Source: Novosphingobium sp. SG707 (GTDB lineage: Bacteria > Pseudomonadota > Alphaproteobacteria > Sphingomonadales > Sphingomonadaceae). From it: a stretch of 64,000 nucleotides of DNA. Shown here one piece after another: positions 1 through 64,000 of this stretch (within the stretch, counting starts at the first letter, position 1; the number at the start of each line of letters is the position of its first letter). The notes under the pieces are model-generated. The model was given only the letters and a program-made list of their open reading frames with translations. It was not told the DNA's origin and ran no database searches. The position numbers and the translations under genes are program-made. Location: contig NZ_JAAZQL010000003.1 of assembly GCF_012275515.1 (NCBI RefSeq), positions 626,833-690,832 on the forward strand, written 5' to 3'.

Positions 1-847
1 CGATCATCGTCTTGCGCCAGCCCAGCTTGCCCAGCACCGTGCCCAGCACCAGCATGGTGAGCACTTCGGCGATCTGGCCCAGCGAGAGGACCACCATCGA
101 AAGATTGCCCGCGATCCCCACGCGGTTGGTGAGGAAAGCGTCGGCCATCACGAAATAGCCGTTATGCACGACCGAATCGATGAAGGTGACAAAGAACAGC
201 ACCGCCACGAAGGGCTTCTTGAGCAGGCCCAGCGCCCGGCGCCATGCCAGCGCATCGACATCATCGCCGCCCTTTTTCGGCGGAGTATGGGGCAGGGTGA
301 GCGAATAGGCCGCCAGCACCAGCGAGATCACGCCCGAGACGATGAAGATCGAGCGGACTTCTTCGGGGCCCGAATGCGCGCCCAGGATGAACACGAAGGG
401 CCAAGAGGCCATCACCCAGCCCACGGTGCCGCCTGCGCGGACGGTGCCGAAATCCTTGCCTTCCTTGAGGTTGGCAAAGGCGATCGTGTTGGTCACCGAC
501 AGGGTGGGAACGTAAACGAGGCTATAGGCCAGATAAAAGGCGAAAAACGGCATGAAGGCGGTCGAATAGGCCGCACCCAGCATGCACAGGCCGCCGATCA
601 GATGGCTGGCCGCCAGAAAGCGTTCGGCGGCAAAGTGGCGGTCGGCGAAGTGATTCGAAAAGAAGATGCCCACGACCGAGGCAATGCCCCAGCATGAGCC
701 GACAAGTGCCTGTTGTCCTGCGGAAAAGCCGAGCATCCCCATGTAAGGAAACAATTTCGGCGCCCAAGCCCCCCAGATGGCCAATTGCAATGCCATCATA
801 ATGAAAAGGCTTATTTTTCGGGTCTGCGATGAAGTGGTTGTTGACAA
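1..847 (-). CDS. MFS transporter, nucleoside/sugar:H+ symporter-like (3' end beyond window)
   Basis: This is an inner-membrane permease of the major facilitator superfamily. The minus-strand reading frame is open from 847 to the window edge and encodes a string of hydrophobic helices. The N-terminal stretch around MMALQLAIWGAWAPKLF resembles the nucleoside:H+ symporter (NupG/XapB) family, whose relatives also move sugars. I chose a TTG start at 847 because AGAGGA lies about 8 nt upstream; an internal ATG (about 798) is the alternative. The gene is divergent from the dehydrogenase pair, and a LacI-type operator-like site lies between them, so it is probably the inner-membrane importer of this sugar locus. 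The C-terminus is missing because the window starts inside the gene. The substrate is inferred only from context. Confidence 0.8.
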   Translation of the reverse strand, partial: MSTTTSSQTRKISLFIMMALQLAIWGAWAPKLFPYMGMLGFSAGQQALVGSCWGIASVVGIFFSNHFADRHFAAERFLAASHLIGGLCMLGAAYSTAFMPFFAFYLAYSLVYVPTLSVTNTIAFANLKEGKDFGTVRAGGTVGWVMASWPFVFILGAHSGPEEVRSIFIVSGVISLVLAAYSLTLPHTPPKKGGDDVDALAWRRALGLLKKPFVAVLFFVTFIDSVVHNGYFVMADAFLTNRVGIAGNLSMVVLSLGQIAEVLTMLVLGTVLGKLGWRKTMI

Positions 848-871
848 GGCCTCGTCCTCTGTCCCATATTT

Positions 872-887
872 TTGTAAACGTTGCCAG
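872..887. promoter_or_regulatory. LacI-type operator-like site in the divergent promoter
   Basis: The sequence TTGTAAACGTTGCCAG is a 16-bp imperfect palindrome centred on ACGT, in the 92-bp gap between the divergent MFS and dehydrogenase small-subunit genes. It shares the half-site TTGWWAACG and a CA near the other end with two sites upstream of the TonB-dependent receptor. The LacI-family gene in the same locus is the obvious candidate binder. Binding is inferred from sequence similarity only. Confidence 0.5.
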
Positions 888-939
888 AACCCAGCGGCAT
901 CGGTCAAGAATCAAATTTCGGGAAGAGGAGAAGTTGGGG

Positions 940-1482
940 ATGATCGAACTCGATCGCCGTCACATGCTGGAAGGTCTTGCGGCTCTTATCGGATTGTCCG
1001 CGCTGCCGGCTGACGCGCTGGCCGCAGCGGCCAGGAAACCATCGCTCCTTGACGCGCCCACCACCGCGCTGTTGGCCGCGGTCAGCGACACATTCATCCC
1101 GCGCACCGACACGCCCGGCGCGGTTCAGGCCAAGGTGCCCGCCACGGTGGATGGGCTGCTGCGCGACTGGGCCAATCCGGCGCATCGCGCGGCCCATATT
1201 GCCGCGCTCAAGGCCATCGACACGGCCGCTCGCGCCAAGACCGGCAAGCCCTTTGCCCTGCTGACCCCGGCGGCGCGCAAGACGTTCCTGACCGGCTATG
1301 ATCTGGAGAACTTCTCCAATCCCGATTACTACAAACTCAAGGATCTGCTGGTCACCGCCTATTACATGAGCGAACCGGGAGCCACGGTCGAATTGCGCTA
1401 CGAGCATGTGCCCGGCGCGTGGGAGCCTTCGATCCCCCTGACCAAGGATACGCGCGCCTGGGCTGGCCATAACGTCGGCTGA
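940..1482 (+). CDS. Gluconate 2-dehydrogenase subunit 3 family protein (dehydrogenase small subunit)
   Basis: This 180-aa protein is a small 'hitch-hiker' subunit of FAD sugar/polyol dehydrogenases (gluconate_2-dh3 family). It starts with an RR-containing, export-type leader (residues 1-28, ending near ADALAAA), so the folded complex is probably exported through Tat with the catalytic subunit carried along. The ATG at 940 is preceded by AGAGGAG at a good distance; an in-frame extension upstream to 829 lacks such a site. It lies 21 bp before the GMC catalytic subunit, as in gluconate 2-dehydrogenase, fungal-type FAD glucose dehydrogenase and glucoside 3-dehydrogenase operons. The family is clear; the exact sugar oxidised is not. 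Confidence 0.85.
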   Translation: MIELDRRHMLEGLAALIGLSALPADALAAAARKPSLLDAPTTALLAAVSDTFIPRTDTPGAVQAKVPATVDGLLRDWANPAHRAAHIAALKAIDTAARAKTGKPFALLTPAARKTFLTGYDLENFSNPDYYKLKDLLVTAYYMSEPGATVELRYEHVPGAWEPSIPLTKDTRAWAGHNVG

Positions 1483-1503
1483 TAAGAATTCTGGGAGAGT
1501 AAA

Positions 1504-3189
1504 ATGTTCGACGCCATTGTTATCGGCTCTGGGATGAGCGGCGGGATGGCCGCCAAGGAATTGTGCGAACTGGGCCTGAAAACGCTCGTGCTGGAGCGTG
1601 GCCGCAAGATTGAGCATGGCGCGTCCTATAATGACTGGATGCAGCCGTGGGATCTGCCCACCGGCGGCGGCGTGCCCGAGGAAGTGCTGGAAAAGGACTA
1701 TCCGATCCAGCGCCAGTGCTATGCGGTCAACACCGCCACCCAGCAATATTGGGTGAAGGACAGCCAGCACCCCTATGAAACCCCCGAAAACAAGCCTTTC
1801 AGCTGGATTCGCGGCTATCATCTGGGCGGGCGCTCGATCATGTGGGGGCGCCAGACCTATCGCTATTCGGAAATGGATTTCAGCGCCAATGCCCGCGACG
1901 GCCACGGCGTCGACTGGCCGATCCGTTATGCCGACATGGCGCCCTGGTATGACAAGGTGGAAACCTTCATCGGCGTCTCGGGCGAAAACGATGGTCTGGC
2001 CCAATTGCCCGACGGCAAGTTCCTGCCCGTGATGCCGATGACCGATGGCGAAAAGCTGTTCAAGACGGCGGTGGAGAAGAATTTTGCCGGTCGCAAGGTC
2101 ATCATGGGCCGCTGCGCCCATCTGACCCAGCCCCAGCCGCACCATATCGAACTGGGCCGCAATCCGTGCCAGTACCGCTCGCTGTGCGAACGCGGCTGCT
2201 CGTTCGGTGCCTATCATTCCAGCCTGTCCTCCTCGCTGCCCGCCGCCACGCGGACCGGCAATCTGACGCTGGTGACGGACGCCATCGTGCATTCGATCAT
2301 CACCGATCCGAAAACCGGCAAGGCGACCGGCGTGCGCGTGATCGACCAGAACACCAAGAAGGGCACGACCTATGAGGCCAAGGTGGTGTTCCTGTGCGCC
2401 TCGACCATCGGCAGCGCGCAGGTGCTGCTGCAATCGGCCAATGAAGCCAATCCGCGCGGCCTTGCCAACAGTTCGGATCAGGTGGGCCGCAATCTGATGG
2501 ACCACGTTTATGGCCCCAGCGTGATGGCGGTGATGGATGGTCCTGAAACCTTCCACCGCGGCCGCCGCCCCAACGGCATCTACATTCCGCGCTATCGCAA
2601 TCTTGATGGTCAGACCGAACCCTATCTGCGCGGCTATGGCTATCAAGGCCGGGTGATGCGTCAGGGGTGGCACGGCGTGGCGATGGGCGCGCCGGGCGTG
2701 GGTGCCGAGTTGAAGGAGCGCATCCGCCATCCGGGCGCATGGATGGTCGGCCTGTCGGGCTTTGGCGAAATGCTGCCCAATCCGGAAAACCGCGTGACGC
2801 TGAGCGCGACCAGGAAGGATGAATGGGGCCTGCCGCTGCTCAACATCCATTGCGAGCATGGCGAGAATGACAAGGAGCTGGGCCGCCGCATTCTGGAGGA
2901 CGCCAAGGCGATGGTGACCGCTGCGGGCGGACGCATCATCAAGGAAACCGGCAAGCTGCACCCGCCGGGCCTCGGCATTCACGAAATGGGCACCGCGCGC
3001 ATGGGCCATGATCCCAAGACCAGCGTGCTCAACAAGCACAACCAGGCCCATGACGTGCCCAATCTGTTCGTCACGGACGGCGCGGCCATGACGTCGAGCG
3101 GTTGCCAGAACCCGTCGTTGACCTATATGGCGATGTCGGCTCGGGCCGCCAATTACGCTTCGGAACTCCTGAAAGCGGGCACGATCTGA
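1504..3189 (+). CDS. GMC-family FAD-dependent sugar/polyol dehydrogenase, catalytic subunit
   Basis: This 561-aa flavoprotein oxidises an alcohol group on a sugar or sugar acid and passes electrons to the respiratory chain, probably in the periplasm. The N-terminus holds the FAD dinucleotide-binding motif GSGMSGG (residues 8-14) and an ERG end of beta-2. The GMC C-terminal domain carries the expected His493 (HEMGTARMG) and Asn536 (GCQNP) active-site pair. Cysteines 222, 228 and 232 match the spacing region of the 3Fe-4S cluster found in bacterial FAD glucose dehydrogenases. No signal peptide is visible, which fits piggy-back Tat export with the preceding small subunit. A cytochrome c subunit is not adjacent. 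Candidate activities are gluconate 2-, glucose 1- or glucoside 3-dehydrogenase; sequence alone does not decide. Confidence 0.88.
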   Translation: MFDAIVIGSGMSGGMAAKELCELGLKTLVLERGRKIEHGASYNDWMQPWDLPTGGGVPEEVLEKDYPIQRQCYAVNTATQQYWVKDSQHPYETPENKPFSWIRGYHLGGRSIMWGRQTYRYSEMDFSANARDGHGVDWPIRYADMAPWYDKVETFIGVSGENDGLAQLPDGKFLPVMPMTDGEKLFKTAVEKNFAGRKVIMGRCAHLTQPQPHHIELGRNPCQYRSLCERGCSFGAYHSSLSSSLPAATRTGNLTLVTDAIVHSIITDPKTGKATGVRVIDQNTKKGTTYEAKVVFLCASTIGSAQVLLQSANEANPRGLANSSDQVGRNLMDHVYGPSVMAVMDGPETFHRGRRPNGIYIPRYRNLDGQTEPYLRGYGYQGRVMRQGWHGVAMGAPGVGAELKERIRHPGAWMVGLSGFGEMLPNPENRVTLSATRKDEWGLPLLNIHCEHGENDKELGRRILEDAKAMVTAAGGRIIKETGKLHPPGLGIHEMGTARMGHDPKTSVLNKHNQAHDVPNLFVTDGAAMTSSGCQNPSLTYMAMSARAANYASELLKAGTI

Positions 3190-3209
3190 TAGAGGGGTTA
3201 CAGCAAAGC

Positions 3210-4220
3210 GTGGTCACCATTCGCGATATTGCCAAGCGTGCAGGCGTTTCGGTGGCCACGGTTTCGCGAACGTTGCGAGAGCCGGAGGCGGTGCGTCCGG
3301 CCAAGCGCGACGCGGTCAATCAGGCGATTGAGGAAATGAAATATGTGCCCAACGCGATTGCCCAGCAATTGCGCAGGCCGCGCCATGAAGCGATCATCGT
3401 GATCGTGCCCGAAATCGCCAACCCATTCTTTTCCGAGATTGTGCAGAGCATCGAGAATGTTGCGCATGAGCTGGGCTATCGCGTCTTGATCGGGGAAACC
3501 CAGGGCAAGCAGGAACGCCTTGATTATTATGCCGAAATGGTCACCTCACGGGTGGCGGACGGGCTGATTCTGCTTGGCTCGCTGCTGCCCTCGGTGGTGC
3601 GCGCCACGGTCAAGGCGGGCAAGCCTTTGCCCATGCCGCTGGTGCTGGCCTGCGAGAGCTATGCCGGATTGAATTGTCCGCATGTTGTGATCGACAATGT
3701 GGCCGCGGCCAAGCTGGCGGTGCAGCATCTGATCGAGGTGGGCCGCAAGAAGATCGCCACGATCACCGGGCCGATGGTCAACTCGCTGTGCGCCGACCGT
3801 CTGCGCGGCTATCATTCGGCGATGGTCGAGGCCGGGCTGACCCCGGAGGCGGGGTGGATTGTCGATGGCGATTTCACGATCGAATCGGGCCATGTCGCGA
3901 TGCTGCGCCTGCTCGAACTGGAATCGCGGCCTGATGCGGTGTTTTGCGCCAATGACGAAATGGCGATCGGCGCACAGCAGGCGATTCATGAAAAAGGCCT
4001 GACTATTCCGGGTGATATTGCCATTGTCGGCTTTGATGACCTGCGTTTTGGCGCCTATGCTTCGCCGCCGCTGACAACCATCCGCCAGCCGACCAATGAA
4101 CTGGGCGAAACGGCCATGCGGATGATCGACGCCATGCTGCATGACAAGCCCCTTGCAGAGCAAAGTGTTGTATTGGCGCATCAGTTGATCGTCCGCCGTT
4201 CTTCGGGGGTACAGGACTGA
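3210..4220 (+). CDS. LacI family transcriptional regulator
   Basis: This 336-aa regulator has an N-terminal LacI helix-turn-helix (VTIRDIAKRAGVSVATVSRTL, residues 2-22) followed by a periplasmic-binding-protein-like effector domain to the C-terminus. I chose the GTG at 3210, directly before the HTH, with AGAGGGG upstream; the longer frame would overlap the GMC gene by about 90 bp. It sits 20 bp after the dehydrogenase gene and upstream of the TonB-dependent receptor. Three LacI-type operator-like palindromes in the locus are its likely targets, so it probably represses sugar uptake and oxidation until an inducer appears. The effector is unknown. Confidence 0.92.
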   Translation: MVTIRDIAKRAGVSVATVSRTLREPEAVRPAKRDAVNQAIEEMKYVPNAIAQQLRRPRHEAIIVIVPEIANPFFSEIVQSIENVAHELGYRVLIGETQGKQERLDYYAEMVTSRVADGLILLGSLLPSVVRATVKAGKPLPMPLVLACESYAGLNCPHVVIDNVAAAKLAVQHLIEVGRKKIATITGPMVNSLCADRLRGYHSAMVEAGLTPEAGWIVDGDFTIESGHVAMLRLLELESRPDAVFCANDEMAIGAQQAIHEKGLTIPGDIAIVGFDDLRFGAYASPPLTTIRQPTNELGETAMRMIDAMLHDKPLAEQSVVLAHQLIVRRSSGVQD

Positions 4221-4349
4221 CTTGCATCGAATTGGCGAAATGGTTAGAGGACGAGGAACAGGAAGCGCGGAGCCAATCGATTGGCCCGGCACCAATGGAG
4301 AGGATGGAATGGGGTTTGCGGCTTTGCGCCGCATTTATTTCCCGCAGTT

Positions 4350-4365
4350 TTGAAAACGATACCAA
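4350..4365. promoter_or_regulatory. LacI-type operator-like site 1 upstream of TonB receptor
   Basis: The sequence TTGAAAACGATACCAA shares the half-site TTGAAAACG with the other two candidate operators of this locus. It is an imperfect palindrome around the central CG. It is read as a binding site for the LacI regulator encoded just upstream; this is inference from motif similarity and position. Confidence 0.5.
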
Positions 4366-4426
4366 GCCTTACTCATGTCGCGACGGACGAGAGCTAGGGG
4401 ATAGGCCGCAGTAAATTGTTGCCAAT

Positions 4427-4442
4427 TTGATAACGTTTTCAA
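4427..4442. promoter_or_regulatory. LacI-type operator-like site 2 upstream of TonB receptor
   Basis: The sequence TTGATAACGTTTTCAA is palindromic at seven of its eight symmetric positions around a central CG, the usual form of LacI-family operators. It lies about 80 bp before the receptor start codon, where binding could block a promoter. Confidence 0.55.
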
Positions 4443-4524
4443 CCGATGGCCGCCTGTCTCGACGCTGCATCCGCCGCGCCGAGGCGGCAATTTGAATTGC
4501 TTAAACAGGAGAGGGATAGGCAAT

Positions 4525-6819
4525 ATGAAGTTCACTCGTATTCTCGGAGCATCCATGCTCGCGCTGGCGATTGCCGGCCCCGCCATGGCGCAGGAAACCA
4601 AAGTCAGCCCCGACGGCGACATCATCGTGACCGCCACGCGTTTTGAAACGCTGGCCTCCAAGACCCCGATCGCGCTGACCGCCGTTTCGGGCGATGCGCT
4701 GCGCACCGCGGGCATCACCAACCCGACCAACCTGGGCGATCAGGTCCCCAGCGTGATGATCAACCGCAACAACGGTCTGCAGATCACCATTCGCGGCGTG
4801 ACCAGCTCGGACGGCACCGAAAAGGGCGATCCCTCGGCCGCCTTCATGATGGACGGCGTCTATATCGCCCGTCAGCAGGCCCAGGAAACCAGCTTCTACG
4901 ACATCAGCCGCGTCGAAGTTCTGCGCGGTCCCCAGGGCACGCTCTATGGCCGCAACACCACGGCCGGTGCGGTCAACCTGATCACCAACCGCCCCACCTT
5001 CGACAAGGTGAAGGGCGACGTGAACATTGCCTATGGCAATTACAACAACACCCAGGCCGGCGGCGCGATCAACGTGCCCGTGACCGACAATCTGGCGGTC
5101 CGCGCTGCGGTCAACTATGACCACCGCGACAGCTTCCTCAAGGCGGGCAACAACCTGTCGGGCCTGAACCTCTCGCCGTTCAAGGACGTGTTCTCGGGCC
5201 GTCTGCAGGCGCTGCTCAAGTTTGACCACGGTGAACTGCTGGTTCGCGGCGACTATAACCAGATGAAGGGCATCAGCTCGAACGCGCTGCCCACCAGCAA
5301 CTTCTATTCGGGCTACGCCACCAACACGGTGATGCCGGTCTATACCGCCAACGGCAAGTCGAACGCCCAGCTTCTGACGCTGAACGCGCCGACCGCCGAT
5401 GGTCTGCCGCAGGCGTCGCGTTGGGCCGACAACCTGCGCCGCAACAACGCCACCTATGGCCTTGATGTGGACTTCAAGTATGACTTCGGCGCGGTGACGC
5501 TGAACTATCTGGGTTCGTATCGCGAATTCAAGCGCCACGAAGGCAACTACAGCTATTACGGCCCGGCCAGCGCGGTCAACGTGGGCGGTCTGGCTCCCAA
5601 CAAGTTCGACGGCTGGTACTGGCAGAACAGCCAGGAACTGCGCCTGTCGACCAATGGCACGGGTCCGTTCCGCGCTCAGGCCGGTGTGTACTACTTCAAG
5701 GAACGCGCCGACATCCAGCTGGCTATCTATGACCGCACCAACGGGGCCACCGGCCTGCGTTATGCGCCTTCGGATGTCGGCTATGTCTTCGCCTTCCCGC
5801 AGCACTATGTGATGTCCTCGTCGGTGGCCGGTTTCGGCCAGGTGACCTATTCGCCCAGCGAAAAGCTGCACTTCACGGCCGGCGGTCGCTACACCAAGGA
5901 TGAAAAGGCCCGTACCGGCGCCACTGTCCAGTGCGCCTATACCGTCGCCTGCAACAACCCGGGCGACATCGTCACCCCGAACATTGCCAAGCGTTCGTAT
6001 GAAAAGGCCACCTGGAAGGTCGGCGTCGATTACAACCTGAACGCGGCCACGATGCTGTTCGGCACGATCTCGACCGGCTACAAGGCCGGCGGTTTCAACG
6101 ACGGTTGCGAAGCCGGCACCGCTGTGGGCTGCACGCTGCCCGCCAGCACGCTGTACTATCAGCCCGAAACGCTGACCGCCTATGAAATCGGCGCCAAGGC
6201 CCGTCTGCTCGACAACAAGCTGCGTCTGAACTTCTCGGCCTTCCACTATAACTACAACAACCTGCAGCTGACCCAGGTCGGTCCGTTCTGCGCCGGCGGC
6301 ACCCAGTGCACCCAGACCACCAACGCCGCTTCGGCCAAGGTGGATGGTATCGAAGCTGAAGCTGCTTATAACATCGTCAAGAACGGCAAGCTCGACGTTC
6401 AGCTCTCGCTGCTCGACGCGCGTTACGGCACTTTCTATCCCAATGCCGCGACCTATCCGACGCTGAACCTGGCCAACACCCGTCTGGACCGTTCGCCCAC
6501 CACCACGCTGACGGTGGGCTATACCCACACGGTGCCGTTGGCCAATGGCGCCGAAATCATTGCCGGTGTGCGTTCGAAGTATTCGTCGAGCTACAACATG
6601 CTGGCGCTCTCGATCTACAGCCGCTTCGTTCAGCCCTCCTATACGCAGACCGAAGTCAACGTGACCTATAACTCGCCGAACAAGGTCTATTACGTGCAGG
6701 CCTACGGCAAGAATCTGGAAAACAACCTGCTCGTCACCGCCGTTGGCGCGGGCGTGAACGGTACGCTCCAGGTTTCGGATCCTCTGATGTACGGCGTTCG
6801 CGCCGGCTTCAAGTTCTGA
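4525..6819 (+). CDS. TonB-dependent outer-membrane receptor
   Basis: This 764-aa protein is an outer-membrane active transporter, powered by TonB-ExbBD. A signal peptide (residues 1-23, ending AMA) is followed by a TonB box-like DIIVTATR, a plug domain with LRGPQGTLYGRNTTAG, and a long beta-barrel ending in a C-terminal Phe, as usual for outer-membrane proteins. The ATG at 4525 has AGGAGAGGG upstream. In sphingomonads such receptors often import oligosaccharides or glycosides. The LacI regulator upstream and the exported GH3 enzyme downstream point to a glycosidic substrate here rather than a siderophore. The substrate itself is inferred. Confidence 0.93.
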   Translation: MKFTRILGASMLALAIAGPAMAQETKVSPDGDIIVTATRFETLASKTPIALTAVSGDALRTAGITNPTNLGDQVPSVMINRNNGLQITIRGVTSSDGTEKGDPSAAFMMDGVYIARQQAQETSFYDISRVEVLRGPQGTLYGRNTTAGAVNLITNRPTFDKVKGDVNIAYGNYNNTQAGGAINVPVTDNLAVRAAVNYDHRDSFLKAGNNLSGLNLSPFKDVFSGRLQALLKFDHGELLVRGDYNQMKGISSNALPTSNFYSGYATNTVMPVYTANGKSNAQLLTLNAPTADGLPQASRWADNLRRNNATYGLDVDFKYDFGAVTLNYLGSYREFKRHEGNYSYYGPASAVNVGGLAPNKFDGWYWQNSQELRLSTNGTGPFRAQAGVYYFKERADIQLAIYDRTNGATGLRYAPSDVGYVFAFPQHYVMSSSVAGFGQVTYSPSEKLHFTAGGRYTKDEKARTGATVQCAYTVACNNPGDIVTPNIAKRSYEKATWKVGVDYNLNAATMLFGTISTGYKAGGFNDGCEAGTAVGCTLPASTLYYQPETLTAYEIGAKARLLDNKLRLNFSAFHYNYNNLQLTQVGPFCAGGTQCTQTTNAASAKVDGIEAEAAYNIVKNGKLDVQLSLLDARYGTFYPNAATYPTLNLANTRLDRSPTTTLTVGYTHTVPLANGAEIIAGVRSKYSSSYNMLALSIYSRFVQPSYTQTEVNVTYNSPNKVYYVQAYGKNLENNLLVTAVGAGVNGTLQVSDPLMYGVRAGFKF

Positions 6820-6838
6820 TAGTAAACCAACCCTGACC

Positions 6839-6876
6839 TGTGGCCGGGCTGCCCTTTGGGCGGTTCGGCCACCTTT
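6839..6876 (+). terminator. Imperfect hairpin between TonB receptor and GH3 gene
   Basis: Shortly after the receptor stop, GTGGCC pairs with GGCCAC and an inner GGGCTGCCC faces GGGCGGTTC across a TTT loop, followed by TTTA. The T-run is short, so it may be a partial terminator or an mRNA-stabilising stem that sets receptor expression above that of downstream genes. Confidence 0.4.
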
Positions 6877-6921
6877 ATGTCTGACGCCCCTTTGATGGCT
6901 CGATCCGGGAGAGAATGTCTT

Positions 6922-8901
6922 ATGCTGCGCAAAACCGTTGTGATGTCATCTCTCCTTGCGCTTGCTGCCCCTCTTGCGGTTCATGCCGCCGCGCCCAAGC
7001 GCGCCGCCCCCAAACAGCCCGTGGTGGAAAGCCGCGGCAAGGCGATCATCACCATCAAGGGCCTGCGTTTCCGCGACCTCGACGGCGATGGCAAGCTGAC
7101 CCCCTATGAGGACTGGCGCCTGTCGCCTGCCGTGCGCGCCGCCGATCTGCTGGCCCGCATGAGCATCGAGGAAAAGGCGGGCCAGATGCTGCATGGCACG
7201 CTGCCGGGCCTTGGCGGCGCGATCGGCCAGTCGAACAAGGGCTATGACCTTGAAGCGGCCGCGCCCATGCTGCGCGACAAGCATATTTCCAGTTTCATCA
7301 CCCGCCTGCCGCTGGCTCCTGCCGCGATGGCGGAGCAATCGAACGCGGTGCAGGCGCTGGCCGAGAGCACACGCCTTGGCATTCCCGTCACCATCAGCGC
7401 CGATCCGCGCAACCATTTCCACCATGTGCTGGGCGCGGGCGAGAGTGCGACCGGCGTGACGCAATGGCCCGAACTGCTGGGCCTTGGCGCGCTGGGCGAT
7501 GCGGCGCGTGTGAAGCGCTTTGCCGAAATTGCCCGCATGGAATATCGCGCCGTCGGCATTCAGGAGGCGCTGAGCCCGCAGGTCGATCTGGCCAGCGAGC
7601 CGCGCTGGGCGCGCATCACCGGCACGTTCGGCGCCGATCCGCAACTCGCCAGCGTGCTGGGCGGGGCCTATGTGCAGGGCTTTCAGGGCGCCCCGGGCGG
7701 GCTGGCCCGCAATGGCGTGATGACCGTGGTCAAGCACTGGGTCGGCTATGGCGCATTGCCCGAAGGGTTTGACAGCCACAATTACTATGGCCGCATCGCC
7801 AAGCTGACCACTGCCCAGCTCGACATGCATATTGCCGCCTTCAAGGGCGCGCTGGCGGCGGGCTCGGCGGGCATCATGCCGACCTATCCGATCATTTCCG
7901 GCCCCAAGCCGCTGGGCAAGGATCTGGAGCCCTATGGCGCCGGTTACAGCAAGGTCCTCCTCACCGATCTGCTGCGCGGCAAGCTGGGCTATAAGGGCAT
8001 CATCCTGTCCGACTGGGCGATCACGGTCGATTGCAACGAGCGTTGCAGCAACCCCACCAAGGACGCCCCCCAGCGCCCGCAGGACATCTCCACCGACTGG
8101 GGCGTCAATGACCTGACCGTCGAGCAGCGCTATGCCTTGGGCATTAAGGCGGGCATCGACCAGTTCGGCGGCACGCAGGATGTTGCCCCGCTGCTTTCGG
8201 CGATCAAGGATGGGCTGATCACGCCCGCGCGCGTCGATGAATCGGTGCGCCGCATTCTGCTGGCCAAGTTCGAGCAGGGGCTTTTCGACAATCCCTATGT
8301 CGATCCGGCGGCGGCTGCGCGCATGATCGCCAATCCGGCCAACCATGCCCTTGCCGCCCAGACTCAGCGCGAGGCGCAGGTTTTGCTGACCAACAAGGGC
8401 CTGCTGCCGGTGGCGGCGAAAGGCAAGAAGGTCTGGCTGTTCGGCGTTGAGCCCAAGGCCGCGCAGGCGGCCGGCCTGACCGTAGTGAGCGATCCGGCGC
8501 AGGCCGATTTCGCCGTGGTGCGCGCCGAAAGCCCGTCCGAAATGCTCCACCCCAACCATTTCTTCGGCAGCCGCCAGAAGGAAGGCCGCCTGGATTTCCG
8601 CGACGGCGATGCCGCCTATGACGCGCTGAAGGCGGCCAAGGCGGCGGGCAAGCCCACGGTCTTCGCGATCTTCCTCGACCGCCCCGCGATCCTGATCAAT
8701 GTGGTGGACAAGGCCGATGCGGTGCTGGCCAATTTCGGCGCCAGCGATGAGGCCGTGCTCGACATCGTGCTGGGTAAGGCCAAGGCCAAGGGGCATCTGC
8801 CCTTCGAACTGCCCTCCAGCATGGCGGCGGTGGAAAAGCAGGACCCGGCCGTGCCCAATGACAGCGAAAAGCCGCTGTTCAAGCACGGCTTTGGCCTTTG
8901 A
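6922..8901 (+). CDS. Exported glycoside hydrolase family 3 beta-glycosidase
   Basis: This 659-aa enzyme hydrolyses beta-linked glycosides, releasing sugars from the non-reducing end. A signal peptide covers residues 1-23 (MLRKTVVMSS... VHAA). A DLDGDGKLT calcium-loop-like stretch (residues 52-60) precedes the GH3 barrel; the nucleophile is Asp364 in ILSDW, and a second alpha/beta domain follows. I chose the ATG at 6922 because it starts the signal peptide and has GGGAGAG upstream; the frame is open 22 codons further. It lies downstream of the receptor and 20 bp before the permease, so imported glycosides would be cut in the periplasm. A beta-glucosidase or beta-xylosidase is most likely; specificity cannot be read from sequence. 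Confidence 0.9.
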   Translation: MLRKTVVMSSLLALAAPLAVHAAAPKRAAPKQPVVESRGKAIITIKGLRFRDLDGDGKLTPYEDWRLSPAVRAADLLARMSIEEKAGQMLHGTLPGLGGAIGQSNKGYDLEAAAPMLRDKHISSFITRLPLAPAAMAEQSNAVQALAESTRLGIPVTISADPRNHFHHVLGAGESATGVTQWPELLGLGALGDAARVKRFAEIARMEYRAVGIQEALSPQVDLASEPRWARITGTFGADPQLASVLGGAYVQGFQGAPGGLARNGVMTVVKHWVGYGALPEGFDSHNYYGRIAKLTTAQLDMHIAAFKGALAAGSAGIMPTYPIISGPKPLGKDLEPYGAGYSKVLLTDLLRGKLGYKGIILSDWAITVDCNERCSNPTKDAPQRPQDISTDWGVNDLTVEQRYALGIKAGIDQFGGTQDVAPLLSAIKDGLITPARVDESVRRILLAKFEQGLFDNPYVDPAAAARMIANPANHALAAQTQREAQVLLTNKGLLPVAAKGKKVWLFGVEPKAAQAAGLTVVSDPAQADFAVVRAESPSEMLHPNHFFGSRQKEGRLDFRDGDAAYDALKAAKAAGKPTVFAIFLDRPAILINVVDKADAVLANFGASDEAVLDIVLGKAKAKGHLPFELPSSMAAVEKQDPAVPNDSEKPLFKHGFGL

Positions 8902-8921
8902 TGTTGGCGGGCCTGTGATCC

Positions 8922-10247
8922 ATGCTGGCGGCTGACATCCGGCTGCTGGGCATCAGCATCGGCGGGATCGCTCTGGCGATCCTGCTGATCGCCCGGCTGG
9001 GGCTGCATCCGTTTCTGGGCCTGCTGACCGGGGCTTTGGTCACGGGCCTTGCCGCGCAATTGCCGCCCGACAAATTGGCCCAGACCATCGAGAAGGGCTT
9101 TGGCGACATCCTGCGCGGCACCGGCATGGTGGTGGCGCTGGGGCTGGGCCTTGGCGCGATGCTGCAGATTTCGGGCGGCGCGCGCGCGTTGGCCAAGGCG
9201 GTGCTCGACCGCACCGGGGATCGTTATGCCACGCTGGGCGGGCTGGCGGCGGCGCTGCTGATCGGCATGCCGCTGTTTTTCGAAACGGGCACGGTGTTGC
9301 TCCTGCCCATCATCGCGGCGGGCATGGCCGACCGCGCCCAATCGGGCGGCCTGCGCCTGCGGGTAATGCTCTCCACGCTAGCGGGCCTGTCGGTGCTGCA
9401 CGCGCTGATGCCGCCGCATCCGGGGCCATTGATCGCGGTGCGCGAATTGGGCGCGGACCCGGCGCGCACGATGCTGCTGGGTCTGATTGCGGCCATTCCC
9501 ACTGCGCTGATCGCCGGGCCATTGCTGGCGCGGATCACCACACGAGGGGTGGTCACGGAAAATCTGCCGCTGATCGAGCCGGATGAGGGACTGGCAACAC
9601 CGGCATGGCGGGCGCTGATCGTGCTGCTGCTGCCGGTGGGGCTGATCGCGGCGGGGGCCTTGATGCGGATGGGCGGGGGCGAATTGCCGCCCGCCATTGC
9701 GCTGGTGTCCGATCCGGTGGTGGCGCTGCTGATCGCCAATGGGGCGGGGCTGGCGCTGCTGCTGGGGCCGCGTATGGCGGATCGCACCCTTCAGGACATG
9801 ATCTGGCGCGAGGCGATGCTGCCTGCGGGCGGCATTCTGCTGGGCATCGGCGCGGGCGGGGCGCTGAAACAAGTGCTGGTCGATATCGGCCTGCCCGCGC
9901 TGTTCGCCCGGTTGGCGCAGGCTAATTTCGTCGGACCGGTGGTGATGGCATGGCTGGTGGCCGCCGCGATCCGCGTGGCGACGGGTTCGGCCACAGTGGC
10001 CACGATCACCGCCTCGGCCATTATGGCGGGCGTGGTGGGCGGGCATCAGATCGACCCCAGCCTGATCGTGATGGCCATTGGTGCGGGATCGGTGTTCTTC
10101 TCCCACGTCAATGATCCGGGCTTCTGGCTGGTCAAAGCCTATCTGGGCACGAGCACGCGCGACACGTTCCGCACATGGTCGATGCTGGAAAGCGCGATCT
10201 CGGTGGTGGGGCTGGGCTGCGTGCTGCTGCTGGCGCAGGTGGTTTAA
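8922..10247 (+). CDS. GntP-family gluconate/sugar-acid:H+ symporter
   Basis: This 441-aa polytopic inner-membrane protein matches the GntP/gluconate permease family: about 12 hydrophobic helices, with conserved-looking stretches such as HPGPLIA and ATGSATVATITASAI. It imports gluconate or a related sugar acid with protons. It lies 20 bp after the GH3 gene, so the two are likely co-transcribed. The combination suggests that a sugar freed by GH3 is oxidised by the GMC dehydrogenase in the periplasm and the acid is then taken up here. Its stop codon overlaps that of the convergent beta-helix gene. Confidence 0.9.
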   Translation: MLAADIRLLGISIGGIALAILLIARLGLHPFLGLLTGALVTGLAAQLPPDKLAQTIEKGFGDILRGTGMVVALGLGLGAMLQISGGARALAKAVLDRTGDRYATLGGLAAALLIGMPLFFETGTVLLLPIIAAGMADRAQSGGLRLRVMLSTLAGLSVLHALMPPHPGPLIAVRELGADPARTMLLGLIAAIPTALIAGPLLARITTRGVVTENLPLIEPDEGLATPAWRALIVLLLPVGLIAAGALMRMGGGELPPAIALVSDPVVALLIANGAGLALLLGPRMADRTLQDMIWREAMLPAGGILLGIGAGGALKQVLVDIGLPALFARLAQANFVGPVVMAWLVAAAIRVATGSATVATITASAIMAGVVGGHQIDPSLIVMAIGAGSVFFSHVNDPGFWLVKAYLGTSTRDTFRTWSMLESAISVVGLGCVLLLAQVV

Positions 10248-11188
10248 GGGCGCGCGAAACGCACCACGCCCGGATCAATCTGATTCGCCCCGATCACGAT
10301 CCGCCCGCCCGACCAGTCGCGCACAAAGGCAGGGCCGCGCGGCGCGCCCGGCGCCATTTTTACCGTGTTGCCCTCGATCACCAACCCGTCGGTGGGGTGA
10401 TCGCGGCTTTCGGCGGAGAGGGCGATGATCGTGCCGGGGTTCTCCTTGCGCGTACCCTGCACCATCCAATTGCCCGAAATCCGCCCGGTGCTGCCCGCGG
10501 GCAGGTCGATCAGATAGTTCGAATTGCGCCCGCCGGTATCGTCGATCACATTGTCGCGGATGTCGACCACGCGGGCGCGCGCCTTGATGTAATGGCCGCC
10601 ATCGCCCATTTCGAAGCGCGAATTGGTGATGGTCACGCGGTCGTAGAAATTCAGATAGACCGAATGCGCACAGGACAGCCCCCGGTCGCAGCGCCCCAGA
10701 TGGGTGAAGGTCGAATGGTCGATGGCAATCGTCCCGCGCGGGTCATTGTTGGCCAGAATGCCCTCGTCGCTGTCCTTGAACCAGCTTTGCGTGACCGAGA
10801 GATTGCCATGCTCGAGGCGGATGCCCGAGCCATTGCCGTCCTGATGGCGCATATTGGCAAAGATCAGCCCTTCCACCCGCGAGGAGCGCCCGCGCAGCAC
10901 CAGCGCCGCCTTGTCCTCGCACAGGCGCCCGTCGAAGATCGTCTTGCCCGGCACGGCGGCGACGAATTTGACATCGCCCGCGATCTGCGCCGCGCAATCG
11001 CGCCAGCGGCCAGCGTCGATGCGGATCGTGCCGGTCTTGTCGCCAATCGCGAAAAGCGCGTCCTGCAGCCGGTTGAACTTCTGCCCCGTCTCGACCACCG
11101 TATAGGGGCTGGTCTGCTGATAGGCAGCCTGAGCATGGGCGAGGGCGGGCGCGGCCAGCGCGGCGAGCAGGAGGAGGGGGCGCTTCAT
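10244..11188 (-). CDS. Secreted right-handed parallel beta-helix protein, unknown function
   Basis: This 314-aa protein has a signal peptide (MKRPLLLLAALAAPALAHA) and then repeated short strands typical of a right-handed beta-helix, for example runs of V.GLIFANM, LSVTQSWFKDS, IAIDHSTFTH and VTITNSRFEM. Such folds occur in pectate lyases, polysaccharide epimerases and related periplasmic proteins, but no catalytic motif is recognisable. The start at 11188 was chosen for the signal peptide; an open extension to 11368 would overlap recQ. It lies 11 bp downstream of the short recQ gene on the same strand and converges on the GntP gene. Function is open. Confidence 0.75.
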   Translation of the reverse strand: MKRPLLLLAALAAPALAHAQAAYQQTSPYTVVETGQKFNRLQDALFAIGDKTGTIRIDAGRWRDCAAQIAGDVKFVAAVPGKTIFDGRLCEDKAALVLRGRSSRVEGLIFANMRHQDGNGSGIRLEHGNLSVTQSWFKDSDEGILANNDPRGTIAIDHSTFTHLGRCDRGLSCAHSVYLNFYDRVTITNSRFEMGDGGHYIKARARVVDIRDNVIDDTGGRNSNYLIDLPAGSTGRISGNWMVQGTRKENPGTIIALSAESRDHPTDGLVIEGNTVKMAPGAPRGPAFVRDWSGGRIVIGANQIDPGVVRFARP

Positions 11189-11199
11189 GGCCCCCGGCT

Positions 11200-12420
11200 T
11201 TAACGGGCGCGCGTTAAAATCCGCCCAACGGCGCGCACCATCCGCACAGGCCAGCGCGTGCAGCGGTCGCAGTTGCCGCAGGTCATCGGCGGATTGCCCC
11301 CGAAATGGCGCAGCAAAACCGCGCGGCGGCAGCCCCGAGTGCGGATCAACCGCTCCATGGCCCGCCATCGCGCTTCCTGCCCGCGTTCATTCCCGCCGGC
11401 GATGGCGCGGTGGAGCCCGCCTTTCAGATCCTTGGCGCTCCACAGCAGTAGCGCCAGCGCAGGCGCCCCATCGCGCCCCGCCCGACCCGTTTCCTGATAA
11501 TAGGCCTCGACCGAGAGCGGCGGCGAGAGGTGGACGATGAAGCGCACATCCGGCTTGTCCACCCCCATGCCGAAGGCGATCGTGGCCACCATCACCGCGC
11601 TGGAGCTGTCGAAGAAGCGCTGCTGATGGGCACGGCGTTGTTCGGCGCGCATCCCGGCGTGATAGGGCAGCACGCGGCGGCCGGTGCCGGAAAGCGCCTC
11701 GGCGGTCTTTTCCACTTCGGCGCGGGTGCGGGCATAGATGATGCCGGGGCCGGGGTTGTCCGCCAGCACCTTGCGGAGTTGGGCCAACGTGTCGCCCCGA
11801 CGCAGGACGCGGTAGTGGATGTTGGGCCGGTCATAGCCGCCGATGATCCGGCCCTCAGGGGGAATCACGAAATGTTCGGTGATGTCGGCGGTGGTGTGGG
11901 CGTCGGCCGTCGCGGTCAGGCACAGGCGCGGGGAGGGATGGGCGTCGAGCAGGGGCAGCAGGGCGCGATAATCGGGGCGGAAATCATGGCCCCATTCCGA
12001 TACGCAATGCGCCTCGTCCACGGCGAACAGGGCGATGGGGATATCGGCCAGCAGCGCGGCGAAATCCTCACGCGCGGCCCTTTCGGGGGCGACATAGAGC
12101 AGGTCGAGCGCGCCGCGTTTCAGCAGGTCGATGGTGCGGGTCTGATCCTCGTCGGCGCTGGTCAAGGTGGCGGCGCGCAATCCGTGGGCCTTGGCCGCGC
12201 GCATCTGGTCCTGCATCAGCGCGATCAGCGGGCTGATGATGATCGCCGTGCCGGGCAGCAGCAGCGCGGGCAATTGATAGGTCAGCGACTTGCCGCCGCC
12301 CGTAGGCATGACGGCCAGCGTATGCCCGCCCGCCATGATCCGCTCGATGATGGCGCGCTGGGTAGGGCGGAAGTCGTCATGGCCGAAATGCTCGCGCAGC
12401 GCGGCCGTCAGCTCATCCAT
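11200..12420 (-). CDS. Short RecQ-type ATP-dependent DNA helicase
   Basis: This 406-aa protein has both RecA-like domains of RecQ: Walker A MPTGGGKS near residue 37, DEAH ([16 protein letters not shown]) and helicase motif VI ([12 protein letters not shown]). It also keeps the RecQ zinc-type cysteines ([12 protein letters not shown]... CGNCDRC). It ends there, lacking the winged-helix (RQC) and HRDC domains present in its upstream neighbour. It starts 8 bp inside the 3' end of that recQ gene, so they are translationally coupled. It looks like an ancient partial duplication with its own job, or a helicase core that works with another DNA-binding partner. The helicase motifs look intact. Confidence 0.88.
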
Positions 12421-14194
12421 AGTCACGGATGACGCGCAGGAAAGCCTCGCCAAAGGCATCGAGCTTACGCGCGCCCACGCCCGAAATCTGCGCCATTTCC
12501 TGCATCGATCCGGGACGGTCGGCGGCCATCTGGCGCAGGGTAGCGTCGTTGAAGATCACATAGGGCGGCACCTTGCCCTCGGCCGCCAGATCGCGGCGGA
12601 GGGCGCGCAGCGCCTCGAACAGCGGATCGCCGCTGGGATTGGGGGTGCTGCCCCGGTCGCGGCGACTGCTGGAACGCGTGCGCGCCGGGGGCTGGGCCAT
12701 GGCAAATGCCATCTCGCCCTTCAGGATGGCGCGAGCCTCGCCCGCCAGTTGCAATCCGCCATGCTCGGTTGCCTCCAGACACCCGCGCGCCTGCAAAGCG
12801 CGGGCAAGCGGGCGGAGCAGCGCGGCTTCCTCGCCCGAAACGATGCCATGGACCGAGAGCGTGTCATGGCCGCGCTTGGCGATCAGTTCGTCGGCCGCCC
12901 CGGTCAGGACATTGGAGACATAGCCCAGTCCAAACCTCTGTCCGGTGCGATAGATGGCCGAGAGCAATTTGCGCGCCAGCTCCGTCACCTCGATCACCTT
13001 GGGCGGGTTGAGGCAATTGTCGCAATTGCCGCAATGCTGGGGCGCATCCTCGCCGAAATGGCGGCGCAGCAGGGCGCGGCGACAGCCCGCCGTTTCCACC
13101 AGCGCGGCCATGCTGTCCAGCCGCGTCCGTTCGCCCGACTGGCGCTCAGGCTCGACCTCTGCGATGCGCTGGCGGGCGCGGACGAAATCCTCGGCCCCCC
13201 ACAGCATCAGCGCCACCGAAGGATCGCCGTCGCGCCCCGCGCGGCCGGTTTCCTGATAATAGGCCTCGATGCTTTTGGGCAGACCGGCATGGGCGACAAA
13301 GCGCACATCGGGCTTGTCGATGCCCATGCCAAAGGCGATGGTGGCCACCATCACCATGTCTTCGCTGGCGACAAAGGCGGCCTGATTGGCGGCGCGCATC
13401 TCGGGCGGCAGGCCCGCGTGATAGGGTAGAACCCGCCGCCCGGTCGCGCCCAGTTGCTCGGCCAGTTTTTCCACGCCCGCGCGCGTTCCGGCATAGACGA
13501 TGCCGGGGCCGGGAACCTCCGCCATCAGCACCTTGATCTGCGAGAGGGGATTGTCGCGCGGGGCGATGCGGTATTGGATGTTGGGCCGGTCAAAGCCCGA
13601 AACGATCAGTCCGTCCTCGGAAATGCCCAATTGTTCGAGAATATCGCCGCGCGTATGCGCATCCGCCGTGGCCGTCAGCGCCAGTCGAGGCACATCGGGA
13701 AAGGCATCCATCAGCGGGCGCAGCAGCCGGTAATCGGGCCGGAAATCATGGCCCCATTGCGACACGCAATGCGCCTCGTCGATGGCGAACAGGCCGATAT
13801 GGGATTGTTCGAGCAGTTCCCGAAAATGCGGCTGGCTGGCGCGTTCGGGCGCGACATAGAGCAGGTCGAGCGAGCCGTCTCGCAGCGCGGCCATCGTGGC
13901 GCCCCGATCCATGTCGGCGCTGGTCAGGCTGGCCGCGCGGATGCCATTGGCGCTTGCCGACCGCAACTGGTCGTGCATCAGCGCGATCAGCGGCGAAATC
14001 ACCACGCAAACGCCCGGCATCATCACCGCAGGCAATTGATAGGTCAGTGATTTGCCTGCGCCCGTGGGCATCACCGCCAAGGTTGAATGCCCCGCCAATA
14101 TGCGGCCCACCACATCCTCCTGCACCCCGCGAAAGGCGGAGAAGCCGAAGATGCGGTGCAGCGTATCGAGCGGATTGAGCGTTGCGGTGTTCAC
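12413..14194 (-). CDS. recQ: ATP-dependent DNA helicase RecQ
   Basis: This 593-aa 3'-5' DNA helicase acts in recombination and replication-fork repair. Domains in order are the DEAH helicase core (MPTGAGKS near residue 43, [29 protein letters not shown]), the zinc-binding RecQ-Ct with [12 protein letters not shown] and CGNCDNC, a winged-helix RQC region, and a C-terminal HRDC domain ([13 protein letters not shown]... [14 protein letters not shown]). The GTG at 14194 gives a normal family length and leaves a 7-bp gap to the serine hydrolase gene; a longer frame to 14341 would overlap that gene. It is followed by an overlapping short RecQ paralogue. Confidence 0.93.
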
Positions 14195-14201
14195 GCGCCC
14201 G

Positions 14202-15413
14202 CTATGGCAGAGCGGAACGGGAAGCGGAAGCGCGCGCGACCACTTCTTCCTCGCGCGCGGTAAATGCGCTGCGGCCCTTGGGCGCGTCATCGGCCACGGC
14301 GGTGGTGAAAAAGGCCAGCCCCTGCCCGCGCACCGGGTCAACCCAGAGGCCCGATTTCAACCCATAGGCGTCGCCCGCATGGCCGATCCGCATGGTTGTG
14401 TCGCCAAACAGGTCGTCGTGGCATCTGGTGCCGCCCGGTGTCTCTCCGCCCCCGGCCTTCATGTGCAGCGCCAGCGTCTGCACCGCCAGCCCATAGGCGC
14501 AGAAGAACCCGTCGCCCTCGCCGTTCTCGCCCAGGCCGTTGGTGCCGTCAAAGCGCCAAAGCGGACGGGTCATTTCGGCAAAAGCCTCGGCGCTGATAAA
14601 CCCGCGCCCGCCGCGCGCCAGCATCTGCCCGATCCGCGCCAGATCCATCATGCTGATCCGCAACCCGCCCTGCGGCGAGAACAGCGCGCCATTTTCACCG
14701 GGGCGATAGGCGGCCAGATCGCATGCGCGCCCCGGCATCACCTCGACCGGGCATGCGGGCAACGCGCCATGCAGGTCATCCTTGGCCACTTCGCCATTGG
14801 CGCGGTAAAGCACCGCCGCGCGGGCGGCTTCCTGCGTCGAACATGGCGACCAGTTATAGCAGGCGGAAAGCCCAAGCGGGCGCAGCACAAGGTGATGCAT
14901 CAACTGGTCAAAGCGCTCGCCCGTAACCTTTTCCATGACGCTGGCCACGACCGGAAAGTTGAGATTGGTGTAATGGAACCAATCGCTGCCGGGCGCATGG
15001 TTGCGATCCCAAGCACGCGGGTCGGCCACACGCTGGCGCAGGCTCTCGCCAAGCGGGATGACATAACCGGCGTCATCACTCAGGCTGGAGCGGTGGGAGA
15101 GCAGCAGGCGCAACGTGATCGGCGTATCGGGAAAGGCCGGGTTGCGCAGGGGCCAGCCCAGATAATCCGACACATCGCGGTCAAGATCGAGCGTCCCGTA
15201 ATCCACCAGCCGCATCACCCCCAGCGCGGCCACCAGTTTGGAAATCGAGGCGATGCGCACCGGCGATGCGGCCGTGGCGCGGCGCCCGGTTGCGCGGTCT
15301 GCGGCGCCTTCCTCAAGCACCGCGACGGCATGGCGCCGGTCAAAGCGGACGGCCACCGTTGCCGGAAGAGAGGCGGGCAGGGCGGCGGCGAGCAGAAGGG
15401 CGGAGAGCGGCAT
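14202..15413 (-). CDS. Serine hydrolase, class C beta-lactamase / DD-peptidase fold
   Basis: This 403-aa protein belongs to the beta-lactamase-related serine hydrolases (PF00144 type). The N-terminus is a probable signal peptide ([18 protein letters not shown]). The catalytic SxxK is Ser56-I-S-Lys59, and a YTN (HYTNLNF) supplies the second active-site motif. Members include esterases, D-aminopeptidases, AmpC enzymes and penicillin-binding-like proteins, so activity is open. It lies 7 bp upstream of recQ and about 100 bp after metH, all on the minus strand. Nothing marks it as a resistance enzyme. Confidence 0.85.
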
Positions 15414-15512
15414 GGGGCAAGGTTTGCCCCTGCGCTCTCCCCCGTCAATACGCCGGATGCCTTAAAGCGTTGCCTCGTCGGGTGGAAATCACCTCACGCT
15501 CAGGAAAACGCC

Positions 15513-18113
<2,601 letters not shown>

Positions 18114-18128
18114 CAGTAATTCCAGCGA

Positions 18129-19187
18129 TCAGGCAAAGATAAAGGGTTCAAGACCGGCAAGGCGCGTCACCGGCGTCAGGCCGGGCAATTGCCGCGAGGG
18201 CAGCCCGCCCACCGCGCGCGCCATGGCGGCAATATGCGCAGGCGTCGAACCGCAGCATCCGCCAAGGATGTTGACCTGTCCGGCATCGGCCCATTCCTTG
18301 ACCAGCCCCGCCGTGGTTTCGGGCAATTCGTCATAGGCGCCCAGCTCATTGGGCAGGCCCGCATTGGGATAGACCATGATCAGCGTATCGGCGATTTCGG
18401 ACAAAGCCTTGACATGCGGGCGCAATTGCGTGGCGCCGAAAGAGCAGTTGAGGCCAATGGTGACCGGCCGCGCATGGCGCACCGCCCACCAGAAAGCCTC
18501 GACCGTATGGCCCGACAGATTGCGGCCCGACAGGTCGGTCAGCGTCATGGACAGCATGATCGGGATTTCCCGACCCAGCTTCTGTTCGACATGGCGCACG
18601 GCCATGATGCCCGCCTTGGCGTTGAGCGTATCGAACACCGTCTCGATCAGGATGAAATCCGCGCCCCCTTCAACCAGCGCCTCGACCTGCTCGGCATAGA
18701 CATCGACCAGATGGTCCCAGTCGATCTCGCGGAAGCCGGGATCGTTGACGTCGGGGCTGAGCGAGAGCGTCTTGTTCGTCGGCCCGATGGCGCCCGCGAC
18801 GAAGCGAGGGCGCCCGTCCTTTGCAGTGAATTCATCGGCCACGCGGCGGGCCAGCTTGGCGCTCTCCACGTTGATTTCGCGCACCAGATGCTCCGCGCCA
18901 TAATCGGCCTGCGAAATGCGGTTGGCGGAAAAGGTGTTGGTTTCGGCAATATCGGCCCCGGCGGCGAAATAGGCGCGGTGGATCGCCTCGGGCACCTCCG
19001 GCTTGGTCAGCGCCAGAATGTCATTGTTGCCCTTCTGATCGTGGCTCAGGCCCAGCGAACCGGCATAATCGGCCTCGGACAGGCCGTAATTCTGGATCTC
19101 GGTGCCAAAGGCGCCATCGGTGATGAGGATGCGCTGCGCGGACTGCTCAAGCAGGGTCTTGCGCGCAGCAGAGGGAATGAGGGTCAT
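18129..19187 (-). CDS. metH: Methionine synthase, homocysteine-binding N-terminal polypeptide
   Basis: This 352-aa protein is the homocysteine S-methyltransferase module of cobalamin-dependent methionine synthase. Zinc ligands are seen as Cys in GLNCSFGA and the CC pair in LGGCCGSTPAHI near the C-terminus; ILITDGAFGTEIQ marks the N-terminal barrel. It binds zinc-activated homocysteine and must work with the downstream B12/pterin polypeptide. It lies 2 bp after metF and 15 bp before the other metH part, so the enzyme is made from two coupled genes. Confidence 0.95.
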   Translation of the reverse strand: MTLIPSAARKTLLEQSAQRILITDGAFGTEIQNYGLSEADYAGSLGLSHDQKGNNDILALTKPEVPEAIHRAYFAAGADIAETNTFSANRISQADYGAEHLVREINVESAKLARRVADEFTAKDGRPRFVAGAIGPTNKTLSLSPDVNDPGFREIDWDHLVDVYAEQVEALVEGGADFILIETVFDTLNAKAGIMAVRHVEQKLGREIPIMLSMTLTDLSGRNLSGHTVEAFWWAVRHARPVTIGLNCSFGATQLRPHVKALSEIADTLIMVYPNAGLPNELGAYDELPETTAGLVKEWADAGQVNILGGCCGSTPAHIAAMARAVGGLPSRQLPGLTPVTRLAGLEPFIFA

Positions 19188-19189
19188 AA

Positions 19190-20137
19190 TCAGGCAGCCT
19201 TTTCTTGGGCCGTGCGGACGGGGTTGGGGCGAACCCCTAGCAGATGGCAGATGGCATAGGACAGTTCGGCGCGGTTGAGCGTGTAGAAGTGGAAATCACG
19301 CACCCCGCCCGCATAGAGCTTGCGGCAGAATTCGGCGGCAATCGTGGCCGCCACCAGCGCGCGCGCGGGCGGATGGGTGTCGAGCCCGGCAAACAGACCC
19401 TCCATCCACGCCGGGATCGCCGCCCCGCAAGCGTCAGCAAATTTGCGCGTCTGGGCGAAATTCGACACCGGCAGGATGCCCGGCAGCACCGGTGCGTCGA
19501 TGCCCGCTGCGGCCAGACGGTCGCGGAACCGGAAGAAGGTTTCCGGCTCGAAGAAGAACTGGCTGATCGCGCGGGTCGCGCCTGCGTCCAGCTTGCGCTT
19601 CAGATTGTCGATGTCCGCATCGACATCGGCCGAATCAGGGTGCTTTTCCGGATAGGCCGCGACCGAAATTTCAAACGGAGCGACGCGCTTCAAGCCCGCC
19701 ACCAGATCGGCGGCATTCTGATACCCCTGCGGATGCGGCACGAAAGGCGCGCCCGGCTGGCCCATATCCCCGCGCAGCGCGACGATATGGCGAACCCCCG
19801 CCTCCCAGTATGCCTCGGCCACGGCATTCACCTCGGCCTTGCTGGCGTCCACACAGGTCAGATGCGCGGCGGCGGGCAGGCGGGTCTCGGAAATGATGCG
19901 CGCCACCGTGCCATGGGTGCGATCCCGCGTGGTGCCGCCCGCGCCATAGGTGACCGAGACAAAGGCCGGATCGAGCGGGGCCAGCGTTTCCACCACTTCC
20001 CACAATTGCGCCATCATCGCATCGCTCTTGGGCGGAAAGAATTCGAACGATACGCGAATATCGCCCGGCAGCCCGGCAAACAGCGGCGCGTCCAGCGCCT
20101 TGCGGGCCTCGTTCAGCGCTTCATAGCTGGCGTTCAT
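19190..20137 (-). CDS. metF: Methylenetetrahydrofolate reductase
   Basis: This 315-aa flavoenzyme reduces 5,10-methylene-THF to 5-methyl-THF, the methyl donor for methionine synthase encoded directly downstream. Family hallmarks are SFEFFPPKSD near the N-terminus, SVTYGAGGTTRDRT, and HLTCVDASKAEV. The ATG at 20137 overlaps the stop of the regulator gene as ATGA; a longer frame upstream is not supported. It belongs to the regulator-metF-metH(N)-metH(C) operon, which covers the final one-carbon steps of methionine formation. Confidence 0.95.
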   Translation of the reverse strand: MNASYEALNEARKALDAPLFAGLPGDIRVSFEFFPPKSDAMMAQLWEVVETLAPLDPAFVSVTYGAGGTTRDRTHGTVARIISETRLPAAAHLTCVDASKAEVNAVAEAYWEAGVRHIVALRGDMGQPGAPFVPHPQGYQNAADLVAGLKRVAPFEISVAAYPEKHPDSADVDADIDNLKRKLDAGATRAISQFFFEPETFFRFRDRLAAAGIDAPVLPGILPVSNFAQTRKFADACGAAIPAWMEGLFAGLDTHPPARALVAATIAAEFCRKLYAGGVRDFHFYTLNRAELSYAICHLLGVRPNPVRTAQEKAA

Positions 20138-21147
20138 GCGGAAACCTTTGCATTGCTTGGGGCGGTGCCTGCGTTTTCGGGCAGGCGGCGCCCGGTCCAG
20201 ATCTTGACGGTCAATTGCCCGCCGTTCAGCGCGAGGGGCGCATCGGCGGAAAATCCTGCGGCGGCGAACCATTGCGCCATCTGCTCGTCGGAAAAGCCGA
20301 GGCGGGCATGGGCATGGCGTTCACGCAATTCCTCATGGGCATGGGCGGCCAGATCGACGATGGCCAGACATGCGCCGGGCCGGGCCACGCGCGCGGCCTG
20401 GGCCAGCACGGCCTCGGGCGCCTGCGCATAATGCAGCACCTGATGCATCAGCAGCGTGTCAAACGCGGCATCCGAAAAGGGGAGAGCGGCAAAATCGCCC
20501 TGCACCAGATCGACCTTGCCCGCGGGCAGATCCTGCAGCCGGGTGCGCGCGACGCGCAGCATGTCGGGGCTCTTGTCCAGCGCGGTGACATGGGCGGCGC
20601 GGGGCGCGAAACATTGCGCCATCCGCCCGGTGCCGGTGCCGATATCCAGCAATTGGCCGAGCGAGGCAGGCAGCAGGCGGCCCAGCGCTTCCTCCACCGG
20701 CTCATCGGGGCTGAGTAGCGAACGGATTTGATCCCATTCCTCGGCATGGCGGGCGAAATATTGGGCCGAAGCCGCCTCGCGCCCGGCGCGGATCGCGGCC
20801 AATCGGCGGCGGTCCTCGGCGCATTGGGCGGCGAAATCTGCGTCCTCATCCTCGGCGGCGGCCAGCAGGCGGGCGCTGGCGGCGCGCAAAGACAGGCGAC
20901 TCGATGGGCCATCGGCGGCAAAGGGGGCGATCTTGAGGAACACCCAGCTGCCCTCCTTGCGCCTTTCGGCAAGGCCCGCATCGCACAGGATCTTTACATG
21001 GCGCGACACGCGCGGCTGGCTCTGCCCCAAGACCTGCGCCAGCTCTCCCACGGCCAGCTCCATCGCGGCCAGCAGGCGCATGATGCGCAGGCGCGTGGGG
21101 TCGGCCAGCGCGCGCAAAAGAGGGTCGATGAGCAGGTTCTGTGTCAT
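20134..21147 (-). CDS. ArsR-family regulator fused to a SAM-dependent methyltransferase domain
   Basis: This 337-aa protein has an N-terminal ArsR-type winged helix (residues 1-80, with LADPTRLRIMRLL and LGQSQPRVSRHVKIL) and a C-terminal class I methyltransferase domain (motif I LLDIGTGTGR near residues 168-177). No metal-binding cysteine pair of the ArsR type is evident, so the second domain probably senses SAM or S-adenosylhomocysteine. It heads the metF-metH operon, overlaps metF by 4 bp, and a perfect 22-bp palindrome lies 11 bp before its start. It is therefore read as a methionine-cycle repressor that controls its own operon, analogous to SahR-type ArsR regulators. The ligand and any catalysis are inferred. 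Confidence 0.85.
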   Translation of the reverse strand: MTQNLLIDPLLRALADPTRLRIMRLLAAMELAVGELAQVLGQSQPRVSRHVKILCDAGLAERRKEGSWVFLKIAPFAADGPSSRLSLRAASARLLAAAEDEDADFAAQCAEDRRRLAAIRAGREAASAQYFARHAEEWDQIRSLLSPDEPVEEALGRLLPASLGQLLDIGTGTGRMAQCFAPRAAHVTALDKSPDMLRVARTRLQDLPAGKVDLVQGDFAALPFSDAAFDTLLMHQVLHYAQAPEAVLAQAARVARPGACLAIVDLAAHAHEELRERHAHARLGFSDEQMAQWFAAAGFSADAPLALNGGQLTVKIWTGRRLPENAGTAPSNAKVSA

Positions 21148-21158
21148 GGCTGGTGTGG

Positions 21159-21180
21159 CATATAAAGATATCTTTATATG
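21159..21180. promoter_or_regulatory. Perfect 22-bp palindrome, likely operator of the met operon
   Basis: Half-site CATATAAAGAT is followed directly by its exact reverse complement. It lies 11 bp upstream of the ArsR/methyltransferase start codon, where it would overlap the promoter or the transcript start. Its length and symmetry suit a dimeric winged-helix protein, and the gene just downstream encodes one. It was not seen elsewhere in the window. Confidence 0.7.
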
Positions 21181-21313
21181 ATTACAACCACTACCATGAT
21201 AGGAATGTTTGCTGGGGCGCAAAGGGCGCTCTGCCCGCCATTCGCGCTTGCCTTTTGGGCGCGCGGGCCTACCTAATAGGTCCAGTTTTTAGCCCCATGA
21301 CGTGAGGATTTCC

Positions 21314-21625
21314 ATGATTTCGCAACGCCAACGCGCTCTTGCCTTTGCTGTTGTCGCCTCGCTGGCGGTGGCCGCCTGCGGCAGTTCGGACAAGGCCGCC
21401 GACGCGGTGACGCCGGAAAACGTGGAAATGCCCGCCGAATCGGCGCTGGCCCCGGTTGATGCCGCGCCTGCGGCGGATTCGGCCGCCGCCGCCACATCCA
21501 CCGCCCCCACCACCACCGAGGGCGTTGCCGCCGCCGCAGGCCAGGCCGCCGCCGATGTGGCCGCCGCCGCCGCCGCCGCAGGCGCCGACATCAGCCCGAC
21601 CCCGACGCCCGCCAAGAAGCCCTGA
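21314..21625 (+). CDS. Small Ala-rich lipoprotein, unknown function
   Basis: This 103-aa protein has a lipoprotein signal with lipobox LAVAAC near residue 24, followed by a low-complexity tail rich in Ala, Pro, Thr and Asp. It is probably anchored in the inner or outer membrane by a lipid on the cysteine. I preferred the ATG at 21314 with GAGG a few bases upstream; a GTG 12 bp earlier is possible. There is no recognisable domain. It is divergent from the methionine operon and shares only that upstream region. Confidence 0.65.
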   Translation: MISQRQRALAFAVVASLAVAACGSSDKAADAVTPENVEMPAESALAPVDAAPAADSAAAATSTAPTTTEGVAAAAGQAAADVAAAAAAAGADISPTPTPAKKP

Positions 21626-21642
21626 TTTTTGATAAAAAATGA

Positions 21643-21670
21643 CCCGGACAAGGGGGATGCCTTGTCCGGG
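21643..21670. terminator. Strong hairpin after the lipoprotein gene
   Basis: CCCGGACAAGG pairs perfectly with CCTTGTCCGGG across a six-base loop, 18 bp after the lipoprotein stop. The T-run lies on the minus-strand side (ATTTTTTATC), while the plus side has no T-run. It may stop transcription in either direction with different strength. Confidence 0.55.
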
Positions 21671-21845
21671 CCAGTTCGATGGCGTGGTATCGCAAAACCA
21701 CCAGCCCATCGGGTCGCTGAACAAGTGTTAATGTTGGCCCTGACCCACCGCATCCCATGATCATGGTATAAAAGAAATTTTATACGTGTCGGCCCGCGGA
21801 TGCCCGGTGCTGGACGGGGGCCCCGCCGTTGCCTATTACGTCTCC

Positions 21846-22268
21846 ATGCCGCGCATTCCCGTCACCCGCTCGATCAGCCTCGATGAAAGCGAACTCGTCG
21901 AAAGCACGACCCGGTCCTCCGGGCCGGGCGGACAGCATGTGAACACCACAGACAGCGCGGTCATCCTCAAATTCGATGTCGCGGCCTCGCCCTCGCTGCC
22001 CGATGCGGTCAAATACCGCCTCGCGCGCATCGCCGGATCGCGCATGACCGCCGAGGGCGTGATCGTGCTGCGCTCTGAAGGCTCGCGCTCGCAATTGGTC
22101 AACCGGCAGGATGTGCGCGCGCGCCTCATCGCCATGATCGTCGAGGCCACCTTCGTCCCCAAGGCCCGCAAGGCCACCAAGCCCACCAAAGCCTCGCAAA
22201 CCCGGCGCATGGATGGGAAATCGCGCCGTTCCTCGGTGAAGGCGGGGCGGGGGAAGTGGAAGGAATGA
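21846..22268 (+). CDS. arfB: Alternative ribosome-rescue factor ArfB (peptidyl-tRNA hydrolase)
   Basis: This 140-aa protein resembles ArfB/YaeJ and mitochondrial ICT1. The release-factor GGQ motif sits at residues 28-30 (SSGPGGQHVNTT), and a basic C-terminal tail (KARKATKPTK... RRSSVKAGRGKW) would enter the empty mRNA channel. It releases stalled peptides from ribosomes lacking a stop codon. The ATG at 21846 starts the conserved MPRIPVTRSI; 20 more codons are open upstream but are unlike the family. It converges on the pseudouridine synthase gene, with a repeat element between them. Confidence 0.93.
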   Translation: MPRIPVTRSISLDESELVESTTRSSGPGGQHVNTTDSAVILKFDVAASPSLPDAVKYRLARIAGSRMTAEGVIVLRSEGSRSQLVNRQDVRARLIAMIVEATFVPKARKATKPTKASQTRRMDGKSRRSSVKAGRGKWKE

Positions 22269-22286
22269 GAGCTTTTGAGGCGTTAT

Positions 22287-22518
22287 GCCTCCGGCGGGCA
22301 AAGGGCGGGGGCCCTTTGCAATCCCATTAATGGGGGGCGCGTCGGTTCGGAGGTGGGTGATTGGTTTTTTAAAGTCTGCGGCGCGGCGAAGTGGCGCTGG
22401 TTGGCGCCGCAGGCTTTCAAATTTTGACGCTGCGTCCAAAGCTTAACGCTGAACCCTTGGCGCAACGAAAACATTAATGGGATTGCAAAGGGTGTAACAC
22501 CCTTTGCCCGCCGGAGGC
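22287..22518. repeat. Intergenic repeat element, copy A (BIME-like)
   Basis: The 232-bp element begins GCCTCCGGCGGG and ends with the inverse CCCGCCGGAGGC. Each end carries a hairpin: GCAAAGGGC/GCCCTTTGC on the left and GCAAAGGGTG/CACCCTTTGC on the right, flanked inside by AATCCC and GGGATT. A central inverted pair around TGCGGCGC/GCGCCGCA is also present. It lies between convergent arfB and the pseudouridine synthase gene. Copies B, C and D in this window have the same plan. Confidence 0.85.
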
Positions 22519-22525
22519 AAAACCC

Positions 22526-23248
22526 TCACTCCCCCTGATCTTCCTCGCCCTGCTGTTCCCAAACCTTCGCCAAATCCATCCCTTCCTCAAATCCCAATTC
22601 GATGAAATCCTCAGGGAGAGGCGCCACGGCATGGATCGGCGGCTTGCCCTCGCGCAGGACGGTCAGTTCGACTGCGTGAAGCATCGTGCGCGCCGCGCCC
22701 GTGCCGTCGCCATAGATCGGATCGCCCACCAGCGCCGCGCCGAGGCCCTTTTGCGCATGGACGCGGATCTGGTGGGTGCGGCCCGTTTCGGGGCGGAATT
22801 CGACCAGCGTCATCCCGTCCACTTCGGCGATCTTGCGCCAGTGGGTGACGGCGGGCTTGCCTTCGTGCGAGGCAACGATCCGCCAACCGCCATATTTGCT
22901 CGAGGTTTTGAGCAGGTTGAGCGAAATCGTGCCCGATTCCTTGCGCACCGGACCATTGACCACGCCAAGGTAGCGCTTGGACACCACGCGCGCCTCAAAC
23001 GCGGCGCAGAATCGCTTATGCGCCTTGGGATTGCGCGCCAAGAGCAGGCAGCCCGACGTGTCCTGATCGAGGCGGTGGACCGGCAGCGGCTCGCGCGCAA
23101 AGCCAAGGCGCAGATCGGGAAGGAAATCTTCCAGAGCCACGCCGCCCTTGCGCGGACGGTCGAGGGGCAAGCCGGCGGGCTTGTTGACGATCAGCGCTTC
23201 GCCGTCTTCAAACAGGATGGGAATGTTCATGCCCACCCCATAGATCAT
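22526..23248 (-). CDS. RluA-family pseudouridine synthase
   Basis: This 240-aa enzyme converts uridine to pseudouridine in rRNA or tRNA. The family motif HRLDQDTSG with its catalytic Asp and the downstream GRTHQIRVH are both present. The ATG at 23248 overlaps the aminotransferase stop as ATGA, indicating coupling; the ATG at 23230 (MNIPILFED) is an alternative start nearer to the family's usual N-terminus. There is no S4 domain, so it is a short RluA-type protein. Its target position is unknown. Confidence 0.88.
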   Translation of the reverse strand: MIYGVGMNIPILFEDGEALIVNKPAGLPLDRPRKGGVALEDFLPDLRLGFAREPLPVHRLDQDTSGCLLLARNPKAHKRFCAAFEARVVSKRYLGVVNGPVRKESGTISLNLLKTSSKYGGWRIVASHEGKPAVTHWRKIAEVDGMTLVEFRPETGRTHQIRVHAQKGLGAALVGDPIYGDGTGAARTMLHAVELTVLREGKPPIHAVAPLPEDFIELGFEEGMDLAKVWEQQGEEDQGE

Positions 23249-24423
23249 TTGAGGGCCGAAGCAATCCGGGCGAAGGCCTGCGTCAGTTTCGCCTCATCGG
23301 CGGCGAAGGAGATGCGGAAACCGGCAAAGCCGCAATGCGCGCCGCCAAAGGCGCTGGCCGCGACAATTGCCACGCCGTTTTCGAGCAGATGCATGGCCAA
23401 CGCTTCATCATCGCCAAAGCGGGGCATCAGGGGCGCGGCATCGATCATGCAATAGAACGCGCCATCGGGGATCGGCGTCGACAGGCCGGGAATCGCGTTG
23501 ATCGCATCGACGCAAAGGTCGCGCCGCGCCCGGAACCTCTCGCGCCAGTCGAGCAGGAATTCCTGCGGCCCTTCAAACGCGGCCACAGCGCCTGCCTGCG
23601 AGATCGAGCAGGCATTGCCCGAGACATGGCTTTGCAAACGCCCCATCGCGCCGATCAGCCATTCCGGCCCCGCCGCCACGCCAATGCGCAGCCCGGTCAT
23701 CGCATGGCTCTTCGACACGCCCGAAACGGTCAGCACCCGCTCGGCCAGATCGGGGCATTCCACCGCCAGCGTGGCATGAACGCCCCCATTATACCGCAGC
23801 GGCGCGTAAATATCGTCGCTCAGCACCAGCACCTGGGGATGGCGGCGCAGCACCTCGCCCAGCGCCTGCAAATCCGCCGCGCTGTATGTCGCGCCCGTCG
23901 GGTTACCGGGGCTGTTGAGCAGCAGCCAGCGGGTCTTCGGCGTAATCGCGGCGGCCAGAGCATCGGCCGAGAGCCGGAAACCATCGGCCGCATAAGTCGC
24001 CACCGGCACCACGCTCGCGCCCGAAAAGCGCACGATTTCGGGATAGGACACCCACCATGGCGCGGGGATCAGCACGTCATCGCCCGGATTGAGCGTGGCC
24101 ATCAGCGCGAGGAAGATCGACTGTTTCCCGCCCGAGGACACCAGCACCTGTGAAGGCGCGACCTTCAGCCCCAGATCGCGCTCATAATGCAGCGCCGAGG
24201 CGCGCCGCAGCGCCGCCGTGCCGGCCACCGCCGTATAGCGCGTGTCACCCGCATCCAGCGCATCCTTCATCGCGGCCACCACATGGGGCGGGGTCGGGAA
24301 ATCCGGCTCGCCCACGGACAGCGAGATGATGTCGCGGCCTTCCTCGCGCAGCGCGATGGCGCGGTCGGTCATGGCGTTGGTGCGCGAGGGCTGGATGCGC
24401 GAGAGGGCCTGGGAGATGTTCAT
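23245..24423 (-). CDS. Class I/II pyridoxal-phosphate aminotransferase, aspartate aminotransferase-like
   Basis: This 392-aa enzyme has the fold and motifs of aspartate/aromatic aminotransferases: NSPGNPTGATY, and a PLP lysine in SGVSKSHAMTG around residue 235, with GLRIG after it. It moves amino groups between amino acids and 2-oxo acids. The N-terminal SRIQPSRTNAMTDRA resembles the aspartate aminotransferases of the prephenate/aspartate (1-beta) group. It lies between the pabB-pabC fusion and the pseudouridine synthase gene on the same strand. Confidence 0.9.
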   Translation of the reverse strand: MNISQALSRIQPSRTNAMTDRAIALREEGRDIISLSVGEPDFPTPPHVVAAMKDALDAGDTRYTAVAGTAALRRASALHYERDLGLKVAPSQVLVSSGGKQSIFLALMATLNPGDDVLIPAPWWVSYPEIVRFSGASVVPVATYAADGFRLSADALAAAITPKTRWLLLNSPGNPTGATYSAADLQALGEVLRRHPQVLVLSDDIYAPLRYNGGVHATLAVECPDLAERVLTVSGVSKSHAMTGLRIGVAAGPEWLIGAMGRLQSHVSGNACSISQAGAVAAFEGPQEFLLDWRERFRARRDLCVDAINAIPGLSTPIPDGAFYCMIDAAPLMPRFGDDEALAMHLLENGVAIVAASAFGGAHCGFAGFRISFAADEAKLTQAFARIASALK

Positions 24424-24456
24424 GGAAAGCGCGTTAAGCGCAAAGGCGCTGCGCCA

Positions 24457-26307
24457 TCAAGCGCAAAGCTGCGCCCGCATCAAGCCGCGCAGGCCGTTGC
24501 CGATAAAGAATCCCTCCTCCAGATCCTCCAGCGTCAATTCCGCCTCACGCGCGCGCCCTTCCTCGATCAGCGTCCGGCGCAAAACCCCCGGCAACAGGCC
24601 CAGCGCCAAAGGCGGGGTCAACAGCATTCCGTCGCGTTCGACAAAGACGCTGGTGAAACAGCCCTCGGTGATCAGCCCATCGTCGCGGACAAAGATCGCC
24701 TCCTTCGCGCCCTCGGCCCGCGCCGCGCGCAGGCCCGCTTCATAGAACCAGCGGTCGGAGGTCTTGTGCCGCAGCCGCCAGTCGCCCGTGTCGAGCGGGA
24801 TGGGCAGGGCGATGACCGGCACCGGCCCGGCCGCGTCCAAAGGTGCGGGTAAAGGCCCGACCTCGACACTGACCGCCCCGCTGCGCCCCAGCACGAGGCG
24901 CAGGCGCGAGGGCTTTTCCACCTCGAAACACAGCGCATGGATGGCATTGCGCGCGCCGTGGCGGTCAAAGGAAAAACCCAGTTCGCCAGCGCTTTCCTTC
25001 ATCCGCTCCAGATGCGCCTCCAGCAGAGGTACGCCCTGTTCGGGATCAAAGGCCATGGTCTCGATCAGATCGAAGGCCGCAATCCTCTTGTCCGGCGCTG
25101 GCTGATGCACGAAACCCCCTTTGACCAGACATTCCCGCCATTCGTCGATGGCATGCGAATCCGCCACCACCGCCGACCCCACGCCCAGCACCGCTTTCCC
25201 ATCGGGCGCCAGACGCAAAGAGCGGATTGCCACATTGAATGCGGCGCATCCAGTGGAATTACCGGGCGTTGGCGGGTCGATATGGCCCAGAGATCCGCAA
25301 TAGATCCCGCGCGGATCGCGTTCATGGGCATGGATCAATTCCATCGCGCGGATTTTTGGCGCGCCCGTCACCGATCCGCAGGGAAACAGCGCCCGGATCA
25401 CATCGACCAAAGAGCGTCCCTCCTCCAGCCGCGCCGTTACGGTGGAGACCATCTGATGCACGGTGGGATAGGATTCGATGGCAAAGGGTGCGTCCACTCG
25501 CACGCTGCCCGCATCGGACACGCGGGCGATGTCATTGCGCATCAGATCAAGGATCATCAGATTTTCCGAACGATCCTTGATGCTTTCGACCAGTTCGCGC
25601 GCCAAGGCCGCATCGGCCTTGGGCGTGGCGCCGCGCGGGCGGGTGCCCTTCATCGGCTTGGCGCGCAAATCCCGCCCCTGTGCCTCAAAGAACAATTCGG
25701 GCGAGAGGCTGAGCAGCCAATATTGGCCGTCGAACAAGATGCCGCCATGGCCGCCCCCGCCGCTGCTGCGCAATTGGGCATAGAGCGCCAGCGGATCGCC
25801 CGCCCATGGTCCGGCCAGCGGAAAGGTGAAATTGGCCTGATAGATGTCGCCCGCGCGGATCGCTTCGGCAATATGGCCAAAGGCAGACGTATAGGCCCCC
25901 GGCCCGATGGCGGGTACCATGGGGCCGATCCGGGGCGCCGGATCATGCGCGGCATGCCCGGCCAGCCATTGCTCCACCTGCGCGCCCGACATATCCTGCC
26001 AGCCTTCAAAGGCCCCCATCCACACCAGCGGCCCATCGGCCCCGCTGCGCGCCGCGGCCAGAGGGGCGAGGCGTGGTTCCAGCGCCAACCCTGCCTCATA
26101 GCCGAAATGGCCCGCGCAGGCGTAACCCTGCGCGATCAGCGCCTCGATCCGCGCCAGCGCCGGGGCGACCTCTTCGGGCCGCCGCGCGACGATGATCTCG
26201 CGGGGATTGGTATAGAGCCGCGCACAGCCTTGTTCTCCGGCCCGTGCGTCGTCGAGCAGAACAAAGGGCGCGTCACGGCGCCGGTCGTTTCTTATGGAAT
26301 CTCCCAT
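24457..26307 (-). CDS. pabB: Aminodeoxychorismate synthase component I fused to 4-amino-4-deoxychorismate lyase
   Basis: This 616-aa fusion makes 4-aminobenzoate for folate. Residues 1 to about 350 are the chorismate-binding PabB domain (GDIYQANFTF, AKPMKGTRPRG, SENLMILDLMRND, CGSVTGAPKIRAMELI). From about residue 370 there is a class IV aminotransferase-like PabC domain (FDLIETMAF... ITEGCFTSVFVE). PabB aminates chorismate with ammonia from a separate PabA; the PabC part removes pyruvate. No pabA is in the window. Such fusions are known in several bacteria. The gene stands 33 bp upstream of the aminotransferase gene. Confidence 0.92.
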   Translation of the reverse strand: MGDSIRNDRRRDAPFVLLDDARAGEQGCARLYTNPREIIVARRPEEVAPALARIEALIAQGYACAGHFGYEAGLALEPRLAPLAAARSGADGPLVWMGAFEGWQDMSGAQVEQWLAGHAAHDPAPRIGPMVPAIGPGAYTSAFGHIAEAIRAGDIYQANFTFPLAGPWAGDPLALYAQLRSSGGGGHGGILFDGQYWLLSLSPELFFEAQGRDLRAKPMKGTRPRGATPKADAALARELVESIKDRSENLMILDLMRNDIARVSDAGSVRVDAPFAIESYPTVHQMVSTVTARLEEGRSLVDVIRALFPCGSVTGAPKIRAMELIHAHERDPRGIYCGSLGHIDPPTPGNSTGCAAFNVAIRSLRLAPDGKAVLGVGSAVVADSHAIDEWRECLVKGGFVHQPAPDKRIAAFDLIETMAFDPEQGVPLLEAHLERMKESAGELGFSFDRHGARNAIHALCFEVEKPSRLRLVLGRSGAVSVEVGPLPAPLDAAGPVPVIALPIPLDTGDWRLRHKTSDRWFYEAGLRAARAEGAKEAIFVRDDGLITEGCFTSVFVERDGMLLTPPLALGLLPGVLRRTLIEEGRAREAELTLEDLEEGFFIGNGLRGLMRAQLCA

Positions 26308-26512
26308 GATGCGCGGCTTCTAGCGATGTCGGGCCAAGGTTGCAAAATCCCTTTGTTCGACGGGCGTCCGTGATGCGCTTTGCCCGAAGAAAGCGATAGA
26401 AATGGCCTAACATCGCATTATATTGGACGAATTGGAGGGGCTGGCCCGTTCGGCCCTGTCGACTGGCGGGCCATCATGAACGGGGCGGGGAGCGCCCGGG
26501 GGGAGAGCGATC

Positions 26513-29263
26513 ATGCGTCATCATCGGCTTTTTGGCACTGTGCTTTGCGCCGCCATGATGCTGCCCCATGGGGTATGGGCCGCGCCCCATCCTGCGGCGC
26601 GCCCGGTTGCCCGCCATCCCGCACCCGCCGCGCCCGCGCCCGTTGTTGCCGAGCCTGTGGCGGCCCCCGCTGCCCCGGCCCAGCCATTGCCGCCCCCGCC
26701 TCCCGCGCCGCGCGGGCGGCTGGATGGCGCGGTGACACCCGCCTTCTACCGCCTCGACCTCTCCGTCGATCCGGCCAAGGAGCGCTTTTCCGGCCATGTC
26801 GAGATTGACGCGCTGCTCCACGGGGCGTCGCATTATGTCTATCTGCATGGGCGCGATCTCAATGTCACGCGGGTCAGCGCCAACGTCAACGGGCGCAAAT
26901 TTGCGGGCCATTGGAAACAGGTGGACGACACCGGCGTCGCCCTGCTGACGTTTGACGAGGAATTGCCCGCCGGTCAGGCCACTTTCGCCTTTGACTATGA
27001 CGCCGCGTTTCAGGACGGGCCGCAGGGCATGTTCCGCGTGAAAGTGGGCGATGCGTGGTATAGCTGGACCCAGTTTGAATCGATCGACGCGCGCGCGGCT
27101 TTCCCCTCGTTTGACCAGCCGGGGTATAAGCAGCCCTTCACCGTCACGCTGCGCACGCCCAAGGGCATGACGGCGGTGTCCAATGCGCCCGAAACCGATA
27201 CGGTCGATGACGGCGCGCAGACCATCCACCGCTTTGCCCAGACCGCGCCGCTGCCCTCCTATCTGGTGGCGATGATGGTGGGGCCTTTTGCTGTGGCCAA
27301 GGGCGAGGTGGCGTCCACGCCCCAGCGCGATAAGCCTTTGCCCCTGCGCATCATTTCGACCCAGCAGAACAAGGACAAGCTCGCCTTCGCGCTGGAGAAC
27401 AGCAAGAGCATCGTCACCCATCTGGAAAACTATTTCGGCACCGCTTTCCCCTATCCCAAGCTGGACCAGATCACCGCGCCCGTCATGCCCGGCGCGATGG
27501 AGAATGCCGGGGCCGACCTCTATCAGGACAATCTGCTGATCCTCGACGATGCGGCCACCACGGCGCAAAAGCGCGCTTTCGGCATGGTGGTCGCGCATGA
27601 GCTGGCGCATCAATGGTTCGGCGATCTTGTGACGCCCGCGTGGTGGGATGACATCTGGCTCAACGAGAGCTTTGCCAACTGGATGGGCTATCGCATCGGC
27701 AACGAGTGGCGGGGCGATCTCAACATCGGCGCGGGCGCGCTGGAGGAAGGCTTTGCCGCGATGGGCACCGACGCCCTCTTGGCGGGGCGGCCGATCCATC
27801 AGAAAATCGACACCAACGCCCAGATCGACGCGGCCTTCGATTCGATCACCTATGGCAAGGGCGGCCATGTGGTGGCGATGATCGCGGCCTTTATGGGCGA
27901 TGATGCGTTCAAGGCGGGCGTGCGCGATTATATGGCCGCGCATCGCTACGGCAATGCCACCAGCGCCGACTTCTTCGCCTCGTTGGCCAAGGCTTCGGGC
28001 GATCCGCGCATCCTGCCCGCGATGCAGAGCTTTACCGACCAGCAGGGCATTCCCCTGCTGACCTTCAGCGGCGGCAAGGGCGAATATTACGCGGTGCAGA
28101 GCCGCTATGCCCGGTTGGGCACGCAGGCCCCGCCCCAGAAATGGTCGATCCCCTTTTGCGTGCGGGTGCAAAAGATCCGCCAGTGCCAGTTGCTGGACGG
28201 CGAGGCGGCGATCATCAGCATCATCGTCAATGGCGCGATGATTCCCAATGCGGGCGGCACCGGCTATTACCGTTTCGATATGCCGCAGGCCGATTGGGAA
28301 CGTCTGCTGGCGATTTCGGCGGGCCTTCCGGGCGGCGAGGCGCTGGCCGTGGCCGACAGCCTGTGGGCCAGTTTCCAGGCCGGGCGCGCGCGGCCCGCTT
28401 TGCTGCTGCAAATGGCGCGTACCATGGTGAATAACCCCGATTCCTATGCCGGCGCGGCGGCCACCGGATGGATGCAGACGCTCGAGCGCGCCGGTTTCTA
28501 TGACGCCCCGGCCGAGGCGGCCTATCGCGCCTTCTTCACGCGGCTCTATGCGCCGATGCTGACCAAGGCAGGGTTCAATCCGGCGTTGGGCGCCTATGCG
28601 GGCGAGGACGCCGAGGCTTCCCAGCGCCGCGCCCAACTGGTGCGCAAGATGGCGGGCGTGGCGCGCGATCCGGCGCTGCTCTCCACGCTGGCAGGCGCGG
28701 CGGGCGCATGGCTGGGGGGCAACAAGGCGGCGCTCGATCCGGCATGGTATGGCGTGGGCCTTGGCGCATGGCTGGAGGCGCAGCCGGACCGCATGGCGGC
28801 GGCCAAATCCCTGTTTGAACAGGCGCTGGCTTCGCAGGACCCGCTGTTCCGCCCCTCCGCGCTTTCGGCTCTGGCCGGGTCAGGCAAGGCGGATGTCGCG
28901 CAATGGCTGCTCGACGATGCCAAGGACAAGCGCTTGCGCCTGTCCGAAAGGGTGCAATTGGTGATGGGCGTGGCGGTGAACACCAAGACGCGCGACATGG
29001 GCTATGACTGGCTGCGCGCCCATGCCGATGAACTGCTCTCGGGCAGCTCGGGCATCTTCCTTGCCTCGCGCCTGCCGCAGGTGTTCGGCACCTTCTGTTC
29101 GGTGGAAAAATCCGAGGCGATCCAGAAGGATTTCGGCGCGCGGCTGGCGGGCAAGACCGGCGAGCTGGAGCTGGCCCGCGTCATCGAACAGGTCCATAGT
29201 TGCGGCGTGTTGAAGGACGCGCGCGCAGCCGAGGTTTCCGCCGCGATGGTGCGCGCCAAATAA
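26513..29263 (+). CDS. Exported M1-family zinc aminopeptidase
   Basis: This 916-aa metallopeptidase removes N-terminal amino acids from peptides. A signal peptide (MRHHRLFGTVLCAAMM... VWAA) precedes a Pro/Ala-rich linker (residues 25-70). The exopeptidase motif GAMEN is at 327-331 and the zinc motif HELAHQWFGD starts at His362, with a distal Glu in NESFANW. An ERAP1-like helical C-terminal domain follows. GGGGAGAG precedes the ATG. The protein is likely periplasmic or outside the cell, fitting the other peptidases in this region. Confidence 0.93.
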   Translation: MRHHRLFGTVLCAAMMLPHGVWAAPHPAARPVARHPAPAAPAPVVAEPVAAPAAPAQPLPPPPPAPRGRLDGAVTPAFYRLDLSVDPAKERFSGHVEIDALLHGASHYVYLHGRDLNVTRVSANVNGRKFAGHWKQVDDTGVALLTFDEELPAGQATFAFDYDAAFQDGPQGMFRVKVGDAWYSWTQFESIDARAAFPSFDQPGYKQPFTVTLRTPKGMTAVSNAPETDTVDDGAQTIHRFAQTAPLPSYLVAMMVGPFAVAKGEVASTPQRDKPLPLRIISTQQNKDKLAFALENSKSIVTHLENYFGTAFPYPKLDQITAPVMPGAMENAGADLYQDNLLILDDAATTAQKRAFGMVVAHELAHQWFGDLVTPAWWDDIWLNESFANWMGYRIGNEWRGDLNIGAGALEEGFAAMGTDALLAGRPIHQKIDTNAQIDAAFDSITYGKGGHVVAMIAAFMGDDAFKAGVRDYMAAHRYGNATSADFFASLAKASGDPRILPAMQSFTDQQGIPLLTFSGGKGEYYAVQSRYARLGTQAPPQKWSIPFCVRVQKIRQCQLLDGEAAIISIIVNGAMIPNAGGTGYYRFDMPQADWERLLAISAGLPGGEALAVADSLWASFQAGRARPALLLQMARTMVNNPDSYAGAAATGWMQTLERAGFYDAPAEAAYRAFFTRLYAPMLTKAGFNPALGAYAGEDAEASQRRAQLVRKMAGVARDPALLSTLAGAAGAWLGGNKAALDPAWYGVGLGAWLEAQPDRMAAAKSLFEQALASQDPLFRPSALSALAGSGKADVAQWLLDDAKDKRLRLSERVQLVMGVAVNTKTRDMGYDWLRAHADELLSGSSGIFLASRLPQVFGTFCSVEKSEAIQKDFGARLAGKTGELELARVIEQVHSCGVLKDARAAEVSAAMVRAK

Positions 29264-29277
29264 TCAGCCCGCCATAA

Positions 29278-30792
29278 TCAGGCAGGAAGCGGCAGCCAGA
29301 GCGTGGCCATCAGGCCGGTGACCGCTCCGCGCGCGTCGGTCTGGTTATGCAGCGTCAGCCGCCCGCCATGCTGGTCCGCAATCGCGCGGGCCAGCGTCAG
29401 GCCAAGGCCCGCGCCCCCGGTGGCAGTGTTGCGCGAAGGTTCGCCGCGGGTGAAAGGCTCGAACATCTTCTCGATGTCGCCGCCGATCCCCTTGCCATGG
29501 TCGACCACGCGGATCACCGCCCAGCCGCGCCCCTCGGCCTCCTCGCGCACCATCGTCACCTGCGCGCTGCCCGCATAGCGCAGCGCATTGCCGATCAGAT
29601 TGCGCAAGGCCCGGCGCAGCCATGTCGCGCGCACGGGCATGACCAGACGCGGCGCGTGGTCGAATTCCACATCCTCGCCCATATCCTCATATTCCTCGAC
29701 AATCGAGGCGACGAGGGCGGCCAGTTCGGTCGATTCCACCGGATCGCTGGGGCGGCCCACGCGGGCCAGCGAGAGAATGTCGTCCAATGAGCGGGTGATG
29801 TCCTCGATGGTCTTGGCCATCTTGTCGCGCTCGGCATCGTCCTCCACGCTCTCGATCCGCACGCGCAGCGCGGCCAGCGGCGTTTTCAGATCATGGCCGA
29901 TCGCGCCCAGCATCACGTCCTTTTCATTGATCAGCGAGGTGATGCGCATTTCCATCGCATTATGCGCCTCGATCAGATGACGCACATCGGCGGGGCCTTG
30001 CGGTTCAAGCTGGTCGGTGGATTCGCGGGTGCGGGCGAATTGATCGACCCGGCTGGTCAGCGCCGCCAGAGGTCGCGCGATCCGTCGCAGGATCAGCGCA
30101 ATCGCGCCCACCAGCACGGCATAGATGAACAGTGTCTGGGCAATCAGCGTGGCCAGCAGCCACGGATCGCGCGCGGGCACGGAGGAGCGCACCACCATCC
30201 AGTCGCCGCCGGTCTGCGCCTGCGCGGCGGCCACCAGCACATGTTTGGGCTTGGGCGGGGCATGGTCGCCCATCATCGCATAGCGGCGATCGACGCGCTT
30301 TTTCCAGAAGGGATCGTCGGCAATATCGCGCTCGACCACCATCAGATGCTGGGGTTTCAGATCCTGCGAGCCGAGCAGCTCATTGAGGCGCTGGGTGATT
30401 TCGGGCTTGGCCTCGTCGCCCGGATTGGGGCGGAAATCGGCCATGCGCACCGGGCGCGGCCCGCGCGGCATGTCGTCCGGCCCTCGCCCGACCATCATCG
30501 GCGGGCCATCATGGTGATGCGGGCCGCGCTCGGGCGGGCCGGGCGGAGGAGGGGGCGGGCCTCCTTCCGGAGCGTCCACCTCGTCGCGGTGGCGCAGCGC
30601 GATGGCCGCGCGCATCGCCAGTTCCTGCGTCACCTGCTGTTCGCGATATTCGGCCTGCGCCTTGTAGAGCAGGATCGCGCTGATCGTCTGGGCCAGCAAC
30701 AATGCGCCCGCCAGCGCCAGCATGACCTGTCCGGTCAGGCTGCCCGGTAAAAGTCGGGGCGGCAGAAACCGGCTGGGATCCCAGCGTTTCAT
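29278..30792 (-). CDS. Sensor histidine kinase with His/Met/Pro-rich periplasmic loop
   Basis: This 504-aa membrane kinase has TM1 about residues 20-44, a periplasmic domain, TM2 about 211-236, a HAMP domain, a dimerisation/phosphoacceptor helix with His300 (GAIGHDLKTPLAALR), and a HATPase domain (NLIGNALRYAG, GAGLGLTLARAI). The periplasmic loop has a conspicuous stretch rich in Pro, Gly, His, Asp and Met (about residues 76-116). The ATG at 30792 overlaps the stop of the response regulator as ATGA. The signal is unknown; the loop composition hints at metal binding. Confidence 0.92.
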   Translation of the reverse strand: MKRWDPSRFLPPRLLPGSLTGQVMLALAGALLLAQTISAILLYKAQAEYREQQVTQELAMRAAIALRHRDEVDAPEGGPPPPPPGPPERGPHHHDGPPMMVGRGPDDMPRGPRPVRMADFRPNPGDEAKPEITQRLNELLGSQDLKPQHLMVVERDIADDPFWKKRVDRRYAMMGDHAPPKPKHVLVAAAQAQTGGDWMVVRSSVPARDPWLLATLIAQTLFIYAVLVGAIALILRRIARPLAALTSRVDQFARTRESTDQLEPQGPADVRHLIEAHNAMEMRITSLINEKDVMLGAIGHDLKTPLAALRVRIESVEDDAERDKMAKTIEDITRSLDDILSLARVGRPSDPVESTELAALVASIVEEYEDMGEDVEFDHAPRLVMPVRATWLRRALRNLIGNALRYAGSAQVTMVREEAEGRGWAVIRVVDHGKGIGGDIEKMFEPFTRGEPSRNTATGGAGLGLTLARAIADQHGGRLTLHNQTDARGAVTGLMATLWLPLPA

Positions 30793-31535
30793 GCGTCCAC
30801 CGTGGGCACCCGGCGCACATCGGCGGCCAGCATATAGCCGCCGCCCCAAACGGTCTGGATCAATTGCGGATTGCGGCTGTCCACCTCGATCTTGCGGCGC
30901 AGGCGGCTGACCTGATTGTCGACCGCGCGGTCGAACAGATGCGCCTCGCGCCCCTGCACCATGTCGAGCAGGCGGTCGCGGTCCAGCACCTGTCGGGGAT
31001 GTTCGAGGAAAGCCATCAGCAGGCGGAATTCCACCGAGGAAATCGCCACGATCGCGCCATCGGGCGCAATCAGCCGCCGCTTGAGCGGATCGAGCCGCCA
31101 GCCATCGAACTGAAAATCCTCATTGGCCTGCAGCTCGGGCAGCGCCCCGCGATGGGTGCGGCGCATCACGCTGCGAATGCGGGCGACCAGCTCGCGCGGC
31201 TCGAAAGGCTTGACGACATAATCGTCCGCGCCGATCTCCAGCCCCACGATCCGGTCGGTCGCCTCGCCGCGCGCGGTCAGGAAGATCGTCGGAATCGAAC
31301 GCGCCTCGGTCAGATGGCGGCACAGCGACAGCCCGTCCTCGCCCGGCATCATGATGTCGAGCAAGACCAGATCGGGCACATCAAGGGCAATGATGCTGCG
31401 CGCCTCGGCCGCGCTGGCCGCCTGCCGGACGGCAAACCCCTGACGCTCCAGATAGGAGGCCAGAGGTTCGCGCAGATCCGGCTCGTCATCGACCAGCAGG
31501 AGGCGCAGCGGAGTAATGTCGCTGTCGCTGTTCAC
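30789..31535 (-). CDS. OmpR-family response regulator
   Basis: This 248-aa regulator has a receiver domain with acidic residues 16-17 and the phosphoacceptor Asp60 (LVLLDIMMPGEDG), and a C-terminal winged-helix DNA-binding domain (FDRAVDNQVSRLRRKIE... IQTVWGGGYML). It is encoded directly before, and overlaps by 4 bp, the sensor kinase gene. An EF-hand protein gene lies 12 bp upstream on the same strand, so all three are probably co-transcribed. Confidence 0.95.
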   Translation of the reverse strand: MNSDSDITPLRLLLVDDEPDLREPLASYLERQGFAVRQAASAAEARSIIALDVPDLVLLDIMMPGEDGLSLCRHLTEARSIPTIFLTARGEATDRIVGLEIGADDYVVKPFEPRELVARIRSVMRRTHRGALPELQANEDFQFDGWRLDPLKRRLIAPDGAIVAISSVEFRLLMAFLEHPRQVLDRDRLLDMVQGREAHLFDRAVDNQVSRLRRKIEVDSRNPQLIQTVWGGGYMLAADVRRVPTVDA

Positions 31536-31547
31536 TTCAACCTTACC

Positions 31548-32297
31548 TTACTGCCCCGCAGGAGGCGGGGGCGGCATGTCATGGCCGCCATGTTCAGGGC
31601 GATGGCCACCCGGACCGCGCCCGCCCATGTTCTGGCCCATATGAGCCTTCATTGCGGCGCGACGTTCCTCGGGCGTGACCTTGCCATCGTGATTGGCATC
31701 CGCGCTGTCAAACATCTTGAGCGCGGCGCCGACAAAGGCGTCCTTGGTCACGGTGCCGGTGTGATTGGGATCGGCCTGGCGCATCAGGCCCATCATCATC
31801 ATGCCGCGGCCCATGCGATGATGTCCGCGCGGACCTTTCATGCCGGGGCCGCCCGGCCCCATGTTGCCGTGATCCATTTTGCCGTCCGGTCCGCCCGGAG
31901 GCGGGGGGGGCATGTCATGATCGCCACCCATGGCGCCCATGCCATGCTTCATCCGTTCGCGCATCCTGTCATGGGCGGCTTCAAATTCCTGGCGGCTCAA
32001 CTGGCCATCATGGTTGGTGTCCATGGCGTCGAAATGCTTGGCCTCGCGCGCCTCGCGGTCGGCCTTGTCCAGCTTGCCGTCATGATTGATGTCCATCATG
32101 TCGAACATCTTTTCGGCATGGGCCTTGGCTTCGGCGCGGGTCATGTCCTTCATCGGGGGCATGGCGCGGGGGGGCATGCCATGGCCCATGGCGTGAGGGC
32201 CGGCAGACGGCGCCGGGGGCGTTGCGGGCGCCTGCGCATGGGCCGCCGAAACCGCCATGAGGGCAATGGCGGAAAGCCCGATAGAAAGTTTCCTCAT
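31548..32297 (-). CDS. Exported EF-hand protein rich in His, Met and Pro
   Basis: This 249-aa protein has a signal peptide (MRKLSIGLSAIALMAVSAAHA) and four EF-hand-like calcium loops: DINHDGKLDKAD (69-80), DTNHDGQLSRQE (93-104), a weaker DPNHTGTVTKDA, and DANHDGKVTPEE. Between them lie long stretches rich in Met, His, Gly and Pro (HDMPPPPPGG, GHHRMGRGMMMMG). It probably binds calcium in the periplasm; the Met/His runs could also bind copper or other metals. It stands 12 bp upstream of the response regulator gene, whose partner kinase has a loop of like composition. Confidence 0.85.
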   Translation of the reverse strand: MRKLSIGLSAIALMAVSAAHAQAPATPPAPSAGPHAMGHGMPPRAMPPMKDMTRAEAKAHAEKMFDMMDINHDGKLDKADREAREAKHFDAMDTNHDGQLSRQEFEAAHDRMRERMKHGMGAMGGDHDMPPPPPGGPDGKMDHGNMGPGGPGMKGPRGHHRMGRGMMMMGLMRQADPNHTGTVTKDAFVGAALKMFDSADANHDGKVTPEERRAAMKAHMGQNMGGRGPGGHRPEHGGHDMPPPPPAGQ

Positions 32298-32503
32298 CCT
32301 AGCGATCCTTACAGTGAACTCTTCTTGGGGGGCAAAAGAGAGTTGAATGAAAGCTGCAACCGTTACCCATGCCTTGAAGGGGGAGGGGAGAGGCCGGGGC
32401 GGCTGCAGCTTTCATGGCTGTTCTATGCCCCGACTGTCGCGCCATTATGCCGGAACCGCCGATTTTTGTCGCCAATTGTCGCGCCGGTCCTGCCCATTAC
32501 GTA

Positions 32504-32905
32504 CTATCCGCCGGATCGCGCGCGGCCTTGCGTGTTCCACCCTGCGGTGATGAACAGCACCCGGGCCGATGCGGCGACATTGGCCGTATGCCACACCCCG
32601 CGCGGATTGATCGCACATTCCCCGGCGCTCAGCGCCACCTCCTGCCGCACCCCTTGGGCATCCTCCTGAATCAGCGTGATTTCGCCATCAAGGCAGATCA
32701 CCACCTCCTCGCCCTCGGGATGCATTTCCCATGAATCCCAGTCCTGCGTGAACGAATGCAGGCTGACCAGCCGCCCCTCGACGCCATCGGAGGCATGGCG
32801 CGCGACATAGGCGCCGTACCAGTCCATGCCGGTAAATTCCGGTTCCGCGCAGGCCGTTCCGCCAAGGCCGAGGTGGACCGGATGGGTGGCCAGATTATGC
32901 GTCAT
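32504..32905 (-). CDS. Cupin-domain protein
   Basis: This 133-aa protein is a single cupin barrel. A histidine/glutamate set is visible in WEMHPEGEEVVICLDGEITL and again in GECAINPRGVWHTANV. Family members bind a metal or sugar and act as dioxygenases, isomerases or regulators. I chose the ATG at 32905; a longer frame to 32977 would lie inside the upstream VOC gene. It overlaps that gene by 11 bp, so the two are coupled. Substrate unknown. Confidence 0.82.
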   Translation of the reverse strand: MTHNLATHPVHLGLGGTACAEPEFTGMDWYGAYVARHASDGVEGRLVSLHSFTQDWDSWEMHPEGEEVVICLDGEITLIQEDAQGVRQEVALSAGECAINPRGVWHTANVAASARVLFITAGWNTQGRARSGG

Positions 32906-33290
32906 GGCCTTCTCCAAATCCGGGGGCAAAGACGAAGGCATTGAGTTTGTTGCCATCCCGGTCTCGGAAATAGGCAACGTAGAAGCCGGGGAAACGCTCG
33001 CCCGGCGCGCCTTCGCATGATCCGCCCAATTCCAGCGCCAGCGCGTGAAGGCGGTCGACCTGATCGCGGTCCTTCGCCTCCAGCGCGACCATCACGCCAT
33101 TGCCCACGCTGGCGGGTTGTCCGTCAAAGGGCAGGGTGATGCCGATCCCGGCCGGACCGCCCGGCACGCCCCACGAGATATAGCGCTCATCGCCGCCCAT
33201 GCGGCCTGCGCCCATTTCGGCGGCGATGGCGTCATAAAACTCCGCCGCGCGGCGCAAATCCTGCGTGCCCAGTGTGACATAGCCGATCAT
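32895..33290 (-). CDS. VOC-family (glyoxalase/bleomycin-resistance fold) protein
   Basis: This 131-aa protein has the paired beta-alpha-beta-beta-beta modules of the vicinal oxygen chelate superfamily: IGYVTLGTQDLRRAAEFYDAI near the start and FRDRDGNKLNAFVF at the end. Members range from glyoxalases to dioxygenases and resistance proteins. Two adjacent ATGs (33293 and 33290) follow AGGAG; the second has the better spacing. It is coupled to the downstream cupin gene. No specific substrate can be assigned. Confidence 0.85.
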   Translation of the reverse strand: MIGYVTLGTQDLRRAAEFYDAIAAEMGAGRMGGDERYISWGVPGGPAGIGITLPFDGQPASVGNGVMVALEAKDRDQVDRLHALALELGGSCEGAPGERFPGFYVAYFRDRDGNKLNAFVFAPGFGEGHDA

Positions 33291-33372
33291 CATTGCTCTC
33301 CTGATGGCGCTCTGAGGTAGCCCGAGTCGCCTTCCATGGAACAATATGGGAACGAGCCCGCCCCCGCAAGCG

Positions 33373-35175
33373 TCACCCAAGCGGCGCGCATTGCTCCTTC
33401 AGCCAGTCCAGCGCCTCGCCCGACAATTGCGGGGCGATGATGCTTTCCACCCGCGCGTGATAGGCGTTCCACCATGCCACCTCGTCGCGGGTCAGCAGGC
33501 GGTCATCGACCAGCGCGCGCTCGATCGGCACATGGGTCAGCGTTTCAAAGCCGAAATAGGCGCCTTCCGCGCCCTCGATGGTGCGCTCCTCGACGAGCAC
33601 GAGATTTTCGATGCGGATGCCATAGGCTCCGGTCTTGTAATAGCCCGGCTCGTTCGACAGGAACATGCCCGCCAACAGTTCCTGCCCGGTGCCCGCCTGT
33701 CCGCCGCTGGATTTGGCGATGCGCTGGGGCCCTTCGTGGACGGAAAGGAAGCTGCCCACCCCATGCCCGGTGCCATGGGCATAATCCAGACCCGCAGACC
33801 AGAGATATTGGCGCGCCAGCGTGTCGAGCTGCGATCCGTTGGTGCCCGCCGGAAAGACCGCGCGGGCAATCGCGATATGACCTTTCAGGACGCGGGTGAA
33901 ACGGTCGCGCACCTCGTCCGGGGCCGTGCCGGGGCCGATCCAGACTGTGCGGGTGATGTCGGTGGTGCCATCGGGATATTGCCCGCCCGAATCGACCAGA
34001 TAGACGCTGGAAGGATCAAGCGCGCGGTTGGTTTCCTCCGAAACGCGATAGTGGACGATGGCGCCGTTCGGCCCCGCGCCGCTGATCGTGTCGAACGACA
34101 GGTCGCGCAGGTCGCCGCATTCCCGGCGGAACTGGTGCAGCGCCTCGGCCGCGCTCATTTCCGTTATACCGCCCTTGGGGCCTTCGACGGACAGCCAGTG
34201 GAGGAAGCGCGTCACCGCTGCGCCGTCGCGGGCCTGCGCGGCGCGGTGTCCCGCCTGTTCGATGGGGTTCTTGATCGCCTTGGGCAGGACACAGGGGTCG
34301 CGCTCCTCGATGATCCGCGCGCCCGAAAGGGCCTCGAAGATCGCCGCCACGCTGCGTTCGGGATCGACCACCACCTTCTTGCCCGAAAGCGCATGGAGCG
34401 CGGGGACGAAATCCTCGCGTGGACAGACCCGCACCGCATTGCCCAGATGGGCGCGCAATTCGGGCGTCACCTTTTCGGGCGCGATGAAGAGATCGGCCGT
34501 GCCATCGGCATGGGCCACCACAAAGGACAGCGCCACCGGCGTGCGCGACACATCCGTGCCCCGCATATTCAGCAGCCACGCCACCGAATCGAGCGCGGCA
34601 ATCACCGCCGCATCGGCCCCGCGCGCGCCCAGCCATTCGGCCACTTCGGCGCGCTTGGCCTCCGAAGGCACGCCCGCCAGAGCCGTCGGATGGGGCAGGG
34701 CGGGGGCAAGGCTGCGCGTCGGCTGATCGGCCCAAACCGCATCCACCGGATTGCGATCCACCGCCGCCAGCGTCGCGCCGCGCGGCTCCAGCGCCTTTTC
34801 CACGGCCCGCGCCCATGGGCGGCCATGCAGCCAGGCGTCATAACCGATCCGTGCCCCCAGCGGCGCATGCGCGCCCAGCCATGCGGCGGGGCTGGTGGCC
34901 GGGACATTCTGATACTCATACAGCGCGCCATCCACCTGATCGCGCACCTGCAAAGTATAGCGTCCATCGACAAAGATCGCGGCCTGATCGGCCAGCACCA
35001 CCGCCGTCCCCGCCGACCCGCCAAAGCCGGTCAGCCATTCCAGCCGCTGGGCATAGGCACCGACATATTCGCTCATATGCTCATCGGAAATCGGGATGAC
35101 AAAACCGTCCAGCCCCTGTGCGGCCAGTTCGGCGCGCAGAGCGGCAAGGCGTTCAGTGTGGATATTGTTCGGCAT
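33373..35175 (-). CDS. Aminopeptidase P family (Xaa-Pro) metallopeptidase
   Basis: This 600-aa M24-family enzyme removes an N-terminal residue that precedes proline. Two creatinase-like N-terminal domains come before the pita-bread catalytic domain with its metal ligands: Asp in YLVDSGGQY and DITRT, His in HGTGHGVG, Glu in SNEPGYY and the last Glu in RIENLVLVEE. The long form is typical of bacterial and eukaryotic APP1-like enzymes. The ATG at 35175 gives MPNNIHTERLAAL; a longer frame would lie in the divergent promoter. It is divergent from a prolyl oligopeptidase gene, so the two proline-handling peptidases sit back to back. Confidence 0.93.
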   Translation of the reverse strand: MPNNIHTERLAALRAELAAQGLDGFVIPISDEHMSEYVGAYAQRLEWLTGFGGSAGTAVVLADQAAIFVDGRYTLQVRDQVDGALYEYQNVPATSPAAWLGAHAPLGARIGYDAWLHGRPWARAVEKALEPRGATLAAVDRNPVDAVWADQPTRSLAPALPHPTALAGVPSEAKRAEVAEWLGARGADAAVIAALDSVAWLLNMRGTDVSRTPVALSFVVAHADGTADLFIAPEKVTPELRAHLGNAVRVCPREDFVPALHALSGKKVVVDPERSVAAIFEALSGARIIEERDPCVLPKAIKNPIEQAGHRAAQARDGAAVTRFLHWLSVEGPKGGITEMSAAEALHQFRRECGDLRDLSFDTISGAGPNGAIVHYRVSEETNRALDPSSVYLVDSGGQYPDGTTDITRTVWIGPGTAPDEVRDRFTRVLKGHIAIARAVFPAGTNGSQLDTLARQYLWSAGLDYAHGTGHGVGSFLSVHEGPQRIAKSSGGQAGTGQELLAGMFLSNEPGYYKTGAYGIRIENLVLVEERTIEGAEGAYFGFETLTHVPIERALVDDRLLTRDEVAWWNAYHARVESIIAPQLSGEALDWLKEQCAPLG

Positions 35176-35246
35176 TGGGACGCGCTTTCCTTTGTTTCCC
35201 ACACCTCTGGCTTGCGGAGGGGGGCTTGCCAACATAGATGCAAGCT

Positions 35247-37304
35247 ATGAGCAATTCCAGCCAGCCTCGCCCCCCGATTGCCGCCAAACAGGCGCATAGC
35301 TTCACCCACCACGGCATCACCGTCACCGATGATTACGCGTGGCTGCGCGATGCCGATTATCCAGAGGTGAAGGATGAGGCGGTGCTGGCGCATCTGAACG
35401 CGGAAAATGCGTGGTTTGAAAGCCGGATGGCCGGGCAGAAGGACCGCATCGACGCCCTGTTCACCGAAATGCGCGCCCGCATCAAGGAAGCCGACAAGAG
35501 CGTGCCGCAGAAGGATGGCGATTACCTCTACTGGATCGAATATGAGGAAGGCGCCGAATATAAGAAATGGTGGCGCAAGCCCGTGGCGGGCGGCGATGAT
35601 GAATTGCTGCTCGACGAGGTGGCGCTGGCCGAGGGCAAGGAATATTTCCGCCTCGGCGCGATTTCGCTCTCGGCTGATGGCAAATTGCTGGCCTGGAGCG
35701 TGGATGACAATGGATCGGAACGTTTCACCGCCCGGATCAAGGTTGTGGCCACCGGCGAGATGCTGCCCGATGTGATCGAAGGGACGCTCTCCTCGCTGGT
35801 CTGGGTCGCGGGCGACAAGGGATTGGTTTATAGCCTCGCCAATGAGAACTGGCGCACCGACAATGCCCGCCTGCACTGGCTGGGCCGCCCGGTTTCCGAG
35901 GATGTCGAGCTTTATCACGAGGATGACGATGGCTTCCGCGTCGGCTCCTCGCTGTCGGCCAATGAGCAATGGCTGATCATTTCGACCAGCGATCATGAAA
36001 CCAGCGAAGTCCGTCTGATCCCGGCGAATGATCCGCTGGCCGCGCCGATTCTGGTGCGTCCGCGTGTCGAGGGCGTCGAATATGATGTCGATGAGCGCGA
36101 TGGGGTGCTCTACATCCACGCGAATGATACGCATGAGAATTTCCGGCTGGCCACCGCGTCCCTCTCGGCGCCGGGGGAATGGACCAGCCTGATCGAAGGC
36201 TGCGACGAATTTTATCTGACGGGCTTTGACCTGTTCCGTGATTTCTATGTGATCGAGGGCCGGGTTCGCGGGCTCGATCGCATCGAATTGCGCTATTACG
36301 ACGCCCCCGCGCGGATCGAGCCGATTGAATTCCCCGAGGATTCCTATGAGGCCGGATTGGCCGACAATCCCGAATGGGCGGTGGACCGCCTGCGCGTCAG
36401 CTATGAAAGCATGGTCAGCCCGGCCAGCGTTTATGACTACCATCTGGCCGACAAGAGCCTTGAGCTGCTGAAGGTTCAGGAGATACCCAGCGGCTATGAC
36501 GCCTCTTTGTACGAGACGAAGCGGCTGGAGATCGAGGCACGCGACGGGACGCTGGTGCCGGTCAGCATCCTCTATCGCAAGGATCGTGTGGGCGCCGGCC
36601 CGCTGCACCTCTATGGCTATGGGGCCTATGGCATTGCGATCAGCCCGGGCTTTTCCACCACGCGCCTGAGCCTTGTGGATCGCGGCTTTGCCTATGCCAT
36701 CGCGCATATCCGCGGCGGCGACGACATGGGCCGCGCATGGTACAAGGCGGGCAAGCGCGAGGCGCGCACCAACACGTTCAACGATTTCGTCGATGTGGCG
36801 CGCGGGCTGTGCGAACTTGGCTATACCGCGCCGGGGCGGATCAGCATCTCGGGCGGATCGGCGGGCGGCGAGCTGATGGGCGCGGTCATTAATTCCGATC
36901 CGGCCCTGTGGGGCGCGGTGGTGGCCCATGTACCCTTCGTCGATGTGCTCTCTACCATGCTGGACGAGAGCCTGCCCCTGACGCCGGGCGAATGGCCCGA
37001 ATGGGGCAACCCCATCGAGGACAAGGCCGCCTTTCAACTGATCCGCTCCTACTCGCCCTATGATCAGGTGAAGGCGCAGGACTACCCGCCGCTGATGGTG
37101 ACGGCGGGGCTGAACGATCCGCGCGTGACCTATTGGGAACCGGCGAAATGGGTCGCGCGGTTGCGCGAATTGAAGACCGACAGCAATGAGCTGATCCTGA
37201 AAACCAATATGGGCGCAGGGCATGGCGGGAAATCGGGGCGCTTCGAATCGCTGACCGAAACGGCGGAGGAATTTGCGTTTATCCTCTGGCAGTTGGGGGT
37301 TTGA
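35247..37304 (+). CDS. S9-family prolyl oligopeptidase / oligopeptidase B-like
   Basis: This 685-aa serine peptidase has an N-terminal beta-propeller (residues about 70-420) and a C-terminal alpha/beta hydrolase domain. The catalytic Ser538 lies in GGSAGG; Asp (LNDPRVTYWEP) and His (MGAGHGGKSGR) complete the triad. RGGDDMGRAWYKAGKR resembles oligopeptidase B (PtrB), which cuts after basic residues in small peptides. There is no signal peptide, so it is cytosolic. The start is at 35247, with an ATG 9 bp earlier also possible. It is followed by repeat element B. Confidence 0.92.
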   Translation: MSNSSQPRPPIAAKQAHSFTHHGITVTDDYAWLRDADYPEVKDEAVLAHLNAENAWFESRMAGQKDRIDALFTEMRARIKEADKSVPQKDGDYLYWIEYEEGAEYKKWWRKPVAGGDDELLLDEVALAEGKEYFRLGAISLSADGKLLAWSVDDNGSERFTARIKVVATGEMLPDVIEGTLSSLVWVAGDKGLVYSLANENWRTDNARLHWLGRPVSEDVELYHEDDDGFRVGSSLSANEQWLIISTSDHETSEVRLIPANDPLAAPILVRPRVEGVEYDVDERDGVLYIHANDTHENFRLATASLSAPGEWTSLIEGCDEFYLTGFDLFRDFYVIEGRVRGLDRIELRYYDAPARIEPIEFPEDSYEAGLADNPEWAVDRLRVSYESMVSPASVYDYHLADKSLELLKVQEIPSGYDASLYETKRLEIEARDGTLVPVSILYRKDRVGAGPLHLYGYGAYGIAISPGFSTTRLSLVDRGFAYAIAHIRGGDDMGRAWYKAGKREARTNTFNDFVDVARGLCELGYTAPGRISISGGSAGGELMGAVINSDPALWGAVVAHVPFVDVLSTMLDESLPLTPGEWPEWGNPIEDKAAFQLIRSYSPYDQVKAQDYPPLMVTAGLNDPRVTYWEPAKWVARLRELKTDSNELILKTNMGAGHGGKSGRFESLTETAEEFAFILWQLGV

Positions 37305-37322
37305 GTTTAGGGGTTTAAGGGG

Positions 37323-37517
37323 GCCTCCGGCGGGTTAAGGGCGGGGGCCCTTAACAATCCCGATATTGTCCAGATTGGGCGTGGGGGCGCCCGAAGCGCA
37401 ACGTTGCCGCGCCGCAGGCTTTATAAACCGCTTCGCGGAAAGGAGTTTGTTGGCGGATTTTGGCGCCACCCCAGTAATGGGATTGCAAAGGGTCGAGACC
37501 CTTTGCCCGCCGGAGGC
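37323..37517. repeat. Intergenic repeat element, copy B (BIME-like)
   Basis: The 195-bp copy runs from GCCTCCGGCGGG to the inverse CCCGCCGGAGGC. The left hairpin is GTTAAGGGC/GCCCTTAAC and the right is GCAAAGGGTC/GACCCTTTGC, so the stem sequence differs between ends while pairing is kept. The centre has the GCGCCGCAGGCTTTATAAA arm seen in the other copies. It lies between the oligopeptidase and thioesterase genes. Confidence 0.85.
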
Positions 37518-37575
37518 CCACTTCCTTTCAACGAAAACCCCTTGCCTTCCGGATGCCTGTCCCCAAACTCCTCCC

Positions 37576-37989
37576 ATGCCCAACCGTTATACCCACACCT
37601 TCACCGCAGGCCCCGATGACATCGACATCATGGGCCATGTCAACAATGCCGTCTGGGTGCAGTGGATGGAGGCCGTGGCCACCGCGCACTGGATGCAGGA
37701 CGCCGCGCCCGAGCATGTGGAGCGCTATGTCTGGGTCGTCACGCGGCACGAGATCGACTATCGCGGCAATATCGCGCAGGGGCAGAGCGTTACGGCTGAG
37801 ACCTTTATCCCCGAAGGCCCGATCGGTGCGCGCTTTGACCGGCGGATCGATTTCCGCAACGACGCGGGCAAGGCCATCGTTTCGGCGCGCAGCACATGGG
37901 CGATGCTGGACAAGGAGACGCTGCGGCTGACGCGGGTGTCGGGGGAGATTGCGGCGGCTTTTGCGCCGGAGGGTGGCTGGCCGGGGTAG
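37576..37989 (+). CDS. Hotdog-fold acyl-CoA thioesterase (4-hydroxybenzoyl-CoA thioesterase type)
   Basis: This 137-aa protein matches single-hotdog thioesterases: DDIDIMGHVNNAVWVQWMEAVA near the N-terminus holds the Asp and the HVNNA motif of the YbgC/4HBT group. It hydrolyses an acyl-CoA thioester of unknown chain type. The ATG at 37576 begins this conserved region; upstream codons in frame belong to repeat element B. It is flanked on both sides by repeat copies B and C. Confidence 0.88.
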   Translation: MPNRYTHTFTAGPDDIDIMGHVNNAVWVQWMEAVATAHWMQDAAPEHVERYVWVVTRHEIDYRGNIAQGQSVTAETFIPEGPIGARFDRRIDFRNDAGKAIVSARSTWAMLDKETLRLTRVSGEIAAAFAPEGGWPG

Positions 37990-37997
37990 GAGGTTTT

Positions 37998-38177
37998 GCC
38001 TCCGGCGGGCAAAGGGACTTGTCCCTTTGCAATCCCATTATGGGGTGGTGCTCAAGTTCGCAGGTATGTGCGCATCCGCGAAGCGGTTTAATAGCCTGCG
38101 GCGCGGCGGCGTTGTGCTTTGGGAGATTCTACAATCTTGGGATTGTTAAGGGTCGAGACCCTTAACCCGCCGGAGGC
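37998..38177. repeat. Intergenic repeat element, copy C (BIME-like)
   Basis: The 180-bp copy has the usual GCCTCCGGCGGG and inverse ends. The left hairpin is GCAAAGGGAC/GTCCCTTTGC and the right is GTTAAGGGTC/GACCCTTAAC, the opposite arrangement to copy B. The central arm AGCCTGCGGCGCGGC is present without a full partner. It lies between the convergent thioesterase and CHAP genes. Confidence 0.85.
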
Positions 38178-38201
38178 ACCCTAACTTTCAACTCGGAAAA
38201 C

Positions 38202-38708
38202 TCAGTCGCGCATCGCCAGCTTGGTGCCGTCCAGACGGTCGGCCTTGTTAGCATAGATGAAGCCATAGGTGGGCGAGGAGCGCATGCCCAGCTTGCCGGT
38301 GGGGGCGTAGAACACGCGCACTTCTGACCAGTCGCCGTTGGCCGAGACGTCTTCGGCCATGGCGCTGCGTTCGATCATGCCGGGGCGCGACCAGTTGGCG
38401 TGGTTAAGCAGAACGTGGCGTTCGTCGATCACCTTGGAAACCATGGCGACATGGCCTGCGCGCATCGAGTGGGTGGCGCGGAAGGCAAGGACAGCCCCAG
38501 CCTTGGGTGCAGTGCCGCGATCATAGCGGCCCTCGGCCTGATCCCACCAGCCAGCGGCGCGGCCCGAAAGGGCGATGCCGGAAACCTCGCGGGCGTAGGG
38601 AGCGCATTGCAGCACTTGTGCTGAGGCCGGAACCGAGATGAAAGCGGCGAAAATCAGGGCGATAGCGGCGCGGATCAGCTTTGCGTTGAAAAAGGAAACC
38701 CGGACCAC
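38202..38708 (-). CDS. Exported CHAP-domain peptidoglycan amidase/peptidase
   Basis: This 168-aa protein has a signal peptide (ending PASAQ near residue 31) and a CHAP domain with the catalytic Cys35 (QVLQCAPYAREVSG) and a His in SMRAGHVAMVS. CHAP enzymes cut amide bonds in peptidoglycan or glutathionylspermidine. I chose a GTG at 38708 because AAGGGG lies 6 nt upstream; another GTG at 38735 adds nine residues. It probably remodels the cell wall; no partner gene is adjacent. Confidence 0.82.
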   Translation of the reverse strand: MVRVSFFNAKLIRAAIALIFAAFISVPASAQVLQCAPYAREVSGIALSGRAAGWWDQAEGRYDRGTAPKAGAVLAFRATHSMRAGHVAMVSKVIDERHVLLNHANWSRPGMIERSAMAEDVSANGDWSEVRVFYAPTGKLGMRSSPTYGFIYANKADRLDGTKLAMRD

Positions 38709-38900
38709 TGAAAACCCCTTAGCGCTTATCGGCACCGCTTGTTGGCGTCGATGGCCAAGGTGTAGCCAGCCGATGGCAATTAGGGAATGTCCGGAGGTCG
38801 CGCTCTATCGTGGCTTAACAACGGTTCATCGGCTTTCGCACCCGCAGCATGGGGATAAGCGGTGAGCGGATGCATTCCCGCTCACCCCATGATCCCCCGA

Positions 38901-41285
38901 TCAGAGCGGATTCCCGTCCTTGTCGCGATAGACTTCGCGGCGGCCCACGTGGTTGGCCGGGCCGACGAGGCCGTCATTTTCCATCCGCTCGATCCATTTG
39001 GCGGCGGTGTTGTATCCCACGCCCATCTGGCGCTGCAGCCAGCTCGTGCTGGCCTTCTGGCTCTCGAACACGATGTGGCAGGCCTGCCGATATTTGCGTT
39101 CTTCGGGATTGTCGCTGGCGGTGGCGTCCAGATCGTCGAAGCCGAAGCTGCCCTCTTCGGGTTCCTCGGTGACCGAATCGACGTAATTGGGTTTGCCCTG
39201 CGCGCGCCAGTGGTCGGCCACATGCTCGACCTCCTCGTCCGAGACGAAAGGTCCGTGGACGCGGACAATCGGGCCGGAGGAGGGCTTGAACAGCATGTCG
39301 CCCTTGCCCAGCAATTGCTCGGCCCCCTGTTCGCCAAGGATCGTGCGGCTGTCGATGCGGCTGGTCACGGCAAAGGAAATGCGCGTGGGCAGGTTGGCCT
39401 TGATGACGCCGGTGATGACGTCGACCGACGGGCGCTGCGTTGCCATGATCAGGTGGATGCCCGCCGCGCGCGATTTCTGCGCCAGACGCTGGATCAGCAC
39501 TTCGATCTCCTTGCCCACCGTTACCATCAGGTCGGCCAGCTCGTCGACGATCACCACGATCAGCGGCAGTACCTCGTAATCAAGCTGCTTGTCCTCATAC
39601 AGCTCCTCGCCGGTTTCGGGGTCGAAGCCGACCGAGATCCGCCGCCCCAAGGGCTTGCCCTTGGCCGCGTTGCTGCGCACCTTTTCGTTGAAATTGACGA
39701 TGTTGCGCACGTTGATTTCGCTCATCTGGCGATAGCGGCGCTCCATTTCCTCCACCGCCCATTTCAGCGCGCGCACCGCCTTGGCAGGCTCGGTCACAAC
39801 CGGGGACAGCAGATGCGGAATGTCCTCATAGGACTTCAGTTCTAGCACCTTGGGATCGACCAAGATCATCCGGCATTGCGCGGGCGTCAGGCGATAGAGC
39901 AAGGACAGCAGGATACAGTTGAGCCCCACCGACTTGCCCGACCCGGTCGTGCCCGCCACCAGCAGGTGAGGCATGGTGGCAAGATCGGCGATGATCGGCT
40001 CGCCCGCAATGTCCTTGCCCAGAATCATCGGCAGCAGGCCCTTGGCCCCGACGAATTTCTCAGACGCGATCAGCTCCTTGAAGCTGACCATCTGGCGGTC
40101 GGCATTGGGCAGTTCGATGGCCATGACGGTGCGCCCCGGCACCGGCGAAACGCGGGCCGAAATCGCGCTCATGTTGCGGGCGATATCATCGGCCAGACCC
40201 ACCACGCGCGCCGCCTTGATGCCCGCGGCCGGTTCCAGTTCATACATGGTGACGACCGGCCCGGTGCGCACGCCCGTGATCTCGCCCTTGACGTTGAAAT
40301 CGTCGAGCACGGTTTCGAGCAGCTTGGCGTTGCGCTCCAGCGCCAGCTTGTCGACCTTGGGCGCCGAATTGGGCGGCGGATCGGCCAGAATGTCGAGACC
40401 GGGCAATTCGCAGGTGCCGAACAGATCGCCCTGCTTGGCCAGACTGCCCATTTCGGCGGGCTTGGCCTTGGTGGCCGGGTCGCTGATCTGGGGCGCTTTG
40501 CGCGGGCCTGCCGATGGTTCGTCGGGGGTAAAGGGCAGGTCTTCGGCTTCCGTCTCGGCCTCGGTCGTCGCGGGTCTGGGCTGGCGCTTTTCGCGGCGGG
40601 CGGGGGCAGGGGCCTCCTCGCCCTCGGCATGTCTGCGCCGGAAATGCAGCGGCATGGTCAGCACCCAGCCCCAATCGATGGCGAAAACCCGCGTAATCGC
40701 AGCGATCCCGCCGACAAAGGCCAGCACGCCCAGCACGCCCGCCGCCCAGCCCTGCGCCACCTCCGGCAGCCATCCGGCCACCGCGCGAATCGCCGCCGCG
40801 CCCAGCAGCCCCATGATCCCGCCCGGCGAGGCAGGCAGATTGCCCGGATGCTCGCCAAAACCCAGCGAGAGCGCGCTGGCGAGCAGCCCCATGCCCAGCA
40901 CCAGCACGGCGGTGGGCCGCAGCCAATATTGCTGGTGCAGCGGCACGGCCTCATCTTCGCCCTCTTCCTCCGCTTCGGCGACCAGCCAGAGCTGGCGGGC
41001 AAAGATCAGCAGCAGCGGCACCGCCAGCCCCGCCATCGGCCCGAACATCAACAGCGCCCCATCGGCCACAAAGGCCCCCGGCCTACCCAGCCAGTTGAGC
41101 ACCGCCCCGCCCGAGGCCGTCGAGGCCGAAGGGTCGGTCTGATGATAGGTGAGCAAGGCCACCGCCAGCAGCACCGCGCCCAGCCCCAACAGGCCCGCGC
41201 CCAGCAATTCGGCGCTGCGCAGCACGCTGCGCCGCAGGATCAGGCGCCATGATGCGCCGCTGTGCTTGATGGGCCGTGTGGCCAT
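38901..41285 (-). CDS. ftsK: DNA translocase FtsK
   Basis: This 794-aa protein pumps DNA at the division septum and activates dif recombination. Several N-terminal membrane helices (residues about 25-190) are followed by a charged linker and the motor domain with Walker A GTTGSGKSV (about residue 445) and a Walker B region (LPLIVVIVDELADLM). The C-terminal winged-helix gamma domain (ASTSWLQRQMGVGYNTAAKWIERME) reads polar KOPS-like DNA sequences. It is shorter than the E. coli protein because the linker is short, as is usual in alphaproteobacteria. Confidence 0.96.
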   Translation of the reverse strand: MATRPIKHSGASWRLILRRSVLRSAELLGAGLLGLGAVLLAVALLTYHQTDPSASTASGGAVLNWLGRPGAFVADGALLMFGPMAGLAVPLLLIFARQLWLVAEAEEEGEDEAVPLHQQYWLRPTAVLVLGMGLLASALSLGFGEHPGNLPASPGGIMGLLGAAAIRAVAGWLPEVAQGWAAGVLGVLAFVGGIAAITRVFAIDWGWVLTMPLHFRRRHAEGEEAPAPARREKRQPRPATTEAETEAEDLPFTPDEPSAGPRKAPQISDPATKAKPAEMGSLAKQGDLFGTCELPGLDILADPPPNSAPKVDKLALERNAKLLETVLDDFNVKGEITGVRTGPVVTMYELEPAAGIKAARVVGLADDIARNMSAISARVSPVPGRTVMAIELPNADRQMVSFKELIASEKFVGAKGLLPMILGKDIAGEPIIADLATMPHLLVAGTTGSGKSVGLNCILLSLLYRLTPAQCRMILVDPKVLELKSYEDIPHLLSPVVTEPAKAVRALKWAVEEMERRYRQMSEINVRNIVNFNEKVRSNAAKGKPLGRRISVGFDPETGEELYEDKQLDYEVLPLIVVIVDELADLMVTVGKEIEVLIQRLAQKSRAAGIHLIMATQRPSVDVITGVIKANLPTRISFAVTSRIDSRTILGEQGAEQLLGKGDMLFKPSSGPIVRVHGPFVSDEEVEHVADHWRAQGKPNYVDSVTEEPEEGSFGFDDLDATASDNPEERKYRQACHIVFESQKASTSWLQRQMGVGYNTAAKWIERMENDGLVGPANHVGRREVYRDKDGNPL

Positions 41286-41364
41286 GGGATGTTCATCTCG
41301 ACAAAAGGAGGGAAATTGCCGGTATAATGCGCCTTTGGGGGAGTCCGCGTCAAGAATCGCCGCG

Positions 41365-41892
41365 TCAATGCGTGGGGGAAAGCCCGTCGATCGCGGCCCA
41401 GCGCGGCCATTTCAGCGCGCCCGCCCGCGCCCGGTTCATCCCGCCAAGGGCGATCACCGGCACAAGGCTGCGCGCGGCCAGCAGGCGGAAACGCACCGCG
41501 CCCAGCACCCGCCCGCCCGGATGGCTGCGCGTGGGAAACACCGGCGAGAGCAGCACGCCCGCCGCGCCCCGCGCCATCCTTAATTCGCGCAGATTATGCG
41601 CCGTGGCCAAAGCCTGTCCCGCGCCATAGGCCCCATCCGCCCCCCAGCGCCGCGCCATCGCCGCATCGCCTGCCAGCACCACCGCCATCCCGCGCGCCCG
41701 CGCGATCCGGACCAACGCGCGAAACCTTGCGCGCCTCTCGGCCTCTGGCAAATGATAGTGGCGATAGATCAGCCCGCTGCCCCGCGGCATCCGGCGCAGC
41801 GCGTGCTCAAGCACGGCATCATTGCGCGCGTCCGAAATCAGCCAGAGTTTGGGCAGGGACAAAAGGGAAAGGGGCTGGCGCGGGGGCATCAT
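41365..41892 (-). CDS. Thiamine phosphate synthase-like protein (TMP/TenI family)
   Basis: This roughly 175-aa protein fits the thiamine monophosphate synthase/TenI barrel: LPKLWLISDAR at the start, LLSPVFPTRSHPGG with the phosphate-site region, and PVIALGGMNRA near the end. True ThiE joins the pyrimidine and thiazole parts of thiamine. Here the protein is short and some ThiE substrate motifs are hard to see, so a TenI-like role is possible. I chose a start at 41892; an ATG at 41913 would overlap the divergent yggS gene by two bases. Confidence 0.7.
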   Translation of the reverse strand: MMPPRQPLSLLSLPKLWLISDARNDAVLEHALRRMPRGSGLIYRHYHLPEAERRARFRALVRIARARGMAVVLAGDAAMARRWGADGAYGAGQALATAHNLRELRMARGAAGVLLSPVFPTRSHPGGRVLGAVRFRLLAARSLVPVIALGGMNRARAGALKWPRWAAIDGLSPTH

Positions 41893-41911
41893 CGCGCTAT
41901 AGCACCGCGCC

Positions 41912-42574
41912 ATGATGGAACCAGATTCTTCGCTTGGGCAAGTGCGCGAAAAAATCGCCGCCGCCGCCCGCATCGCCCGCCGCAAGGACAGCGACATCAC
42001 GCTGATCGCCATTTCCAAGACCAAGCCGGTCGAGGAGATCGAGCCGCTGATCGCGCAGGGCCAGCGCGTGTTTGGCGAAAACCGGGTGCAGGAAGCGCAG
42101 GCCAAATGGCCCGAACTGAAAGCCCGCTATCCCGATATCGAATTGCATCTGGTGGGCCAGTTGCAATCGAATAAGGCCGAGGATGCGGTCGCGCTGTTCG
42201 ACGCGATCCATTCGGTTGACCGCCCCAGTCTGGTGACGGCGCTGGCCAAGGCGATGGACAAGCTTGGCCGCCGCATTCCCTGCTTCATTCAGGTCAACAT
42301 TGGCGCCGAGGAGCAGAAGGGCGGCTGCGCGGTGGCCGATCTTCCCGCACTTTTGACGCAGGTGCGCGAGGCGGGCCTGCCGCTGGCCGGACTGATGTGC
42401 GTGCCGCCCGCCGATATTGAGGCGGCGCCCTTCTTTGCTCTGCTGGCCAAGCTGGCGGCGGATAATGGCCTTTCCGGCCTGTCGATGGGGATGAGCGGCG
42501 ATTTTGAAACCGCGATTACGCTGGGCGCGACGCATATTCGCGTCGGCTCGGCCCTGTTCGGCGCGCGCGTTTAA
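41912..42574 (+). CDS. PLP homeostasis protein, YggS/PLPBP family
   Basis: This 220-aa single-domain PLP-binding barrel protein keeps free pyridoxal phosphate in check. The PLP lysine is Lys36 (LIAISKTKP), and FGENRVQEA, HLVGQLQSNK and LSMGMSGD are family signatures. It has no known catalytic reaction. It precedes bioD by 3 bp on the same strand, which places it in the biotin cluster; BioA is itself a PLP enzyme, a sensible though unproven link. Confidence 0.93.
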   Translation: MMEPDSSLGQVREKIAAAARIARRKDSDITLIAISKTKPVEEIEPLIAQGQRVFGENRVQEAQAKWPELKARYPDIELHLVGQLQSNKAEDAVALFDAIHSVDRPSLVTALAKAMDKLGRRIPCFIQVNIGAEEQKGGCAVADLPALLTQVREAGLPLAGLMCVPPADIEAAPFFALLAKLAADNGLSGLSMGMSGDFETAITLGATHIRVGSALFGARV

Positions 42575-42577
42575 CCG

Positions 42578-43189
42578 ATGCGCGGGCTGATCGTTACCGG
42601 CACCGATACGGGCATCGGCAAGACCGTGCTGGCCGCCGGATTGGTGGGCCGCCTTGGGGCGCGGTACTGGAAGCCCGTGCAATCGGGGCTGAAGGAGGAG
42701 ACCGACAGCGAATGCATCGCCCGGCTCGTCCCCGGCGCAACGATCCATCCCGAAGCCTATCGCCTGATCACCCCCGCCAGCCCGCATTGGGCCGCCGCGA
42801 TTGATGGGGTGACGATTGATCCGGCCCGCCTGACCCTGCCCGAGGGCGATGGGCCGCTGGTGGTGGAAGGCGCGGGCGGGGCGCTGGTGCCTTTGTCCGA
42901 CACGCGCCTTTATGCTGATCAGTTTGCCGAATGGGGGCTTCCTGTCGTGGTGGCCGCGCGCACTGGTCTGGGGACGATCAACCATACGTTGCTGACGGTG
43001 GAGGCGCTGCGGGCGCGGGGCTGCGCGATTGCCGGGCTGGCCTTTATCGGTGACGCTGGGCCTGCCGAGGAGGAATCGATGCGTTTCCTCTGTGCTCATA
43101 CCGGCCTGCGCCGTTTGGGTCATCTGCCGCGCCTTGCCTCGGTGACACCCGAAACGCTGGCGGCCGCCATGGCGGAGTTTGACCTGTGA
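42578..43189 (+). CDS. bioD: Dethiobiotin synthase
   Basis: This 203-aa enzyme closes the ureido ring of dethiobiotin from 7,8-diaminopelargonate, CO2 and ATP. The P-loop GTDTGIGKT (residues 8-16), the substrate lysine in YWKPVQSG and EGAGGALVPL are present. It ends with a GTGA overlap onto bioA, so the two successive biotin steps are translationally coupled. bioB and bioF are not in the window. Confidence 0.95.
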   Translation: MRGLIVTGTDTGIGKTVLAAGLVGRLGARYWKPVQSGLKEETDSECIARLVPGATIHPEAYRLITPASPHWAAAIDGVTIDPARLTLPEGDGPLVVEGAGGALVPLSDTRLYADQFAEWGLPVVVAARTGLGTINHTLLTVEALRARGCAIAGLAFIGDAGPAEEESMRFLCAHTGLRRLGHLPRLASVTPETLAAAMAEFDL

Positions 43190-44439
43190 CGCGCTCGCCC
43201 ATCTGGCATCCGTTCACCCAGCATGGCCTTGGCGAACCCATTCCCCTGATCGCGCGGGCCGAGGGGGCGAGCCTCTATACCGCCGAGGGCGACCGCATCG
43301 TCGATGCGATTTCCAGCTGGTGGGTGACGACGCATGGCCATGCCTATCCGCCCATCGCCCGCGCGATTGCCGAGCAGGCGGGCAAGCTGGATCAGTTGAT
43401 CTTTGCTGGATGGACGCATCAGCCCGCGCAGGATCTGGCCGAGGGTCTGGTGGGCATCACCAGCCTGCCCTACGCGTTCTTCTCCGATTCCGGCTCCACC
43501 TGCGTCGAGGTCGCGCTGAAAATGGCGCTGGGTCATTGGCGCCATCTGGGGCAGGGGCAGCGCCAGCGCATCGCCGTGATGCAGCATTCCTATCACGGCG
43601 ACACGATCGGCGCGATGAGCATCGGCGAGCGCGGCGTTTACAATGCCGCCTATGAGCCTTTGCTCTTCGCCGTCGATACCGTGCCCTTCCCCCATGCCGG
43701 GGCCGAGCAGGCGACCTATGACGCGCTGGAACGCTTTTGCGCGGGCGACGATGCGGCAGGTTTTATCGTCGAGCCTCTGGTGCTGGGCGCGGGGGGGATG
43801 CTGTTCTATCCGCCCGCCGTTCTGGCCGAGATGGCGCGGATTTGCGCGGCCCATGGCGTGCTCTTCATCGCGGACGAGGTGATGACCGGATGGGGCCGGA
43901 CGGGCACGATGCTGGCCTGTGAACAGGCGGGGGTGAGGCCCGATATCCTGTGCCTTGCCAAGGGGATCACCGGGGGGGCGCTGCCTCTGGCGGTGACGAT
44001 GGCGTCCGAGGCGATTTACGAATCGCATTACGCGCCCGACCGCTCAAAGACCTTTTTCCACTCCAGTTCCTATACCGCCAATGCGATTGCCTGCGCGGCG
44101 GCGGTGGCCAACCTTGGCGTGTGGCGCGACGAGCCGGTGCAGCAGCGCATCGACACGCTGGCCGCGCGACAGACGGCGGGGGCGGCGATGCTGGCGAATG
44201 TGGCGGGGGTGGAGAATATCCGCCAATGCGGCACGATCCTCGCGCTGGATTACCGCGTGCCGCAGGGGGGCTATCTCTCAGGCCTGCAACCGCGCCTGCT
44301 GGCGTTTTTCCGCGAGCGGGGGCTGCTGATCCGGCCCTTGGGCAACACCGCCTATCTGATGCCGCCCTATTCCATCACGCCGGAAGACCTCACCCGCTGC
44401 CACCATGCGCTGGCTGAGGCGGTTGATCTTCTAGCGTAG
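43186..44439 (+). CDS. bioA: Adenosylmethionine-8-amino-7-oxononanoate aminotransferase
   Basis: This 417-aa PLP enzyme transfers an amino group from SAM to 8-amino-7-oxononanoate, giving diaminopelargonate. The N-terminal WHPFTQ is the hallmark of BioA; the PLP lysine lies in LCLAKGITGG and the SSYTAN region follows. The start codon is a GTG that overlaps the bioD stop codon. It ends just before a convergent nucleotidyltransferase-like gene. Confidence 0.95.
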   Translation: MTRSPIWHPFTQHGLGEPIPLIARAEGASLYTAEGDRIVDAISSWWVTTHGHAYPPIARAIAEQAGKLDQLIFAGWTHQPAQDLAEGLVGITSLPYAFFSDSGSTCVEVALKMALGHWRHLGQGQRQRIAVMQHSYHGDTIGAMSIGERGVYNAAYEPLLFAVDTVPFPHAGAEQATYDALERFCAGDDAAGFIVEPLVLGAGGMLFYPPAVLAEMARICAAHGVLFIADEVMTGWGRTGTMLACEQAGVRPDILCLAKGITGGALPLAVTMASEAIYESHYAPDRSKTFFHSSSYTANAIACAAAVANLGVWRDEPVQQRIDTLAARQTAGAAMLANVAGVENIRQCGTILALDYRVPQGGYLSGLQPRLLAFFRERGLLIRPLGNTAYLMPPYSITPEDLTRCHHALAEAVDLLA

Positions 44440-44886
44440 CATTTCGGCGCGGCGCAGATCCTTGGGCCGCCCAAAGGAGAGCAGGATCGCGCGCATTTCC
44501 TCGCGAGACGGCGTGTAAAGCACCGTATCGCCCAGATGATGCGCGATTCGGCTGGTCGGGGCCACGTCCTGCCATTGCCCATCGTGATTCAGGGCAAAAC
44601 CCGCCATGAATTCCACCGGCAATTCGGGCGCATCCCACCGGGCATAGATGCCCGAGCGGAACCGGCTGTCCACCCCGCCCGGCGCGGCGTTCAGCCCCAG
44701 CGCGGGCAGAACGCGCTCCGCATCGCCTTCGGACAGCAGGATATCAAGATCGGCCACCGTGACCGAACCCGCGCTGAGCAGCGCGACCGCGCCGCTGCCG
44801 ATGATCCACCAGGGATCGCGCGCATCGGCCATCGCGCCCGCCACGGCGCGCAAGCTACGTTCCAGTGGCGGGGCGAGGGGATGCAT
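44431..44886 (-). CDS. Nucleotidyltransferase-fold protein
   Basis: This 151-aa protein has a minimal nucleotidyltransferase core: WWIIGSGAVALLSAG and VADLDILLS supply the GS and DxD-type metal ligands. Such proteins include antitoxin/toxin nucleotidyltransferases, aminoglycoside adenylyltransferase-like proteins and housekeeping enzymes. There is no HEPN partner beside it. It overlaps the bioA 3' end by 9 bp on the opposite strand and lies 6 bp downstream of pyk. Function unknown. Confidence 0.7.
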   Translation of the reverse strand: MHPLAPPLERSLRAVAGAMADARDPWWIIGSGAVALLSAGSVTVADLDILLSEGDAERVLPALGLNAAPGGVDSRFRSGIYARWDAPELPVEFMAGFALNHDGQWQDVAPTSRIAHHLGDTVLYTPSREEMRAILLSFGRPKDLRRAEMLR

Positions 44887-44892
44887 CAGGCT

Positions 44893-46401
44893 TTACTCCG
44901 CGTCGCTGCCGTCTTCCTCAACGGCGCGATAGAGTTCGAGTTCATTGCCGCGCAGCGTCACGACATGGAGCAGGTTGGTCGCCCCCGGCGTGCCGAAGGG
45001 AACGCCCGCCAGCGCAACCAACTTGGACCCGGCCACGCCGAAACCGTGGCGCAGCGCCATGCGCTTGCCCTTGGCGATCATTTCCTCGAACGAACCGATG
45101 TCGCGCGTGTGGACCGCATGGGCGCCCCACAGCAGCGCGGAGCGGCGCGCGGTGTTCTGGCTGGGCGTCAGCACCAGCATCGGCACCGAGGGACGCTCGC
45201 GCGCCACGCGGCGCGAGGTCGATCCCGAACCGGTGAACACGATGAGGCCCGTCAGCGTGACGGTATCGGCAATCGCGGCGCAGGCCTTGGCCAGAGCGTC
45301 GGCGGTGGTCTGGTCGGGGTTGATCTCGGCCAGATGGACGCGCTGGCGATAGTAGGAATCGTTTTCGACCTGCGTGGCGATGCGGTGCATGATCGTCACC
45401 GCTTCTTCCGGCCACTGACCCGCCGCCGTTTCGGCCGAGAGCATCACCGCATCGGCGCCGTCATAGACCGCATTGGCCACGTCCGAGACTTCGGCGCGGG
45501 TGGGCGCGGGGCTCTCGATCATCGATTCGAGCATCTGCGTCGCCACGATCACCGGCTTGCCGCTGCGGCGCGTCAGTTCGACAATCCGCTTCTGGATCGG
45601 CGGCACTTCTTCGGGCAGCAGTTCGACGCCAAGGTCGCCGCGCGCCACCATGATGCCGTCCGACAGTTCGATGATGCCTTCGAGCGTTTCAAGCGCGGCG
45701 GGCTTTTCGATCTTGGCGATCAATGCGCCATGGCCACCCATCAATCGGCGGCATTCGGCCACGTCCTCGGGACGCTGAACAAACGACAGGCCGATGAAAT
45801 CCGCGCCATGCTCGATCGCAAAGGCCAGATCGCGGCGGTCCTTCTCGGTCAGCGCCGGAACCGGCACCACCGCGTCGGGAATGTTCACGCCCTTGCGGTC
45901 GGAGATCACCCCGCCCACTTCGGCGCTGCACAGGATTTCGTTTTCATCGGCGCGGATCACGCGAAGGCGCAGTTTGCCGTCGTCGATCAGCAGGCGCTGG
46001 CCCTTTTGCAGGATGCCGAACAGTTCCGGGTGCGGCAGGCACACGCGGTTCTCATCGCCCGGCTCGGGATTGCGGTCGAAGGTGAAATGGCCCGAATGGC
46101 GGATCACCGCCCGGCCATCCTTGAACGCGCCCACGCGCAGTTTCGGCCCCTGAAGGTCGGCCAGGATGGCGATGGGCTTGCGCAGCTTGGCCTCGACCGC
46201 GCGCACATTGGCGATGGTTTTGGTATGCACCGAATGATCGGCATGGCTCATGTTGACGCGGAAAGCATCCGCCCCCGCACGCACCAGCTTCTCGATCATC
46301 TCCGGATCACTGCTGGCCGGGCCGAGCGTTGCAAGAATCTTGACCTTGCGGCCGCGCGGATTGAGTTTCGTCACACCGATTTCTCCCTTTGGGACGGGCA
46401 T
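44893..46401 (-). CDS. pyk: Pyruvate kinase
   Basis: This 502-aa glycolytic enzyme converts phosphoenolpyruvate and ADP to pyruvate and ATP. Signatures are KILATLGPASSD at the N-terminus, ADAFRVNMSHAD, the catalytic IAKIEKPAALE, the MVARGDLGVELLPEEVP metal site and VIVATQMLESM. A C-terminal allosteric domain follows. The gene is divergent from a DUF1244 gene with only 56 bp between the start codons. Confidence 0.96.
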   Translation of the reverse strand: MPVPKGEIGVTKLNPRGRKVKILATLGPASSDPEMIEKLVRAGADAFRVNMSHADHSVHTKTIANVRAVEAKLRKPIAILADLQGPKLRVGAFKDGRAVIRHSGHFTFDRNPEPGDENRVCLPHPELFGILQKGQRLLIDDGKLRLRVIRADENEILCSAEVGGVISDRKGVNIPDAVVPVPALTEKDRRDLAFAIEHGADFIGLSFVQRPEDVAECRRLMGGHGALIAKIEKPAALETLEGIIELSDGIMVARGDLGVELLPEEVPPIQKRIVELTRRSGKPVIVATQMLESMIESPAPTRAEVSDVANAVYDGADAVMLSAETAAGQWPEEAVTIMHRIATQVENDSYYRQRVHLAEINPDQTTADALAKACAAIADTVTLTGLIVFTGSGSTSRRVARERPSVPMLVLTPSQNTARRSALLWGAHAVHTRDIGSFEEMIAKGKRMALRHGFGVAGSKLVALAGVPFGTPGATNLLHVVTLRGNELELYRAVEEDGSDAE

Positions 46402-46457
46402 CAGCCTATGGCAAAGGCTGGTTGCAAACCCAAGAACAACTCACTCCGGATGGACCC

Positions 46458-46787
46458 ATGAATATGAATGCACAACAAACGATTCCCGATCCGCTCGATG
46501 AACTCGACGATGCACATGCCGCCGCCGCCTTTCGCTGGCTGGTCCGCCACCTGCGCCATCGCCATGATGCGCAGAACATCGACCTGATGGGCCTCTCCGG
46601 TTTTTGCCGCAATTGTCTTGCGGACTGGATCGTAGCGGCGGGTGCCCCGCTCGACAAGGGCGCGGCGCGCGAGGTGATCCACGGCATGCCCGCCGATGAA
46701 TGGAAAAGCCGCTATCAGACCGAGGCGACGCCGGAGCAGATGGCGCGTATGAAGGAAAGTCTGGCCAAGAACGCACCCGGCCACTGA
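46458..46787 (+). CDS. DUF1244 family protein
   Basis: This 109-aa protein matches DUF1244: AAFRWLVRHLRHRHDAQNID and LSGFCRNCLADWI with its Cys pair, then a short helical tail. The family is small, helical and common in proteobacteria; its function is not established. I chose the ATG at 46458. It is divergent from pyk and followed by gapR. Confidence 0.85.
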   Translation: MNMNAQQTIPDPLDELDDAHAAAAFRWLVRHLRHRHDAQNIDLMGLSGFCRNCLADWIVAAGAPLDKGAAREVIHGMPADEWKSRYQTEATPEQMARMKESLAKNAPGH

Positions 46788-46906
46788 CAGGGCGCTGATC
46801 GCAACGCTGGGGATTACTCGCCCCCTGTATTCCCCTTGAGGCCGCGTCCCGCTATCTGGCCGGGCAAACCGATTCTCAACTTTGACCAATTTCGGAGATT
46901 TTACCC

Positions 46907-47146
46907 ATGGCTGAAATGGCAGCTGACGAACGCCTGCGCCTGCTGATCGAGCGTATCGAGCGTCTGGAAGAAGAAAAGAAGGGCATCAGCGACGACATCA
47001 AGGATGTCTATAACGAGGGCAAGGCCACCGGCTATGACCCCAAGGCGATGAAGCAGGTGGTCCGCATCCGCAAGATGAAGCCGGACGACCGCAAGGAGCA
47101 GGAAGCGATCCTGGAGGTTTACCTCAACGCTCTGGGCATCGACTGA
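46907..47146 (+). CDS. gapR: Nucleoid-associated protein GapR (DUF2312)
   Basis: This 79-aa protein is all helical, with a coiled coil ([20 protein letters not shown]) and the conserved [19 protein letters not shown]. In Caulobacter, GapR (DUF2312) clamps overtwisted DNA ahead of replication forks and helps topoisomerases. The length and motifs match. It lies alone between DUF1244 and yebC; the role here is transferred from the family. Confidence 0.92.
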
Positions 47147-47268
47147 TCGATCCGGGTAAAGGAGGGGGGGCGGATTTCCGCCCTCCCGCCCTTGCCCCTG
47201 CCTTGCCCAAAGGCCGCATCTCGGCTATCGGCGCTGCCAACTCCACACATAGCGATATGAAGTGATCC

Positions 47269-48033
47269 ATGGCAGGCCATTCCAAATTCAAGAACATCAT
47301 GCACCGCAAGGGCGCTCAGGATAAGAAGCGTTCGGCGCAGTTCTCCAAGCTTTCGCGCGAAATCACCGTGGCGGCCAAGATGGGTATGCCCGATCCGGAC
47401 ATGAACCCGCGCCTGCGCGCCGCCGTCAACGCGGCCAAGGCCCAGTCGATGCCCAAGGACAATATCCAGCGCGCCATCGACAAGGCGAGCAAGGGCGATG
47501 CTGAAAACTATGAAGAAGTGCGCTATGAGGGCTATGGCCCGGGCGGCGTGGCGATCATCGTCGAGGCGCTGACCGACAACCGCAACCGCACCGCCACCAA
47601 CGTGCGCACCGCCTTTGCCAAGAACGGCGGCAACCTTGGCGCCAGCGGCGCGGTGTCGCATGGCTTTGACCGCCTCGGCCTGATCGAATATCCCGCCAGC
47701 GTGGGCGATGAGGACAAGGTGCTGGAAGCGGCGATCGAGGCCGGCGCCGAAGACGTCGAATCGGATATGGGCGATGGGGACGAAAACCCCGGCAGCCACT
47801 CGATCTGGGTTGCGGTCGATTCGCTCCACCCCGTCGCGCGCGAACTGGAAAAGGTTCTGGGCGAGGCCGAGGGCGTGAAGCTGGCCTGGCGCCCGCAGAT
47901 CAAGGCGACGGTTGATGCCGATGCCGCCGCCACGCTCTTGAAGCTGATCGACGTGCTCGAAGATGACGATGACGTCCAGACCGTCTGGGGCAATTACGAA
48001 ATCCCCGACGAGATCATGGCCACGCTGGGCTGA
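47269..48033 (+). CDS. YebC/PmpR-family regulator
   Basis: This 254-aa protein has the YebC start [21 protein letters not shown] and [13 protein letters not shown]. The family includes transcriptional regulators and, by more recent work, factors that help ribosomes translate proline runs. The next genes are ruvC, ruvA and ruvB, the classic yebC-ruv order, so it may be co-transcribed with them, though a hairpin follows it. Confidence 0.94.
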
Positions 48034-48056
48034 TCCGGTTTTCCGCGATCCCATAA

Positions 48057-48090
48057 GGGGCGGGGGGATGATCCTCCCGCCCTTTTGCTT
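48057..48090 (+). terminator. Probable rho-independent terminator after yebC
   Basis: GGGCGGG pairs with CCCGCCC around a GGGAT/GATCCT inner stem, followed by TTTTGCTTT. It lies between the yebC stop and the ruvC start, so it may separate or attenuate transcription into the ruv genes. Confidence 0.65.
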
Positions 48091-48102
48091 TATAGGGCCT
48101 GC

Positions 48103-48579
48103 ATGATAATTTTAGGCATCGACCCGGGCCTCGTCTGCACCGGATGGGGCATTGTCGCCAAATCGGGCAGCCGCATCAGCCATGTCGCCAATGGCCAGAT
48201 CCGCACCGACAAGGAAGGTTCGATGGCCTCGCGCCTGCTCGAACTGGACACGACCATCGCGCGCGTGATCGAGATCTACAGGCCTGACTTTGGCGTGGTC
48301 GAGGAAATCTTCGTCAACGTGAACCCGCAATCCACGCTCAAACTTGGGCAGGCGAGGGGGGCGGCTTTGCTGTCCTTGGCCCGCGCGGGGCTGCCGGTGT
48401 CGGAATACCCTTCCAAGGTGGTGAAAAAGGCGCTGGTCGGCACGGGCGGCGCGGCCAAGGAACAGGTGCAGCATATGCTCAAAGTGCTGCTGCCGGGGGT
48501 TAAATTGGCGGGGGCGGATGCGGCGGACGCGCTGGCCGTGGCGATTACCCATGCGCATCATGTGGGGAGTCATATTTGA
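48103..48579 (+). CDS. ruvC: Holliday junction endonuclease RuvC
   Basis: This 158-aa enzyme cuts Holliday junctions as a dimer. Acidic catalytic residues are seen at Asp7 (ILGIDPGL), in [11 protein letters not shown] and in [19 protein letters not shown]. The ATG at 48103 gives the canonical MIILGIDPG; an upstream frame adds six residues. It works with RuvAB, encoded just downstream beyond repeat element D. Confidence 0.95.
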
Positions 48580-48595
48580 TCTGTTGGGGGTTTTT

Positions 48596-48830
48596 GCCTC
48601 CGGCGGGTTAAGGGCGGGGGCCCTTAACAATCCCGGTATTGTCTATGTTGCGCTATGGCGGCGGCGTTGGTGGATGGGCGCGCGGGTTGATTTTAAAGCC
48701 TGCGGCGCTTCTGGCGTTGTGCTCGCCGCGCCACAGGCTTTAAAAACATCGGCCCCATCCGCACCGAAGCCAACCTCGCGCCACCCCATAACGGGATTGC
48801 AAAGGGCCCCGCCCTTTGCCCGCCGGAGGC
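48596..48830. repeat. Intergenic repeat element, copy D (BIME-like)
   Basis: This 235-bp copy fills most of the 313-bp gap between ruvC and ruvA. The left hairpin is GTTAAGGGC/GCCCTTAAC and the right is GCAAAGGGC/GCCCTTTGC, with the standard GCCTCCGGCGGG ends. A central inverted pair (TTTAAAGCCTGCGGCGC facing CGCCACAGGCTTTAAA) is also seen. No gene is visible in the gap. Confidence 0.85.
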
Positions 48831-48892
48831 AAACCTTCCCCTCCCTGTCAAAAAATGTTCCCAAATCGTTCTCCCCCGGCTAGGGTGCGCGC

Positions 48893-49504
48893 ATGATTGC
48901 GAAACTCACCGGCATATTGGACGACTTCGGCCCTGACTGGGCGGTGATTGACGTCAATGGCGTTGGCTATCTGGTGTTCTGCTCGGGGCGGACGCTGACG
49001 GCGCTGGGCATTCGGGGCGATGCCTGCACGGTCTATACCGAGATGCAGGTGAGCGAGACGGATATGCGCCTGATCGGTTTCACCAGCGCCGGGGAGCGGG
49101 CTTGGTTCAAGCTGCTGACGGTGGTGCAGGGTGTGGGCTCAAAGGTCGCGCTGGCGATCCTGTCGGCGCTGACGGTTGAGGAATTGCAGCGCGCCTGCGC
49201 GGGCGGAGATGCCGCGATGGTCGCGCGGGCCAATGGTGTGGGGCCGAAACTGGCCGCGCGCATCGTCAATGAATTGAAGGACAAGGCGGGGGCATTGCCA
49301 ACGGGCCCGGCGGGCGCGGCGGTTTCGGCCGGTGTCGCGATGCCGGAGGGCAATGTCGCGGGCGATGTCGTCTCGGCTTTGCAGAACCTTGGCTTCAAAC
49401 CGAACATCGCCGCCAGCGCCACTGATGCCGCCATCGCCGAACTGGGCGAGGAGGCGGGGGTTTCCGCGCTAATCCGCGTGGCGTTGAAGAAGGCAGCGGG
49501 ATGA
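48893..49504 (+). CDS. ruvA: Holliday junction DNA helicase subunit RuvA
   Basis: This 203-aa protein forms the tetramer that binds the four-way junction. The OB-fold start [13 protein letters not shown], the helix-hairpin-helix pairs ([20 protein letters not shown] and [19 protein letters not shown]), and the C-terminal UBA-like domain that touches RuvB are seen. It overlaps the next small ORF by 4 bp (ATGA). Confidence 0.96.
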
Positions 49505-49773
49505 AGGCCGCGCTACGCTTTCTGGCCTATGGGATTTATGCGATGGTCGCAGGGGCTATCTTGCTGCGATGGTCGATGGATTTCTTGGCCGTTGGTGAAC
49601 CGGAGTGCCATTTTACAGAGCAAGGTTGCCCTGTGAGAAGCATATGGGAGTTGCTCTACTCTTTCGCGAGTCATTTGAGTGTCCCGTTCATGCTGGTTGT
49701 TTTGTTCAAGCATTACCGACGTTTCTTGTACCAAGTCCTTGGCCACGCACTTTCTGAACGGCCCCATCCATGA
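49501..49773 (+). CDS. Small membrane protein inserted between ruvA and ruvB
   Basis: This 90-aa protein has two hydrophobic stretches (residues about 5-30 and 52-72) and a pair of cysteines (ECHFTEQGC). I recognise no family. It overlaps ruvA by 4 bp at its start and ruvB by 4 bp at its end, both ATGA, so it is translated within the ruv operon. Its base composition is less GC-rich than its neighbours. It may be a recent addition, or an unrelated gene using the operon's promoter. Confidence 0.75.
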
Positions 49774-50810
49774 CCGATAACCCCCTCCTCTCCGCCCATC
49801 GCCAGATCGAGGATATGGACGCCGCGCTGCGTCCGAAATCGCTGGCCGAATTTGTGGGGCAGGCGGCCGCCAAGGACAACCTGCACGTCTTCATCGAATC
49901 GGCCAAATCGCGTGGCGAGGCGCTGGATCACACGCTGTTTTTCGGCCCGCCGGGGCTGGGCAAGACCACGCTGGCGCAGATCATCGCGCGCGAGTTGGGC
50001 GTCAATTTCAAGGCCACCTCCGGCCCGGTGATCGCCAAGGCGGGCGATCTGGCCGCGCTGCTGACCAATCTTGAGCATGGCGATGTGCTGTTCATCGACG
50101 AAATCCACCGCCTCAATCCGGTGGTCGAGGAAGTGCTGTACCCCGCGATGGAGGACCGCGCGCTCGATCTGATGATCGGCGAAGGCCCTTCGGCGCGCTC
50201 GGTGCGGATCGACCTGCCGCCTTTCACACTGATCGGCGCGACCACGCGCGCGGGCCTGCTGCAAACGCCTCTGCGCGATCGTTTCGGCATTCCGGTGCGG
50301 CTGCAATTTTACAGTGTGGATGAGCTTGAACGGGTCATCTCGCGCGGGGCGGGCCTGCTGGGCATCGGCATTGCGGCCGAGGGCGCGCGCGAAATCGCCC
50401 GCCGTTCGCGCGGCACGCCGCGCGTGGCCGGGCGCCTGCTGCGCCGCGTGCGCGATTTCGCCCATGTTGCGGGCAGCGAGGTGATTACCCAGTCTATCGC
50501 CGACAATGCGCTGACCCGGCTCGAGGTCGACAATGCGGGGCTGGATGCCCAGGATCGCCGCTATCTGACGATGATCGCCGATATCTATAAGGGCGGGCCG
50601 GTGGGGGCCGACACGCTGGCGGCGGGCCTTTCCGAGCCGCGCGATACGATCGAGGAAGTGATCGAGCCTTACCTGATCCAGCTTGGCATGGTGGCGCGCA
50701 CCGCGCGCGGGCGCTGCCTGAATGACCGTGGCTGGCAGCATTTGGGCCTGACCCCGCCCAGCGGACAGGGCGCGCAGGGCGGGCTGTTTGAAGCCGGCGA
50801 GGGGGAGTGA
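49770..50810 (+). CDS. ruvB: Holliday junction branch-migration ATPase RuvB
   Basis: This 346-aa AAA+ motor drives branch migration with RuvA. Motifs include [11 protein letters not shown], Walker [26 protein letters not shown], and the sensor/arginine-finger region GATTRAGLL, then a winged-helix C-terminus. It overlaps the small membrane ORF by 4 bp. Confidence 0.97.
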
Positions 50811-51002
50811 ATCCCGATTCTTGTGCCATAGCAGGACACTTGTTGGTTAAGTCTTGATGAATCTTCGCCAGTCCCGATTCAGGACATGGCAAGCGCCCCC
50901 ATACGGTTGTCCCCTTACCTCCGCTGCATGATCTCTCAGGTGAGGGCAGAATCGCCTTGCGTCCGAAAGGGTGCGGGCCTCTGCCGACCACAGGAAAGAG
51001 AG

Positions 51003-51728
51003 ATGGTTATGTCGGTTCGTTTGGGGCTCGCCAAAGTTGCCGGTCTGGTGGCAGGCACCGCGCTGATTGGCGGCGGTGCGGTGCATATCGCCGAAAAGGC
51101 CAGCAGCAACAAACCGCAATATGTCAAACACGCCAAGGCTCATAAGGCCCCCGTGGTGCGCAAGGAGGTGGTGACGCGCACGGTCGTGGTGCAAAAGGAT
51201 TGCTGCACCAAGACGGTGACGCGGACCGCGATGGTGCCGATGCCGCCGCCGGGTCTGCCCGCCGCCGATCTGACGCCCAACACGCCCGCCCCCGCCCCCA
51301 GCCCGCTCTCGGCCGAACGCGCGCGCGGCTATTACAGCAACTGGGGCTTTGGCGGCGGCTATATCGGCGGCTTCTTTGGCGGGACCAGCGGCAATGTGAT
51401 CGTGGTGAACTCCAGCGGCTCCACCTCGGGCTCGACCTCGACCACGGGCGGCACGACCACCACCGGAGGCACAACGACGACGACCACAGGCGGCACCACC
51501 ACGACCACCACCGGGGGGACTACGACCACTACCACAGGAGGTACAACCACCACGACAGGCGGCACGACCACCACCACTGGCGGAACGACGACCACGACCA
51601 CTACCGGGGGCACCACCAGCACAACCGGCGGCACGCAGGTTCCCGCTCCGCCGATGCTGCTGCTGTTTGGCGGCGCGGCCGGGGCGATGTTCGCCCGCCG
51701 CCGCAAGGGCAAGGCTCAGGCCGCCTGA
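51003..51728 (+). CDS. Thr/Gly-repeat surface protein with PEP-CTERM-like sorting tail
   Basis: This 241-aa protein has an N-terminal hydrophobic segment (VAGLVAGTALIGGGAVHI), a middle part with a Cys pair (VVQKDCCTKTV), a long TTTTGG-type repeat (about residues 145-210) and a C-terminus VPAPPMLLLFGGAAGAMFARRRKGK. That tail has the proline-containing box, one hydrophobic helix and Arg-rich end of PEP-CTERM proteins, which are handled by exosortases and are often exported with exopolysaccharide. I chose the ATG at 51003, 7 nt after AGGA. A strong terminator follows. No exosortase gene is in the window. Sorting is inferred. Confidence 0.75.
   Translation: MVMSVRLGLAKVAGLVAGTALIGGGAVHIAEKASSNKPQYVKHAKAHKAPVVRKEVVTRTVVVQKDCCTKTVTRTAMVPMPPPGLPAADLTPNTPAPAPSPLSAERARGYYSNWGFGGGYIGGFFGGTSGNVIVVNSSGSTSGSTSTTGGTTTTGGTTTTTTGGTTTTTTGGTTTTTTGGTTTTTGGTTTTTGGTTTTTTTGGTTSTTGGTQVPAPPMLLLFGGAAGAMFARRRKGKAQAA
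51440..51640 (+). repeat. Coding tandem repeat, Thr-rich with Gly-Gly spacers
   Basis: The coding DNA repeats units of four to seven Thr codons followed by two Gly codons, about eight times, inside the PEP-CTERM-like protein gene. Codons vary between units (acg, acc, aca, act), so the repeat is kept at protein level and is not a recent slippage product. Such Thr runs are common O-glycosylation or stalk regions. Confidence 0.75.
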
Positions 51729-51746
51729 GGCCCTCCATCCGCGTAT

Positions 51747-51785
51747 AAAAAGGCGCCGCCGGGTGATCCCGGCGGCGCCTTTTTT
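51747..51785. terminator. Strong rho-independent terminator (bidirectional)
   Basis: AAGGCGCCGCCGGG pairs with CCCGGCGGCGCCTT across a TGAT loop, with A5 before and T6 after. It follows the Thr/Gly protein gene by 18 bp and can act on both strands. Confidence 0.9.
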
Positions 51786-51811
51786 ATGGCCCCGACAAAC
51801 CTTGCGCCCAT

Positions 51812-51842
51812 AAAAAAGGGGCGGCCCGCGAAGGCCGCCCCC
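51812..51842 (-). terminator. Rho-independent terminator of acnA
   Basis: Read on the minus strand, GGGGCGGCC pairs with GGCCGCCCC across a short CG-rich loop, followed by T6. It lies 23 bp after the aconitase stop codon. Confidence 0.85.
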
Positions 51843-51865
51843 TCTCTTTGGCATCAAGCGATCGC

Positions 51866-54538
<2,673 letters not shown>

Positions 54539-54802
54539 ACGGGCGTCTTCCTCACCTCAATTGGCCCAGAGACGAAAAAGACGAAAAGGCGCGTTCAGGC
54601 GCGATCTCGCCCGCCTTTGGGCGGTTGCAGCATGAGGGCCGATGCGCGTGATTCCGCCCCGCGTCAAGGGCGCGAAAGGTGGAAAAAGGAATGAAGAGCG
54701 GCAGGTTGCCGCGATATTGTTGCTATTGCGAATTGTTATCCAAAATAAGCGTAAAAGGCCGCCGGATTGTCGGAGAAATGCCCTTTGCCACGGTGCGCGC
54801 GA

Positions 54803-55702
54803 TCACAGCGCGACCTGCTCGGTATGCTCGCCTTTCTGTCCCCCCGCGCCCAGCCAGCAGCCCGCCACGACCAGCACTGCGCCGCCCAGCGTGTAGAGAT
54901 CGAGCCTTTCGCCAAACCAGATCCAGCCCATCAGCGCGGCCCAGAGAAAACCCGAATATTCCACCGGCAGCAGCCTATGCGCCGGCGCCCGCGCCCAGCC
55001 CCATGACAGCAGCATCAGCGAGACAAAAGACAGGCCCGCAGACCCGGTCAGATCGCGCCAGACCGTCCCTTGCGGGATGGGCGGCATGCCGATCACCAGA
55101 CCCGCAAGGGTCAGGAAACAGGCGGTAAACAAGGATTGGAAAAAGGCGATTTCGGCGGGCGGGGCCATTTGCGCCTGATGGCGCTGCATCACCAGATTGG
55201 CGGCATAGAGCACCGCCGAGCCCAGCAGCGCGAGCATGCCGTGCCATGCGTCCTGCGCCAGCGCGCCGCCCACCTGCATCCGCCCCAGCCCGATCACGCC
55301 CACCCCCAGCAGCCCCAGCACCGAGGCCCCCAGCGCGCGCCGCGTGATCGCCTCGCCAAGCGTCAAACCGGCCATGAACAGCGCAATGATCGGCGCGATG
55401 AAAGACAGCGCCATGCCCACCGCCATCGGCGTGCGCACAATGCCCCAGAAAAAGGCGAAAGCCATCGCGCTGGTGACGCCCGCGCGCATGGCATGCATCG
55501 CCATACGCCGTCCCGGCCACGCCCCCGGATGGGCGATTTGCCACACCGCCAGGCCAAAACCCGCCCCGATGATGTTGCGCCAAAGCAAGGCCGCATGCAC
55601 CCCGGTATCGATCGACGCCCGCTTCATCAGCGCGTCCATCACGCTGAAACTGGCAATTCCGCCCGCGGCGGCAACTAGGGGAAGAAACAAAGGGCGCGCC
55701 AT
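54803..55702 (-). CDS. DMT-superfamily (EamA) transporter
   Basis: This 299-aa inner-membrane protein has about ten helices in two EamA repeats (first SFSVMDALMKRASIDTG..., second WHGMLALLGSAVLYAANLVMQRH...). EamA proteins export amino acids, metabolites or drugs; the substrate is unknown. The ATG at 55702 starts the first helix; the longer frame has no membrane character and would overlap the divergent transpeptidase gene. The gene is divergent from that L,D-transpeptidase. Confidence 0.88.
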   Translation of the reverse strand: MARPLFLPLVAAAGGIASFSVMDALMKRASIDTGVHAALLWRNIIGAGFGLAVWQIAHPGAWPGRRMAMHAMRAGVTSAMAFAFFWGIVRTPMAVGMALSFIAPIIALFMAGLTLGEAITRRALGASVLGLLGVGVIGLGRMQVGGALAQDAWHGMLALLGSAVLYAANLVMQRHQAQMAPPAEIAFFQSLFTACFLTLAGLVIGMPPIPQGTVWRDLTGSAGLSFVSLMLLSWGWARAPAHRLLPVEYSGFLWAALMGWIWFGERLDLYTLGGAVLVVAGCWLGAGGQKGEHTEQVAL

Positions 55703-55877
55703 GATCGTTAAGACCCTAGCGGGCTTGCGCCAAGCCGTCACTATGAGAAGGTAGGTCGAGCTTGCATGCGGCGCGGTGTTCAGCCAACAGACAGGGGCAA
55801 TACTGGATGGTGTGCGACGAACTGTGCTTGGCTGTCGTTGAATTGAGTGGTTTGGGCCGGGCGAAAAGGGGCGTTGA

Positions 55878-57398
55878 ATGATGATGAACACGCGCAAGCT
55901 GATGATGGGCGGAATGATTCTGGCCTTGGGGACGGGGCTGGGCGCCCTTTATCCCGCCATGGCGCAGGATCGTCCGATCGAGGGCAAGCAGGGGCTGGGC
56001 AAGCTGCCCAATGTGCGCCCGGCCAGCATGGCGACACCCGCGCCCACGTCCACACCCACCGGCAGCGCGACGCCCAGCCCCCGACCCGGCGCCTCCCCCA
56101 GCCCGCGCCCGAGCGCAACCCCCAGCGCCGGACCGACCCTGCGGCCCACGCCATTGCCGACCCCTTCGGCCACCCCTTCCGGCACGCCGACCCCCTATCC
56201 CACGCCCAGCCCGTCGCCGGGCGCCACGCCGGTGCAGGAAGCGGTGGTCAACTGGACCGTGGCCGATGCGGGCGATTTGCTGGCCGCGATCATGGCGATC
56301 GGCGAGGAGGGCCTGTTTCCCGCCGATTATCAACCCGATGCGCTGCGCGCCGCGATTCGCGCCGGGGCGGGCGACGCGCTGGACCAGCAGGCCAGCAAGA
56401 GTTTCGCATGGCTGGTCGAGGATCTGCGCGACGGGCGCACGCCGATGACCGCGCGGGTGCAATGGTTCGCCGTCGATCCCGATCAGGATGACAATCCCAC
56501 CACCGCGCTGATGCAGCGCGCCACCACCAACCATGACGTGCCCGGCACGCTGGCGGGCCTCGCGCCGACCTATCCCGATTATGCCGCGCTCAAAGAAGCG
56601 CTGGCCGCCACGCCCAAGGCGCAGACCAAGCTGCGCGACGCGATTCGCATCAATATGGATCGCTGGCGCTGGTTGCCGCGCGATCTGGGGCCGGTCTATC
56701 TGATCACCAATGTGCCCGAGTTTCAGTTGCGCCTTGCGGTCAATGGCCGCAACATCCGCACCTATCGCACCATCGTGGGCAAGCCGGGCCGCACCGCCAC
56801 GCCGCAATTGGCCGAAAAGGTCGAGGCGGTGGTGTTCAACCCGACATGGACCGTGCCGCAATCCATCGTCGTGGGCGAGGGGCTGGGCCAGCAATTGCTC
56901 GCCCGCCCGCGCGCCGGCTATAAGGTGACGCGGATGGAGGACGGCAGCCTGCAGGTGGTGCAGCAGCCGGGCAACACCAATTCACTGGGCCGGATGAAGA
57001 TCGACATGCCCAATCCTCATGCGATCTATCTGCATGATACGCCGTCGAAAAAGCTCTTCGATGCGTCGGTGCGCGCCTTCTCGCATGGCTGCATCCGCAC
57101 CGATCGCGCGGTGGAACTGGGCATGACGATGGCCATTCTGGGCGCGGGGATGAGCCAGGAAGATGCCGTGGCCACGTTTGAGGCGGGCAAGTACAAGAAG
57201 GTGCCGATGACGCGGACCTTCCCGGTCTATCTCACCTATTTCACTTATGGCCGCGACATCAATGGTTCGCTGGCGGCCTTCAACGATCTCTATGGCCGCG
57301 ATGGGCCGGTGATCGACAGTTTCCATGCGCCGCGCGCGCTGCACACGACCCAGCGCAAGAGCAATGAGGAAGTGATCAAGCTGGATAACCCGCTGTAA
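55878..57398 (+). CDS. L,D-transpeptidase with Pro-rich linker (YkuD/YcbB type)
   Basis: This 506-aa protein cross-links peptidoglycan or attaches proteins to it by an L,D bond. A signal peptide (1-29, ending AMA) is followed by a Pro/Thr/Ser-rich linker (about 50-117) that would cross the periplasm, a helical domain, and the YkuD catalytic domain with His403-Gly-Cys405-Ile-Arg407 (HGCIRTD). The layout matches the long YcbB/LdtD enzymes without a clear PG-binding repeat. It converges on another transpeptidase-family gene. Confidence 0.92.
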   Translation: MMMNTRKLMMGGMILALGTGLGALYPAMAQDRPIEGKQGLGKLPNVRPASMATPAPTSTPTGSATPSPRPGASPSPRPSATPSAGPTLRPTPLPTPSATPSGTPTPYPTPSPSPGATPVQEAVVNWTVADAGDLLAAIMAIGEEGLFPADYQPDALRAAIRAGAGDALDQQASKSFAWLVEDLRDGRTPMTARVQWFAVDPDQDDNPTTALMQRATTNHDVPGTLAGLAPTYPDYAALKEALAATPKAQTKLRDAIRINMDRWRWLPRDLGPVYLITNVPEFQLRLAVNGRNIRTYRTIVGKPGRTATPQLAEKVEAVVFNPTWTVPQSIVVGEGLGQQLLARPRAGYKVTRMEDGSLQVVQQPGNTNSLGRMKIDMPNPHAIYLHDTPSKKLFDASVRAFSHGCIRTDRAVELGMTMAILGAGMSQEDAVATFEAGKYKKVPMTRTFPVYLTYFTYGRDINGSLAAFNDLYGRDGPVIDSFHAPRALHTTQRKSNEEVIKLDNPL

Positions 57399-57446
57399 TC
57401 GGCGGGGGGCGGCGCTGCTGAACCGATCAGCGGCGCCGCGCCGGAC

Positions 57447-58085
57447 TTACGCCTCGCTGATGCGGTCGGCGTAAAGCAGGCGGCCCGCGCCCAGATGGCC
57501 CAGCACAAGGCTGAAATCCTCGGGCGCCATGGCAAAGCAGCCTTCCGAACGGCCCAGCTTGCCGAATTTGGACACCATATCGGGCGCGGCATACCATGCC
57601 GGGTGCATCACGATGGCGCGGTCGAACGCATTGGAATTGTCCAGATCCAGCCCGCGCAGCCGCATCGAGGCGCCATATTTGCCCTCATACTGGCCCGCAG
57701 TCAGATAGGCCCCGCGCGAGGTGGCATAGGAGCCGACGCTGTTCGAAAACTGCTTGAGCCAGCCGACATGGGCCGGGTCCGACCCGCGACCATGGGCCAC
57801 CAGATGCGAACGCACCGCACCGCCGACCATGTCGACAAAGTGCAGCCGCGCATCATGCGAAGGTTTGCTGAAGTCGGCAATGGCCACGACATCGGGGCGC
57901 GCCAGCATCGCGCCGACGCGATCCCGCTCGCGCATGGCGATGCCCACCACGCGGCGTTCATATTCGGAGAGGCCCGAAGCCTGTGCGGCAACACGCAGGG
58001 GAGTGGCCATGGCGACCCCGCCAAGGGCCAGTCCACCCAACAATGCACGACGGCTCAACATGTTATTCTGATTCGCGATTCCCAT
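57447..58085 (-). CDS. Murein L,D-transpeptidase catalytic-domain protein (YkuD_2 type), Tat-exported
   Basis: This 212-aa protein has a twin-arginine leader (SRRALLGGLALGG) and a domain like the YkuD_2 family, with KLGRSEGCFAMAP supplying the active Cys and an upstream MHPAWY supplying a His. It is probably exported folded and acts on peptidoglycan. The start is the ATG at 58085; another ATG at 58061 sits directly before the RR. It is convergent with the long L,D-transpeptidase gene, so two enzymes of related chemistry are neighbours. Confidence 0.82.
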   Translation of the reverse strand: MGIANQNNMLSRRALLGGLALGGVAMATPLRVAAQASGLSEYERRVVGIAMRERDRVGAMLARPDVVAIADFSKPSHDARLHFVDMVGGAVRSHLVAHGRGSDPAHVGWLKQFSNSVGSYATSRGAYLTAGQYEGKYGASMRLRGLDLDNSNAFDRAIVMHPAWYAAPDMVSKFGKLGRSEGCFAMAPEDFSLVLGHLGAGRLLYADRISEA

Positions 58086-58118
58086 GTCTGTTGCAATAGG
58101 GCAACGGGGTAAATTTTT

Positions 58119-58622
58119 CTATTCACCTGCGATGGAATCACGCGAGTCAGCGGCGAGTTGAGCCAAAGTTGCGCCATCAACGCGCATCACCGTCCATTGT
58201 TCCATCGGTTTTGCGCCCATGCGGCGATAGAATTCGATCGAGGGCGTGTTCCAGTCCAGCACGCTCCATTCCAGCCGCGCGCAGCCCCGATCCTGCGCCA
58301 GAGCGGCCAGATGGAGCAGCAGGGCCTTGCCCAGCCCCGAGCCGCGCGCGGCGGGGCGGACATAGAGATCCTCCAGATAAATGCCCGGACGGCCCTCGAA
58401 GGTGGAGAAATTGTGGAAGAAGAGCGCGAAGCCCTGCGGCGCGCCGTCGATCTGGCCGATCACCACCTCGGCCATCGGGTGTGGGCCGAACAGGTGCTGT
58501 TTAAGAGCAGCCTCATCAAAACGGACCTCGTGCGAGAGCTTCTCATATTCGGCCAGGTCGCGGATCAATTGCGCGATCAGGGGAATGTCATCAGGTGTGG
58601 CTGGGCGGATCGTGTTGGTCAT
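58119..58622 (-). CDS. GNAT-family N-acetyltransferase
   Basis: This 167-aa enzyme has the GNAT core: TIRPATPDDIPLIAQLI at the N-terminus, YLEDLYVRPAARGSGLGKALL with the acetyl-CoA pyrophosphate loop, and NTPSIEFYRRMGA. It is like diamine acetyltransferases (SpeG/SAT type). I chose the ATG at 58622 because the conserved fold begins there. Substrate unknown. Confidence 0.88.
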   Translation of the reverse strand: MTNTIRPATPDDIPLIAQLIRDLAEYEKLSHEVRFDEAALKQHLFGPHPMAEVVIGQIDGAPQGFALFFHNFSTFEGRPGIYLEDLYVRPAARGSGLGKALLLHLAALAQDRGCARLEWSVLDWNTPSIEFYRRMGAKPMEQWTVMRVDGATLAQLAADSRDSIAGE

Positions 58623-58789
58623 GATGCGCGGTTTAGCCCGATTTGCGCTTCTGGGAAGCATAAGGCGCGATTTTGCAAAAACTTGTATTGACCAATGCCG
58701 TTCGACTGTGGCAATCGGCCCGCCTGTCTGAGGGGATATGCCCTGTTTCAGGCATCGCAAGCGAAAGCCCCAATGCTTTCAACGCGCCT

Positions 58790-58863
58790 GCGGGTGTAGC
58801 TCAATGGTAGAGCAGCAGCTTCCCAAGCTGAATACGAGGGTTCGATTCCCTTCACCCGCTCCA
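58790..58863 (+). tRNA. tRNA-Gly (anticodon CCC), integration site of an element
   Basis: The cloverleaf is complete: acceptor GCGGGTG/CACCCGC, D arm GCTC/GAGC, anticodon loop TTCCCAA (CCC, reading GGG), T arm with TTCGATT, and an encoded CCA end. The gene is intact although two integrase genes follow at once, as expected when an element restores the tRNA 3' end on integration. The core att site is then probably the last 20 or so bases. Confidence 0.95.
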
Positions 58864-58986
58864 ATTCTCGAACCAGCAGCGTTCCCGGTCACCTCCTAAA
58901 GCACAGAAAACCTGCTATATTTCGCCTTATCAGGGCCGTTGGCGTTCGCCTGCATTCCCCCGCAATCACCCGAATGTGGGGGCCCC

Positions 58987-59039
58987 GCTGGGGGTATGCA
59001 CCGCCTCGTCATAGCCGATACCCCCAACGCTGGGGGTAT
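58987..59039. repeat. Repeated GCTGGGGGTAT sites in front of integrase 1
   Basis: GCTGGGGGTAT occurs at 58987-58997 and 59029-59039, exactly 42 bp apart, and an inverted ATACCCCCA lies at 59018-59026, forming a palindrome with the second copy. The position between the tRNA (attL) and the integrase gene suits arm-type binding sites for integrase or excisionase. This role is inferred. Confidence 0.6.
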
Positions 59040-59075
59040 ATTGGGTCTAATAACCTGATAATGCGAGGAAATAAT

Positions 59076-60275
59076 ATGCTCACGGATATGGCAATTAGAA
59101 ACTTCAGGCCCGGTCCAAAGGCCACCAAGCTGGCCGATGGTGGAGGACTCTTTCTTTTGGTCACTCCGACTGGAGGCAAACTCTGGCGCTTCAAATACCG
59201 GATCGATGGGCATGAGAGGTTGCTCGCCTTGGGTAGCTATCCGCAGGTCAGTCTAGGCGAAGCTCGCGTGCGTCATGCTCAGGCTCGTGAACTCGTAGCG
59301 CGCGGAATTGATCCTTCCCGCGAAAAACAGCGGGTAACCATCTCAAAAAAGGTTGATAGTGGAGGAACGTTTCGGTCCTTATCTGAAGAGTACTGCGAGA
59401 AAAGAAAAAATAACGGTGGAGATAAGTGGGGAGATGAGACCGCAAAGAGAAATGAATATTTATTGAGTATGATTTTGGGGGTGATCGGTGACATGAGCAT
59501 TGGTGAAATCGAGCCAATCCATGTCCTCTCCGCTATCCGGAATATCGAGAGAAAGGGTAATCTGGAGAGTGCTCGTCGTACCATGCAACTTACTGGTGCT
59601 GTATTCCGTTACGGAGTGGCAACTGCCCAGGTGAAATCCGATCCGACGCGGGATTTACGCGGAGCTCTCTCCTCGCCAACGGTCATGCATCACGGAGCTC
59701 TTACGGAGCCTCGTCGTGTTGGTGAACTGTTGCGCGCGCTCGATGGGTATGAGGGCGGAGAAGTTGTCAGGATCGCCTTACAGCTTGCTCCGTATGTATT
59801 TGTCCGGCCAGGTGAGCTTCGTCATGCAATATGGAGCGAGATCGACCTGAATGAAGCTGTCTGGGTTATCCCTGCCGAGAAAACTAAAATGCGCAAGGAG
59901 CATCAGGTTCCCCTGTCCACCCAGGCGGTTGCTCGTTTCCGAGATGCGCTCAAGATTTCAGGGCCATCCGGGTATGTATTCCCTTCGGTTCGTACTCGGG
60001 AGCGCCCGATCAGCGATAATACGCTCAATGCCAGCCTGCGACGATTGGGCTATTCCAGCAACGAAATGACTGTGCATGGCTTTCGGGCCATGGCTTCAAC
60101 TTTGCTGAATGAAAGCGGCAAATGGTCTCCCGATGCTATTGAGCGTGCCCTGGCTCACGGCGACAGCGACAAAGTGCGGGCCGCTTACCACCGCGGTGCC
60201 CATTGGAAAGAACGTGTGAAGATGGCTCAGTGGTGGGGTAACTATCTTGATAAGTTGCGAAGTAAGAATTATTGA
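59076..60275 (+). CDS. P4-type tyrosine integrase (first of a tandem pair)
   Basis: This 399-aa recombinase has the N-terminal P4-integrase arm-binding domain (MAIRNFRPGPKATKLADGGG), a core-binding domain and the catalytic domain with Arg in VRPGELR, HGFRA and a nucleophile Tyr in VRAAYHRG, ten residues after the LAH motif. It catalyses insertion and excision at the tRNA. The ATG at 59076 has GCGAGGAA upstream. A paralogue follows after 193 bp. GC content and codon use are lower than in the core genes before the tRNA. Confidence 0.93.
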   Translation: MLTDMAIRNFRPGPKATKLADGGGLFLLVTPTGGKLWRFKYRIDGHERLLALGSYPQVSLGEARVRHAQARELVARGIDPSREKQRVTISKKVDSGGTFRSLSEEYCEKRKNNGGDKWGDETAKRNEYLLSMILGVIGDMSIGEIEPIHVLSAIRNIERKGNLESARRTMQLTGAVFRYGVATAQVKSDPTRDLRGALSSPTVMHHGALTEPRRVGELLRALDGYEGGEVVRIALQLAPYVFVRPGELRHAIWSEIDLNEAVWVIPAEKTKMRKEHQVPLSTQAVARFRDALKISGPSGYVFPSVRTRERPISDNTLNASLRRLGYSSNEMTVHGFRAMASTLLNESGKWSPDAIERALAHGDSDKVRAAYHRGAHWKERVKMAQWWGNYLDKLRSKNY

Positions 60276-60468
60276 GATTGTCGATTTAGAATATCCAAAA
60301 AATTCATGACTTTTGGATAAAAACCTTAAAATGTGATATGCTTTTGAAATGATGTTCGTGGTTGTTCGCCATCGTATTTTTGACGCCATCTGAATTGTGA
60401 AGGGTGGTGGAGGTGGTGCTGTTTGATTCTTGCGATGGTTGCGGAGCGCACTTCGTGGAGCATTGAAA

Positions 60469-61701
60469 ATGGCTTTGAGTGATCTTGCAATTCGTAACGC
60501 AAAAGCGCGTGAAAAATCCTATAAAATAGCTGATTCGTTGGGTCTGTTTTTGCAGGTGCAGCCGACAGGAAGTAAGCTTTGGCGCTTCAAATATCGGTTT
60601 GACGGGCGGGAGAAGAAGTTAGGATTAGGGATCTATCCTTCGGTGGGGCTCGCCGAAGCGCGCAAGCGGCGTGACCAGGCTCGTGAATTGATCGCTGCGG
60701 GCTCTGATCCCTCGCGCGAGAGGCGTCGGGAAAAGCTTCGCAGGCAGGAACTGGCCGGAAATTCATTCGCTTTGCTGGCCACTGAATATTGCAAGAAGCG
60801 TAAAGGCGATGGTCACAAGCCTTGGGCTCCTTCAACAGCCGAGCGCTGCGAGCATCTTCTGGGCTTAGTATCGGTGTCGATCGGGCGGATGGCTATTGCT
60901 GACATTGAGCCTGCAGATGTTTTGGCCGCCGTACGCAAGATTGAAAGAAAGGGAAAACTTGAAAGCGCGCGTCGCGCCTTGCAGTTGGCGGGGAGCGTGT
61001 TCAGGTTTGCCGTCGCCACCGCTCGCCTCAGATCTGATCCTACCCGTGATCTGCGTGGCGCTTTAGCATCTCCTAAGGTTACACACTACGGCGCGATCAC
61101 CGAGGCGCACAAGGTGGGCCAATTGCTACGAGATATTGACAGCTACCAAGGCATTGGAATTGCTAGGTTGGCGCTTAAAGTAGCACCTCATGTCTTTGTA
61201 AGGCCCGGTGAGCTCCGCCAAGCTCTTTGGAACGAGATTGATCTGGAGGGCGCACTTTGGGTCATACCCGCCGAAAGGATGAAAGTGCGTAAGGCTCATT
61301 ACGTGCCGCTTTCGAGGCAAGTGATTGATTTATTTAAAGATGTTCGGAGACTAAGTGGTCCAAAAGGCTATGTATTTCCGTCTGTCCGAAGCCGGGCGCG
61401 TCCCATGAGTGAAAATACGATCAACGGAGCATTGCGTCGGCTGGGCTATACCACCGATGAAATGACAGGCCACGGCTTTCGCGCAATGGCAAGTACCTTG
61501 CTCAACGAGTCCGGCAAATGGTCGCCGGACGCGATCGAGCGCGCTCTAGCGCATGGCGATGTCAGTAAAGTGCGTGCGGCCTATCACCGCGGCGCGCATT
61601 GGAATGAGCGCGTGGAGATGGCTCAATGGTGGTCCGACTACCTTGATGCCTTACGGGAGCAAAATGATTCGGCGATTTTACCTGAGCATTGGCCCAATTA
61701 G
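60469..61701 (+). CDS. P4-type tyrosine integrase (second of a tandem pair)
   Basis: This 410-aa recombinase is clearly paralogous to the one before it, with long identical runs in the catalytic part (the stretch from HGFRAMAS to RALAHGD). The Arg (VRPGELR), His/Arg (HGFRA) and Tyr (VRAAYHRG) catalytic residues are all present, so it is probably active. Its start, an ATG at 60469 after GTGGAG, gives MALSDLAIRNAKAREK. The AT-rich gap between the two genes holds an 8-bp hairpin (60293-60318). Confidence 0.93.
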   Translation: MALSDLAIRNAKAREKSYKIADSLGLFLQVQPTGSKLWRFKYRFDGREKKLGLGIYPSVGLAEARKRRDQARELIAAGSDPSRERRREKLRRQELAGNSFALLATEYCKKRKGDGHKPWAPSTAERCEHLLGLVSVSIGRMAIADIEPADVLAAVRKIERKGKLESARRALQLAGSVFRFAVATARLRSDPTRDLRGALASPKVTHYGAITEAHKVGQLLRDIDSYQGIGIARLALKVAPHVFVRPGELRQALWNEIDLEGALWVIPAERMKVRKAHYVPLSRQVIDLFKDVRRLSGPKGYVFPSVRSRARPMSENTINGALRRLGYTTDEMTGHGFRAMASTLLNESGKWSPDAIERALAHGDVSKVRAAYHRGAHWNERVEMAQWWSDYLDALREQNDSAILPEHWPN

Positions 61702-61940
61702 CTGCGATGCTGCTGGCCCCGTACCAGCAATGCTTCCAAACTGGATAGCGGGATTAGAGTAGCCCGACCGATTTTTATTATCGAAAGTTCGCCGTTGGTA
61801 ATGAGCTTGTATATTTTCGTACGTCCAAGGCCCGTCATCCGCTGGACATCGGATATACGAAGGGTGAGCGGTTTGCTAAAATCAGACGCGCAATCAGGCT
61901 GTTCAGCCAGGAGTTGACTGTTTATCATCGGATTCTTCAT
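61698..61940 (-). CDS. AlpA-like excisionase / HTH regulator
   Basis: This 80-aa protein has a MerR/AlpA-type helix-turn-helix (TLRISDVQRMTGLGRTKIYKL) and a short wing, like the AlpA proteins that activate integrase genes or act as excisionases in P4-like islands. It overlaps the second integrase 3' end by 4 bp, transcribed towards it. The start could be 61940 or, four residues in, 61928. Its role in excision is inferred from family and location. Confidence 0.8.
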   Translation of the reverse strand: MKNPMINSQLLAEQPDCASDFSKPLTLRISDVQRMTGLGRTKIYKLITNGELSIIKIGRATLIPLSSLEALLVRGQQHRS

Positions 61941-62066
61941 TTGGGCATATCCACTCTGACGATGGTCAGCCCGCCACTTACTCTGGATATCATCAAAACG
62001 GCGGCGAGGAAATCTTCTTTTCGTCTTCTTCGGTAAGCATGATCTGTCTCACGGCGTTCTCTTGTC

Positions 62067-62603
62067 TTATGACATTTCCGCCTGCTGGGGCATCATGAGA
62101 TGCCCGATCCGGGGTGGCCACCCCGGATCGGGCGGAAGGGGATGGATCGAAGTTGTCTCGGTCGTCGAGGACCGTCGATTAGTGTGATCACCCTTCAGGC
62201 CAAGCAGCAACCGGTCGTTGCCCTGACGCGGGGCGTACACCGCCTCCTGGTCGACCAACACCGTATCGACCACGCGACACATCTCGATAAGCTGCTGCCA
62301 GTCCCGGCTGTTACGGGCAAAACGTGAGACTTCCCGTGCCGCCACCGCGCCAACCTTGCCAAGGCAGACCTCCGCCACCATCCGGTCGAAACCGATGCGC
62401 GTCACACCTCCGGCGGCTGATCGGCCAAGGTCTTCATCAATGGTCTCGATGTGTGACCATCCCAGAGTGACTAGGCGATCACGCATTGCGTATTGGAGGG
62501 CACGGCTCTCCCGGTTGTGAAGAACCTGATGGGCCGACGATTGCCGGACATACAGGATCGCTTTGCGTTCGAGATGCTGCGGGCTGATCTTCTCAAAGGT
62601 CAT
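62067..62603 (-). pseudogene. Truncated serine recombinase (resolvase-like) remnant
   Basis: Residues 1 to about 138 match the resolvase domain of large recombinase-family proteins: AILYVRQSSAHQVLHN with the catalytic Ser region, REVSRFARNSRDWQQLIE, and DRLLLGLKG. After that the frame continues into unrelated sequence, so the recombinase and zinc-ribbon parts are lost. The junction is near position 62190 and a perfect 32-bp palindrome lies 57 bp further. This looks like a deletion or insertion remnant, not a working enzyme. It overlaps the upstream small gene by 11 bp. Confidence 0.8.
62102..62133. repeat. Perfect 32-bp palindrome within the recombinase remnant
   Basis: GCCCGATCCGGGGTGG is followed at once by its exact reverse complement. 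It sits within the out-of-register 3' part of the truncated recombinase frame. A perfect palindrome this long suggests an element end, a fusion of two inverted ends, or a recombinase/replication site. Confidence 0.85.
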
Positions 62604-62793
62604 CCTGCATCTCCCGTTGTTCTGCGGCGGGAGCGCCGGTGATATGCTCGAGGAGCAGGCGCACGATCAGCGGCGCCAATGTCTGGCGTGTTGGCGGCGG
62701 AAGAGATTGCCATTGCGGGGCCTGCGCGCCCCCGGAGGGGCCTGGATTGGAGAACAGATCGAGCTGCACTGTCATCGGTTTGCGTGCCATCAA
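62593..62793 (-). CDS. Small protein of the recombinase cassette, unknown function
   Basis: This 66-aa protein (MMARKPMTVQLDLFSNPGPSG...) ends with an 11-bp overlap into the recombinase remnant. It has a Pro/Gln-rich middle and a helical end (TLAPLIVRLLLEHITGA). Its coupling to the recombinase frame suggests it was part of the same mobile cassette. I recognise no domain. Confidence 0.55.
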   Translation of the reverse strand: MMARKPMTVQLDLFSNPGPSGGAQAPQWQSLPPPTRQTLAPLIVRLLLEHITGAPAAEQREMQDDL

Positions 62794-63160
62794 GAACTCC
62801 CGAATACGAATCGTGAGGGCTCAATGCTGCGCTCGAAACCTGCGAAGCCGAAGTCATCTGTAGGAGCTGAAACAGAGCGTTCAACGCGCCGATATCCACT
62901 TGAGGTGAAGCCTCAATGCGCATCAGGTTGCAAATCGCACGGTCAAACATCCATGCCGGTATCTCGCGCCAGCGATCAGGCGACAACGCTGTGAGGTTGC
63001 AGCGGAAAACGATTAAACCGCATCGTTCCACGACCTGATGGACGTGAACCGGTAACCCATTCCAGGGGTGCCATTTATAGAAAACTTCTCGGACATCGGT
63101 CCCGTGGGCGTTGCGCCGCCGTGTTGTACAACGAGAGCCGTCCTCACACGTCCCTAGGGG
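62600..63160 (-). pseudogene. First ORF of the recombinase cassette, start codon not found
   Basis: The frame is open from a TGA at 63161-63163 to 62600. It encodes a protein-like start (DVREVFYKWHPWNGLPVHVH... DRWREIPAWMFDRAICN), but no ATG, GTG, TTG or CTG lies upstream of a GTG at 63031, which would cut off the conserved-looking WHPWNG part. Either the start was lost or translation begins in a truncated form. It overlaps the next small ORF in another frame. Confidence 0.45.
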
Positions 63161-63163
63161 TCA

Positions 63164-63322
63164 TGACGCCTGCCGAATTTGCTTAATCGGTCGGGGTTAA
63201 TCCCGGCCGATGAAGCGCTGGACCTCTCGTTCTGGCCGGTGGCAATTCCGGGACAGGGTCAGGCATTACCTCCCTTGACGGTCCCACCCTCCGTATAAGC
63301 AATCACGCGAGTATTATTACCT
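63164..63322. other. Gap between recombinase cassette and GDP-fucose synthase gene, no gene seen
   Basis: No gene is visible. One weak inverted repeat (GGTCGGGGTTAATCCCGGCC, with G:T-type mismatches) lies near 63190-63213. The stretch probably holds the end of the mobile cassette. Confidence 0.4.
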
Positions 63323-64000
63323 TTATGAATAAGATCGATCTTGCTCGATGTTTTTTAGAAACCATCTGTACGTCTCTTCGATGCCAGAATGAAGATCGAT
63401 CAGCGGCCTCCAGCCCATTGCATTCAGCCGCCCCGAATCCATCAGCTTTCGCATCGTGCCATCGGGCTTCGATGCATCGAAGGAAATTGTTCCTTTAAAT
63501 CCAGTAACTTCAGCAATCGTTGCAGCCAGCTGCGCGATTGTCACATCTTCACCAAATCCGACATTGACGTGACTTAGCATGGGCAGGGTATTTGCTTCGT
63601 AAGTCGGCTTGTCCAGATCGAATACAAAGAGCGAGGCATCTGCCATGTCATCAACATGCAGGAATTCGCGCATCGGCTTGCCTGATCCCCATACGACGAC
63701 TTCATTTAGTCCATTTTGCGTGGCTTCGTGAAATCTGCGGATAAGCGCTGGCATTACATGGCTGTTTTCAGGATGAAAATTGTCGCCAGGGCCGTAAAGA
63801 TTGGTAGGCATTACACTGCGAAAGTCAGTGCCATACTGACGATTGTAGCTTTCGCAAAGTTTGATACCTGCGATTTTAGCTATGGCATAAGGTTCGTTGG
63901 TCGGCTCCAGCCTCCCCGTCAGCAAAGCATCTTCACTCAAAGGTTGAGGGACATCACGGGGATAAATGCATGATGACCCCAGGAAAAGCAGTCGCTGTAT
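63323..64000 (-). CDS. fcl: GDP-L-fucose synthase (5' end beyond window)
   Basis: This short-chain dehydrogenase-fold enzyme makes GDP-L-fucose from GDP-4-keto-6-deoxymannose with NADPH. The frame is open to the window edge. Visible are [20 protein letters not shown], with the catalytic Ser, and [10 protein letters not shown] with the YxxxK pair, then substrate-binding [19 protein letters not shown] and [16 protein letters not shown]. The NADP-binding N-terminus is outside. It suggests an O-antigen or exopolysaccharide cluster in or next to the integrated element. GC content is lower than in the core genes. Confidence 0.93.

Follow-up and report, generated by a model that had tools for sequence, protein, structure and literature searches.

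Paired P4-type integrases at tRNA-Gly(ccc) in Novosphingobium sp. SG707: a probable old composite element seen at its left end

Introduction

In Novosphingobium sp. SG707, two P4-type integrase genes, int1 and int2, stand one behind the other at a single tRNA gene, and this arrangement raises the question of how one locus came to hold two such enzymes. A first-pass annotation of the DNA had offered three answers: a two-integrase system, a composite in which two islands had stacked and the inner tRNA copy had disappeared, or a recent duplication. Two full-length, constrained integrases at one att pair would provide a test of what a second recombinase contributes to staying, leaving and cargo exchange, while if only one of them works, the locus is no more than what the stacking of islands commonly leaves behind.

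Layout of the locus and the two integrase genes

The window, meaning the whole 64,000-nt stretch of DNA that was analysed, is contig C3:626833-690832 of the SG707 genome (5.64 Mb, 41 contigs). Its sole tRNA gene, located with ARAGORN, is a tRNA-Gly(ccc) with an encoded CCA at 58790-58863 on the plus strand. This gene is the integration target, and it is identical over 74 nt in Novosphingobium sp. SG751A and in Novosphingobium sediminicola DSM 27057, the closest named match to int2. The 23-bp attL core lies at 58844-58866 (plus strand) and is followed by a region at 58867-59075 that leads up to int1. The first integrase gene, int1, occupies 59076-60275 on the plus strand and encodes 399 amino acids (open reading frame 58974-60275, likely start ATG 59076), and int2, also on the plus strand, occupies 60469-61701 and encodes 410 amino acids (open reading frame 60430-61701, likely start ATG 60469). 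The 193 nt between the int1 stop and the int2 ATG, a spacing that the first-pass annotation had given correctly, comprise a divergent 5′ part at 60276-60350, with 69.3% identity to N. sediminicola, and a conserved, non-coding leader of int2 at 60351-60468. Convergent with int2, on the minus strand at 61698-61940, is a gene for a small AlpA/HTH_17-like protein (PF12728, 1.9e-9; the match to AlpA PF05930, at 5.6e-4, is slightly below the cut-off). Its counterpart at the same place in N. sediminicola shares 72.5% amino acid identity, and the protein is a candidate excisionase or regulator.

Both INT1 and INT2 exceeded the Pfam cut-offs for Arm-DNA-bind_3, Phage_int_M and Phage_integrase, and both carry strings with R, K, HxxR, H and Y, which we take to be the catalytic residues. 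Judged by sequence, then, each is a P4-type tyrosine integrase with arm, central and catalytic domains and the catalytic motifs. The two genes are intact and neither is a pseudogene, in agreement with what had been noted of their catalytic residues. Just inside the island, at 62067-62603 on the minus strand, there is also a short, remnant-like serine-recombinase frame of 178 amino acids with a Resolvase N-terminal domain. Elsewhere in the genome, further integrases of the INT1/INT2 family are found at C3:159929-161113 (minus strand), at a tRNA-Gly(tcc), and at C8:3154-4329 (minus strand), at a tRNA-Val.

The right end and the extent of the island

The first-pass annotation had proposed a search for a second att copy, and such a copy of the tRNA 3′ end does exist, though on another contig; neither of the outcomes named there as refuting, a missing att copy or a pseudogene, was observed. 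When the tRNA region was used as query, a 23-bp exact copy of 58844-58866 was found at C19:4278-4300, on the minus strand, beside pckA. Genome-wide, a 15-base pattern occurs exactly only at the tRNA and on C19, with a one-mismatch occurrence at a tRNA-Gly on C4. Between 684,000 and 783,999 of C3, the other exact matches of at least 12 bases to the tRNA region are two of 12 bases only, and the last 10.6 kb of C3 has no exact match of at least 12 bases. Read in the direction of the tRNA, C19 presents the island side, the att copy, ugd and pckA. The SG751A left flank matches that of SG707 at 87% identity across 3.4 kb (tRNA and beginning of int1 included). A pckA gene (92% identical to that of C19) lies about 11 kb from this flank on the same contig, such that a single-integrase island is placed between tRNA-Gly(ccc) and pckA; near this pckA, the match to the att core is 11 bp only. 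In N. sediminicola, a 21-bp att copy is present on the pckA contig (C8:254355-254375), and about 160 bp inside it resembles the C19 right end at 76-77%. Because pckA lies past the same tRNA in SG751A and the att copy of N. sediminicola is on its pckA contig, we take the C19 copy as attR, and contig C19 most likely carries the attR of the tRNA-Gly(ccc) locus. The ugd-like gene of C19 (L027:2890-4056) lies between the att copy and pckA; in its place N. sediminicola has a different reading frame and SG751A has no gene, as if older insertions had left pieces behind.

An integrase beside a tRNA and a direct repeat of the tRNA 3′ end beside pckA mark the locus as a tRNA-targeted island, although the two lie on separate contigs, C3 and C19. 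Should the stretch of C3 that begins at the tRNA and the stretch of C19 that begins at the att copy, each taken to the contig end, make up one island, which presumes this order of contigs, its length is at least about 134 kb. The C3 part holds F-type conjugation genes, among them one for a TraC-type T4SS ATPase (Pfam), and a stretch that is 76% identical to plasmid DNA annotated as TraH and TraF. For self-transmission as an ICE, a relaxase would have to lie in the element along with a T4SS; TrwC relaxases, the one relaxase family searched, were found only on contigs C26 and C11. A plasmid search returned 34 records with partial matches, the best coverage being 21%. A search with the right end matched 68 of 194 genomes, where the sole other long match was that of N. 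sediminicola; nearly all the other matches listed were of about 20-37 bases and came from the outermost part of the query, which by its position reads as an IS end, or from the att core. The 30 GNAT loci viewed, of about 3.4 kb each (50 of 79 genomes had a match), gave no empty site: two of them hold tRNA-Gly(ccc), those of SG707 and SG751A, and none holds pckA. As for the SG751A island (L210:2819-13990), its reading frames, viewed without a domain search, include an apparent primase-like protein and ATPase or nuclease-like genes, and this island of about 11 kb seems to resemble a satellite or defence island.

Distribution of the pair and its conservation in N. sediminicola

The pair is rare. 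Among 80 relatives of int2, viewed with up to 10 kb of flank, a second full integrase adjoins in one, that of N. sediminicola, where the order int1-int2-alpA is the same; one further locus (L086) has a partial integrase match about 3.5 kb downstream. A tRNA-Gly lies just upstream of 49 of these relatives, another tRNA upstream of 28, and none was found for three. Within the genus, 127 of 195 genomes contain a relative of int1 (E 1e-100), and among the matches listed two integrases stand side by side only in SG707 and N. sediminicola. A wider scan of the order, with int2 as query, gave matches at 1e-140 in 46 of 396 genomes; among the matches listed, which do not include N. sediminicola, the pair was seen only in SG707. 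Adjacency in both scans was judged by eye, with at most nine (genus) or four (order) candidates scored per genome.

Against N. sediminicola, dN/dS is 0.16 for int1 (bootstrap 0.10-0.24) and 0.04 for int2 (0.02-0.06), with 0.05-0.15 for four flanking genes. These substitution patterns indicate that both integrases are under purifying selection, and neither looks to be decaying. In a comparison of 62 rows, 172 columns are conserved among the 58 single-integrase rows; INT1 departs from this pattern at 14 of them and INT2 at 6, while two of the single-integrase rows depart at 17. The dS of int1, 0.36, is at the top of the range of the four flanking genes (0.12-0.36), which leaves room for separate acquisition. 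Along int2, dS rises by thirds from start to end (0.38, 0.76, 1.38) and is 0.87 for alpA, and the identity to N. sediminicola drops in parallel, being 95% near the beginning of int2 and 72% in alpA and the stretch immediately after it. On the simplest reading of this one genome pair, int1 and int2 were joined at roughly the time when the species split, and probably before it, and the right part of int2, along with alpA, was replaced afterwards in one of the two by exchange with a related island. The rising divergence within int2 suggests that integrase genes can act as crossover points for swaps of cargo.

Regions upstream of the two integrases

The regions in front of int1 and int2 differ in kind. 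The attL-to-int1 region is typical of the family: it scored 69 bits (E 6e-21) against an HMM built from 47 attL regions of relatives, and 58864-59075 is 92.9% identical in N. sediminicola. An inverted repeat, ATACCCCC..GGGGGTAT, can be read from the sequence at 59018-59039, before int1. Direct and inverted copies of a motif, GGGGGTAT or GGGGGCCA, are also seen (partly by eye) before the integrases of relatives, with the variant differing by island; these copies may be arm or operator sites. The region upstream of int2 scored -2.4 bits against the same HMM, and its N. sediminicola counterpart 2.0 bits, equal to the best random window. An attL relic before int2, which a resemblance by eye had suggested, was rejected on these scores, and since the region fails the HMM, a former attL of int2 is unsupported. 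No tRNA 3′ end was found in the int1-int2 gap, where alignments to the tRNA end were no better than those of shuffles, and exact-match, pattern and alignment searches returned no copy of the att core between the genes.

The 118-bp leader of int2, which carries short direct repeats, is 94.9% identical between the species, compared with 89.0% for the int1 gene and 86.6% for the int2 gene. It was found in two of 194 genomes of the genus, both with the integrase pair (at most four candidates were scored per genome). An RNA element was considered and dropped, as the leader gave no fold signal (z-score 0.62), and the leader is probably a promoter or a protein-binding site. A promoter scan returned no plus-strand site before int1 or int2, and a terminator scan no terminator-like plus-strand site between them; the counts in both were at or below those of shuffles, which makes both scans uninformative.

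Origin of the paired integrases

The explanation that we favour, at a probability of about 0.6, is that the locus forms one end, the left, of an old composite element integrated at tRNA-Gly(ccc), an element that arose by stacking and has since been deprived of its inner att site. A pair of elements carrying one P4-type integrase apiece would have stacked at this one site, and a deletion would then have removed cargo and the inner att, leaving int1 and int2 head to tail. INT1, which lies next to the tRNA and has the usual attL region, would most likely carry out recombination between attL, at the tRNA, and the attR of C19, and INT2 may be a second or cross-acting recombinase, a back-up, or an enzyme acting on a site of its own. 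A composite has an att copy between its elements, and here there is no inner copy, hence the locus could only be a reduced composite; the missing copy fits this and the other readings alike and does not discriminate between them. No strain was seen in which int1 and int2 are still separated by cargo.

The evidence from trees favours separate origins of int1 and int2. We inferred a FastTree phylogeny from 97 proteins (96 distinct), leaving out two short frame reads (L089, L119) and 14 of the 28 loci L122-L149, and ran IQ-TREE twice, on 47 and 63 of the 96 proteins, hand-chosen and mostly without far or long-branched rows. INT1 groups with the SG751A integrase (0.74 in FastTree; 95/83 and 99/89 in IQ-TREE), and INT2 stands apart from INT1 in all three trees. 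The neighbours of INT2 vary, being L085, at a tRNA-Thr, in FastTree and the 47-row tree, and L074 (66/29) in the 63-row tree. Long-branch effects may be at work, since the paired lineages have long stems (0.58 and 0.92 for int1, 0.41 and 0.71 for int2). Of the three readings first annotated, stacked islands with a lost inner tRNA copy fit best, in view of the separate trees, the 49 of 80 relatives at tRNA-Gly and the lack of an inner core, but the comparison of trees that had been recommended came out divided, as an AU test did not reject trees that hold INT1 and INT2 together (p 0.104 on 47 rows and 0.065 on 63).

The best-surviving alternative, though an unlikely one, is a module in which INT1 and INT2 split the work, as integration versus excision or by acting jointly at a single att pair; the AlpA-like protein would set directionality and the 118-bp leader would serve for regulation or recombinase binding. 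What keeps it in contention is conservation in a second species: both integrases are intact and constrained there, and the leader, although non-coding, is more conserved than either gene. The scan without a terminator-like site between the genes also agrees with it, and GInts, by the available account, need three integrases (PMC5385486). Against it, the pair occurs in two genomes only, the relatives listed have single genes, and in ICEKp2 of Klebsiella pneumoniae, which has two integrase genes, only one of them was needed for excision: in the part of the report available, no excision was seen once int2a was missing, whereas the absence of int2b still allowed it (PMC6761156). A fuller version, in which non-sister integrases, a constrained 118-bp element and an AlpA-like factor stay together across species and give one tRNA two recombinase roles, while cargo turns over by recombination inside int2, is about as unlikely.

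Next in line, and likewise improbable, is that a single integrase gene was duplicated in tandem in the distant past and that the copies have diverged ever since. The head-to-tail order is what such an event would leave, the AU test did not reject the one-clade trees, and the SG751A integrase is almost as close to INT2 (70%) as to INT1 (71%). However, INT1 and INT2 are apart in three trees, a single clade for the four genes of the two species costs 27.4 and 23.9 log units, and the identity of INT1 to INT2, 63% over 397 amino acids, is lower than that of each to several single integrases. Much weaker is the notion that int2 is a passive relic heading for decay, for which the missing family-type attL region would speak; int2 is intact in both species with a dN/dS of 0.04 and a conserved leader, and the promoter scan is neutral, having found no site before either gene. 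Finally, a recent duplication or gene conversion of the integrase can be dismissed: the long identical runs noted at first hold at the protein level (one of 30 residues), but the longest repeated DNA block, of 291 nt, is merely 72% identical and synonymous sites are saturated (int1-int2 dS = 3.9 in N. sediminicola, not computable for the SG707 pair), so the runs reflect conservation of the family, not recent copying.

Relation to known systems

For the reduced composite that we favour, precedents are in print. Tandem accretion is defined, with CGI48 as an example of a composite island, in the available text of PMC8978831, and asn-tDNA groups III and XI of K. pneumoniae are described as composite islands formed by tandem accretion, the two integrases of group XI being just 74% identical (PMC4891358, as far as its text was available). 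The asn-tDNA composites and CGI48 resemble the SG707 locus in that two islands are joined at one tRNA locus; in the asn-tDNA composites, as described, each integrase heads its own island, whereas in SG707 neither cargo nor att stands between the genes, whose spacing is 193 nt. ICEKp2 likewise has two integrase genes in one element, but from its description, rather than from a sequence comparison, it is a PAPI-family element of another bacterial class. Single-integrase P4-type islands at tRNA-Gly in Sphingomonadales, such as that of SG751A, share the tRNA, left flank, integrase family and attL layout of int1, but the SG751A island has one integrase in about 11 kb, as opposed to two in SG707. 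In light of ICEKp2, the unlike integrases of composite islands and tandem accretion, the kind is already known, and the head-to-tail pair with a conserved leader, common to two species, is a variant of known composites. In the open-licence literature on paired integrases, tandem accretion and sphingomonad islands, no report of the int1-int2 pair was present among the matches listed, nor was a paper found on genomic islands of N. sediminicola.

Several tyrosine recombinases in a row are also a trait of the GInts (ginABCD; PMC5385486), which as described have three integrases per operon, while SG707 has two P4-type genes at a tRNA. The same holds for recombinase-in-trio elements, which in the descriptions available carry three tyrosine recombinases in series in place of two P4-type genes at a tRNA. 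In SG707 itself, contigs C29 and C30 (3.8 kb each) both hold three successive tyrosine recombinase matches, all with the same orientation, in the manner of a recombinase-in-trio, and contig C16 shows two tyrosine recombinase matches.
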